From: Ruminiclostridium sp.
GTDB lineage: Bacteria; Bacillota; Clostridia; Oscillospirales; Ruminococcaceae
Assembly (NCBI GenBank): GCA_017395555.1
Contig: JAFPUE010000110.1
Span: 1 to 38,227 of the forward strand
DNA: 38,227 bases
Direction of reading: 5' to 3'
Shown in pieces: positions 1 to 38,227 of this stretch (the stretch's first letter is position 1; each line of letters opens with the position of its first letter). The notes beneath the pieces are model-generated. The model did no database searches. It saw nothing but the letters and a program-made list of their open reading frames with translations, and had not been told where the DNA came from. Position numbers and translations under genes: made by a program.

Positions 1-1
1 C

Positions 2-901
2 GGAACATGGGCATGGGGTACAGGCTCTAACGGCTCGTCAATGGTATTTGGCAATAAGCAGGATCCGGATGTGCTGAAACAGTCATTCGAGAAGGCTGTC
101 GGATATGGCTTTACCCGTTGGGACACAGCGGCGGTGTATGGAATGGGAACCTGCGAAAAGCTGCTCGGAACACTTATTGCAAAGCATGACGATATATATA
201 TTTCCACGAAATTTCTTCCGGACAAAAAGTATAAGCCCGGTGCGCTGAAAACGTCCTTTGAAGCGAGTATGTCACGCCTCGGCCGTGAAAAAGCCGATCT
301 ATACTGGATCCATGTTCCGAACAATCTTCCGGAAAATCTGTCGGAAGCAATACCGCTGATTAAGGCAGGCAAGATACTTTCCATAGGAACGTCAAATGTT
401 TCTCTTGCGCACATCAAGACTGCCGAGGAACAGCTTGCAAAGGAAGGGCTCAGGCTTGGCGCGGTGCAGAACCATTTCAGCTTGTTGAGAAATGACCAGC
501 AGCCGATCATCGACTATTGCAGGGAGCATGACATAAAATATTACGCATATATGGTGCTTGAACAGGGCGCGTTGTCCGGAAGATACAGCGCAGAGCACCA
601 TTTCCCGGCGTTTTCAATGCGCAATTTTTCATTTCCGAAGAAAAAGTTCAGGAAGATCGAAGGGCTGCTCGCAAAAATGAAGGAGCTTGCGGACAAATAC
701 GGCATTGACCCGTCGCAGATACCGATACTCTGGGTCATGGGAAAAGGCGCGATACCTATTGTCGGTATCACTAAGCCCTCACACGCCGAGAAGCTCGCCG
801 AAGCCATGAAAGTTCAATTAACGGCGGAGGAAATTTCGCTGCTGGAAAAAGAAGCCGCTGCCACCGGACTGCGTCAGCAGGGAATGTGGGAGCCGCAGTA
901 A
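2..901 (+). CDS. Aldo/keto reductase, 5' end cut by window edge
   Basis: This is an NAD(P)H-dependent aldo/keto reductase of the (beta/alpha)8-barrel family, expected to reduce aldehydes or ketones in the cytoplasm; the substrate cannot be predicted. The reading frame is open from base 2 and reads GTWAWGTGSNGSS before the first ATG (base 41), the usual first-strand motif of this family, so the true start lies upstream of the window. Counting from the ATG at 41, the catalytic tetrad is visible as Asp28 and Tyr33 (WDTAAVYG), Lys57 (STKF) and His91 (IHVP). The C-terminal half has the expected GTSN and the IPIVGITK phosphate-binding region. A hairpin follows the stop codon. Function at family level is certain; the specific reaction is not. 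Confidence 0.93.
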   Translation, partial: GTWAWGTGSNGSSMVFGNKQDPDVLKQSFEKAVGYGFTRWDTAAVYGMGTCEKLLGTLIAKHDDIYISTKFLPDKKYKPGALKTSFEASMSRLGREKADLYWIHVPNNLPENLSEAIPLIKAGKILSIGTSNVSLAHIKTAEEQLAKEGLRLGAVQNHFSLLRNDQQPIIDYCREHDIKYYAYMVLEQGALSGRYSAEHHFPAFSMRNFSFPKKKFRKIEGLLAKMKELADKYGIDPSQIPILWVMGKGAIPIVGITKPSHAEKLAEAMKVQLTAEEISLLEKEAAATGLRQQGMWEPQ

Positions 902-940
902 GAGTATTTGAATTGTAATAAAAATAGACCGATATAATCG

Positions 941-972
941 AAACAGCCTTCGGAGTTTTCCAAAGGCTGTTT
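941..972 (+). terminator. Hairpin between convergent genes
   Basis: A perfect 10-bp inverted repeat, AAACAGCCTT (941-950) and AAGGCTGTTT (963-972), with a 12-base loop. It ends in a T-rich run on the plus strand and lies 2 bases past the stop of the leftward zinc-ribbon gene, so it can serve the aldo/keto reductase and perhaps both convergent genes. Confidence 0.75.
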
Positions 973-974
973 TA

Positions 975-1106
975 TCATTTGAACTCTGTTCCTCCGCAGT
1001 TGGAACAAGGCGGGAGCTTATCCGTCTCGTCATCGAGCGTCAGCGTCTTGCCGCACTCCTTGCAGGTGTACTTTCCCGCGCCGGGCTTTTCGCCTGTCTT
1101 TGGCAT
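975..1106 (-). CDS. Small zinc-ribbon protein (43 aa)
   Basis: A 43-residue protein with two CxxC knuckles: CKEC at residues 15-18 and CSNC at 34-37. It begins MPKTGEKPGAGKYTC and ends CGGTEFK. This four-cysteine layout is a rubredoxin/zinc-ribbon fold that should bind one zinc or iron. It is supported by an excellent ribosome site (GGAGGTGAT, 3 bases before the ATG at 1106) and a hairpin just after the stop. Similar short zinc-ribbon-containing proteins occur in Firmicutes with unknown function. It could bind nucleic acid or another protein, but nothing nearby shows this. It is short enough to be missed by length cut-offs. Confidence 0.85.
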   Translation of the reverse strand: MPKTGEKPGAGKYTCKECGKTLTLDDETDKLPPCSNCGGTEFK

Positions 1107-1197
1107 ATTATCACCTCCGCAAATAACCGTTGTTACTATTATTTGCAGAAGCGCGAAAATAATACATTGATCCGGAAAAGTTTAATGCTATCGTGTT

Positions 1198-1689
1198 TCA
1201 TATGATGTCTTCAATATGTTCCATGAAAATCATCGGGTGAGCGGTGCAGAATTCCGTTTCTTTCATGTACATCGCAAGTGTTGTGTCGCTGTCATCAATG
1301 CAAACTACTTTTTTCGGAGATATACTGCCGAAATTCTCACTTACTATCCGCTTTGCAATAGCGGGTTTCTCGTCATATTCAAGCGTGTAAAAACAGTGGC
1401 GTTCGGGGATTCCATAAAGTCTTTCCAGCATTTCGGATTTCCATGCTTCATGTCCGTGAGGCTCTTTCGAAATGCAGAAAACTCTGTCTGTCCCGTGTTT
1501 TTGTATGTAGTTATACATCGGCGTCAGTCTTCTGCAGTCTGCGTAGATGTTCACATTTCTGAATTCCGGCGTAAAATCAAGTTCGTGGTGCGCGTGATAT
1601 TCCCCGTAATTGTAGCTCGTGAGAGTCCCGTCAACATCGAAAAGCACGACGGTGTCGGGCTCCTGCAGCAATTCCCAAACTTTGTTCAT
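1198..1689 (-). CDS. HAD-superfamily hydrolase
   Basis: A 163-residue haloacid-dehalogenase-fold protein, likely a phosphatase. Motif I is FDVDGTLT with nucleophile Asp18 and acid/base Asp20. A late motif CIDDSDTT supplies the Mg-binding acidic pair. The cap between them is small (about 80 residues, with CISKEPHGHEAW in the motif II/III area), so it resembles the compact phosphatases more than the large beta-phosphoglucomutase type. It is the last gene of a leftward operon, 5 bases after the ProX-like gene. The substrate is unknown. Confidence 0.8.
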   Translation of the reverse strand: MNKVWELLQEPDTVVLFDVDGTLTSYNYGEYHAHHELDFTPEFRNVNIYADCRRLTPMYNYIQKHGTDRVFCISKEPHGHEAWKSEMLERLYGIPERHCFYTLEYDEKPAIAKRIVSENFGSISPKKVVCIDDSDTTLAMYMKETEFCTAHPMIFMEHIEDII

Positions 1690-1694
1690 ATCAG

Positions 1695-2249
1695 TTATTC
1701 TCCTACAAGTTTTACCGTTTTCATTTCGTGTTTAACGGCTTTCAGAAATTTTCCGAAAACATCGGCGGTGTGCATTTTCAGGCTCGATGTATTTATGCAG
1801 GGGTGCGCGCCGAGAAATTCGCCTTTCAGAACATCTTCATCGACGAGAAGCTGCACCCTTCCTTCTTTGTCGTTCATAAGACCGAGAATGCTCGATGAGC
1901 CGGGAGTGCAGCCTATCATCTGCTCCATTTCTTCGGGTGAGCCGAACGACAACCGCGAGATGCCGAGCTGTGAGGAAAGCTCCTTTGTCTTGAAGCCCTT
2001 GTCACCGGGCATCATAAGCAGATAAAAGTCAGTATGTTGTCTGTTTGTGAGGAAAAGATTCTTGCATACCACCGCTCCGAGTACAGCGTCGATTTTCAAG
2101 CAGTCTTCCATTGTGTTTGCCGCCGCATCGGGGTGATCGGTGCGCCAGTATTCCATACCTAAACTGTCAAGCATATCGTAGCAGCGAATCTCGCGTTCAA
2201 GCCTGCCTTCGTTGGTATCTGGGCGGCCTTTGAATAATTGAAGCTCCAT
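1695..2249 (-). CDS. Prolyl-tRNA deacylase, ProX/YbaK family
   Basis: A 184-residue stand-alone editing-domain protein. Proteins of this family hydrolyse mischarged Ala-tRNA(Pro) in the cytoplasm and act as quality control beside prolyl-tRNA synthetase. The family signature is clear: the segment LFLTNRQHTDFYLLMMPGDK, the conserved Lys in GDKGFKTKEL, and the glycine loop CTPGSSSILGLMND followed by VQLLVDEDV. Length matches stand-alone ProX. It sits 21 bases downstream of the EFR1 ferredoxin gene and 5 bases upstream of the HAD gene, so it is co-transcribed with genes that have no obvious link to translation. Confidence 0.9.
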   Translation of the reverse strand: MELQLFKGRPDTNEGRLEREIRCYDMLDSLGMEYWRTDHPDAAANTMEDCLKIDAVLGAVVCKNLFLTNRQHTDFYLLMMPGDKGFKTKELSSQLGISRLSFGSPEEMEQMIGCTPGSSSILGLMNDKEGRVQLLVDEDVLKGEFLGAHPCINTSSLKMHTADVFGKFLKAVKHEMKTVKLVGE

Positions 2250-2270
2250 TTGCTATCTCCTTTGTTAAAT

Positions 2271-3011
2271 CTATATTTTTACATTCGGATTAAGATATTG
2301 TCCGTGTTTGCGTGTTCCTTTGCCGCTGCCGTACTGTATTGAAAACTTCGGGCATCTGTGCAGGCAGCCGAAGCACATAGCGCATTTGTCCTTCACCCAC
2401 ACAGGGCGCTTATCGTGCATTTCAATTGCTCCTGCCGGGCATTTTGCCGCACAAAGTCCGCAGCCTATGCAGTTTTCGTCTGCCGACAGATTCTTTGTTG
2501 CTCTTGCGCTGTCATAGGTGGAATATGCGATCTTCGCGGAAAATACCGGGACTTTGTTTTTCATGAAATTACCGCGTTCACGGTTACGGATCCGCGTGAT
2601 CGCATCGTTTATTTCCGTCTCCGTATTCTTCGTAAATTTGCCGACAGCCTCGGGAGTTGACAGATCGAACCATACCGTCCATGTGTCAGCCATTTTCACC
2701 GAGAAAAACGCGTCAGTCTTACCGCCGATACACTTATCTGTAAAATAGCCGCTGCCTCCGGGAGTAGTTCCGTATGTCGCGATAAACCAGATATAACCGG
2801 CTTTTATTTCCACCTTTGACAGAAATTCCTTCACAACTGACGGTAAGCCCCAGAAATATGTGGGTGTGATTATGCCGACTGTGTCCGCCTCGAACGAATA
2901 TCTGCCGATTTCGGCTGCTTCTGTCATGGATAATATCTCGTCATCGTTCGCTTGGGCTATTCTTTCCGCGACATATCTGCAATTTCCCGTAGCGCTGAAA
3001 TATAATATCAT
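2271..3011 (-). CDS. EFR1-type flavodoxin-ferredoxin fusion
   Basis: A 246-residue electron-transfer protein. The N-terminal flavodoxin-like domain (about residues 1-150) starts with the FMN phosphate loop FSATGNCRYVAE. The C-terminal domain carries two 4Fe-4S motifs: Cys181, 184, 187, 191 (CIGCGLCAAKCP) and Cys210, 213, 216, 220 (CAMCFGCLHRCP). This is the EFR1-family ferredoxin layout common in Clostridia. It should shuttle low-potential electrons between FMN and the clusters in the cytoplasm. It follows the DUF5131-DUF4186 gene by only 4 bases, which suggests it could supply electrons to that cysteine-rich protein; this is inference. Substrates are unknown. Confidence 0.9.
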   Translation of the reverse strand: MILYFSATGNCRYVAERIAQANDDEILSMTEAAEIGRYSFEADTVGIITPTYFWGLPSVVKEFLSKVEIKAGYIWFIATYGTTPGGSGYFTDKCIGGKTDAFFSVKMADTWTVWFDLSTPEAVGKFTKNTETEINDAITRIRNRERGNFMKNKVPVFSAKIAYSTYDSARATKNLSADENCIGCGLCAAKCPAGAIEMHDKRPVWVKDKCAMCFGCLHRCPKFSIQYGSGKGTRKHGQYLNPNVKI

Positions 3012-3015
3012 AAAA

Positions 3016-4128
3016 CTACCTCTTACAATCAGCTTCTATCCAGTCCATAATCACATCTGCGATGTATTCCTGTTCCGCTGCAGTTAAGACCTTGCCGGAG
3101 GGTATATGATGCCATTTCTCAAGACATCCCCGACAGCAGCAGGCAGTTGCGTGCTGTGCAATAAAGACCGGATGGCCTTTCATCGGTGTTTGCTTCCCGT
3201 CGTTTTCGGGATTTTCGGCAGATAACCGCTTCTCTACGAAATCCTTCGCGTGGCTTCGGATAGTCTCGATCCCTTTCTCCGCGACATAATTCTTATCCTT
3301 TGCCGAAAGGTGAAAGCGGCTCCTGAACTCGGATCTGTTCAGCCCCGAAAACAGCTCACCGCGCTCCGGCAGCTTGTACACTATACCGTCGGCGCTGCCC
3401 GTGCCGGGAATGTAGCTGTAGCCGGACTTTTTCGCCTGCGGCATCTGCATTTTGCGCTCGATGTGATATGTTTTTCCATCCTTTATGAATACCGCGCCGG
3501 TCTGCTTGAAATAAAACGGTACTGCGTGACGGACACACTGTCTGCGCACTTCCTGTATCCACCTGAAATCACACGGCCGCGCGTTGTTTCCGGACTCGCC
3601 GCCGCAGACTACATGCTCGATACGCCCTGTCGCAAGATACTTTTCCATGTCTATCTCGCCGAGCATAGGCTCGCAGATGATCTCACGGTGCTTTATCGGC
3701 AGGTTCAGAAATATCGGCAGCCTGTGATCCGCTCTGTCCTGATTTTCGCAGGTAGAGCATATCGTCACATTCTCCCAGCCGTCACCCCAGTCGGGCGGAG
3801 CGCATTGTTCAAAGCGGTCTATTCTTTTGGTGATGATGTGGAAATGCAAGTCGCTGCGTTCCCGTATCATATCCCAGCAGCCCTGCCGCCATTCATCCGC
3901 ATCTTCAAGAAAGAAATCCGAGGTCATGCAGGTATATATCACGCCGTTATCGGCAGTCAGCTTATATTGTCCCTGCCTGTCCTTTTTAAGCGGGAGGGCG
4001 TAATCGCCGGTCTTTGTCACGACGGAAGCGTCTTTTCCTATGCTCTCGTCGCGCCTGTAAACATAGCAGTTCGCGCACCCGGGACTCAGCTTGTGGCAGC
4101 CGTGCCACGGGTTCCATATATCGTTCAT
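3016..4128 (-). CDS. DUF5131 (phage Gp37/Gp68-like) fused to DUF4186
   Basis: A 370-residue protein with two conserved domains. Residues 1 to about 255 match the DUF5131/phage Gp37-Gp68 family, whose hallmark is an N-terminal three-cysteine motif, here Cys11, Cys18 and Cys21 in WHGCHKLSPGCANCY. Members are widely suspected to bind an iron-sulfur cluster, but no reaction is known. Residues about 257-370 match DUF4186 (EFRSRFHL, TPMKGHPVFIAQHATACCC, RGCLEKWHHIP), which also holds a cysteine/histidine cluster. The two are usually separate proteins in my recollection. The start at 4128 is chosen because GAGGTGAAA precedes it and the protein then begins MNDIWNPWHGC; an in-frame upstream start at 4221 would lie beyond the promoter. 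It is first in a four-gene operon. Confidence 0.82.
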   Translation of the reverse strand: MNDIWNPWHGCHKLSPGCANCYVYRRDESIGKDASVVTKTGDYALPLKKDRQGQYKLTADNGVIYTCMTSDFFLEDADEWRQGCWDMIRERSDLHFHIITKRIDRFEQCAPPDWGDGWENVTICSTCENQDRADHRLPIFLNLPIKHREIICEPMLGEIDMEKYLATGRIEHVVCGGESGNNARPCDFRWIQEVRRQCVRHAVPFYFKQTGAVFIKDGKTYHIERKMQMPQAKKSGYSYIPGTGSADGIVYKLPERGELFSGLNRSEFRSRFHLSAKDKNYVAEKGIETIRSHAKDFVEKRLSAENPENDGKQTPMKGHPVFIAQHATACCCRGCLEKWHHIPSGKVLTAAEQEYIADVIMDWIEADCKR

Positions 4129-4158
4129 ACTTTCACCTCGTTTCACGGTGATATCCAC

Positions 4159-4187
4159 ATTATACCATATCTCACCTGCATTATCAA
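4159..4187 (-). promoter_or_regulatory. Promoter of the DUF5131 operon
   Basis: On the minus strand, TTGATA (4182-4187) and TATAAT (4159-4164) are separated by exactly 17 bases. Transcription should start near 4152, giving a leader of about 25 bases and ruling out the longer upstream start of the downstream gene. Confidence 0.75.
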
Positions 4188-4209
4188 CAGTTTGATCGCA
4201 TTTTCTGTA

Positions 4210-4238
4210 TTGACACCCCATTCTTTCTGTGGTAAAAT
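4210..4238 (+). promoter_or_regulatory. Promoter of the PPC-domain gene
   Basis: TTGACA (4210-4215) and TAAAAT (4233-4238) with a 17-base spacer, about 32 bases before the start codon. It is back to back with the leftward promoter at 4159-4187. Confidence 0.75.
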
Positions 4239-4269
4239 ATAGGAGATAAAATATAAACGGAGGGTAAAA

Positions 4270-4725
4270 ATGGACTACAGGATTTTTAACGGTACTGCAT
4301 ATATTCGTCTAGACAGAGGTGACGAGATCATCGGCACTATTATTGAGATATGCAGAAAGGAGCATATCGGCTCCGCTATATTCAGCGGAATCGGCGGCTG
4401 CAAGCAAGCCGAGATACAGACCTTCATTCCCGAGAAAGGAGCTTTTGAAACGCAGTCGATCGAGGGTATGCTGGAGCTCGTATCTCTCAACGGAAACATA
4501 GTAACGGGCGAAAACGGCGAGTATTTCCACCACGCTCATGCAATGTTTTCATTCAAGAAAGACGGCGAACATCACATGGCAGGAGGTCATATAAAATCGA
4601 TAACCGTACTGTACACGGCGGAGATCGAATTGAGACCGATTGTCGGCGGTAAGATCAAGCGCAAATTTGATCCGGAGACCGGGACAGGATTCTGGAATTT
4701 TGATGATCGATACTCTGCGATTTGA
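4270..4725 (+). CDS. PPC-domain (DUF296) protein
   Basis: A 151-residue protein consisting of one PPC/DUF296 domain, found alone in bacteria and attached to AT-hooks in plants. Visible features are the IGSAIFSGIGGCKQAEI core strand, the conserved histidines in FHHAHAMFSFKKDG, and the GGHIKS turn. Family members form trimers and are often annotated as DNA-binding, though that is weakly established for bacterial single-domain forms. The ribosome site GGAGGG lies 5 bases before the ATG. It stands alone between a divergent operon and an unknown gene. No AT-hook is present. Confidence 0.85.
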   Translation: MDYRIFNGTAYIRLDRGDEIIGTIIEICRKEHIGSAIFSGIGGCKQAEIQTFIPEKGAFETQSIEGMLELVSLNGNIVTGENGEYFHHAHAMFSFKKDGEHHMAGGHIKSITVLYTAEIELRPIVGGKIKRKFDPETGTGFWNFDDRYSAI

Positions 4726-4865
4726 TCGGAATTTCAGAGCGGCAAAAGAAAGCAAGTAATCAGACATTGTGTAAAACAATCAAATTTATGCTGTATGAAA
4801 CATCTGTAAATTTATTTTGTATGGGTTCTGATATATTTATAAGCTCTTGATATGAGGTGATACGT

Positions 4866-5261
4866 ATGCAGTTCAAAAAAGGTAATTACTGGAAAGCGTG
4901 TTTCGATGAAGAAAACGACCGCTGTACAGCCGAATACGGTGATTGCAGGAATTATAATCTGTACGAAATAACGAAGGAGATCTATGATAAGCTTGACGAA
5001 AGCATGTCCTACGACGACGCGGTCAGGGCTATCTACAATGGACGGCACCTGTACATGACAGTCGATGATCGCTGCGGACCTCCTTACACTATCGTTTTTG
5101 ACCACGACTATGAAACTATTGCTCCGTGGGCAAAGGTCCATCAGAACGGTAAAGTCTGGCCGGACGAGCTTACAGATGCCACAGTGGAAATATTTGAATC
5201 GGAAAAAGACAACCGTGAGCAAAGGCGCAGAAGACGGGAACAAAAGAACAACGAGCAATGA
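4866..5261 (+). CDS. Hypothetical protein, acidic, with basic C-terminus
   Basis: A 131-residue protein that I do not recognise. The start at 4866 is chosen because GAGGTGA ends 5 bases before it; a GTG at 4857 would overlap that ribosome site. The body is rich in Asp, Tyr and Asn (KACFDEENDRCTAEYGDC, CGPPYTIVFDHDYET), and the last 15 residues are strongly charged (EQRRRRREQKNNEQ). There is no signal peptide or membrane segment. It may be an immunity or accessory protein of unknown role. The coding call rests on the ribosome site and open frame. Confidence 0.7.
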   Translation: MQFKKGNYWKACFDEENDRCTAEYGDCRNYNLYEITKEIYDKLDESMSYDDAVRAIYNGRHLYMTVDDRCGPPYTIVFDHDYETIAPWAKVHQNGKVWPDELTDATVEIFESEKDNREQRRRRREQKNNEQ

Positions 5262-5354
5262 GTTTGCCCGTATATCCCGTTCCTGTGAAGAAAAGGTTCG
5301 TTGAAGCGCACAGTACGTTATATAAATGCAAAAAGGAGCAGGATAACGTCCGAT

Positions 5355-6455
5355 ATGAGAAAGCATTTTATTGACAATTTAAGATGGATGGATGTTTTTC
5401 TGCTTATTCCGTATCATGCGGCACAGGCGTTCAGCACATGGGGAGAGCTGAATTATATGTACTTTGCGCCGAACAGGGCAATAAGCAGTTTTATTGTGTT
5501 TTTAAGTCCTTTCTTCATGCCGCTTCTTTTTCTTCTGGCAGGTATGAGTACAAGATACGCATTGAAGAAGCGTACATACGGGCAGTATATCGTTGAAAGA
5601 GCCAAAAGACTGATAGTTCCGTTTGTTTTCGGAACACTTGTTTTCTGTCCGATACTTGCCTATATAGGTGACTTGACGAACTACGGATACATCGGCAGCT
5701 TCTTCGATCATTATGCGGTGTTCTTCACGAAATGGACCGACCTTACGGGCTATGACGGAGGCTTTAATGTCGGCCAGTTCTGGTTTTTATATTTCCTGTT
5801 CATAATATCTCTTGTGTCAGTCGGGATCATTGTATTGTCAGACAAGGTGCTCAAAAAACAGGGAAGGGCTGAGAACATACCGTTCTGGGCGCTCTGCCTA
5901 ATGATAATACCGCTCCCGTTCTTATATGATCTGCTGGCGGTGGGCGGAAAGAGCTTCACGGAATATCTGTATATTTTCCTTATCGGGTATTATATAATGT
6001 CCCACGATAAAGTTATAGAAAAGGTTGAAAAATACAGATATATTTCATTGACAGTCGGACTTGCGGCAAGTATTGCTTATGTATTTATGATCGTTTGGGC
6101 GGAAAAAGATTACGGTACAATAAACATGATCGCAAAGGCATTTTCCGAATGGTTTATGATACTTGCTCTGATCGGTATCGGAAAGAATAAACTAGATAGC
6201 AAGAATAAAGTATCGGAATATATGTCGCAGCGCTCTTTCCCGTATTTCAGTCTTCATTTTTTGTGGATAGTTCTGTTCCAGTACTGGCTTGCCGATATTC
6301 TTAGCGGCAATACTGCTTTGCTGTGTTTTTTACCTATCATCTGCGCGTATGCGGCAACGTTTATCTGCTCGGAGATATGCCTGAAAGTACCTGTGTTATG
6401 TTTCCTGACGGGTACAAAATCAAATAAAAAGCCGCCGCTCAAAGGATTGGACTGA
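5355..6455 (+). CDS. Acyltransferase-3 family membrane protein
   Basis: A 366-residue integral membrane acyltransferase (acyltransferase 3/OafA-NodX superfamily), which usually transfers acetyl or other acyl groups onto sugars or lipids at the cell surface. It starts MRKHFIDNLRWMDVFLLIPYHAAQAF: the DNLRW and following His are the family's first-helix signature. A basic loop (KKRTYGQYIVERAKRLIVPF) and about ten hydrophobic helices follow. An in-frame TTG at 5301 would add 18 residues with a poor ribosome site. The ATG at 5355 begins exactly where family members begin, although its AAGGAG is rather far (16 bases). The next gene starts directly at its stop. The acceptor is unknown. Confidence 0.85.
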   Translation: MRKHFIDNLRWMDVFLLIPYHAAQAFSTWGELNYMYFAPNRAISSFIVFLSPFFMPLLFLLAGMSTRYALKKRTYGQYIVERAKRLIVPFVFGTLVFCPILAYIGDLTNYGYIGSFFDHYAVFFTKWTDLTGYDGGFNVGQFWFLYFLFIISLVSVGIIVLSDKVLKKQGRAENIPFWALCLMIIPLPFLYDLLAVGGKSFTEYLYIFLIGYYIMSHDKVIEKVEKYRYISLTVGLAASIAYVFMIVWAEKDYGTINMIAKAFSEWFMILALIGIGKNKLDSKNKVSEYMSQRSFPYFSLHFLWIVLFQYWLADILSGNTALLCFLPIICAYAATFICSEICLKVPVLCFLTGTKSNKKPPLKGLD

Positions 6456-7043
6456 ATGGACAAGCATAAGAACAAGATCCCCATAATTGCAGGTATAATA
6501 TTTCTGCTGACTGCCGTGACCGCGGTGGCGATAGCATGGATCTCCGATATTCACAGATTTGACCTGAGCATTTCGTTTTCTTCTTATGTCGGGTTAAGTC
6601 ATTTCACTTCGATAATGTATTTCGGTTCGGCAGTTATTATGATCGCACTGCTCATTTATTACACAGCGAAAACAAAAATGAACCTGCTTAAAAGGATAGT
6701 TTACGCAGTCGTTCTGCTATGTGTTTTCGGAACCGCGTTTTTCCCGTTCAATTTTTACAGCGAAGCCCCGACTTCTCTGACGATCGATCTTCACAACGAT
6801 TTCGCGATCGCTCTTATGCTTGCGACAACAGTCTCGTTTGTGCTTTCCGTTATATTCGCGAAAAGCAGAAAGCAGCGTGCTGTCAACGGCGTTTCGATAG
6901 GATATGCGATCGTATTTATCGTATTGTATTTTATTCGGTTTGCGCCGCTGTTTCAGACATTCTTCATATGGGAAAACCTTTTTATCGTCCTGCTGCTCCT
7001 TGAATTTCAGGCAGAGCAGTATGAGGACAGCGAGCAGGCATGA
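6456..7043 (+). CDS. Hypothetical six-helix membrane protein
   Basis: A 195-residue hydrophobic protein with about six membrane segments, starting immediately after the acyltransferase stop codon (TGAATG), so the two are translated together. The general look (helix 1 KIPIIAGIIFLLTAVTAVAI, a short FPFNFYSEAPTSLTIDLHND loop with a histidine, charged C-terminus EQYEDSEQA) recalls DUF998-type membrane proteins, but I cannot assign it with confidence. The tight coupling suggests that it acts with the acyltransferase at the membrane, perhaps in transport of the acceptor. Confidence 0.75.
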   Translation: MDKHKNKIPIIAGIIFLLTAVTAVAIAWISDIHRFDLSISFSSYVGLSHFTSIMYFGSAVIMIALLIYYTAKTKMNLLKRIVYAVVLLCVFGTAFFPFNFYSEAPTSLTIDLHNDFAIALMLATTVSFVLSVIFAKSRKQRAVNGVSIGYAIVFIVLYFIRFAPLFQTFFIWENLFIVLLLLEFQAEQYEDSEQA

Positions 7044-7083
7044 GTCTGCGTATATTATCAGGAAACGGGATTTGGAGAGTATA

Positions 7084-7220
7084 ATGGATAACTTCAAATA
7101 TATCAGCGAAAACACAATTCAGCATATATATCTAATCTGGATTTAGTAAATCGTGATTTGATAACAGATGAGTTTAATGTATTATTAAAAAACACAACAG
7201 ACACCCCACGCTCCTCGTGA
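7084..7220 (+). pseudogene. Possible frameshifted gene relic
   Basis: A start with a ribosome site (GGAGAG) opens MDNFKYISENTIQHIYLIWI and stops at 7146. Moving to the overlapping frame at 7122 continues as AYISNLDLVNRDLITDEFNV and onward to a stop at 7220. The second stretch has protein-like composition, while the first ends in a chance tail, which is the pattern of a small frameshift. The terminator-like hairpin at 7195 lies inside the tail. It may equally be noise. Confidence 0.25.
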
Positions 7221-7237
7221 GATGCCTGTTGTTTTTT
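7195..7237 (+). terminator. Rho-independent terminator
   Basis: CAACAG (7195-7200) pairs with CTGTTG (7226-7231), with an inner CACG/CGTG helix (7207-7210 with 7216-7219), followed by six T. An A-run before the left arm extends the pairing. It would end the acyltransferase/membrane-protein transcript. Confidence 0.65.
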
Positions 7238-7255
7238 GTTCCCAGAGCCGCTCGA

Positions 7256-7294
7256 TTGTCACAATTGCACAACACCGTTTGTGCAATATGACAA
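7256..7294. repeat. Imperfect inverted repeat, possible operator or recombination site
   Basis: Arms TTGTCACAATTGCACAA (7256-7272) and TTTGTGCAATATGACAA (7278-7294) match over 16-17 positions with one bulged base, around a 5-base centre. No T-run follows, so it is not a terminator. The rest of 7295-7450 shows no gene I can support. Confidence 0.45.
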
Positions 7295-7450
7295 CATTAA
7301 AGTGACCCCAATAAGTCATAATATTACCGCTTCCGGCTCTACAATCGTGATTTTTCCATGTGACTTCGTGTGATTTTCCGCTGATTTTGGGCTGTTTTTG
7401 GGCATTTTCAGCCTCATTTTCACAGTTAAAGACGCTAACGAAAGATATAA

Positions 7451-7495
7451 GAAAAGCCTGTTATAATGCGGCTTTGCGCTTAAAACAGGCTTTCT
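7451..7495 (-). terminator. Terminator of tRNA-His
   Basis: Read on the minus strand, AAAGCCTGTT (7484-7493) pairs with AACAGGCTTT (7453-7462) and is followed by TCTT. It lies 8 bases past the tRNA CCA end. Confidence 0.7.
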
Positions 7496-7500
7496 TTGTG

Positions 7501-7579
7501 TGGGGTGGGAAGTGGGATTCGAACCCACGATCTTCAGTGCCACAAACTGACGCGTTAGACCAGCTACGCTATACCCACC
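7501..7579 (-). tRNA. tRNA-His (anticodon GTG), CCA encoded
   Basis: A full cloverleaf is visible: T-arm GTGGG-TTCGAAT-CCCAC, anticodon loop TTGTGGC on a TCAGT/ACTGA stem, D-arm GCGT...ACGC, and an encoded 3' CCA. The extra 5' G facing C73 is the histidine identity element. The acceptor stem has one U-U mismatch (positions 6 and 67), where I recall related tRNA-His genes having a pair. It has its own promoter and terminator and is transcribed as a single gene. Confidence 0.95.
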
Positions 7580-7601
7580 ATATTAGCTTCACTGATAAAA
7601 T

Positions 7602-7630
7602 ATTATATCACAAAATTCGCGATTTGTCAA
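7602..7630 (-). promoter_or_regulatory. Promoter of tRNA-His
   Basis: Perfect consensus on the minus strand: TTGACA (7625-7630), 17-base spacer, TATAAT (7602-7607). The -10 box ends 22 bases before the mature tRNA 5' end. Confidence 0.85.
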
Positions 7631-7682
7631 TACTTTTTTTATCTTTTTTCGCTGATGTCTTATATAATCCGAAAAAACGGCG

Positions 7683-8483
7683 TTATTGCGCCTCATTAAA
7701 GAAATCCATGATCCTCTGCTTGTAATCCGAAGCCTCATCGTAGACCGCGTGACCGTACTCGTCGTACATATAGAGCCTGCACCCGAGCTTCTCGGCAATA
7801 TCAACGGAAGCCGTGCCGCCGAGCACTATGTCGTCATTGGTGCCGATAACGAAAATGGGGCAGGTGATCTTATCGAGCTCGTCGTAAACATCGAATCCCC
7901 GGCAAGCCTCCGACATAATGCGGAACCGAACGATCTCGGCAGGAGTCGCGAGTTTTCCGTATTCAATGAGCAGCGTGCGGTATTTTGCAAGGAAGCTCTG
8001 CGAATACACACTGTCGGCAAACTCGGCGCAAAGCGTGTCAAGATCATTGTTCCGCGCAAGCTCAGACCATTGCTCTATTCTTGCTTTTACCTCATCGGTA
8101 AGTCTTGCGGCGGTGGAGCCGAGCACTGCCTTTCGTACAAGCTCCGGGTAGCGCGCGGCGATGAACTGCACGATCATACCGCCCTGTGAGGTGCCGAAAA
8201 AGTACGCGTCCGCGATACCGGCAGACTTTATTGCAGCGGCAATATCCTCCGCCATATCCTCAACGGTATAGCCCTCCGGCATATCAACGCGTCTGTCGAA
8301 CACCCACACGGTGTAATCCTCCGCAAACATCGAATACGCCGATGCGATACTGTCTGCGGAATCGAGGATATTGCGCAGATTGATACCGGGTATGATGATG
8401 AAATGCTTCTTTCCCGTGCCGAATTTTGCATATTCAGTCATGACATTATTTACATTTACCGAGCCTTTTTCAGTTTTTATCAT
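7683..8483 (-). CDS. Alpha/beta hydrolase
   Basis: A 266-residue cytoplasmic serine hydrolase. The nucleophile elbow is GTSQGG with Ser99. The oxyanion region is IIPGINLRN, the acid is in GTNDD (Asp217 or 218), and the catalytic His is His245 in DEYGHAVYDE. Length and layout fit the esterase/peroxidase-like abhydrolase group; the substrate is unknown. It lies 76 bases downstream of the HemC-like gene on the same strand with no terminator between, so the two may share a transcript. The CDS ends about 50 bases before the tRNA-His promoter. Confidence 0.88.
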   Translation of the reverse strand: MIKTEKGSVNVNNVMTEYAKFGTGKKHFIIIPGINLRNILDSADSIASAYSMFAEDYTVWVFDRRVDMPEGYTVEDMAEDIAAAIKSAGIADAYFFGTSQGGMIVQFIAARYPELVRKAVLGSTAARLTDEVKARIEQWSELARNNDLDTLCAEFADSVYSQSFLAKYRTLLIEYGKLATPAEIVRFRIMSEACRGFDVYDELDKITCPIFVIGTNDDIVLGGTASVDIAEKLGCRLYMYDEYGHAVYDEASDYKQRIMDFFNEAQ

Positions 8484-8559
8484 AATTGATTACCATTATT
8501 CGTAATAAGATATTTGTTTCGAGATGGATAGTACGCCGACGGTGTATATTGTGAATTTA

Positions 8560-9417
8560 TCAAGCCATTGCCGCAAGCTGCTCCGCAAGAGAGAAGCGCA
8601 GAGTTACCGGAGCACTGTCTGTGATGATCTTGTTCTGATCTTTTGTGACTGTAAGCGTTATGATACCGTTGGAGATATAGGCGTAGGCACCCGCAGCCCC
8701 CATTTCGTCGGAATACAGCAGCTCTGCCGCTCTGCGCTCCGTCTCGAAGCATCTGTAAGTGTCCTCGTCGTTTATTGCGCCGAGAATATGAGGGAATTCC
8801 CCCTCGCGTGACTGCACGGCGATAATGCCCTGACAGGCGGACGGCACAATCGTTTGCCAGCTTATTGTGGCAAAGTCGAATCTCGCGTCAACCACAACTC
8901 CGGAGCGTCTGACGCCGTCCTCGCTTAAAATGATAGCGTCGTAATCTCCGTCGTACAGCTGGCGCAGTCTTACATCGACATTTCCCTCGATAGCTGCGAC
9001 TGTAATGCCGGGGTTCAGCTTTTTCATTCCGGCTGTGCGCCGCAGGCTGTTTGTACCGATCTTCGGGTTTTCCGGTATAGCCGCGCCGCGCTTCGTTACG
9101 AGCACATCTCTCGGTGAACCGCGTTCGAGCACCGTTGTCACGCAGGTGCCGGCAGTAAGGGTAAGCGGCAGGTGCTTTGCGCTTTGCACGGCAATATCTA
9201 TCTCGCCTTTCAGCAGTGCCTGCTCCATAAGATCGGTGTAGATATTACCGCCTTGTATTCTCTCTGCGGGACGTTCGATGAACTCCGCTTCACGGGTCCC
9301 GTCGATGTGCATTATCTCTGTCTCGATATCGGGGAATTGCTTTACGATGCCGAGTGCTACGGATTTAGCGGCTCTGATCGCAATTCTGCTTCCGAAGGTG
9401 CCTATTCTGATCTTCAT
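8560..9417 (-). CDS. Degenerate hydroxymethylbilane synthase (HemC) homologue
   Basis: A 285-residue protein with the full porphobilinogen-deaminase scaffold: IRIGTFGS, ERGSPRDVLV, IGTNSLRR (Arg126, Arg127), EGNVDVRL, GDYDAIIL, PSACQGIIAVQSR and MGAAGAYA. True HemC joins four porphobilinogens on a dipyrromethane cofactor. Here key residues are replaced, by my alignment to remembered E. coli HemC: the cofactor Cys242 is Glu238 (GGCxxPxGAYA becomes SDEMGAAGAYA), catalytic Asp84 is His82 (SxKDLP becomes SAKHLP), substrate Arg11 is Phe8, and Arg149 is Glu144. Arg155 and Arg176 are kept as Arg150 and Arg171. So the normal reaction is very unlikely; a binding, sensing or new catalytic role is more plausible. 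The frame is intact with good composition, so it is not a decaying pseudogene. It is divergent from tspO. Confidence 0.82.
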   Translation of the reverse strand: MKIRIGTFGSRIAIRAAKSVALGIVKQFPDIETEIMHIDGTREAEFIERPAERIQGGNIYTDLMEQALLKGEIDIAVQSAKHLPLTLTAGTCVTTVLERGSPRDVLVTKRGAAIPENPKIGTNSLRRTAGMKKLNPGITVAAIEGNVDVRLRQLYDGDYDAIILSEDGVRRSGVVVDARFDFATISWQTIVPSACQGIIAVQSREGEFPHILGAINDEDTYRCFETERRAAELLYSDEMGAAGAYAYISNGIITLTVTKDQNKIITDSAPVTLRFSLAEQLAAMA

Positions 9418-9467
9418 TCCGGTTGCCTTTCTTTAGAAAACGTATTGGCTTTTTCCTTCCGACTTTT

Positions 9468-9517
9468 TTCGTCAGGACATACTGTCATATTATAATTTGT
9501 CGCGAATACACTGTAAT
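9468..9517. promoter_or_regulatory. Overlapping divergent promoters, hemC-like / tspO
   Basis: The -10 boxes of both directions overlap: TATAAT on plus at 9491-9496 and TATAAT on minus at 9489-9494. Weak -35 boxes sit at 17-base spacing on each side (TTCGTC at 9468-9473 for plus; ATTACA at 9512-9517 for minus). Polymerase cannot occupy both at once, so expression of the two genes should be linked. Confidence 0.5.
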
Positions 9518-9535
9518 AGTCAGGGGGGATCAATT

Positions 9536-10012
9536 GTGAACAAAAAAATAAACATACCCGATCTGCTGATATTCATACTTTCGGCCGAGCTTGCCGGTGC
9601 GCTGTCCGGCATTGTTGCAGGCGGAAACTTCGGCGCGTTTTACGATACTCTTGTGAAGCCGCCGCTCGCGCCGCCCGGCTGGCTTTTCCCGGTGGTATGG
9701 GGAATACTGTACGCGGTAATGGGTATCTCGGCGTACATAATAAGCACGAGTGATGATATCGGCAAAAGCTCCGCGCTGACACTTTATGTGGTGCAGCTTT
9801 TCGCGAATGTGCTGTGGAGCCCGGTATTCTTCGGGCTGAAATCATTCGGCGGAGCGGTAGCGGTGATAGCTGTTATGCTTGTGCTTGTGATCTGCATGAT
9901 CGTGCTGTTCGGCAGGATAAACCGCTGTGCCGCGATTATGAACATACCGTATCTTATATGGACGATGTTTGCCGCGTATCTGACAGTCGGCTTCTGCCTG
10001 CTCAACGGATAA
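9536..10012 (+). CDS. tspO: TspO/MBR family protein (tryptophan-rich sensory protein)
   Basis: A 158-residue, five-helix membrane protein of the TspO/peripheral benzodiazepine receptor family, which binds and, in some bacteria, helps degrade porphyrins. Signature segments are YDTLVKPPLAPPGWLFPVVW, LYAVMGISAY, LFANVLWSPVFF and PYLIWTMFAAYL. The start is the GTG at 9536, with GGGGGGA 6 bases before it; this gives VNKKINIPDLL and normal family length, whereas an upstream in-frame start at 9497 lies too close to the promoter. It is divergent from the HemC-like gene, 118 bases apart, an association that fits a tetrapyrrole-related role. Confidence 0.92.
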   Translation: MNKKINIPDLLIFILSAELAGALSGIVAGGNFGAFYDTLVKPPLAPPGWLFPVVWGILYAVMGISAYIISTSDDIGKSSALTLYVVQLFANVLWSPVFFGLKSFGGAVAVIAVMLVLVICMIVLFGRINRCAAIMNIPYLIWTMFAAYLTVGFCLLNG

Positions 10013-10020
10013 CTTTTCTT

Positions 10021-10053
10021 ATGCCTCTGCTTTCCGGCAGAGGCATTCTTTTT
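10021..10053 (+). terminator. Terminator of tspO
   Basis: A perfect 9-bp stem ATGCCTCTG (10021-10029) / CAGAGGCAT (10038-10046) followed by TCTTTTT. It lies against the end of the convergent EAL gene. Confidence 0.85.
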
Positions 10054-11986
10054 ATGTGTTCAGCTCTCCCGACTGTATCTTCTCCCGAAGCGTCTCAACA
10101 GGCACCGGTTTACTGAAATAGAAGCCCTGTACCCGGTCGCAGCCGATAGAGCGCAGAAACTCGAACTGCTCCGCTGTCTCAACGCCCTCGGTCAGCGATA
10201 CCATATTGAGCTGCTTTGTAAGATCGACGATATTTTCGAGGATCGGCTTTGACTTGTTGTTATCGGTGAAGCCGGTCAGGAATTTCATATCAATTTTCAG
10301 AACATCGAACTGGTAGTCTTTAAGCACGTTGAGGGAGGAGTAGCCGCTGCCGAAATCGTCGAGCCATACGCGGAAGCCATTTCCGCGCAGCTCTTTTATC
10401 GCGTCGGACAGATATCCCTGCTGCTCGTTCAGTGCGCTTTCGGTTATCTCAATATCTATCATCTTTTTGTCTATGCCGTATTTATTGACGGTATCGCAAA
10501 GATAGCCGACGATATCGCAGAGCTCGAAATCGAGCCGCGAGAAATTCAGCGAAACGGGAACAGCCTTTCCGCCGCCGTCGATCATGCTTTTACATTCTTT
10601 GCAAACCTGCTCGGTAATATACTTGTCGAGCTTGTAGATCTGGCGGTATTCTTCAAGTATCGTGATAAACACGGCAGGGGAGATCATTCCGTGCTCCGGG
10701 TCTATCCACCGCGCGAGAGCCTCCAGCCCCGTGACGGTCTTGCTGTCGGAGGAGATTATCGGCTGATAGTACGCCTTTATGTAGCCCTTTTCGAGAGCGG
10801 TGTCTATATTGTTTACGATATACTGTTTGAGCTTGTATTTGTCGTCGAGGGTCTTGTCGTACATACGGAAGGTATGGTTCGGGTGCTTTTTTATGCTGTT
10901 GCAGGCAAACCTCGCTCTGTCACAGGCGAGGCTCGGATCGTTCTCGTCCTTGTCGGGGCGGTAGCCGCCGCACTTTATCCGCAGGTCAACATCGTGCTGC
11001 CTGCCGCGCACGATCTCGGAAAGGCTGTCGATGCGTTCCTTGAAGCCGTCAGAGCGGGTGAGCACAACGAAGTGATCGTCCGACAATCGTGACACGAGAG
11101 AGTCCCCGAAGGTATCGTTCAGTGTTGCCGCAAAATCTTTCAGAAAGCGGCTGCCTTCCGCAAATCCGTATTTGTCGTTGTACGATCTGAAATTCTCGAT
11201 ATCGAAGAACAGGAAGATTATATTTTCCTTGTCAGTCGTGACATAGCGCATCATCTTTCCGGCTTCCTCACGGAAATAGACCATATTGTGTATGCCGGTC
11301 ATCTCGTCATGTACGGAAACGTCACTGAGGTGCGAATTGAGCTGTTCGAGGTGCTCGTCCTTGAGCGCCTGTGCCATTGTGCGGTTGTAGCTGCTGAGGC
11401 TGCACATAACGGTGGCGAGCCACATTATCATAAGGTTTATCTTTGTTGCCGATGTTGTGCCTACCATTCCGGTGTTGAACGCGGGGATAACATCAAGGCA
11501 GCAGTAGAATACCCCGTATGAGAGCGATATTATGATAATCCCGATGTACGGGTACCATGTGAGCAGGCAGGCTGCGAAAAGCTCCATAGTCAGGAAGGTG
11601 AGTATCTGCTCGCCGATCATATAGTCCGAGACAGATATCTGCACACCGAAGAAGACGCAGATAAACATAAAGCTCCATGTCAGCAGATGCCCCACCCAGC
11701 GGACGTGTTTCTTACCGCGGACAAAGCGCACGGCAAAAAACAGCATGACCAGAGCTATCGAAAGCAGCAGACAGTAGTTGAAATAGTGAGAGATGTAGTA
11801 TTCCGTTGTTCTCGGGTCAATGCCGCTGAACTGACGTATAAGAAGCCGGAAGATCATCCAGAGCTCGATAGTGATAATGACAACGGACATATATATGCTC
11901 GCGCGCATATTTGCCGCGTAGAAAAAGTCGCGGACGTATCTGCTTTTTTTCTGTAATCCGAGCTTTTCAAGTATAAATTGTTTCAT
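10052..11986 (-). CDS. Membrane GGDEF-EAL protein, likely c-di-GMP phosphodiesterase
   Basis: A 644-residue signalling protein. About six hydrophobic helices span residues 25-205. A GGDEF-like domain (about 225-375) has the core LSDDHF in place of GGDEF, so cyclase activity is unlikely. The EAL domain (about 390-640) is intact: EALARW, LNFSR, EITES, LDDFGSGYSSL, LKIDMKF, TEGVETAEQ and VQGFYFSKP supply the metal and substrate residues for hydrolysis of cyclic di-GMP. The degenerate GGDEF may act as a GTP-sensing regulatory domain, as known in other hybrid proteins. The start at 11986 is chosen because GGAG lies 8 bases before it; an ATG three codons upstream overlaps that site. Confidence 0.9.
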   Translation of the reverse strand: MKQFILEKLGLQKKSRYVRDFFYAANMRASIYMSVVIITIELWMIFRLLIRQFSGIDPRTTEYYISHYFNYCLLLSIALVMLFFAVRFVRGKKHVRWVGHLLTWSFMFICVFFGVQISVSDYMIGEQILTFLTMELFAACLLTWYPYIGIIIISLSYGVFYCCLDVIPAFNTGMVGTTSATKINLMIMWLATVMCSLSSYNRTMAQALKDEHLEQLNSHLSDVSVHDEMTGIHNMVYFREEAGKMMRYVTTDKENIIFLFFDIENFRSYNDKYGFAEGSRFLKDFAATLNDTFGDSLVSRLSDDHFVVLTRSDGFKERIDSLSEIVRGRQHDVDLRIKCGGYRPDKDENDPSLACDRARFACNSIKKHPNHTFRMYDKTLDDKYKLKQYIVNNIDTALEKGYIKAYYQPIISSDSKTVTGLEALARWIDPEHGMISPAVFITILEEYRQIYKLDKYITEQVCKECKSMIDGGGKAVPVSLNFSRLDFELCDIVGYLCDTVNKYGIDKKMIDIEITESALNEQQGYLSDAIKELRGNGFRVWLDDFGSGYSSLNVLKDYQFDVLKIDMKFLTGFTDNNKSKPILENIVDLTKQLNMVSLTEGVETAEQFEFLRSIGCDRVQGFYFSKPVPVETLREKIQSGELNT

Positions 11987-12025
11987 ACACATCACTCCGT
12001 TAATACAATAGAGCTTTATGTAAAA

Positions 12026-12054
12026 ATTTTACCATAAGCAACAAAAAAAGTCAA
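12026..12054 (-). promoter_or_regulatory. Promoter of the GGDEF-EAL gene
   Basis: Minus-strand TTGACT (12049-12054), 17 bases, TAAAAT (12026-12031), about 40 bases before the start codon. Confidence 0.75.
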
Positions 12055-12074
12055 GTGATTTTGTTTAAATTGCC

Positions 12075-12115
12075 GCGTGGGACAAGTCTGTCAAAAAAGT
12101 CATTTTTTGACAGAC
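12075..12115 (-). repeat. Palindromic intergenic repeat, copy A
   Basis: A perfect 13-bp stem GTCTGTCAAAAAA (12086-12098) / TTTTTTGACAGAC (12103-12115) with a 4-base loop, followed on the minus strand by TTGTCC and CGCGG. It shares this sequence with copies B (14453) and C (38162). It lies downstream of the SGNH gene stop, after a GC-rich hairpin around 12119-12141. Confidence 0.85.
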
Positions 12116-12151
12116 AGAGAGCGGACAATTTTGCCCGCCCTGTTGTTTTTA

Positions 12152-13153
12152 TTACTTGTTCTTGCTTTTCTTTACTGCGACAACGATCACGATTATGATT
12201 ACCGCGGTCATAAGAACGCCTGCCGCCGCGCAGATAAGAATGAGGTTGCGCACGGCATCCTCGTCCGTGACCTCGACGGTCTTTTTGTAGGTGTATGTAA
12301 ATTTGCGAACCGCGTCATCAACCTTGTCCGCTATGATCTCGTGACCGGCGGCATTCGGGTGAATGTCAAAGTCGGATATTTTGGTGAGATCGCCGCAGCG
12401 CCCGTCGAAGGCTCCCGCTACATCTACCGTGGTGTAAAGCAGCTCGTCGCCGTCAACCGCGCACGCCGCTACTATATCGTTGAACCGGTCTATCTTCTCG
12501 TCGGAAAGATCGGAAAGAACCTTTATCTTGCGGAAATATTCGAGCGGATCGTAAAGCGTTTGCACGAATATCCTGCCGCCGGTCTTTGCACGAAGCTGCA
12601 GCGCGATATCCTTCAGGTTGTTTCTGAAGCCTTCGAGCGCGTAGTCTATATCGCTCTCAAAGCCGATAACATCAAGCGCTGCGGAAATGAGATCGACATC
12701 GGAAAAGTCAAGCTCCCCCGATTCCATATTATACCCGATCTTGGTCAGCAGTTTGAACAGTATAGCCAGCAGATCGTTTCCGCCGATAGATACAACCACC
12801 GCATCACATTCCGCGAGTACATCGTCGAGCTCGCCGCTTTTAAGGCTTTTCAGCAGATCTGCCGATGTTGCACCCGAGACAGCCTTGTTCACCATTTTGT
12901 GCGGGCAGTCCTCCGGAAGCTCTCCGCCGTACTTCTCCGCGAGAATATTCGCATACGAGCTGCAGTTGTACAGATCGTCGTCGGCATATCCGTCAAGCCC
13001 GAATCCCGCGGCGATAGAATCCCCGAGAAAGACAATGTCCGGCGGTACCGCAACTTCCTCATCAACATCAACCATTTTGGTTAGCCCCGCGCAGGAGCCG
13101 CATGTCAACAGCATAAGTACGACAAGCAGCAGGGAATTGATCTTTTTCAGCAT
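12152..13153 (-). CDS. Exported SGNH/GDSL hydrolase with C-terminal membrane anchor
   Basis: A 333-residue secreted esterase-like protein. Residues 1-21 are a signal peptide (LLLVVLMLLTCGSC); the cysteine could be lipidated but the lipobox is poor. The SGNH blocks are present: GDSIAAG with nucleophile Ser46-47 region, SIGGND, and DIHPNAAGH supplying the Asp-His pair. A C-terminal hydrophobic helix (about 305-327) followed by KKSKNK looks like a membrane anchor, so the catalytic domain should face outside. Such enzymes remove acyl groups from wall polymers or glycans. It is 15 bases downstream of azlD, with ribosome site AGGAGG, hence probably in the azlCD operon. Followed by repeat copy A. 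Confidence 0.88.
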   Translation of the reverse strand: MLKKINSLLLVVLMLLTCGSCAGLTKMVDVDEEVAVPPDIVFLGDSIAAGFGLDGYADDDLYNCSSYANILAEKYGGELPEDCPHKMVNKAVSGATSADLLKSLKSGELDDVLAECDAVVVSIGGNDLLAILFKLLTKIGYNMESGELDFSDVDLISAALDVIGFESDIDYALEGFRNNLKDIALQLRAKTGGRIFVQTLYDPLEYFRKIKVLSDLSDEKIDRFNDIVAACAVDGDELLYTTVDVAGAFDGRCGDLTKISDFDIHPNAAGHEIIADKVDDAVRKFTYTYKKTVEVTDEDAVRNLILICAAAGVLMTAVIIIVIVVAVKKSKNK

Positions 13154-13168
13154 AAGTGGTTCCTCCTG

Positions 13169-13477
13169 TCAAAAGAGTGTGATTACAAATCCGGCAAGGT
13201 ATGCGGTGCCGGCTGCGGCGAGCGCAACAACTATCAGCGGCATACCGATATAAGCGAGAATAAGGGCTGCGGCAGTCCCGACAGCGGAAGAAACGGCGCT
13301 TCCCGTGCTGTAAAAGATCGCCGGAAACGTCATTGCGCTGAGCACCGTGTACGGGATATAGTACAGAAAGCTGTTGAGAAAGCGCGAGCGTATCTTCTTT
13401 CGTACCAGCGTCAGCGGTATCATTCGTATCAGGTAAGTCACCGCCGCCATGACTGCGATGTAAATAATGATGCTCAT
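13169..13477 (-). CDS. azlD: AzlD, branched-chain amino acid export subunit
   Basis: A 102-residue membrane protein with four hydrophobic helices and the AzlD family pattern (IIIYIAVMAAVTYLIRMIPL, RKKIRSRFLNSFLYYIP). AzlD works with AzlC in the membrane to export branched-chain amino acids and analogues. It overlaps the end of azlC by 4 bases (ATGA), indicating coupled translation. Length is normal for the family. Confidence 0.93.
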   Translation of the reverse strand: MSIIIYIAVMAAVTYLIRMIPLTLVRKKIRSRFLNSFLYYIPYTVLSAMTFPAIFYSTGSAVSSAVGTAAALILAYIGMPLIVVALAAAGTAYLAGFVITLF

Positions 13478-14193
13478 GCGCTCTCACCGTCCTCTACGTT
13501 GGCGGGATCATTCTTCGGGAAGAGCACAGCGCACAGTGCTGCGGCTATCACTGCGCAGATTATGACCGCAAATCCGGACGAAATGAATGGTGCGAGGTAG
13601 TATAAAGCGGCACTCGCGGCTGCTGCGATAAGAACGCCCACAAGTATGCCTTTGTTTATCTTTGCTGGCGGTATGATTATAGCAATGAACATACCGTACA
13701 GCATTATCCCGAGTGCATCGGAGACCTCTGCGGGAAGTATTGTCCCGGCTGCTGCGCCGAGAATGGTTCCGAGCACCCAGCCTAAGGTGGATATCAGTAT
13801 TATGCCGTACATATACCACGGTGTTATCCTGCCGGGCTGCACGGACGCCATAGCGAAGATCTCATCGGTTATGCCGTATGAGACGATCAGGCGGCGGGGG
13901 AGGGTAAAGCTCTTGTCGAGCTTCTGCGAAAGCGAGAGCGACATTAGCGAGTAGCGCAGGTTTATGATGATCTGCGCGAGTATCATTTCCGTTATAGAAC
14001 CGCCCGCGGCGATTATGCCGACACCGGCTGCCTGTCCGGCGGATGTGAGGTTGAAAAGCGAGATCGCCGCCGCTTCCGTTACGGAAAGCCCGTTTTTTAC
14101 AGCGAGAATGCCGAATCCGAACGATACGGAAAGGTAGCCGAGAAATATCGGTATCCCGTGTTTCAGCCCTTTTAAAAACTTAGAAAGTTTCAA
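13474..14193 (-). CDS. azlC: AzlC, branched-chain amino acid export permease
   Basis: A 239-residue membrane permease, large subunit of the AzlCD exporter. Family features are GYLSVSFGFGILA, NLTSAGQAAG, IINLRYSLMSLSLSQKL and SYGITDEIFA. The start is a TTG at 14193: GGAG lies 6 bases before it and the protein then opens MKLSKFLKGLKHGIPIF. A TTG four codons upstream (14205) overlaps that ribosome site and is less likely. The last residues (FPKNDPANVEDGESA) are cytoplasmic. First gene of azlC-azlD-SGNH. Confidence 0.92.
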   Translation of the reverse strand: MKLSKFLKGLKHGIPIFLGYLSVSFGFGILAVKNGLSVTEAAAISLFNLTSAGQAAGVGIIAAGGSITEMILAQIIINLRYSLMSLSLSQKLDKSFTLPRRLIVSYGITDEIFAMASVQPGRITPWYMYGIILISTLGWVLGTILGAAAGTILPAEVSDALGIMLYGMFIAIIIPPAKINKGILVGVLIAAAASAALYYLAPFISSGFAVIICAVIAAALCAVLFPKNDPANVEDGESA

Positions 14194-14221
14194 TTCCAGC
14201 TCCAAAATCTTATTTTAGCCT

Positions 14222-14260
14222 ATTATATCACATTTTCCCGAAAAAAACAACCGTTTCGGG
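14222..14260 (-). promoter_or_regulatory. azlC promoter inside an inverted repeat
   Basis: Minus-strand TATAAT at 14222-14227 with a weak TTGTTT -35 at 14245-14250 (17-base spacing). The -35 box lies in the loop of an inverted repeat CCCGAAA (14237-14243) / TTTCGGG (14254-14260), a reasonable operator for a local repressor; no regulator gene is adjacent. Confidence 0.5.
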
Positions 14261-14325
14261 TTTACAAAAGTTACATTTTACAGCGGTACACACTTCGTCA
14301 GTTATTTGAACCGTAAACTAAAAAA

Positions 14326-14372
14326 CCGATGTCTTCCGACATCGGCCAGCTTGTCAAAAATTATTTGCAGAC
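14326..14372 (+). repeat. Hairpin and degenerate relative of the palindromic repeat
   Basis: An 8-bp stem with TTCC loop, CCGATGTCTTCCGACATCGG (14326-14345), followed by a run ending near CTTGTCAAAAATTATTTG. The hairpin equals the terminator hairpin at 14486-14505 read on the opposite strand, except for one compensated pair. It looks like a decayed copy of the repeat unit lying head to head with copy B. Confidence 0.45.
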
Positions 14373-14409
14373 TAACAAATCTCCGTGTTACGGGATTAAG
14401 TTTAGGGAT

Positions 14410-14482
14410 CCAACCCCATTTTAAAGGGGTTGGCGCTGTCCGCGCAGGACAAGTCTTTCAAAAAAGTTCCTTTTTGAAAGAC
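14410..14482 (-). repeat. Palindromic intergenic repeat, copy B
   Basis: A 12-bp stem GTCTTTCAAAAA (14453-14464) / TTTTTGAAAGAC (14471-14482). Compared with copies A and C one stem pair is changed on both arms (GTCTGTC/GACAGAC to GTCTTTC/GAAAGAC), a compensatory change. On the minus strand it runs on into TTGTCCTGCGCGGACAGCGCC and a CCAACCCC/GGGGTTGG hairpin (14410-14433). It lies directly after the chemoreceptor terminator. Confidence 0.85.
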
Positions 14483-14508
14483 AAGCCGCTGTCGGAAGAC
14501 AGCGGCTT
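14483..14508 (-). terminator. Terminator hairpin of the chemoreceptor gene
   Basis: A perfect 11-bp stem AAGCCGCTGTC / GACAGCGGCTT with a 4-base loop, 13 bases past the stop codon. The T-run after it is weak; the adjoining repeat with T6 may complete termination. Confidence 0.7.
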
Positions 14509-14521
14509 GTTATCGTAATTG

Positions 14522-16474
14522 TTATCTTCCGAGCTTGAATCTTGCAACCTGATCCTTGAGGAGCTTGGACTGTCCGGAGAGCTCTTCGCAGGAGGCAGCC
14601 GTCTGTTCCGCGGTAGCGGAGTTCATCTGGATAACCTGCGAGATCTGCTCTACGCCGGAAGTGATCTGACGTATGGACTCGGTCTCTTCCGCACTTGCCG
14701 ACGCGATCTCTGTGATAAGGTCTGCGGTCTGCGCGGACATCTGCTTTACTTCCACCATGGATTCCTTTGTGGCAAGAGCGATCTTGCTGCCCTTGTTTAC
14801 TGCCTCGATAGAAGCGGTGATAAGTGCGGTAGTCGAGTTTGCTGCTTCCGCGGATTTGCTTGCGAGGTTACGAACTTCGTCAGCAACGACTGCGAAGCCC
14901 TTACCGGCCTCACCTGCACGCGCTGCCTCAACAGCAGCGTTGAGCGCGAGAATATTGGTCTGGAACGCGATATCTTCGATAGCCTTGATGATCTTTTCGA
15001 TCTCCTTGGATGTGCCGCTGATCTCGTCCATTGCCTGAACCATGTTCTTGATTTCGGTATCCTGCTCGTTTACTCTGTCCTGAGTCTGCTTGGAGAGATC
15101 GCCTGCCTTTGCGGCATTCTCCGCAGTATTCGCGATCTGAGTGGAAACCTCGGCGATAGTAGCGGAGATCTGCTCGATAGCGGAAGCCTGCTTTGTTGTA
15201 CCGTCTGCGAGAGCCTGCGAGCCTTCTGCCATCTGGTTCGAGCCGGAGAGTACCTCGGAGCTGCTCGTATCTACGCCGGACATGATGTCATTGAGTGAGG
15301 AGAGTATGTTATTGATAGAATTCTCTATCTGTATAAAGTCGCCGGGATATCTTACACCGGTCTGAACCGTGAGGTCACCCTGTGAGATAGACGTGAGCAC
15401 GTTGTTCAGGTCATTGATGATAGCGCTCATGTTGGTTATCAGCGCCTCTGCAGCCTCGGACATCGTTTCGATCTCGTCGTTGGTCTTGTAGATCTTTGCG
15501 GGAGTCATAACGTCGCCGTCAGCCATTTCCTGCATACGCTTTGCAGTCTCGGCGATAGGACCTGCGATGTTCTTGATACGAATACTCGTGATGATTATAG
15601 AGAGGATAGTTGCGAGTATAGCCACAACAACTATCATAAGAGCTGCGGTAAAGATGTTTGTCACAACGGGGCCCTTCGGTGTAGCCGTAACTACATACCA
15701 GCCTTCAATGCTGTCTATCTGCGAATAACCAGCGATATAGTCTGTGTTTGCAAGGTTGAATTCGAGAACGCCCGACTTGTTCTTGAGCATTATGTTAGCC
15801 GCGTCGGTAATGGACTTGCCGAGAGTATGTTCGCCGAGTACCTCTGTGAGCTGCGGAACGAGGGATGTGCTTGTTCCTACGATCATACCGGTCTTATCCA
15901 TGATGAACGCGATACCGTTCTCCCCGAAATGAACTTCCTTGATTAACTTCGAGAAGGAATCTGCGTCAAGTCCGCCGTAAACGACGTAGTTCTGACCGTT
16001 TGCGGAGAAATACTTACCCATCATGATCGTTATGGAGTTATCGGTCTTACGGATAACGGGGCTCGATACATAAGCGCCTTTTGTTGCCAAAGCCTGCTTG
16101 AAATATTCGCGTTCGGAGATATCGGTGTCGTTATAGGTCTTACCTGTGGAATACGCGATTGCGAAATCCTTGAAGGTACTTGTGGTAGCGGCATCTTTAA
16201 GCATAGCCTTTCTGTCATCGAGCGGTATGTTCTCGTCAACTATGCTTTCGTTCTTGTCAACAACGTCGAACTGCTGCGATAGAGAATCGATAGTGTGCTC
16301 GATCGAAGAAGCGTAAGCTTCCGAGAGGGCTAGACCTTCATCCTCATACTGGCTCATGTAGCGTGAATAGCTTGTAACTATGTAAATAACTACAAGAATG
16401 AGACACGCTGACAGTACGGGTACTGTCGAGATAAGTATAAGTCTTGATTTAAGTGTTCTTCTTTTTTTATTCAT
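14522..16474 (-). CDS. Methyl-accepting chemotaxis protein, dCache type
   Basis: A 650-residue transmembrane chemoreceptor. Order: helix TM1 (about 12-34), extracellular dCache sensor (about 40-270, with [17 protein letters not shown] and the membrane-proximal [17 protein letters not shown]), TM2 (about 275-297), HAMP (about 298-350), then the coiled-coil signalling domain to residue 650. The hairpin tip that contacts CheA/CheW is unmistakable ([32 protein letters not shown]). No chemotaxis or flagellar genes are nearby, so it is an orphan receptor for a system elsewhere. Ribosome site AAAGGAGG. The ligand is unknown; dCache domains often bind amino acids or small organic acids. Confidence 0.96.
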
Positions 16475-16503
16475 TTCAATTTCCTCCTTTTCAGGTACCT
16501 TAA

Positions 16504-16532
16504 ATTATATCATAATTGTTTTTTATTTTCAA
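16504..16532 (-). promoter_or_regulatory. Promoter of the chemoreceptor gene
   Basis: Minus-strand TTGAAA (16527-16532), 17 bases, TATAAT (16504-16509), 30 bases before the start. This is a housekeeping-type promoter; no flagellar sigma-28 motif was seen. The remaining intergenic sequence up to 16757 holds only a GCCGTT/AACGGC hairpin at 16608-16628. Confidence 0.75.
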
Positions 16533-16757
16533 TAGATATATTACCAATATGCCCTTTTGCACAAAACATTTTGGAGATTGTTACAATTTTCAAATCTTAT
16601 GAACAACGCCGTTCTGCCATCAAACGGCTGATTTTTACGAATAAAATTGCTCCTATGATGACAAAATTGATACACTTTTGATATGGATAAAATGAAAATA
16701 ACCGGCTTATTTCAGCCCGTGAAACGGACATTGATAAGCCGCGGCAAAACAAAAATC

Positions 16758-16786
16758 TTGACTATACAAAGCGGGAATGTTATAAT
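16758..16786 (+). promoter_or_regulatory. Promoter of the STAS-kinase gene
   Basis: TTGACT (16758-16763), 17 bases, TATAAT (16781-16786) preceded by TGT (extended -10). Leader about 38 bases. Confidence 0.85.
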
Positions 16787-16830
16787 TATATAAAAGTATC
16801 ATGATCCGGCAGGCGTATGGAGGTAACGGT

Positions 16831-17997
16831 ATGGAATATCGCATAGACAACAATCTTATCACGGTTTTACCGGAAGGGCGTATAAGCTCCGACAATGCGC
16901 TGCAATTCGAGCGCGAGGTGACAGAGCTCTGCGATACCGGCAGCTATGACGGTATTGTCATAGACGCGGAAAAGCTCGTGTATATATCGAGCGCGGGATT
17001 GCGTGTGATAATGAAGCTGATGAAGCGGTACAAGAACATATCCGTTATCAATACCTCTCCCGAGGTGTATGACGTGTTCAGCGTGACCGGCTATGCCGAG
17101 CTGATAAAAGTTGAAAAAGCGTATAAGAAGATATCCGTCGATGGCTGCGATATTATAGGCATCGGCGCATACGGCACGGTTTACCGTGTTTCCGACGAAA
17201 CGATAGTCAAGGTACTTCGCAGCAACGACGCTCTTCCGATGATAAAGCGCGAGCGCGAGCTTGCGAAGAGGGCGTTCGTTCTCGGTATCCCCACCGCGAT
17301 ATCCTACGACATAGTCAAAGTGGGAGATCTTTACGGCGCGGTGTTCGAGCTGATAAACGCGAAAAGCGCGGCACAGACCGTTGCCGACGAGCCCGGACGA
17401 CTAGGTGAGATCATTGAAAAGTCTGTGGAGATTATGAAGCAGCTCGCTTCGACGGAAGTAAAAAAGGACGAGCTCCCGCAGCAGAGGGACATATTTATCG
17501 GTCATGTGAAAAAAATAGCAGGGGAGCTGCCGGAAGCCGTTTCGGAGAAGCTGATCTCGCTGCTGTCCGCAATGCCCGACACATACACGATGGTACACGG
17601 TGACTGCCACTTCAAGAATTTAATGGTGCAGGGCAGCGAGCTGATAATCATAGATATGGACACACTCTCCGCGGGTGACCCGATATTCGAGCTTGCCGGG
17701 ATATACTCCCCATATCAGGCTTTTCCGGAGATATCCGGGAACGAGGACACCATAAGGTTTATGGGACTTCCGTACGATACCGTCTGCGAGATATGGAACA
17801 CCACGCTTAAGCTGTACCTCGGCGACGAATATGAAGAGCTGCGGGAAAGCACTCTTATGAAAGCAAAGCTGCTTGCGGCGATTCTGGTGGTAACCGCGCT
17901 CGATCTGATGAACCGCGAAAACGATGAACTTCGCGTCCTGAACCTCAGGCACATCTGCGAGATCACCCCCTTACTCGACACGCTTACGCTGAAGTAA
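16831..17997 (+). CDS. STAS domain fused to aminoglycoside-phosphotransferase-like kinase
   Basis: A 388-residue two-domain protein. Residues 1 to about 100 are a STAS (anti-sigma-factor antagonist) domain with LVYISSAGLRVIM; the SSAG serine is the position phosphorylated in SpoIIAA and RsbV. Residues about 110-388 are a kinase-like fold of the APH/choline kinase class: IGIGAYGTVYRV glycine loop, IVKVL lysine, the catalytic VHGDCHFKNLM and the metal-binding IDMDT. The start at 16831 is chosen because GGAGG precedes it by 6 bases; an ATG at 16801 gives ten extra residues. A plausible reading is a self-contained partner switch where a PP2C phosphatase, encoded next, dephosphorylates the STAS serine. 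Whether the attached kinase domain phosphorylates it is inference. Confidence 0.88.
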   Translation: MEYRIDNNLITVLPEGRISSDNALQFEREVTELCDTGSYDGIVIDAEKLVYISSAGLRVIMKLMKRYKNISVINTSPEVYDVFSVTGYAELIKVEKAYKKISVDGCDIIGIGAYGTVYRVSDETIVKVLRSNDALPMIKRERELAKRAFVLGIPTAISYDIVKVGDLYGAVFELINAKSAAQTVADEPGRLGEIIEKSVEIMKQLASTEVKKDELPQQRDIFIGHVKKIAGELPEAVSEKLISLLSAMPDTYTMVHGDCHFKNLMVQGSELIIIDMDTLSAGDPIFELAGIYSPYQAFPEISGNEDTIRFMGLPYDTVCEIWNTTLKLYLGDEYEELRESTLMKAKLLAAILVVTALDLMNRENDELRVLNLRHICEITPLLDTLTLK

Positions 17998-18051
17998 TGA
18001 ATAATGAATAATTGTGGTTGCGGCTGCGCCGCATATTTGGATCGTGACGAG
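17995..18051 (+). repeat. 57-bp intergenic repeat, left copy
   Basis: The copy begins exactly on the TAA stop codon of the STAS-kinase gene and matches the right copy (18337-18393, inverted) at 51 of 57 positions. It contains a GC-rich core with GCGGCTGCGCCGC. Confidence 0.9.
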
Positions 18052-18094
18052 ATAAGATAGTTTTTTTCGCTTATGAAGGATTGGATTTTATTAC

Positions 18095-18134
18095 GTGCCT
18101 TTCACTGCTGTCGGTGCGTGAGAGGCACTTTTTG
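18095..18134 (+). terminator. Terminator of the STAS-kinase gene
   Basis: An 11-bp stem GTGCCTTTCAC (18095-18105) / GTGAGAGGCAC (18118-18128) with one G-T pair, then TTTTT. Confidence 0.85.
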
Positions 18135-18231
18135 TATTTGCCGGAAGTATATGATTTGTGCAAAAGCAACAATAAAGCGCTGCGCCAATTGTGCCGGATT
18201 AACGATTTTCTGAATAAATGCTATATGTAAT

Positions 18232-18260
18232 TTGCTTTTTTTACTATTAAATGGTATAAT
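18232..18260 (+). promoter_or_regulatory. Promoter of the PP2C phosphatase gene
   Basis: TTGCTT (18232-18237), 17 bases, TATAAT (18255-18260). The transcript would start near 18267, giving a leader of about 155 bases that contains the whole right copy of the 57-bp repeat. Confidence 0.75.
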
Positions 18261-18336
18261 ATAAATTGGTATATAGTGCGATACGCCAATGTGTGAAACA
18301 GATCATATTCATCAAAGGACAGGAAAAGCTTCGGGT

Positions 18337-18393
18337 CCCGTCACGATTCAGATATGCGGCGAAGCCGCAACCGCAATTATTCACTATTCATTA
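18337..18393 (-). repeat. 57-bp intergenic repeat, right copy
   Basis: An inverted copy of 17995-18051 with six mismatches. Its core GCGGC-GAA-GCCGC (from 18356) is a tight hairpin lying about 50 bases before the ribosome site of the phosphatase gene. Confidence 0.9.
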
Positions 18394-18424
18394 TAATTTA
18401 TTCATTTCTCTCAGGGGTGTCTGC

Positions 18425-20581
18425 ATGAAAAAAATATTCGGGATAACGCTCGGCGGAATCCATCAGAAGATACTTACGTTCTGTATGGTGATAATGCTTA
18501 TTATTATACTGATACTGGGTCTCGCTGCGTACTTCCAGAGCGCTATACTTACAAATGTAGTCGAGCGCACGAGAATAGAGCAGCAGGAGGCTATAACGAA
18601 TGTGTCGGAGGAGACGATGTACAGCGTCACGGAAGCCGCTCTGACAAAGACGAACGCGCTTCAGGCATACATAGCCGACGATATGTTTGCGGACCTCAAG
18701 GACGATGTTATGACGCTGCAGAAGCTCGCAGTCGGGCTCTTTGAGCACATGGACAGCTTCGAGCCGAACCCGTTCTATCTGCCCGATCCCGCAAATGAGG
18801 GTAAGCTCACCGCACAGGTGCTTTATGAGGAGGGCGTAGATTATAAAAATTCCCGCAGTCTCGGCGTAGCCGCTCACATGACCGATACTATGGCAGCCCT
18901 GATAGAGATCACCGGGAATATGAATACTTTCTATTTCGGTTTTTCCGACGGCACGCTTATATGCGTTGACAAGCACTCCGCAAACAAGTTCGATGAGAAC
19001 GGCAAGCAGATCTCGTTCCTCGTACGTGACAGACCGTGGTACAAAAACGCTGTCGAAGCCGGCGATCTATATTTCACGGGCGTTCTTTCGGACTCCTATA
19101 CCGGTGAGCTGTGCATAACCTGCTCCGCGCCTGTTTATGCGAAAGGAAAGCTGATCGGAGTTATCGGCGCCGATCTGTTCCTCGGAGCGGTCAGCGATTA
19201 TGTCAACGCGTCGATAATGAGCGGCGGATTTATCTGCATACTGAACGAAAAAGGGCAGGTCATCTTCGCGCCCGACAACAACGGGATCTTCACCGTCGAT
19301 ACTTTCGATAAGGCGGAAGATGTGAGACTTTCCGAAAATACCGAGCTCGCGGAATTTGTAAACAAGGCAATGTCTGGCTCCACGGGAATGTGTACTGTCT
19401 GTGCGAACGACAAGCTGTATTATATGACCGGCTCTCCGATACCGACAGTCGGTTGGTCTGCGATTTCCGTAGTCGCAAAGGACCTGACCACGCAGTCAAC
19501 GGAGTATCTGCTTTCCGAGTATGAGCGTATCAATGCGGAGGCATCGGACAGCTTCAAAAAGGACTCCGTATCGACTATCGGCGCAATGATAATTTTACTC
19601 ATGTGCATTATCATCGTTATCCTCGGTGGGGTGGTGCATTTCGCGGGACGGATAGTAAAGCCGATAGAGGAAATGACTAACAATATCATCGAGAGCAGCA
19701 GGACCGGAAAGCTGTTCGAGATGCGTGACATTTACAGGACGAAGGACGAGATAGAGGTGCTTGCCGAGTCCTTCGACGATCTTTCAAAGAAAACAAAGCA
19801 GTACATCATCGACATAACCGAGATCACGAAGGAAAAGGAGCGCATTGGTACCGAGCTGGAGCTTGCCCGCAAGATACAGGCGGGAATGCTGCCGTACATC
19901 TATCCCGCGTTCCCGGACAGAAAGGAATTTGATATCTACGCGACAATGACCCCGGCAAAGGAAGTCGGCGGAGATTTCTACGATTTCTTCCTGCTCGACA
20001 ATGATCACCTCGGAATGGTAATGGCGGACGTTTCCGGCAAGGGCGTCCCGGCGGCGCTTTTCATGATGATGTCGAAGATACTCATAAACAACTATGCGGT
20101 GCAGGGCCTCTCGCCCGGAAAGTCGCTTGAAATGACAAACGATACTATCTGCCGTCATAACGAGGACGAGATGTTTGTTACCGTGTGGTTCGGAATACTC
20201 GAAATATCCACCGGAAAGATCACAGCCGCGAACGCCGGACACGAATGTCCGATAATACGCAGAGCGAACGGCGATTTCGAGGTCCTCAACGACAAGCACG
20301 GCTTTGTTATCGGAGCAATGAGCGGGCTCAAATACAAGGAGTATGAGATTCAGCTCGAAGTCGGCGGCACACTGTTCCTGTACACGGACGGCGTTCCCGA
20401 GGCAACAAGAGCGGACGAGGAACTGTTCGGGCAGGAGCGCATGATCGAAGCGCTCAACAAGAACAAGGAATGCGGGCCGAGGGAGCTGCTCCCGAAGATA
20501 AAAGAGGAGATCGACGCTTTTGTCGGTGATGCCGATCCGTTCGACGATCTCACCATGCTTGCGGTCAAGCTGCTGCAGTGA
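18425..20581 (+). CDS. Cache-HAMP-PP2C (SpoIIE-type) serine phosphatase
   Basis: A 718-residue membrane phosphatase. TM1 (about 15-38) is followed by an extracellular Cache sensor (about 45-350), TM2 (about 375-400), HAMP (about 400-455), a short coiled coil and a PP2C/SpoIIE domain (about 480-718). Metal-binding PP2C motifs are complete: EVGGDFYDFF, VMADVSGKGVPAALFM, NAGHECPI, FLYTDGVPEA and FDDLTMLAV. Such enzymes dephosphorylate STAS-domain serines, and the gene before it encodes a STAS domain. The start at 18425 follows AGGGGTG by 5 bases; an in-frame start at 18266 would translate the intergenic repeat and is rejected. The GGDEF gene follows after 61 bases with no terminator. Confidence 0.93.
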   Translation: MKKIFGITLGGIHQKILTFCMVIMLIIILILGLAAYFQSAILTNVVERTRIEQQEAITNVSEETMYSVTEAALTKTNALQAYIADDMFADLKDDVMTLQKLAVGLFEHMDSFEPNPFYLPDPANEGKLTAQVLYEEGVDYKNSRSLGVAAHMTDTMAALIEITGNMNTFYFGFSDGTLICVDKHSANKFDENGKQISFLVRDRPWYKNAVEAGDLYFTGVLSDSYTGELCITCSAPVYAKGKLIGVIGADLFLGAVSDYVNASIMSGGFICILNEKGQVIFAPDNNGIFTVDTFDKAEDVRLSENTELAEFVNKAMSGSTGMCTVCANDKLYYMTGSPIPTVGWSAISVVAKDLTTQSTEYLLSEYERINAEASDSFKKDSVSTIGAMIILLMCIIIVILGGVVHFAGRIVKPIEEMTNNIIESSRTGKLFEMRDIYRTKDEIEVLAESFDDLSKKTKQYIIDITEITKEKERIGTELELARKIQAGMLPYIYPAFPDRKEFDIYATMTPAKEVGGDFYDFFLLDNDHLGMVMADVSGKGVPAALFMMMSKILINNYAVQGLSPGKSLEMTNDTICRHNEDEMFVTVWFGILEISTGKITAANAGHECPIIRRANGDFEVLNDKHGFVIGAMSGLKYKEYEIQLEVGGTLFLYTDGVPEATRADEELFGQERMIEALNKNKECGPRELLPKIKEEIDAFVGDADPFDDLTMLAVKLLQ

Positions 20582-20642
20582 TCATAATTAGTTCTTTTAG
20601 GATCAGGCGATAATCAAAATTTAATCAGGAAAGGTATCTTGC

Positions 20643-21830
20643 ATGGACATCAACAATGTATTGCAGAAATTTCTCGATTTGGAGAAAAAGAACATTATAA
20701 TAACGGGAGAGGACGGAAAGCTGCTCTATGAGAGCGAGACCATGGATTTCCCGACTGACGTTGTCCTCGAAAAGATAGCGAAGGTGCCGGAGGATTTTGA
20801 AGAGCAGGAGTTCTACGACAAGGAACACGGCATATACCTGAGCGTCAGGAAAAGGGTCATAGAGGAAGGCGGCGAGCGCTTCAACTGCTTCCGCATAACG
20901 GACGTGAGCGAATACACCATGCTGATACACGAGGTCTCGTCCTACTCGAAGCGCGTCTCCAATATGTTCAAATTCCAGACGAGCATAATGAAGAAGCTGT
21001 CTATGTCCTATGACAACTTTCTGCCCGGACTTGCGGATTACTGCGGAGCGGAGGAGGTAATGATGCTCATAAAGCGTGACGGAAAGGTCACGAAGAGCGT
21101 GTACCACAAAGAGATCGTGCGGTATAACGATCTGCCCGCGGAGGAGTACGAGAACTTTTTCTCCGTTAAGCGGAGAGGGGAGATCGACGGCTTTTACTGC
21201 ATACTCAACACCACTGTGCAGGAATGTGAATGTGCGGTGCTTGTAAGGAATTTCAGGCAAAACGGAGAGATAAACCCGCTTGATGTCACGGTTCATAACG
21301 TTATTATCCTGTTCATAGAGAACAGCATACTGCGCGATAAGGTAGTTTACGAGAGCGAGCATGACAAGCTGACCGGGCTTTACAACAAGAGCAAGTATAT
21401 AGCTCTGAAAAACATCACGTTCGGCAAGCCGGAGACTATCGCTATCTACAATTTCGATGTCAACAATCTGAAGCACATCAACGACAACTACGGTCACGAG
21501 TACGGCGACGCGCTTATCGTCAAGGCTGCAAAGAGCATCGCGGCGGTGGCTTCTGACAAGGTCTTCGGTTTCAGAATGGGCGGCGACGAATATGTCATGG
21601 TTGCGGTGAATGTGACACAGGAGGAAGCGGAGGATATCCGCACCCGTTGGAGAGCCGCGCTCGACAGGCTCAACGACGAGGAACGCGATCTGTTCTGCTC
21701 TATGGCGTGCGGTCTGTCATTCGGCACCGGGAATTACGACTACGATGAGCTCTATAAAAAAGCCGACGGTCTGATGTACGAAAACAAGAAGCTCCTGAAA
21801 TCCCAAAACATAACAAGCCACATTAATTAG
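20643..21830 (+). CDS. GGDEF diguanylate cyclase
   Basis: A 395-residue cytoplasmic protein without membrane segments. Residues 1 to about 235 are an unrecognised sensor region, perhaps PAS- and GAF-like. The GGDEF domain (about 238-390) looks active: HDKLTGLYNKSKY, FDVNNLKHINDNYGH (metal and guanine contacts), FGFRMGGDEYVM and the end motif KKADGLMYENKK. The RxxD product-inhibition site before GGDEY is absent, so feedback inhibition is not expected. It probably lies in one transcript with the Cache-PP2C phosphatase, linking serine-phosphorylation signalling to cyclic di-GMP. Confidence 0.92.
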   Translation: MDINNVLQKFLDLEKKNIIITGEDGKLLYESETMDFPTDVVLEKIAKVPEDFEEQEFYDKEHGIYLSVRKRVIEEGGERFNCFRITDVSEYTMLIHEVSSYSKRVSNMFKFQTSIMKKLSMSYDNFLPGLADYCGAEEVMMLIKRDGKVTKSVYHKEIVRYNDLPAEEYENFFSVKRRGEIDGFYCILNTTVQECECAVLVRNFRQNGEINPLDVTVHNVIILFIENSILRDKVVYESEHDKLTGLYNKSKYIALKNITFGKPETIAIYNFDVNNLKHINDNYGHEYGDALIVKAAKSIAAVASDKVFGFRMGGDEYVMVAVNVTQEEAEDIRTRWRAALDRLNDEERDLFCSMACGLSFGTGNYDYDELYKKADGLMYENKKLLKSQNITSHIN

Positions 21831-21920
21831 TTTACGGTTTACAGTTATGGGATAAACTCAAAGCATTTCTATCCTATCATGGGGTAGGGACACGGTTTTA
21901 TAAATCTGCACAAAATAAAA

Positions 21921-21961
21921 CGCATCTCCCCGCGGCAAAAGCTGCGGGGAGATGTGTTTTT
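21921..21961. terminator. Bidirectional terminator
   Basis: A 13-bp stem CGCATCTCCCCGC (21921-21933) / GCGGGGAGATGTG (21944-21956, one G-T pair), with TTTTT on plus and a T-rich run on minus. It sits between the convergent GGDEF and solute-binding genes. Confidence 0.85.
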
Positions 21962-22005
21962 GGGGAGGAGGAGCAAACTCCTATCGATTGTTAGAAGTGA
22001 TCTTG

Positions 22006-23427
22006 TTAATTGGTGAGCGATTCGAGCTTTTCGTTAGCTGTATCGAGGAGTGTCTGAAGCTCGTACTTTATCTCTTCAACTGTCTCGGACCACGGGATAC
22101 CTGCGTTATAGGTCTCCTTGGAGGGATTAAGAACACAGTCATAAACATCGTCGTTTACTGCCTTGAAGTATTCGAATACGGGGTGTGCTTCGGTAAGCTC
22201 TCTGGTCTTGAGAAGCATATCATACATTTCCTGTGTCCAGCCGTAGTCCTCGAATACCTGATTCTGCTCGATCTCCTTGACCTTTTCGTTGTCGCGGCAG
22301 GTCATTACGCAGTTGAGGTAAGCGGCAGTGCCCTTCGGGTTCTTTGCGCCCATGGGTATCGAGAAGCCCTTGATAACGCTGGGCAGGTAGTACTCGTCAG
22401 CTGTCGGGCACTTGGGCATCGGAACGAACATAACATCTTCCGCTTCGCCGAATACAGCCTTGTTCTCGGGTTCAAAGAGAACGTAAGCGCCCTGCGGGAA
22501 GAACAGTGTCTTGCCGTTAGCGATGTTCTCGGGGTGTACAGACCAGCCGTACTCGCTCTTCGGAACGGGGTAGTCGTTTCTCTTGAGCTTGAGCATGAAT
22601 TCCTGAACGCCTACGATAGCGGGATTTTCAAGATTGCTTACGAGCTTGCCGTCCTTGAAATCAACGTAAGGAACGCCGGAAGTAACAGCGAACGCGTTCT
22701 CAAATTCCCAGCCGTCGATACCGAACTTCTCATCCGGTCTGCTGTAGAACTTAGCGATCATATCATAGAACGTATCCCAAGTCCAGTTGCCCTCTTCGAG
22801 GAGCTGAACGGGATCTGTGAGTCCGTTCTCTTCGATCGTCTTCTTGTTGTAGATTACAACAACGCCTGCATCTGTGGAGGTAGCGCCGATGTAGTGCTTG
22901 CCCTTGATGCTGAACATATCATTGACGTGCTTCATGGGAGCCCAGAGCTCGGAATCGAAGTCAACATAGTCGTCCATAGCCTGGAACTTTCCTTCGATCA
23001 CCTTTCCGGGGAAGATATCGAGGTCTTCCGCGCTGAACATATCCGGCGAGTCGTCACCGAGAACCATTGTCGAGAGCTTGTCATAACGGTCATCCCACGA
23101 GCAGAGTATAGGCTCGATCTTGCCGCCGCATTTTGTCTCGAACATTTCAAGAGCTACGCTCTTGGGCTTGCCGGCAGCCGGGTTGAGGTCAAAGTTCGCG
23201 AGAAGGCGAACAGTCTTGTTCTCAAGCTCCTCAAAGTCTGTTTCGATCTCCTCAATAGCCGCCTTGTCCTCTTCTTTGAGGGTAGCGGGAGGAGTGGTCT
23301 CTGCGGGAGTGGTTGTATTTGCCGCAGTGTTTTCGGGTCTTGCGGACGAGCCGCTGCTGCCGCAGGCACCTACCGAAAGAATACAGGTGAGTGCGAGTGC
23401 TGCCGATAAGATCTTCTTATTCTTCAT
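22006..23427 (-). CDS. Extracellular solute-binding lipoprotein (ABC type)
   Basis: A 473-residue cluster-1-like (sugar/oligosaccharide) binding protein. The signal peptide has a good lipobox, LSVGAC with the lipid Cys at residue 22, then a Ser/Thr/Pro-rich linker and the binding lobe (DDSPDMFSAEDLD, YNKKTIEENGL, NWTWDTFYDM, FFPQGAYVLF). The start at 23427 is chosen because MKNKK and a clean signal peptide follow; GAAAGGA lies about 10 bases upstream. No permease or ATPase genes are adjacent, so it is an orphan using transporters elsewhere or acting as a sensor. An AraC-type regulator is divergent from it. Confidence 0.92.
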   Translation of the reverse strand: MKNKKILSAALALTCILSVGACGSSGSSARPENTAANTTTPAETTPPATLKEEDKAAIEEIETDFEELENKTVRLLANFDLNPAAGKPKSVALEMFETKCGGKIEPILCSWDDRYDKLSTMVLGDDSPDMFSAEDLDIFPGKVIEGKFQAMDDYVDFDSELWAPMKHVNDMFSIKGKHYIGATSTDAGVVVIYNKKTIEENGLTDPVQLLEEGNWTWDTFYDMIAKFYSRPDEKFGIDGWEFENAFAVTSGVPYVDFKDGKLVSNLENPAIVGVQEFMLKLKRNDYPVPKSEYGWSVHPENIANGKTLFFPQGAYVLFEPENKAVFGEAEDVMFVPMPKCPTADEYYLPSVIKGFSIPMGAKNPKGTAAYLNCVMTCRDNEKVKEIEQNQVFEDYGWTQEMYDMLLKTRELTEAHPVFEYFKAVNDDVYDCVLNPSKETYNAGIPWSETVEEIKYELQTLLDTANEKLESLTN

Positions 23428-23464
23428 AGCTATCATTTCCTTTCTGTTTTGAATTTGCTCCTTC

Positions 23465-23496
23465 AAGGCATTATTGCCTTATTTAACTTGATTATA
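23465..23496 (-). promoter_or_regulatory. Extended -10 promoter and leader palindrome of the solute-binding gene
   Basis: Minus-strand TATAAT at 23491-23496 preceded by TGT (extended -10); the -35 is poor, suggesting an activator. Ten bases downstream is the palindrome AAGGCA-TTAT-TGCCTT (23465-23480), a candidate operator. Confidence 0.55.
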
Positions 23497-23561
23497 ACAA
23501 ATAATATATGCAGATAATATCGAAATATTGCAGTTCATTTCAAATATTTGCTGCGTTTTAC

Positions 23562-23590
23562 TTGCAATTTACAAAGCAATGTGGTATAAT
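23562..23590 (+). promoter_or_regulatory. Promoter of the AraC-family gene
   Basis: TTGCAA (23562-23567), 17 bases, TATAAT (23585-23590), about 40 bases before the start codon. Confidence 0.7.
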
Positions 23591-23630
23591 AATAGTGTCC
23601 CATAAATTCGACATGGAAAGGGGAGGTAAT

Positions 23631-24425
23631 ATGTCGGGAAAGGCTGATATGAACAAGCTCCTGTCGGAAGCGGAGTTCCGCAACAGAGAGTATATGATAA
23701 CTCATCTGTCATACGACAGGGAAATGGAGTTCTATCAGAGCGTCAAAATGGGAAATATCGAGGAAACGCAGCGCCTGTTCAAGCCGCTGTCAAGCGAAGG
23801 TCTCGGAAAGCTGAGCGAGGATCCGCTGCGCAATCTCAAATACCACCTGACCATCACGATAGCGTTCATAACACGCTACTGCATCGAGGGCGGACTCAAT
23901 ATGGAGGAAGCATACAACCTCAGTGATATCTATATCCGGCGTGTCGATGAGTGCGGAACATCCAAGGAAGTCGATTCCATACACCGCGAAGTCGTGGACA
24001 CCTACGTCCACAGAATGAACAAGCTGCATCAGAGCCGCGCGTTCTCCCGTCCGGTCATCGTGTGCATCGACTACATCTATGACAATCTCCACTCGAAGAT
24101 ACTGCTCGACGATCTTGCGGATATCACCGGGCTCAGCGCACCATACCTGTCCAAGCTGTTCCACAAGGAAACGGGAATGACGATCAAGCAGTACATTCTC
24201 GGCAAGAAGGTAGAAGCGGCGGAAAACCTGCTAAAGTTCTCGGATTATCCGTGCTCGGATATCTCACAGTATCTCGGTTTCGGCACGGAAAGCCACTTTA
24301 TCTGCGTTTTCAAGAACTTCACCAAGACCACGCCGAAGGAATACCGCGAGAGATTTTTCCGTACACGCTGGGGCGACAGAAGTGCCGCGGAGAAAAAAGA
24401 GAGCAGAAAGCAAAAGAAAGTGTAA
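23631..24425 (+). CDS. AraC-family transcriptional regulator
   Basis: A 264-residue regulator. The C-terminal AraC DNA-binding domain (about 150-250) has both helix-turn-helix units: LDDLADITGLSAPYLSKLFHKETG with IKQYI, then SDISQYLGFGTESHFICVFKNFTKTTPKEYR. The N-terminal 145 residues are helical and lack the cupin seen in sugar-type members; I do not recognise the effector domain. The tail is very basic (KKESRKQKKV). Start at 23631 follows GGGGAGG; earlier in-frame starts lie in the promoter. Divergent from the solute-binding gene, so likely its activator in response to a nutrient (inference). Confidence 0.92.
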   Translation: MSGKADMNKLLSEAEFRNREYMITHLSYDREMEFYQSVKMGNIEETQRLFKPLSSEGLGKLSEDPLRNLKYHLTITIAFITRYCIEGGLNMEEAYNLSDIYIRRVDECGTSKEVDSIHREVVDTYVHRMNKLHQSRAFSRPVIVCIDYIYDNLHSKILLDDLADITGLSAPYLSKLFHKETGMTIKQYILGKKVEAAENLLKFSDYPCSDISQYLGFGTESHFICVFKNFTKTTPKEYRERFFRTRWGDRSAAEKKESRKQKKV

Positions 24426-24559
24426 ATTTTCAACAAAAATGTTAAGAATGTGATATTAAAAACCGTGATTAAGTGGTAAATTATAATTGACAGGGGAGTA
24501 AACAAACCCTGATCCGGACTTGCAGACCGGGTCAAAAAACGAAAGGAAAGGTAACTACT

Positions 24560-25201
24560 ATGAATTTTAAGAAGATCATCGCCGTGATCGCAGCATCGGC
24601 AGCTGCAGTAGCAACTCTCGCAGTAAGCGCAACAGCTTACGACATCAACAAGGACCTCAAGACTGGCTGGAGCGCAAGCACAGTTATCCCCGGTGAGGAA
24701 TTTGAAGGCACAGACGAGAACACAGTATTCACGATCACATTCGAGGCTGACGCTTCTCTCGCAGAGAAGGACGGACACAACTACTGGTGCATCAAGCCCA
24801 TGCTCAACGATACAGGCTGGCCGTTCATCGACACACTCGTAGGACCCACACTCTCCGACGGTAAGGATTCTTACGTTATCCAGCCCGAAGAAACAGAGAT
24901 CAAGTTCACAATTCCCGCAGCTAAGCTCGAAGAAATACAGGTAGCAGGTATGGCTCTTATGGGTCACGGCATCAAGCTCGGTACTTTCTCCTACTCCAAC
25001 AGTGAGACAGTAGCTCCCGCAGCTGAAGCAGCTCCTGCAGTTGAAGAAGCAGCTCCCGCAGCTTCCGACGTACAGGCTGAAACAGTTGCGGCTCCCGCAA
25101 AGAGCGACAACCCGCGCACAGGCGTTACAGATATCGTAGTTTACGGTACAGTAATGATCGCTGCCGGCGCAGTTGCAGTTGCTTCCAGAAAGAGAAAGTA
25201 A
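24560..25201 (+). CDS. Secreted surface protein with NPRTG sorting-like motif
   Basis: A 213-residue exported protein. Signal peptide 1-26 (ending VSATA-YD), a compact domain (about 27-155, rich in Trp and beta strands, carbohydrate-binding-like in look but unassigned), an Ala/Pro/Glu linker (TVAPAAEAAPAVEEAAPAA), then DNPRTG, a hydrophobic helix and the basic tail SRKRK. This is the layout of a sortase substrate with NPxTG in place of LPxTG, or of a membrane-anchored wall protein. Codon use is strikingly uniform (GCA/GCT, ACA, CTC, AAG), unlike its neighbours, suggesting high expression. A long leader and AAAGGAAAGG precede it. Confidence 0.85.
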   Translation: MNFKKIIAVIAASAAAVATLAVSATAYDINKDLKTGWSASTVIPGEEFEGTDENTVFTITFEADASLAEKDGHNYWCIKPMLNDTGWPFIDTLVGPTLSDGKDSYVIQPEETEIKFTIPAAKLEEIQVAGMALMGHGIKLGTFSYSNSETVAPAAEAAPAVEEAAPAASDVQAETVAAPAKSDNPRTGVTDIVVYGTVMIAAGAVAVASRKRK

Positions 25202-25230
25202 GCTATAAAGTAATATTTTACGGCAATCGT

Positions 25231-25272
25231 ATCCTCTGCACGGCAATAGTCGTGCAGGGGATCTTTGCTTTT
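25231..25272 (+). terminator. Terminator of the NPRTG protein gene
   Basis: A 12-bp stem ATCCTCTGCACG (25231-25242) / CGTGCAGGGGAT (25251-25262) with one T-G pair, then CTTTGCTTTT. Confidence 0.8.
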
Positions 25273-25289
25273 AATTGACAATTGTGTTA

Positions 25290-25323
25290 AAAATATCGCT
25301 CTCCGGCGAAGCCGGGGAGCGAT
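25290..25323 (-). terminator. Terminator of the leftward rel operon
   Basis: A 13-bp stem ATCGCTCCCCGGC / GCCGGAGAGCGAT (minus strand, 25323 to 25295) with a 3-base loop, then ATTTTT. It marks the end of the long leftward transcript. Confidence 0.85.
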
Positions 25324-25369
25324 ACAAAACCGTACTTTCCCTTTCCGCCGAAGACGGAGATAGCATTTG

Positions 25370-25729
25370 TTATGCGGTGAAGAACAGCCAGTAGTATTTG
25401 AGCAGCATGATTATCGAGAGGGTGAATACAAATCCGACAGACGCGGCAAGGTAATATACCCGCATACGCTTTGTCTTTATCAGTATCGCGCTTCCTATGC
25501 CTATCCATATACATGAGACCATGAGAGAGGTCACAATAAGTATCATCGGCAGCAGGAAGGTGAACGGGTAATGGAACACATTCTCCGCGACATAAAGGAC
25601 GACTCCCGTGACAAACGGCACGAAGCCCAGCGGCAGTACCGCAAGCCCCCAGTTCTTTCTGTGCGCCCGGAAAAAACCGACGTTAAGAACGGCCAATATA
25701 AAAGCTATAACAAGACATTCGCCCGCCAT
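25370..25729 (-). CDS. Hypothetical four-helix membrane protein
   Basis: A 119-residue membrane protein with about four hydrophobic helices (starting MAGECLVIAFILAVLNVGFF) and the charged loops RAHRKNW and KTKRMR. I do not recognise a family. It has an excellent ribosome site (GGAGG, 5 bases before ATG) and is last in the leftward operon, before a strong terminator. It likely works at the membrane with the SGNH and DUF4358 proteins, by position only. Confidence 0.75.
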   Translation of the reverse strand: MAGECLVIAFILAVLNVGFFRAHRKNWGLAVLPLGFVPFVTGVVLYVAENVFHYPFTFLLPMILIVTSLMVSCIWIGIGSAILIKTKRMRVYYLAASVGFVFTLSIIMLLKYYWLFFTA

Positions 25730-25763
25730 TTTTACCTCCGTTCATGCCATCATCGTGCAGTTT

Positions 25764-26315
25764 TTATGAAATAAATCCCTTGACAATGCTGTCAGCTTTC
25801 TCGTTGTCGCTTGTAACGAGATAATATACCCACTTTCCGGTCTGCTGTATCACAGCGTTCTCGATCTTGTACATCTCGTCGGGTGTGTAGCTCTCATACG
25901 TTTCGGTCTGATACGCGAGTCTGTCCTCAACAGCCTTCACCGCAGACTTTGCGCTGTCCTCCGAGTTGAAAAGGAACACCGCGATCTCGTCCGGATATGC
26001 TCCCGAAGCGCAGATAAAGTACGAGAAATCCTTGATAGCGTCGGTGTCGAGCCCGTCGAAGTAATTCGGCAGAGTTTCCGCTTTCTTCTCAAATGCCGAG
26101 TTGATCGGAACCTCGTCGAGAACCGCCTTTGTTACGTCCGAAGCGCTGAAATCGGCAGCTGCGGGAGCAGGCGTTTCCTCTGTTGCGGCAGCCGAGGTGG
26201 TTTCGGAAGCCGAAGTTTTTGCCGCAGTCGTTGATGCGGGCTGGTTTCCGCCGCAGGAAGCGGCAGCGCATACGAGCGACGCGATAAGCATCGCTGTTAA
26301 GATCTTCTTTTTCAT
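25764..26315 (-). CDS. DUF4358 lipoprotein
   Basis: A 183-residue exported lipoprotein. The signal peptide ends at a lipobox (AAASC-GG), then a 35-residue Thr/Ser/Ala/Glu linker, then a DUF4358 domain (DYFDGL-type core NYFDGLDTDAIKDFSYFICASGAYPDEIAVFLF, a helix with EDRLAYQTETYESYTPDE, and GKWVYYLVT). In Clostridia this family is often found beside SGNH hydrolases and MBOAT acyltransferases; here two SGNH genes are upstream but there is no MBOAT. The start at 26315 is preferred over an ATG three codons earlier that sits too close to AAAGGA. Confidence 0.85.
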   Translation of the reverse strand: MKKKILTAMLIASLVCAAASCGGNQPASTTAAKTSASETTSAAATEETPAPAAADFSASDVTKAVLDEVPINSAFEKKAETLPNYFDGLDTDAIKDFSYFICASGAYPDEIAVFLFNSEDSAKSAVKAVEDRLAYQTETYESYTPDEMYKIENAVIQQTGKWVYYLVTSDNEKADSIVKGFIS

Positions 26316-26411
26316 TTTTTTCATTGTCCTTTCTTTTGTTTTATCCTATATTTATATATTATAGTGATACCTTTATAGAATACGCCGAAAGCGCTTTATC
26401 ACTATCAATTG

Positions 26412-27419
26412 TTATGCCGTTGATGTCTGGAAGAAGGACAGCATACGCCGGTATGCCGCGCCGAGAAAATGCAGACCGTCCGCTTCGGCATAGGTGCCGG
26501 AGAAATACCCGTTCTCGTTTATAAGCTGTGAGCACAGATCGAGATATCCCGCGCCAGCCTCCGCCGCCATTGCTTTCAGCAGTGAGTTGTAGGCGTTCAC
26601 CATTTCCATAGTCTCCTGACCCGCGTCATTATGCGCCTTTGTGACCGGTGGTATCGACACGACATATATCGCGCTGTCGGGGCAGACGGCTTTGAGATCG
26701 CCCACGAGCAGCTTCATATTGTTCGCCATATAATCATTGCCCATATACGCGAGACCGTTCGAGCCGAGCATTATGAATATCCGCTTCGGCTGCAGCCCCT
26801 GCGCCTTTGTAACGGCGGTCTGACCTTTTATATCCGCTGTTCTTGCGCTCTGCGGGTTCAGCCCGACTTTTGCGAAGACCTGTGATTCCGGGAAAAATCC
26901 GTAGCCGCTGAGTCCGGTGTATATCGAGTCTCCGATGAAGTAGTCGTTCGCGAAGAATGACGGATCGTAGCTGTCCGGAGCGGGTGCGGCGGTAGTTTCC
27001 GCTGTGGTCTCGGCAGTGGTTTGTACCGTTGTTTCAGCAGCCTTTGTCTGCGTCTCGCTTTCTGCGGAGATCTCCGAAGAAACCGGCTTTGTTTCGGCAG
27101 CCGTAGTCTCTGCCGGAGCCGTGGTTTCATGCTCCGTAACAGTCTCTTCCGTTTCGGCGGCAGTTTCCGTGGTTTCTTCCGTTTCTTCCGTTTCTTCCGT
27201 TTCTTCCGGTGTGCTGTCCTCAGTCGTTTCCGCAGGCTCGTCGTCGTCCGCGAGCTCTATGATACCCGTCAGTGCCGTTAGCTTTGTCCTTGCTGTCGTC
27301 GCGGCAGTCTTTTTTGTTTCCGCCGTTTCCGTTCCTTTCGGGACGTTATTCTCCCCGCAAGCCGCCGTGCATATCACAAGCGCCGCGAGCAGGGCAGCGG
27401 TGATCTTTCTACCGTACAT
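26412..27419 (-). CDS. Surface SGNH hydrolase, lipoprotein paralogue
   Basis: A 335-residue protein: a signal peptide with a likely lipidated Cys21 (VICTAAC-GENN), a 120-residue Thr/Glu-rich linker, then an SGNH domain (about 150-335). The catalytic blocks are GDSIYTG (Ser), MLGSNGLAY (Asn) and EADGLHF (Asp and His). It is closely similar over the whole catalytic domain to the gene just upstream, so they are tandem duplicates with different anchors. It starts one base after that gene's stop (TAAGATG). Members probably deacylate wall or capsule polymers; substrate unknown. The linker contains a 9-base tandem repeat. Confidence 0.88.
   Translation of the reverse strand: MYGRKITAALLAALVICTAACGENNVPKGTETAETKKTAATTARTKLTALTGIIELADDDEPAETTEDSTPEETEETEETEETTETAAETEETVTEHETTAPAETTAAETKPVSSEISAESETQTKAAETTVQTTAETTAETTAAPAPDSYDPSFFANDYFIGDSIYTGLSGYGFFPESQVFAKVGLNPQSARTADIKGQTAVTKAQGLQPKRIFIMLGSNGLAYMGNDYMANNMKLLVGDLKAVCPDSAIYVVSIPPVTKAHNDAGQETMEMVNAYNSLLKAMAAEAGAGYLDLCSQLINENGYFSGTYAEADGLHFLGAAYRRMLSFFQTSTA
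27173..27208. repeat. Four perfect 9-bp tandem repeats
   Basis: TTTCTTCCG is repeated four times without a mismatch. Read on the minus strand it encodes Glu-Glu-Thr units in the linker of the lipoprotein SGNH gene. In-frame length changes would alter only the linker. Confidence 0.9.
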
Positions 27420-27420
27420 C

Positions 27421-28302
27421 TTACAGCTCTATTGACCTCTGGAAGAACGCGAGCATACGCTTGTACGCCGTACCGAGGAAGTGCAGACCGTCCGCCTCGG
27501 CATACGCGTCGGAGAAGTAACCGGACGCGTCTTCGAGCTTGCTGCACAGATCGAGGTAAACAACGCCCTCGTCCTCGCACATACTCTTGAGCAGCTTGTT
27601 ATAGCCGTTGACCATTACCATGGTCTCCTGACCCTCCGCGTCGTGCGCCTTTGTTACGGGCGGTATGGATACGACGTAGATGTAGCTGTCGGGGCATACC
27701 TCTCTGAGCTGAGCCACAAGAACCTTCATCTGATCCGCCATGTGCGTGTTGCCGAGGTAAGCGAGACCGTTCGAGCCGAGCATTATGAAGATACGCTTTG
27801 GCTGCATTTCTTCCGCCTTGCTGACCGCGGTATATCCGCCGTACTCCTTTGTGAGGGCGCTGTCGGGATTGAGACCAACCTGCGCGAATACCTGACTTTC
27901 GGGGAAGTATCCGTAGTTTATAAGTCCGGTGTATATCGAATCGCCGATGAAGTAGTCGTTCGCGAAGAACTCCTCGTCATAGACATCATCCGGTATCGGA
28001 GCGGTGCTTTCCGTTTCTTCCTCGGACTCGGCGGGCTCCTCCTCGGGAGCTTCCGTTTCCTCGGAGGCTTCGGTCTCTTCCTCCGGAGCGGGCTCTGTCT
28101 CAACGGTATCGGTGGTGATGACAGTCGTAACTATAGAAGCCGCCTCTGCGGGCTGATCCATATTAGCGACATCGGCAGGTTCAAGCTTGCCGGTCATATA
28201 CAGGTATATCAGCGTCACGAGCGTAATAAGCACCGCGACAATGGATATATTCAGAATGACGATAGCAAGTGAGATACCGTCAACCTTGTTTTTCTTTGCC
28301 AT
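27421..28302 (-). CDS. Surface SGNH hydrolase, membrane-anchored paralogue
   Basis: A 293-residue protein with an uncleaved N-terminal helix (about residues 10-35), a 65-residue acidic linker (repeated EETE/EAPEEE), and an SGNH domain (about 105-293) with GDSIYTG, MLGSNGLAY and EADGLHF. The catalytic domain should lie outside the cell. It is a tandem paralogue of the next gene. It starts 15 bases after the DtxR-type regulator with no terminator. The linker is acidic, while that of the paralogue is Thr-rich, so the two may reach different wall depths (inference). Confidence 0.88.
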   Translation of the reverse strand: MAKKNKVDGISLAIVILNISIVAVLITLVTLIYLYMTGKLEPADVANMDQPAEAASIVTTVITTDTVETEPAPEEETEASEETEAPEEEPAESEEETESTAPIPDDVYDEEFFANDYFIGDSIYTGLINYGYFPESQVFAQVGLNPDSALTKEYGGYTAVSKAEEMQPKRIFIMLGSNGLAYLGNTHMADQMKVLVAQLREVCPDSYIYVVSIPPVTKAHDAEGQETMVMVNGYNKLLKSMCEDEGVVYLDLCSKLEDASGYFSDAYAEADGLHFLGTAYKRMLAFFQRSIEL

Positions 28303-28317
28303 TGGCTTTATCTTCCT

Positions 28318-28698
28318 TTATTTCTTTGTTTTTTTGCTCTTTTTAATATGCTTTTTGATAGCCTGAAAGGTCTTGTCACTTATGACGTGCTCGATCCTGC
28401 AGGCATCCTCCGACGCGGTTTCTCTGTCAACGCCGATCGACATGAACACTTCGGTAAGAACGGTATGGCGTTCGTATATCGTTTCGGCGACTTCGCGCCC
28501 GATATCGGTAAGCGTGATAAAGCCGTTGTTGTCGATCTCCAGATATCCTCCGTCTTCGAGAAGATGAATCGCGCGGCTTATACTGGGCTTTGAAAAGCCC
28601 ATTTCGTCGCAGATATCAATTGATCTTACAGCGTTTTTCTTTTCGGAGAGTATCAGTATGGTTTCAAGGTACATCTCTCCGGATTCCTGTAAATTCAT
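28318..28698 (-). CDS. DtxR/MntR-family metal-dependent regulator
   Basis: A 126-residue regulator with an N-terminal winged helix (VRSIDICDEMGFSKPSISRAIHLLEDGGYLE) and a metal-binding dimer domain (about 70-126), without the SH3 domain of DtxR. Metal ligand positions resemble the iron regulator DtxR more than MntR: Met9 (EMYLE, DtxR Met10, where MntR has Asp), His78, and Cys100-x2-Glu103-His104 (DACRIEH, as in DtxR Cys102). So ferrous iron is more likely than manganese, by residue pattern. No metal transporter is adjacent; it sits between rel and two SGNH genes in one transcript. Ribosome site GGAGG. Confidence 0.9.
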   Translation of the reverse strand: MNLQESGEMYLETILILSEKKNAVRSIDICDEMGFSKPSISRAIHLLEDGGYLEIDNNGFITLTDIGREVAETIYERHTVLTEVFMSIGVDRETASEDACRIEHVISDKTFQAIKKHIKKSKKTKK

Positions 28699-28719
28699 TT
28701 CTAACCTCCAAAAGTGTAT

Positions 28720-30879
28720 TCAGACAATTCCTGTTCTTTCCGCGCTGATAACGCCCTGTATCTTGCAGATTCGGTTTATGAGCGCGTTGAGCTGTTCAAG
28801 GCTTGCAACCTCCACGGTAACGATGATGTTGCCGTTTCCGTTTTTGAGCTGGTGAGCGGTTATCTGCCGTATCGGGAGCCGTCCCGCGGCGATAGCGGAC
28901 GTGATATCGGCGATAAGCGCTGTTCTGTCCTCCGCTATTATGTCGATAGTAGCGTTGTAGCTGTCGGTATCGTTTCCGCTTGCCCAATAAACGTTTATCC
29001 AGCGTTCCTTTTCGGATTCCGGTGAATTGAGCACGTTCATGCAGTCCTTTTTATGCACGGAAACGCCGTAGCCGCGTGTTATAAATCCTATTATATCATC
29101 ACCGGGAAGGGGATTGCAGCATTTTGCAAACTTTATCAGGCAGTTGTCGATGCCCTCGACAATGACACCGCCCTTGCGCTTGTGGGTGATGCTGCGGTTC
29201 ATGATATCCTCGTCGGACTCGGTGATCTTGTCCGCATTACGCGCATTGTACAGGTCTTTGGCGCGCTGCATTATCTTAGAGAGGATAACGCCGCCGTAGC
29301 CTATTGCCGCGTAGAAATCATCAACGTTGTCGAAATGCTGGAGCTTTGCGAGCTCGAGAAGGAAATCCTGCGACGGAACCATATTGTTCCTGCGGAATTC
29401 AAGCTCGATAGAAGCCATACCTTCCTGTATATTCTCCTCGCGGCACTCCCGCTTGAACCACGAGCGTATTTTCGCGCGCGCCTCGGTGGTCTTGGCAATA
29501 TCGAGCCAGTTACGGTTCGGTCCGGCGTTCGGAGATGTTGTGACCTCAACGATATCACCGGTTTTCAGCTTGTAGTCGAAGCGTATCATTCGCCCGCCTA
29601 CCTTGGCTCCGGTCATATGGTTGCCGACTTGGGTGTGTATCGCGTAGGCGAAGTCGATTATCGTCGAGCCCGCCGGGAGCGTGATAACGTCGCCCTTCGG
29701 TGTGAATACATAAACGTCGTCCGGTGCAAGGTCAACCTTGATCGCGTCGGCGAGTTGGTCAATATCGTCGGAATCCTGCTGCTGTTCGAGGATATGTCTT
29801 ATCCAGTCGAAGCGCTTTTCGCCGGTCACATTGCCGGATATTCCCGCTTTGTACTTCCAGTGCGCTGCGATTCCGTACTGTGCGGTGTTGTGCATCTCGT
29901 AGGTGCGTATCTGCACCTCGAAGGGTATGCCCTCTCTGCCTATTACCGTCGTGTGGAGCGACTGGTAGCGGTTGGGCTTCGGGGTTGCGATATAGTCCTT
30001 GAAGCGGTAGGGGATAGGCTTGAAGATATCGTGGATTATGCCGAGAACGTTGTAGCACTCTATGACGGTCTGCACGATAACGCGAACGGCGTAGATATCG
30101 TAAATCTCATCAAAGCTCTTGCCTTTGACATATACCTTTTTATATATACTATATACGCTCTTTACTCTGCCCTCTATTGTCGGAGGCGGCTGGATATCGC
30201 TGATACGTTCGCTTATGCGCTCTTTGATTATGTCTATGAATGTATCGCGCTGCTCCTTGTGCTTATCGAGCATTTCCTCGATAGCCTTTGAGCCGTAGGG
30301 ATCGAGTATTCTTATGGAGATATCTTCCATTTCCTCCTTGACGGCGCTCATACCGAGGCGGTGTGCGATAGGCGCATAGAAGTTCATGGTTTCGAGAGCC
30401 TTCTTGCGCTGTTTTTCGGGCGGGCGGTACATAATTGTCCGCATATTATGGAGACGGTCAGCGAGCTTTATGATGATGACCCGGATATCCTTGGACATAG
30501 CTATCAGGATCTTGCGGATATTTTCCGCCTGCTGTTCCTCCTTGGAGTTATTCAGCGGTACCTGACCTATCTTGGTTACGCCGTCAACGAGATTTGCGAC
30601 TTCCTCACCGAACTTGCGTTTCAGGGTATCGAGCGAAACATCGGTATCCTCGACGACATCGTGGAGCAGGGCAGCGCAGATCGTGTCGGTATCCATACAG
30701 AATTCGAGCAGGATACAGGCTACGGCGATAGGGTGGGTGATATATGGCTCACCGGAGCTTCGTTTTACGCCGGAGTGAGCTTCATTTGCAAGCTCATACG
30801 CAGCGGTGATCTTATTGATATCATACGGCTTTTCGCTTGCCAGTATTTTTTCCGTCAAATAATCTATCGTATAAAGCAT
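28720..30879 (-). CDS. rel: Bifunctional (p)ppGpp synthetase/hydrolase Rel
   Basis: A 719-residue long RSH protein that makes and degrades the stringent-response alarmone (p)ppGpp. Domains in order: HD hydrolase (about 20-190, with HDVVEDTD at His73-Asp74 and KLADRLHNMRT), synthetase (about 230-360, with RFKDYIATPKPNRYQSLHTT), TGS (about 390-450, DDVYVFTPKGDVITLPAGST), zinc-finger-like/helical part (CLIKFAKCCNPLPGD), and a C-terminal ACT domain (about 645-719). RFKD is the RxKD form of bifunctional enzymes, and the HD residues are intact. It leads the leftward unit with the DtxR-type regulator 21 bases after it. AAAGGA precedes the start. Confidence 0.97.
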   Translation of the reverse strand: MLYTIDYLTEKILASEKPYDINKITAAYELANEAHSGVKRSSGEPYITHPIAVACILLEFCMDTDTICAALLHDVVEDTDVSLDTLKRKFGEEVANLVDGVTKIGQVPLNNSKEEQQAENIRKILIAMSKDIRVIIIKLADRLHNMRTIMYRPPEKQRKKALETMNFYAPIAHRLGMSAVKEEMEDISIRILDPYGSKAIEEMLDKHKEQRDTFIDIIKERISERISDIQPPPTIEGRVKSVYSIYKKVYVKGKSFDEIYDIYAVRVIVQTVIECYNVLGIIHDIFKPIPYRFKDYIATPKPNRYQSLHTTVIGREGIPFEVQIRTYEMHNTAQYGIAAHWKYKAGISGNVTGEKRFDWIRHILEQQQDSDDIDQLADAIKVDLAPDDVYVFTPKGDVITLPAGSTIIDFAYAIHTQVGNHMTGAKVGGRMIRFDYKLKTGDIVEVTTSPNAGPNRNWLDIAKTTEARAKIRSWFKRECREENIQEGMASIELEFRRNNMVPSQDFLLELAKLQHFDNVDDFYAAIGYGGVILSKIMQRAKDLYNARNADKITESDEDIMNRSITHKRKGGVIVEGIDNCLIKFAKCCNPLPGDDIIGFITRGYGVSVHKKDCMNVLNSPESEKERWINVYWASGNDTDSYNATIDIIAEDRTALIADITSAIAAGRLPIRQITAHQLKNGNGNIIVTVEVASLEQLNALINRICKIQGVISAERTGIV

Positions 30880-31251
30880 TGCAGATCCGTCCTTTCTCTT
30901 GTTTTTCTTTGTTCTATCTTTTATGTCTGTTATATCTGATATTTCAAAACGGAATTATCGCCAAGCGGCGAACGCGCCGCTCCGAATCCGTAGCGACACT
31001 CTTCATTGGGCGAGTACAGCACCTCGGTTAGCAATTCTCTGCTATTTTAATAACGGAGTCTTCTCCAACCCCACTGCATTTCGATGAGAGCTGCCCATAG
31101 AAGTATCTTAGAAATACTGCATTTGTTTGGGGTGTCAAGCCCACTTTTTCAAAGGGGGCTTGCGGGGGGTTGGGGGGCGGCGCCCCCTCTCTGAAATCTC
31201 AAAGATCTCTTGAAAGTCTCGAAGCTCTCTCAAAGCCTCTCGAAGTCTCTC
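30880..31251 (-). other. 372-bp intergenic leader of rel, structured, with C/G-rich and TCTC-rich repeats
   Basis: No gene found. Going leftward toward rel there is: a degenerate short repeat of GAGA/TTTGA/TTCGA units (about 31190-31251); G/C tracts (31147-31190) that can fold or slip; the promoter-like TTGACA at 31133-31138 without a good -10; and several nested helices (TAGCA/TGCTA near 31045, CGAG/CTCG near 31015, and AGCGGCG/CGCCGCT at about 30963-30980). The last could act as a terminator or antiterminator before rel. It may be a structured leader RNA. Confidence 0.4.
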
Positions 31252-32364
31252 TTACTCTTCTTCCTCGGCAGGAGCGGGTTCTTCCTGGGTAGGCTCGTCG
31301 GGGGTATATACTACTTTGAGGAGACGATCGGAGATAGCGGAGATGAGGTTCTTGTACTGGAGTTTTTCTACCCACTTCTTCGGGAAGCCCTGTATTCCGA
31401 AATATGCGCCGAGCATTGCGCCGGTCATGGAAGCGCAGGTGTCGCTTGCGCCGTCATGGTTTGCGGCGAGCTGGATAGCGTGACGGGGGCTGTCGCAGTG
31501 GAGTACGGCGCAGTAAACGGCGATCGCGAGAGCTTCGTACGCCTCGAAGCCGTAGCCCATTTTCTTGACTGCGGACAGAGGATCGACTTCCTCGTTGCCG
31601 ACGAGGTCAAGCGCGTACTGGAGTGTCTTCTGGAGCACTTCGCCGTCGGCTACACCGTCGAGCAGCTTGATAACCGTTCTTACAGCGTCCTCGATCTCGG
31701 CTCCATTTACTATCTCCGCGATAATTGCGGCATAGCAGCCCGCGGAAATGTAGCCTACGGGATCGCCGTGGGTTATAGCTGCGGCGCGGCAGCCCATGTC
31801 AAACGCTTTCTTCGTATCGTTATAGAAGTACAGACCGATAGGCGCGGAACGCTTTACGGCACCGTTGTCCTTGTTGGAGTTGAGACGGCGCTCGGGGGTG
31901 CCGTATGCCATATTCTTTATCTTGAGCAGCGCATCTATGTTCTTGGTGTCGGCGGTGCGTTTCTTGTAAAGCCCCTTCGCTTTCAGAAGTCTCAGCTTGT
32001 ACGCATTCTGCGACGGGTCAAAGAGCCATGCGTATTCCTTGCCTGCAACGGTCTTTGTCTGTGTGTACAGCCAAACCTGGTACGAGAGGAAAATATAATC
32101 CTCATAGTTCACCTGACCGTCGTCGGCACCGGCGCTGTGCGCCCAGAGGAGACCGTCCGCAGTGAACAGCGAAAGCTGCGTGTCATCGGTGAAAAGCGCT
32201 GTGCCTGTTCTCTTGCTTACCGCAAGGTCAAGGCAGCCCTTCTTCTCAAATCTTTCGCAGATCGCGTCGTAATCCATGAGCTCGATAGGATAGCCGAAAG
32301 CGTCTCCTATTGCAAGTCCCAGCATTACTCCTTTGAAACGGTCATCAAGATATACTTCGCTCAT
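31252..32364 (-). CDS. ADP-ribosylglycohydrolase (DraG-like)
   Basis: A 370-residue protein of the ADP-ribosylglycohydrolase family, which removes ADP-ribose from proteins or other molecules with two Mg ions. Motifs: GLAIGDAFG, FTDDTQ with metal ligands Thr59-Asp60-Asp61, HGDPVGYISAG, and HDGASDTCASMTGAMLGA with Asp308-Thr309. The second metal site has Ala306 where many members have Asp (GDSDT becomes GASDT), so activity may be altered. The C-terminus is a short acidic tail. The gene starts 20 bases inside the end of the upstream gene, so the two are translationally linked. No ADP-ribosyltransferase partner is in the window. Confidence 0.9.
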   Translation of the reverse strand: MSEVYLDDRFKGVMLGLAIGDAFGYPIELMDYDAICERFEKKGCLDLAVSKRTGTALFTDDTQLSLFTADGLLWAHSAGADDGQVNYEDYIFLSYQVWLYTQTKTVAGKEYAWLFDPSQNAYKLRLLKAKGLYKKRTADTKNIDALLKIKNMAYGTPERRLNSNKDNGAVKRSAPIGLYFYNDTKKAFDMGCRAAAITHGDPVGYISAGCYAAIIAEIVNGAEIEDAVRTVIKLLDGVADGEVLQKTLQYALDLVGNEEVDPLSAVKKMGYGFEAYEALAIAVYCAVLHCDSPRHAIQLAANHDGASDTCASMTGAMLGAYFGIQGFPKKWVEKLQYKNLISAISDRLLKVVYTPDEPTQEEPAPAEEEE

Positions 32365-33706
32365 TTTGGTTCGTCCTTTCCTTTTTGAGTTTCCTCATAG
32401 TTTTTCTGTCATATATGGTCTTGGAGATTACCATAGTTTTCTGGGTCATATACAGCCTTTCGAGATAATCGTAATATATCCCCGGCGAGGCTATTCCGCT
32501 TATGCAGACTATGTCCGTGCCCGCCTTTCCGAGTATCTCGTCGGTGAGCAGCACACAGTTCGTGCTCAGAATTGAATAAGTCTTGAACTTCCCGCGTGTG
32601 AACTTGTAGAAATCCGCGTGTGTTCCGTACCACACCTCACTGCTGTAATCGTGGAAATCGCTCAGCTTCACATTGCTTTCGCCCTTTTCCTCGACAGCCC
32701 TCTGATACGGCGGCTTCCAGAGTACAGTCCTGCTTTTGAGCTTCTGTACCTCCTGCCGCACCGCTTCGAGCTGTTCCGGCGAGAGCCGCAGCCCGTATGA
32801 GAACACCATTTTCCTGTCATGCGTCACGGAAAAATCGAGGTACGGCTCCTTCTCCGCTATGAACATAACGCCGTCCCCGAACACCCCGAAGAGCCTGTGC
32901 GAAGACCAGTCATGATTGCCGTAGGAGATCACCTCACCGTCGAGGTAAAGATCCAGATGTCCGACTTTGCCGGAGCCGTTGTTCGAGACGTGTACCATTA
33001 TCTCGATATCCGGCGGTACTCCGTCGCTGCGGTCATCGTCGATGAGCTCCGGCGGTTCGTCGTTGACCGAGATATATTCATTTATGTAACGCAGTGTTCC
33101 CAGCGGCATGAATGTCGAGACATAAACCGGCGGGGAAATGCGTATTCTTCTTTTCAGATTATTCTTCACCCGCTGCGGGACGATCAGGCTTATGAAGTCC
33201 GATATCATTTCCGCACCGAAGAGTATGCAGTAAACTCCTGATATGATAAGGAACATATCGTCCCGCAGGCCGGTCGCGAACATCAGCACCACGAATACCA
33301 TATAGAATACGAAAGCGATAAGGTCGAGCCAGTGTCCGGGGTGATTGTTTATCTTCGCGACAATGAAATCCGCCATTTTAGATGCCGCATTGAACAGCAG
33401 ATATGCTGCCAGAACGTAAGCGGCAAGCGCGAACGACAGCTGCGGCAGAGAGAAAAGCAGAATTCCGAGCGCTATGTTGACGACAGCGGTTATCAGCTTC
33501 GCCTTGCGCCGCTTCTGTCCGAGACGCCCGTTGTGCGCAATGAACGCAAACAGGTTGTTTGCGCCGTGGATTACAAGCACGGCTGCGGCGAAGTAGGCAA
33601 GGGGAGTGATAAGTACCTCCCGCTGGCTCACTATCACTATCCCGAGCGTCAGCATAGCCGCTCCGAGCGCAAACAGAAGCGCTTTGTAAAGGTAGATCCT
33701 GTACAT
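32345..33706 (-). CDS. DUF308/HdeD-like membrane protein fused to papain-like domain
   Basis: A 453-residue protein of unusual make-up. Residues 1 to about 180 are six hydrophobic helices of HdeD/DUF308 type (VLVIHGANNLFAF, VNIALGILLF). Residues about 225-453 are soluble and resemble permuted papain-like (NlpC/P60 superfamily, DUF4105/YiiX-like) domains: a candidate catalytic His250 in GKVGHLDLYLDG and a candidate Cys384 in STNCVLLTDEIL. The fold and catalytic pair are inferred from pattern only. Its start overlaps the rlmH stop by one base (TAATG), and its end overlaps the ADP-ribosylglycohydrolase start by 20 bases. It could be a membrane-tethered peptidase, amidase or acyltransferase. Confidence 0.75.
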   Translation of the reverse strand: MYRIYLYKALLFALGAAMLTLGIVIVSQREVLITPLAYFAAAVLVIHGANNLFAFIAHNGRLGQKRRKAKLITAVVNIALGILLFSLPQLSFALAAYVLAAYLLFNAASKMADFIVAKINNHPGHWLDLIAFVFYMVFVVLMFATGLRDDMFLIISGVYCILFGAEMISDFISLIVPQRVKNNLKRRIRISPPVYVSTFMPLGTLRYINEYISVNDEPPELIDDDRSDGVPPDIEIMVHVSNNGSGKVGHLDLYLDGEVISYGNHDWSSHRLFGVFGDGVMFIAEKEPYLDFSVTHDRKMVFSYGLRLSPEQLEAVRQEVQKLKSRTVLWKPPYQRAVEEKGESNVKLSDFHDYSSEVWYGTHADFYKFTRGKFKTYSILSTNCVLLTDEILGKAGTDIVCISGIASPGIYYDYLERLYMTQKTMVISKTIYDRKTMRKLKKERTNQNERSIS

Positions 33707-34188
33707 TATTTGTGATACTTTCTGTTGTTAATGATTGAGAACGCACGGTAGAGCTGCTCGGCGAGCATTATACGCGCAAGCCTGTGCGGAAAGGTCATTT
33801 CCGACATACTCAGCTTTATCCTGCCCGCGGATTTCACCCTGTCCGCAAGTCCGAACGAGCCTCCGATGATAAACACGAATGTTCCCGTTCCGGCGGCGGT
33901 CTCTCTGCCGATAAGCTCGGCAAAGCCCTCGCTGCTGCGCTGTTTTCCCTCGATACAGAGCGGTATCACACAGCTCCCGGCCGGTATCTTCGCGAGAATT
34001 TTGTCAGCCTCGGTACCCAGCGCTTTTGCGATCTCGCCCTCCGACGGCGTATCGGGCAGCTTCTCCTGCTCGATCTCCTCCGCAGTCAGCTTGCAGAACG
34101 CAGACAGCCGCTTCGCGTACTCGTCGAAAGCCTCTTTCAGATACGGCTCTTTAAGTCTGCCGACGGCGATGATCTTTACGCTTACCAT
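33706..34188 (-). CDS. rlmH: 23S rRNA pseudouridine1915-N3-methyltransferase RlmH
   Basis: A 160-residue SPOUT methyltransferase that methylates pseudouridine 1915 in helix 69 of 23S rRNA. Signatures: VSVKIIAVGRLKEPYLKEAF at the N-terminus, FIIGGSFGL (the trefoil-knot SAM site) and MTFPHRLARIMLAEQLYRA, ending INNRKYHK. The start at 34188 is the ATG overlapping the last codons of the carboxypeptidase (CAATGGTAA) and gives standard length; a longer in-frame version would lie inside that gene. Coupled at both ends with neighbours. Confidence 0.97.
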   Translation of the reverse strand: MVSVKIIAVGRLKEPYLKEAFDEYAKRLSAFCKLTAEEIEQEKLPDTPSEGEIAKALGTEADKILAKIPAGSCVIPLCIEGKQRSSEGFAELIGRETAAGTGTFVFIIGGSFGLADRVKSAGRIKLSMSEMTFPHRLARIMLAEQLYRAFSIINNRKYHK

Positions 34189-35630
34189 TGGCTGCGGATA
34201 TTCGCCTTGCGGTTGCGGCGCGCCTCCATTTTGGCGATACGCGCCTTCTGCACGGTGTTGAGCACAACGTCCGCGATTATGAGTACAGCGAGGGCCGCCA
34301 CGCAAAGACGAAACCACCACTTGTCGAAGATGCTGTTTATCATCCTCATAGTATATTCAAATTGTGACAGGCCTATGCTCTGTGAAGCGACGAGATTTGT
34401 CGTCCAGATAGTCTCACCGTCGAGCTCCAGCTCAAGAGTTCCCATTACCTGACCCTTTTCGATAGGAGCGACTACCGCGTCGTTGTCGTTTTTCTCGGCG
34501 GTTATCGTGATCTTCTGCTGTATAACGGAAGGATCGAGGTCTTTCGGGAGCAGAGTGGAGAATGCGGCAGCGGGCTTTAGTATCGAAACGTCCGCGTTCT
34601 CGCCCATATCAACCTTGACATTGGCAACGAAGGTATTCTCATTCATTACCTCGCGTATGTCGAACGTGCGGAAAGCCCATTTGTAGAGCGCGATAGAGTC
34701 CTTGAAGTGACCGTTGAGTCTGTTTCCCTCAGCGTCCCTGTACGGCGCACCGCAGGTGACGAGCATATAGTTGAAGCCGTTCTGCGAAGCTGTCGATACG
34801 ATATTTGCGAATCCCTCGTGATAGACAGTCCAGTTCCCGTCCGCGTCCTTGGTGTAGTATTCGCCCATGCTTCCCGTTTTGAGACCGGAAGCAAATTCGT
34901 AGTAATACGGGTTGTCGCCGACGTTGTTTATCAGCGAGTTTACGTTGTAGATGCCGTAGGGCGAGGGGTTGTACTTGTTCGCCGGCATGATATATTCGTA
35001 GGTGTTCGAGATATCAACGAGCTCGGGGAGCTTGTCATAGATGTATTTTGCGATAAGGTACAGGTCATAGGGCGTCGAGTAGTTGTCCTCCTGCCAGAGA
35101 CCGTGGGTGTTGCCGAAGTGCGTATTCTTGCAGCCGAGCTCCTTTGCCTTCTTGTTCATCATATCTATGAAAGCGGATATGCCGCCCTTATTCTTGCAGA
35201 GGTTGTAGCCGATGATGTTTCCCGTCTCACAGCCGGACTTTACGAGCAGTCCGTAAAGGCAGTCCTTCATGGTGAGATCGGTCTGACCGACAGCGATACC
35301 CGCGGTGCCGGCACCCTCCTTGTTCGGGTCACCCTCCCAGAACTCGTTGGTGCAGTCATAGGTTACCTCCATGGGCATAGAAAGATCGGAGCAGTTCTCA
35401 TATGCGACGATAGCGGTCATCAGCTTGGTGATAGATGCCGGGTAGCACTTCTCGTTCTCGTTCTTTGCGGCGATTACCGTGCCGAGATCGAGGTTTACCA
35501 TATAATACGCGCTGCTGTACAGCTCAACGTCCGGTGTGAATGCGGCGGACGCTGGAATGCTTACGGCGGGTATTAGTGCAAAAACCAACAGAATAGCCGT
35601 AAAGACAGCCGTAAATTTTATATTTCGCAT
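34182..35630 (-). CDS. D-alanyl-D-alanine carboxypeptidase (S11, low-molecular-weight PBP)
   Basis: A 482-residue exported serine carboxypeptidase that trims D-Ala from peptidoglycan stem peptides. Signal peptide 1-29, peptidase domain with SxxK at Ser66-x-x-Lys69 (PASITKLM), KTG at Lys251-Thr252-Gly253, a C-terminal beta domain, and a membrane anchor (about 438-460) with a basic cytoplasmic tail. The SxN motif reads Ser132-Gly-Cys134 in place of SGN, an unusual but perhaps recurrent Clostridial variant. It is first of the leftward operon with rlmH, the DUF308-papain-like gene and the ADP-ribosylglycohydrolase. An extended -10 (TGTTATAAT) lies upstream at about 35700. Confidence 0.93.
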   Translation of the reverse strand: MRNIKFTAVFTAILLVFALIPAVSIPASAAFTPDVELYSSAYYMVNLDLGTVIAAKNENEKCYPASITKLMTAIVAYENCSDLSMPMEVTYDCTNEFWEGDPNKEGAGTAGIAVGQTDLTMKDCLYGLLVKSGCETGNIIGYNLCKNKGGISAFIDMMNKKAKELGCKNTHFGNTHGLWQEDNYSTPYDLYLIAKYIYDKLPELVDISNTYEYIMPANKYNPSPYGIYNVNSLINNVGDNPYYYEFASGLKTGSMGEYYTKDADGNWTVYHEGFANIVSTASQNGFNYMLVTCGAPYRDAEGNRLNGHFKDSIALYKWAFRTFDIREVMNENTFVANVKVDMGENADVSILKPAAAFSTLLPKDLDPSVIQQKITITAEKNDNDAVVAPIEKGQVMGTLELELDGETIWTTNLVASQSIGLSQFEYTMRMINSIFDKWWFRLCVAALAVLIIADVVLNTVQKARIAKMEARRNRKANIRSQW

Positions 35631-35783
35631 ATAGACAAAACCACCTTTTTGGGATATAATATATAAAGATAAAAAAATATCCGGGTAATATAATATACTA
35701 TTATAACATACTTTGCCGAAAAATAAAAGCCTTTTCTTAAAGGTTTATGAAAAAATTTTTATATAAATCGGGAAAATATTTAT

Positions 35784-36464
35784 ATGATATTGATAACAGG
35801 TGACATTCACGGTGACATTTCCCGCTTTTCCGACAAGAAGATCCGGAAACTGAAAAAGGGCGACTGCCTTATAGTGTGCGGGGACTTCGGGTTTGTCTGG
35901 GACGGCTCCGACAAGGAGAAGAAGCTCCTGAAAAAGCTCGGAAAGCGCCGATATAACATACTTTTTGTCGAGGGCGCCCACGATAACCTCGACGAGCTGG
36001 AGAAATACCCGACAGAGATGTGGAACGGCGGGCTTACCCGTGTGATTAGCGGAAACCTGCGCCAGCTTGTACGCGGCAATATCTTCGATATCGGCGGCAA
36101 AAGGGTGTTTGCGTTCGGCGGCGGCAGAGGCGAGGAAAACGGAGGCGCGGCCCCGTGTTCGGAGGAGACCGCATCGAGGTACGAATGTCCGTCCGAAGCC
36201 GAGATCACCGGGTCCGACGCGCGGCTTGCCGCTGTGAGCAAGACCGTGGATATGATCGTGAGCTACGAGCCGCCCGCTTCGATAGCCGATTTTCTCGGGT
36301 ACGGCGTGACCGCAGCAGACGGGGTAGGCGTTTATCTCGATACCGTCCGCCACGAGATACGGTTCGGGATATGGTATTTTGGCAAGCATCACATAAACAA
36401 GACCGTCCCGCCGCGCTTCATGGCTGTCTTTGACAGCGTAACGGACGCGGAGGTACTTAAATGA
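35784..36464 (+). CDS. Metallophosphoesterase-like protein with missing metal ligands
   Basis: A 226-residue calcineurin-fold protein. The first motifs are intact (GDIHGD: Asp7, His9; CGDFG: Asp34), as is the catalytic His66-Asp67. Three usual metal ligands are replaced: GNHD/E becomes GAHDN (Asn to Ala65), the middle His becomes Tyr161 (SYEPP where THxPP is usual), and GHxH becomes GKHH (first His to Lys201). So it is either inactive or uses an altered metal centre. The start has a weak ribosome site (GGGA), about 10 bases away. Divergent from the carboxypeptidase. The frame is intact and composition normal. Confidence 0.85.
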   Translation: MILITGDIHGDISRFSDKKIRKLKKGDCLIVCGDFGFVWDGSDKEKKLLKKLGKRRYNILFVEGAHDNLDELEKYPTEMWNGGLTRVISGNLRQLVRGNIFDIGGKRVFAFGGGRGEENGGAAPCSEETASRYECPSEAEITGSDARLAAVSKTVDMIVSYEPPASIADFLGYGVTAADGVGVYLDTVRHEIRFGIWYFGKHHINKTVPPRFMAVFDSVTDAEVLK

Positions 36465-36523
36465 GCACGTTTCACGGCATTTTCGTCGTGATATGATAGA
36501 TTATTGAAAGGAAGAATAACGAC

Positions 36524-36760
36524 ATGGCAGAATTCAAGTATGAGATAGTAAAGGAACTTGGCGTGATCTCCGAGGGCGCAAGAGGCTGGAACAAGGAGCT
36601 CAACCTTATCAGCTGGAATGACAACGCACCGAAATTCGATATCCGCGACTGGTCACCCGATCACAGCAGGATGGGAAAGGGAACATCGCTCACCGAGGAG
36701 GAGATGAACCGCCTCATCGAGCTCTTCAACACCCGTGACGAAGAAGACAGTTTTGAATAA
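36524..36760 (+). CDS. YdbC/PC4-like single-strand DNA-binding protein
   Basis: A 78-residue protein matching the YdbC family, whose structure is a PC4/coactivator-p15-like fold that binds single-stranded DNA. Characteristic segments are ELGVISEGARGWNKELNLISWN and FDIRDWSPDHSRMGKGTSLTEEEM. Ribosome site GAAAGGA. It probably acts in transcription or repair. It stands alone, ends before a terminator, and follows the metallophosphoesterase gene after 59 bases. Confidence 0.92.
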   Translation: MAEFKYEIVKELGVISEGARGWNKELNLISWNDNAPKFDIRDWSPDHSRMGKGTSLTEEEMNRLIELFNTRDEEDSFE

Positions 36761-36789
36761 TCGGTAACCAAAGTGTAACCTTGCCTTGC

Positions 36790-36829
36790 AAAATACCCAA
36801 AACGCCGAAACAAGCGTGCGGGTATTTTT
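36790..36829 (+). terminator. Terminator of the YdbC-like gene
   Basis: AAAATACCC (36790-36798) pairs with GGGTATTTT (36820-36828), followed by T-rich sequence. The A/T base makes it bidirectional in form. Confidence 0.75.
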
Positions 36830-36878
36830 ACTTTTTCACAGAAAATTCACATTTTAGATACCAAAAATTCATTTTTAG

Positions 36879-36907
36879 TTGACTTTTTTTCCTTTAGATG
36901 ATATAAT
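36879..36907 (+). promoter_or_regulatory. Promoter of the DUF4190 gene
   Basis: TTGACT (36879-36884), 17 bases, TATAAT (36902-36907). Transcription start near 36914; leader about 64 bases. Confidence 0.85.
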
Positions 36908-36922
36908 AGGCGTAGTTGTAAA

Positions 36923-36938
36923 ACTGCTTTAAAGCAGT
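36923..36938. promoter_or_regulatory. Perfect 16-bp palindrome just past the start site
   Basis: ACTGCTTTAAAGCAGT is a perfect dyad placed about +10 to +25 of the DUF4190 transcript. Position and symmetry fit a repressor operator or a 5' stabilising hairpin. Confidence 0.55.
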
Positions 36939-36977
36939 ACCCGACAACATTCTTTTTCGTTATAGGAGGAATAAATC

Positions 36978-37262
36978 ATGACAACAAAAAATAAGGCTAT
37001 CGTAGCACTCGTATGCGGTATCCTCGGTCTCGTAGGCGGTTGGATCCCGGTTGTACAGTACATCACCGGTATTCTTTCCATCGTAGCTATCATCTTCGGT
37101 GCTCTCGCACTCAAGGATAAGCCCGAGGGAAGCGAAAAGAGCATGGCTGTTGCAGGTCTTGTTCTCGGTATCATCGCTTGCGCGATCACACTTCTTGCTA
37201 TACTCTGCGTTATATGTGCAGCAGGCGCACTTGCGGCAGCAGGCGCTCAGTTACAGTATTAA
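36978..37262 (+). CDS. DUF4190 small membrane protein
   Basis: A 94-residue protein with three hydrophobic segments in the DUF4190 pattern: NKAIVALVCGILGLVGGW, an ALALKDKPEGSEKSMAVAGLVLGI repeat-like stretch and a C-terminal helix. Function is unknown; members are often highly expressed. Codon use here is very biased (GTA, CTC, GCA, ATC), and both promoter and ribosome site (ATAGGAGGA) are strong, so abundant expression is likely. Followed by a strong terminator. Confidence 0.9.
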   Translation: MTTKNKAIVALVCGILGLVGGWIPVVQYITGILSIVAIIFGALALKDKPEGSEKSMAVAGLVLGIIACAITLLAILCVICAAGALAAAGAQLQY

Positions 37263-37284
37263 TCGGCTGTAAAAAGAACAGACG

Positions 37285-37317
37285 CTCCCCGCTCATAATG
37301 AACGGGGAGTTTTTTTT
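37285..37317 (+). terminator. Terminator of the DUF4190 gene
   Basis: CTCCCCG (37285-37291) / CGGGGAG (37303-37309) then eight T. It ends 14 bases before the lgt start, so lgt probably depends on read-through or a weak promoter. Confidence 0.9.
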
Positions 37318-37331
37318 CGGGGGAGGTTCAG

Positions 37332-38123
37332 ATGTTACCGGGAATTACGATTTTCGGCAGGTTCATAAGCAGCTACGCGTTAGCCGCGCTTGTCGGTGTA
37401 TTTGCGGCGTGTCCGTTCGCGATATTCACATATAAGAAGCGCACCGGGGACGGCTATCCGATGCTTGCGATGCTGCTTATCTCCGCGGTAGGCATTTTTG
37501 CCGGCGGCGGACTGCTTTACGGTATTACAAATATTGACAAATGGTATCTTCTCTCGCAGGCAAAGGATTTCGGCGAGTGGTGGGAGTACGCGAAGCTGAT
37601 TTTCGGCGGCTCGGTGTTCTACGGCGGACTTTTCGGCGGTATGGCTGTCGGTGCGTTCGTGATAAAGAAGCGAGGATATCCCGCAGACCTAATGACCGAT
37701 ATAGCCGCACCTGCTGTTGCACTGTTTCATGGCTTCGGGCGGATAGGCTGCTTTCTCGGCGGCTGCTGCTACGGGATAGAGGTTCCGTGGGGGATAACCT
37801 TCACTCACTCGCTCAACGAACCCGCGAACGGGGTTCCGAGAATGCCGGTACAGCTTTTCGAGTCGGGGTTTGAGTTCCTGCTTTTCTTTGTGCTCTGGCA
37901 GCTCTTACGGCATGACAAGCTCAAGGGCAGGCTGTTATCGCTGTATCTGATAGCTTATGGCATATTCCGTTTCCTTATCGAGTATTTCCGCGGCGACACG
38001 TACCGCGGCTTCATCTTCGGAATGTCAACATCGCAGTTCATCAGCATTTTCGCAGTAATCGGCGGTGCGGCGTATCTCTCCTTCAAGACCCTTCGCCGCG
38101 ATCACGAGAACCAGATAGAATAA
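37332..38123 (+). CDS. lgt: Prolipoprotein diacylglyceryl transferase
   Basis: A 263-residue membrane enzyme of the Lgt family, which moves diacylglycerol from phosphatidylglycerol to the lipobox cysteine of prolipoproteins. It has about seven hydrophobic helices. The signature block is HGFGRIGCFLGGCCYG, the Clostridial variant of the classic GRIGNFINGE, and FRFLIEYFRGD is the conserved C-terminal motif. The window contains at least three lipoprotein substrates. Ribosome site GGGGGAGG 6 bases before the ATG at 37332. Confidence 0.92.
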   Translation: MLPGITIFGRFISSYALAALVGVFAACPFAIFTYKKRTGDGYPMLAMLLISAVGIFAGGGLLYGITNIDKWYLLSQAKDFGEWWEYAKLIFGGSVFYGGLFGGMAVGAFVIKKRGYPADLMTDIAAPAVALFHGFGRIGCFLGGCCYGIEVPWGITFTHSLNEPANGVPRMPVQLFESGFEFLLFFVLWQLLRHDKLKGRLLSLYLIAYGIFRFLIEYFRGDTYRGFIFGMSTSQFISIFAVIGGAAYLSFKTLRRDHENQIE

Positions 38124-38127
38124 AGCA

Positions 38128-38159
38128 AAGCTCCGGGCAGAACGAACTGCCCGGAGCTT
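38128..38159 (+). terminator. Terminator hairpin of lgt
   Basis: A perfect 13-bp stem AAGCTCCGGGCAG (38128-38140) / CTGCCCGGAGCTT (38147-38159), 4 bases after the stop. The T-run is weak and the palindromic repeat follows directly. Confidence 0.85.
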
Positions 38160-38161
38160 CT

Positions 38162-38213
38162 GTCTGTCAAAAAAGGAACTTTTTTGACAGACTTGTCCTA
38201 CGCGGACGGCGCC
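38162..38213 (+). repeat. Palindromic intergenic repeat, copy C
   Basis: A perfect 13-bp stem GTCTGTCAAAAAA (38162-38174) / TTTTTTGACAGAC (38180-38192), loop GGAAC, then TTGTCCTACGCGGACGGCGCC. It matches copies A and B, is in the same orientation relative to its gene (lgt), and follows the terminator by 2 bases. It may continue past the window end. Confidence 0.9.
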
Positions 38214-38227
38214 TTCTGTCGGTCAGC

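Follow-up and report, generated by a model that had tools for sequence, protein, structure and literature searches.

The window, by which we mean the whole stretch of 38,227 nucleotides that was analysed, is contig 104 of a draft Ruminiclostridium genome (2.61 Mb, 137 contigs, 86.7% complete). It contains a paralogue of hemC, here called hemC*, whose product lacks the cofactor cysteine and the catalytic aspartate of hydroxymethylbilane synthase (HMBS, porphobilinogen deaminase), with tspO as its divergent neighbour and a gene for an alpha/beta hydrolase downstream (Table 1). The hemC* frame starts with ATG, has no internal stops and codes for 285 amino acids, about the length of the canonical HemC of the same genome (284 amino acids), to which the protein is 51% identical. 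An earlier note on this DNA had described the HemC scaffold as complete. The profile searches gave 150.9 bits against PF01379 (domains 1 and 2 of porphobilinogen deaminase, residues 3-206) and 166.4 bits against the TIGR00212 hemC model; the Pfam search gave no match to PF03900, the C-terminal HemC domain. Since the TIGR00212 cut-off is 164, pipelines that rely on this model would call HemC* a working enzyme.

Table 1. Features of the hemC* locus in the window and HemC-like loci without the cofactor Cys in other genera of the family.
Feature	Position	Strand	Basis
hemC*, paralogue of hemC; product lacks the cofactor Cys and the catalytic Asp	8560..9417	-	PF01379, TIGR00212, alignment, dN/dS, clade
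tspO, divergent neighbour of hemC*	9536..10012	+	PF03073, 147.8 bits; same place in G002 and G047
Intergenic region hemC*-tspO, 118 bp	9418..9535	.	Overlapping divergent promoter-like hexamers
Alpha/beta hydrolase gene, downstream of hemC*	7683..8483	-	PF00561, 56.8 bits; orthologues in G002 and G047
tRNA-His, end of conserved block (flank, outside the proposed unit)	7501..7578	-	Matched in both relatives
GDSL lipase, AzlD and AzlC genes	12152..14205	-	Collinear in G002 and G047
Cys-less HemC-like gene, L117	4996-5916	+	
Cys-less HemC-like gene, L118	3017-3985	+	
Cys-less HemC-like gene, L119	3330-4202	+	
Cys-less HemC-like gene, L121	4855-5868	-	

HemC* is homologous to HMBS (B. megaterium 5ov5, E. 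coli 1pda) over residues 3-258. Residues were compared in a 40-row alignment in which three HemC* proteins were set against 37 canonical HemCs of the genus and the family, and human and E. coli residue numbers were mapped by alignment onto the numbering of the window protein. The canonical rows were chosen among 54 rows read, 14 of which were left out of the alignment (four other Cys-less proteins and ten partial, near-duplicate or, in some cases, distant sequences), so that 37/37 refers to canonical enzymes and not to all homologues. The earlier note had claimed that the cofactor Cys, the catalytic Asp and two arginines were changed, and the larger alignment bears this out. Position 238 (E. 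coli Cys242) is Cys in 37/37 canonical enzymes and Glu, Asp and Asp in the three HemC* proteins, while position 82 (Asp84) is Asp in 37/37 and His in 3/3 HemC*. Positions 8 (Arg11) and 144 (Arg149) are Arg in all 37 and Phe and Glu, respectively, in the window protein, both arginines being lost in 3/3 HemC*. Overall, 32 positions are invariant in the canonical set; 16 of them are retained in all three HemC* and nine are altered in all three (R8, the loop aspartate D44, G58, D82, R144, T149, A165, C238 and P241).

The claim that the SLRR motif and two other substrate arginines were kept also stood, as R126 and R127 (the SLRR pair), R150 and R171 are retained in 3/3 HemC*, together with K81, T122 and S124; the window protein further retains S10. 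We take K81, S124, R126, R127, R150 and R171, like the lost R8 and R144, to be residues that hold the pyrrole chain, in part after PMC10577081. A shifted alignment that conceals a Cys or Asp was ruled out by the 54-row and 40-row alignments. The window protein has three cysteines (92, 195 and 223), each at a non-cofactor column and each at a place where the canonical HemC of the same genome also has Cys, and the alignment shows no substitute for the cofactor cysteine elsewhere in the protein. Both the catalytic aspartate and the residue that anchors the dipyrromethane cofactor are missing from HemC*.

Published mutants give these changes a functional meaning. In the available text of PMC8561815, B. 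megaterium HMBS is inactive as Asp82Ala and Asp82Asn and active as Asp82Glu, and His82 of HemC* aligns with this mutated position (Asn in 5ov6, Glu in 5ov5). For human HMBS, the accessible part of PMC10577081 describes Cys261 and Asp99 as intolerant to change and lists, alongside Asp99, Lys98, Thr145, Ser147, Arg149, Arg150, Arg173 and Arg195, which in our mapping are K81, T122, S124, R126, R127, R150 and R171 of the window protein. The same part reports that human Arg167, the equivalent of R144, is tolerant to change in a yeast assay, and loss of R144 by itself would therefore prove little. With both the Cys anchor and the catalytic Asp gone, it is highly improbable that HemC* acts as a hydroxymethylbilane synthase, a judgement that takes the residues from alignment and the inactivity from the published mutants. 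Retention of the pocket was considered as proof of ligand binding and rejected, because the residues of the cofactor pocket are no better retained than other conserved residues (6/9 vs 21/40, Fisher p = 0.49).

Orthologues of HemC* were found in 3/71 genomes of the genus (G000, G002 and G047), with 70-72% identity. Any HemC match was present in 11/71 genomes; all three HemC* genomes also carry a canonical HemC, and eight genomes have canonical HemC without HemC*. A tree of 52 HemC rows united the three HemC* in one clade (support 100/100), whose neighbour is the group formed by the genus's 11 canonical HemCs (97/82); the two groups together are supported at 100/100. HemC* arose from hemC by duplication and, from its position in the tree, this duplication may date from far back in the genus, or from shortly before its origin, and have been followed by losses, or else fast change may have come after it. 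A scan of a genome contig collection, covering close relatives only, returned two records, DEWH01000027 and CACZGM010000040, which are G002 and G047. Mobile origin was rejected, since all matches in the plasmid (76 records) and phage (10 records) collections were below 60% identity, and a pattern scan of viral contigs gave zero confirmed relatives.

Pairwise dN/dS (NG86) among the three HemC* genes was 0.115, 0.133 and 0.055, at a dS of 1.6-4.0 that is near or past saturation, and canonical HemC gave 0.08-0.28 in the 15 pairs computed. Codon differences fall on 147-163 third positions of 284 and on 36-49 second positions. HemC* is under strong purifying selection as a protein, and the selection that the earlier note had read from the intact frame is supported by the substitution pattern.

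HemC* is not the only HemC-like protein of the family without the cofactor cysteine. In the 54 rows read, Cys is missing in the three HemC* and in four others, and one more row stops before this column. The four (from G420, G218, G382 and G200) share with HemC* the PF01379 match and the missing Cys, but they are far more diverged, their SLRR arginine pair is no longer intact and they form a clade separate from HemC* on the HemC tree. Their genes precede cobT-cobU-cobS in G420 and G382 and cobU-cobS in G200, whereas in G218 no cob genes were in view. G200, which is listed as 100% complete, gave no match for hemB and none for a further HemC. A TspO profile search of the stretches around the four genes found none, with both controls found. 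The idea that Cys-less HemCs would form one clade co-occurring with tspO across Clostridia is therefore supported for the three HemC* as a clade and not for the four others, which are separate and had no tspO in the stretches searched. With two separate Cys-less clades and different neighbours, the active centre of HemC seems, from these sequences, to have been lost at least twice in this family.

Wider searches returned no further HemC* among the loci covered. In the family sample, where about half of the HemCs were read for residues and the rest were judged by score, 81/396 genomes had a HemC match and the window copy alone scored like HemC* (586 bits), the next scores being 340 bits for the canonical copy of the same genome and then 231.5 bits. 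In the order sample HemC was present in 55/394 genomes, with two matches solely in the source genome; at the bottom of the score range were the window copy and one partial at a contig end. The best 28 loci of the order and class searches, a set biased towards top scorers, all have the Cys, the Asp and both Arg; two of these rows are one gene, and two come from the family itself, one of them already read. Another 12 loci, mostly second copies or low scorers, comprise nine with all four residues, one partial that ends before the Cys and two long frames of 753 and 949 amino acids in which a weak HemC domain is fused with one of the tetrapyrrole methylase type. The long frames (L167 1803-4061(+) and L168 1515-4361(+), in the class-level genomes G1160 and G834) include HemD in one case, and their weak HemC domains did not align at the HemC motifs.

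Whether the source genome also has a canonical hemC had been left as a question by the earlier note, and such a gene, with the key residues present, was found on contig 117. There it is accompanied by hemA, by a gene resembling those of precorrin-2 dehydrogenases and by a methylase gene that the contig end truncates, so hemC* is located outside the canonical hemC operon. The operon is more fully seen in G002, where genes for a solute-binding protein and an ABC ATPase, hemA, hemC, a methylase-HemD fusion and hemB are followed by a class-III aminotransferase gene in the place of hemL and by genes for a protein with a sulfite/nitrite reductase domain and one with a PAPS-reductase domain, a content that points to a siroheme route adjoining sulfate assimilation. 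Both hemB and canonical hemC are present in 3/3 HemC* genomes. The canonical HemC of G047 (L018) is identical or nearly so to that of G000 (L016) in its middle part and differs in its first part and C-terminal end, which looks, at the sequence level, like recombination or a chimeric draft.

The window TspO is the sole TspO match in the source genome and an ordinary member of the TspO/MBR family, both by its PF03073 match and when aligned with chains of known structure (R. sphaeroides 4uc1 and 8e7x), with PPGW and PYLIW stretches; what sets its gene apart is that it stands divergent to a HemC paralogue. GTG 9536 suits as the tspO start better than 9497 does; a purine-rich, ribosome-site-like stretch lies ahead of the GTG. 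The earlier note had proposed overlapping divergent promoters towards tspO. The divergent arrangement holds in 3/3 HemC* genomes; the promoters are consensus matches only, with overlapping hexamers at 9469-9496(+) and 9517-9489(-) in an intergenic sequence that is partially conserved in the two relatives. Promoter-like consensus matches in 7500-10100 number 10 vs 3.1 in shuffles. Among RNA elements at the gathering threshold, the tRNA-His alone was found. The hydrolase gene follows hemC* on the same strand in 3/3, as the earlier note had described for the window, and its product has GTSQGG and His245 invariant in the three orthologues and a dN/dS of 0.10-0.14 (NG86).

The first 20 kb of the window were compared with G002 and G047. 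Among the matches listed, 7488-14250, which spans tRNA-His, the hydrolase gene, hemC*, tspO and the genes for the GDSL lipase, AzlD and AzlC, is collinear on one contig in each relative; the last three genes are probably functionally unrelated to hemC*. A GGDEF/EAL gene, at 10052-11995(-) between tspO and the GDSL lipase gene, is absent there in both relatives. Also among the matches listed, G047 has 14.5-20 kb in collinear order on a different contig and in G002 mainly the receptor gene is matched, elsewhere, while positions 1-7.4 kb have few matches, on other contigs. The hemC*-tspO pair thus persists between changed flanks, as do the unrelated genes of the block, and because the block includes azlCD and the GDSL lipase gene, the shared neighbourhood can be plain inheritance.

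The flanks have further features. Part of a chemotaxis receptor gene (dCache-HAMP-MCP, 14531-15256) has, among the matches listed, many matches of 68-84% DNA identity in both relatives and belongs to a multi-copy receptor family. Dispersed short repeats at 14360-14484, 17990-18064 and 18330-18409 likewise have many listed matches in both, the latter two in both orientations. One protein joins STAS and APH-type phosphotransferase domains (16801-17994(+)), and another joins DUF5131 and DUF4186, both of unknown function (3019-4218(-)).

In genomes without HemC* the hydrolase gene lies within a cluster of Trp-repressor-like, methyltransferase, Hsp33, hydrolase, QueA and Tgt genes. It is beside Hsp33 in G030, G055, G057, G059 and G060 and beside QueA in G032 and G029; longest-ORF gene calls hid genes in some neighbourhoods, for example the hydrolases of G029 and G059, which were placed otherwise. 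The tspO gene adjoins this Hsp33/QueA cluster, or is one gene off, in G029, G030, G057 and G060. At the Hsp33 loci of the three HemC* genomes (L129-L131), Hsp33 directly adjoins QueA, with no hydrolase gene between the two. Hydrolase and tspO are thus non-adjacent in those relatives without HemC*, yet both flank hemC*. In trees the HemC*-linked hydrolases form one group (100/99), which adjoins Hsp33-linked relatives, and the HemC*-linked TspOs form another (82/89); with both groups next to other copies, the move may have gone either way.

Across the genus tspO occurs in 23/71 genomes, 20 of them without HemC*. Its association with HemC of any kind was not significant (6/11 genomes with HemC vs 17/60 without, Fisher p = 0.16). 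Since hemB is missing in 4/8 of the tspO genomes tested for it, TspO in this genus seems independent of own tetrapyrrole synthesis. With one origin, a collinear block and a tspO that is common without HemC*, the evidence for a link between HemC* and TspO is no more than moderate.

The reading that we tentatively favour, at a little short of even chances, is that HemC* is a non-catalytic pyrrole- or tetrapyrrole-binding pseudoenzyme linked with TspO. Since its cleft retains the Lys, Arg, Ser and Thr groups for a pyrrole chain, its most likely ligand, held reversibly, would be porphobilinogen, a linear tetrapyrrole or a uroporphyrin-type macrocycle. Encoded divergently to tspO in hosts whose hemC and hemB belong to a siroheme-type operon, HemC* would most likely buffer, report or deliver stray pathway intermediates jointly with TspO, which is the weakest step. 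Both the binding and the joint action draw on the fold and on a study of B. cereus under anoxic conditions. There, in the available text of PMC13185565, cells that had lost tspO contained more porphyrin, mainly coproporphyrin, and more of two enzymes of the siroheme branch; as B. cereus makes heme, the parallel is loose. Support for the HemC*-TspO reading is confined to three genomes with one origin. A more specific and improbable form of it would make HemC* a dedicated soluble tetrapyrrole receptor working with TspO, with His82 as metal ligand. In the enzyme, the Asp at position 82 faces the pyrrole nitrogens. The fixed His82 could serve as ligand to the metal in siroheme or a different metallo-tetrapyrrole, with Lys and Arg holding the carboxylates of the tetrapyrrole, and the loaded or empty state of HemC* would set how TspO passes or retains porphyrins.

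HemC* could instead be a selected pseudoenzyme that is next to tspO by inherited chance, with a role unrelated to TspO, for instance one confined to the siroheme pathway or one outside tetrapyrrole metabolism altogether. The block collinear in both relatives (7488-14250, among the matches listed) takes in unrelated genes, hemC*, tspO and the hydrolase of the three genomes each cluster into a single group, which a common origin would produce, and 20 genus genomes have tspO without HemC*. Against this stand the flanking of hemC* by two genes that lie apart in the relatives read without it, the persistence of the pair despite altered sequence on either side of the block and a dS close to saturation, and the fact that hemC* and tspO are both tetrapyrrole-related by family. 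We regard chance adjacency as rather unlikely, and as less so than the remaining alternatives. Pseudoenzymes often regulate active paralogues, and HemC* is found only in genomes with canonical HemC (3/3), as would suit a regulatory partner that adjusts flux by binding to canonical HemC or to some other early enzyme (glutamyl-tRNA reductase, for example); but eight genus genomes have canonical HemC without HemC* and HMBS is described as monomeric in the accessible part of PMC7242693, which leaves such a partner improbable.

An enzyme of new activity that uses His82 and the retained Arg/Lys cleft would fit the fixation of His82 and of an acidic residue in the former Cys column (E, D, D) in 3/3, as well as the strong purifying selection. 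The neighbouring genes point to no substrate, however, and a HemC-fold enzyme of this kind was not found in the open literature searched, so that we hold a new activity to be quite improbable. Decay or misassembly might be suspected from the missing catalytic residues and from a draft of 137 contigs. A pseudogene or assembly error is ruled out as far as selection and occurrence in three genomes can do so, and is of negligible probability: the frames are open in all three at 70-72% identity, a dN/dS of 0.055-0.133 is not that of a decaying gene and speaks strongly against it, and two of the orthologues come from the separate public records named above.

The pseudoenzyme linked with TspO thus remains our preferred reading of HemC*. 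Neither a HemC pseudoenzyme nor a pairing of hemC with tspO was found described in the open-access literature searched, which included few subscription papers. The acceptance of HemC* by TIGR00212 means that annotation-based hemC counts can be wrong. The function of TspO in bacteria is a long-standing question, and a soluble HemC pseudoenzyme encoded next to tspO would make up, with TspO, a pair of proteins whose ligand binding could be assayed directly, in hosts whose tetrapyrrole genes found here are those of a siroheme-type operon. If the receptor reading is true, a biosynthetic enzyme would have turned into a sensor of its own pathway.
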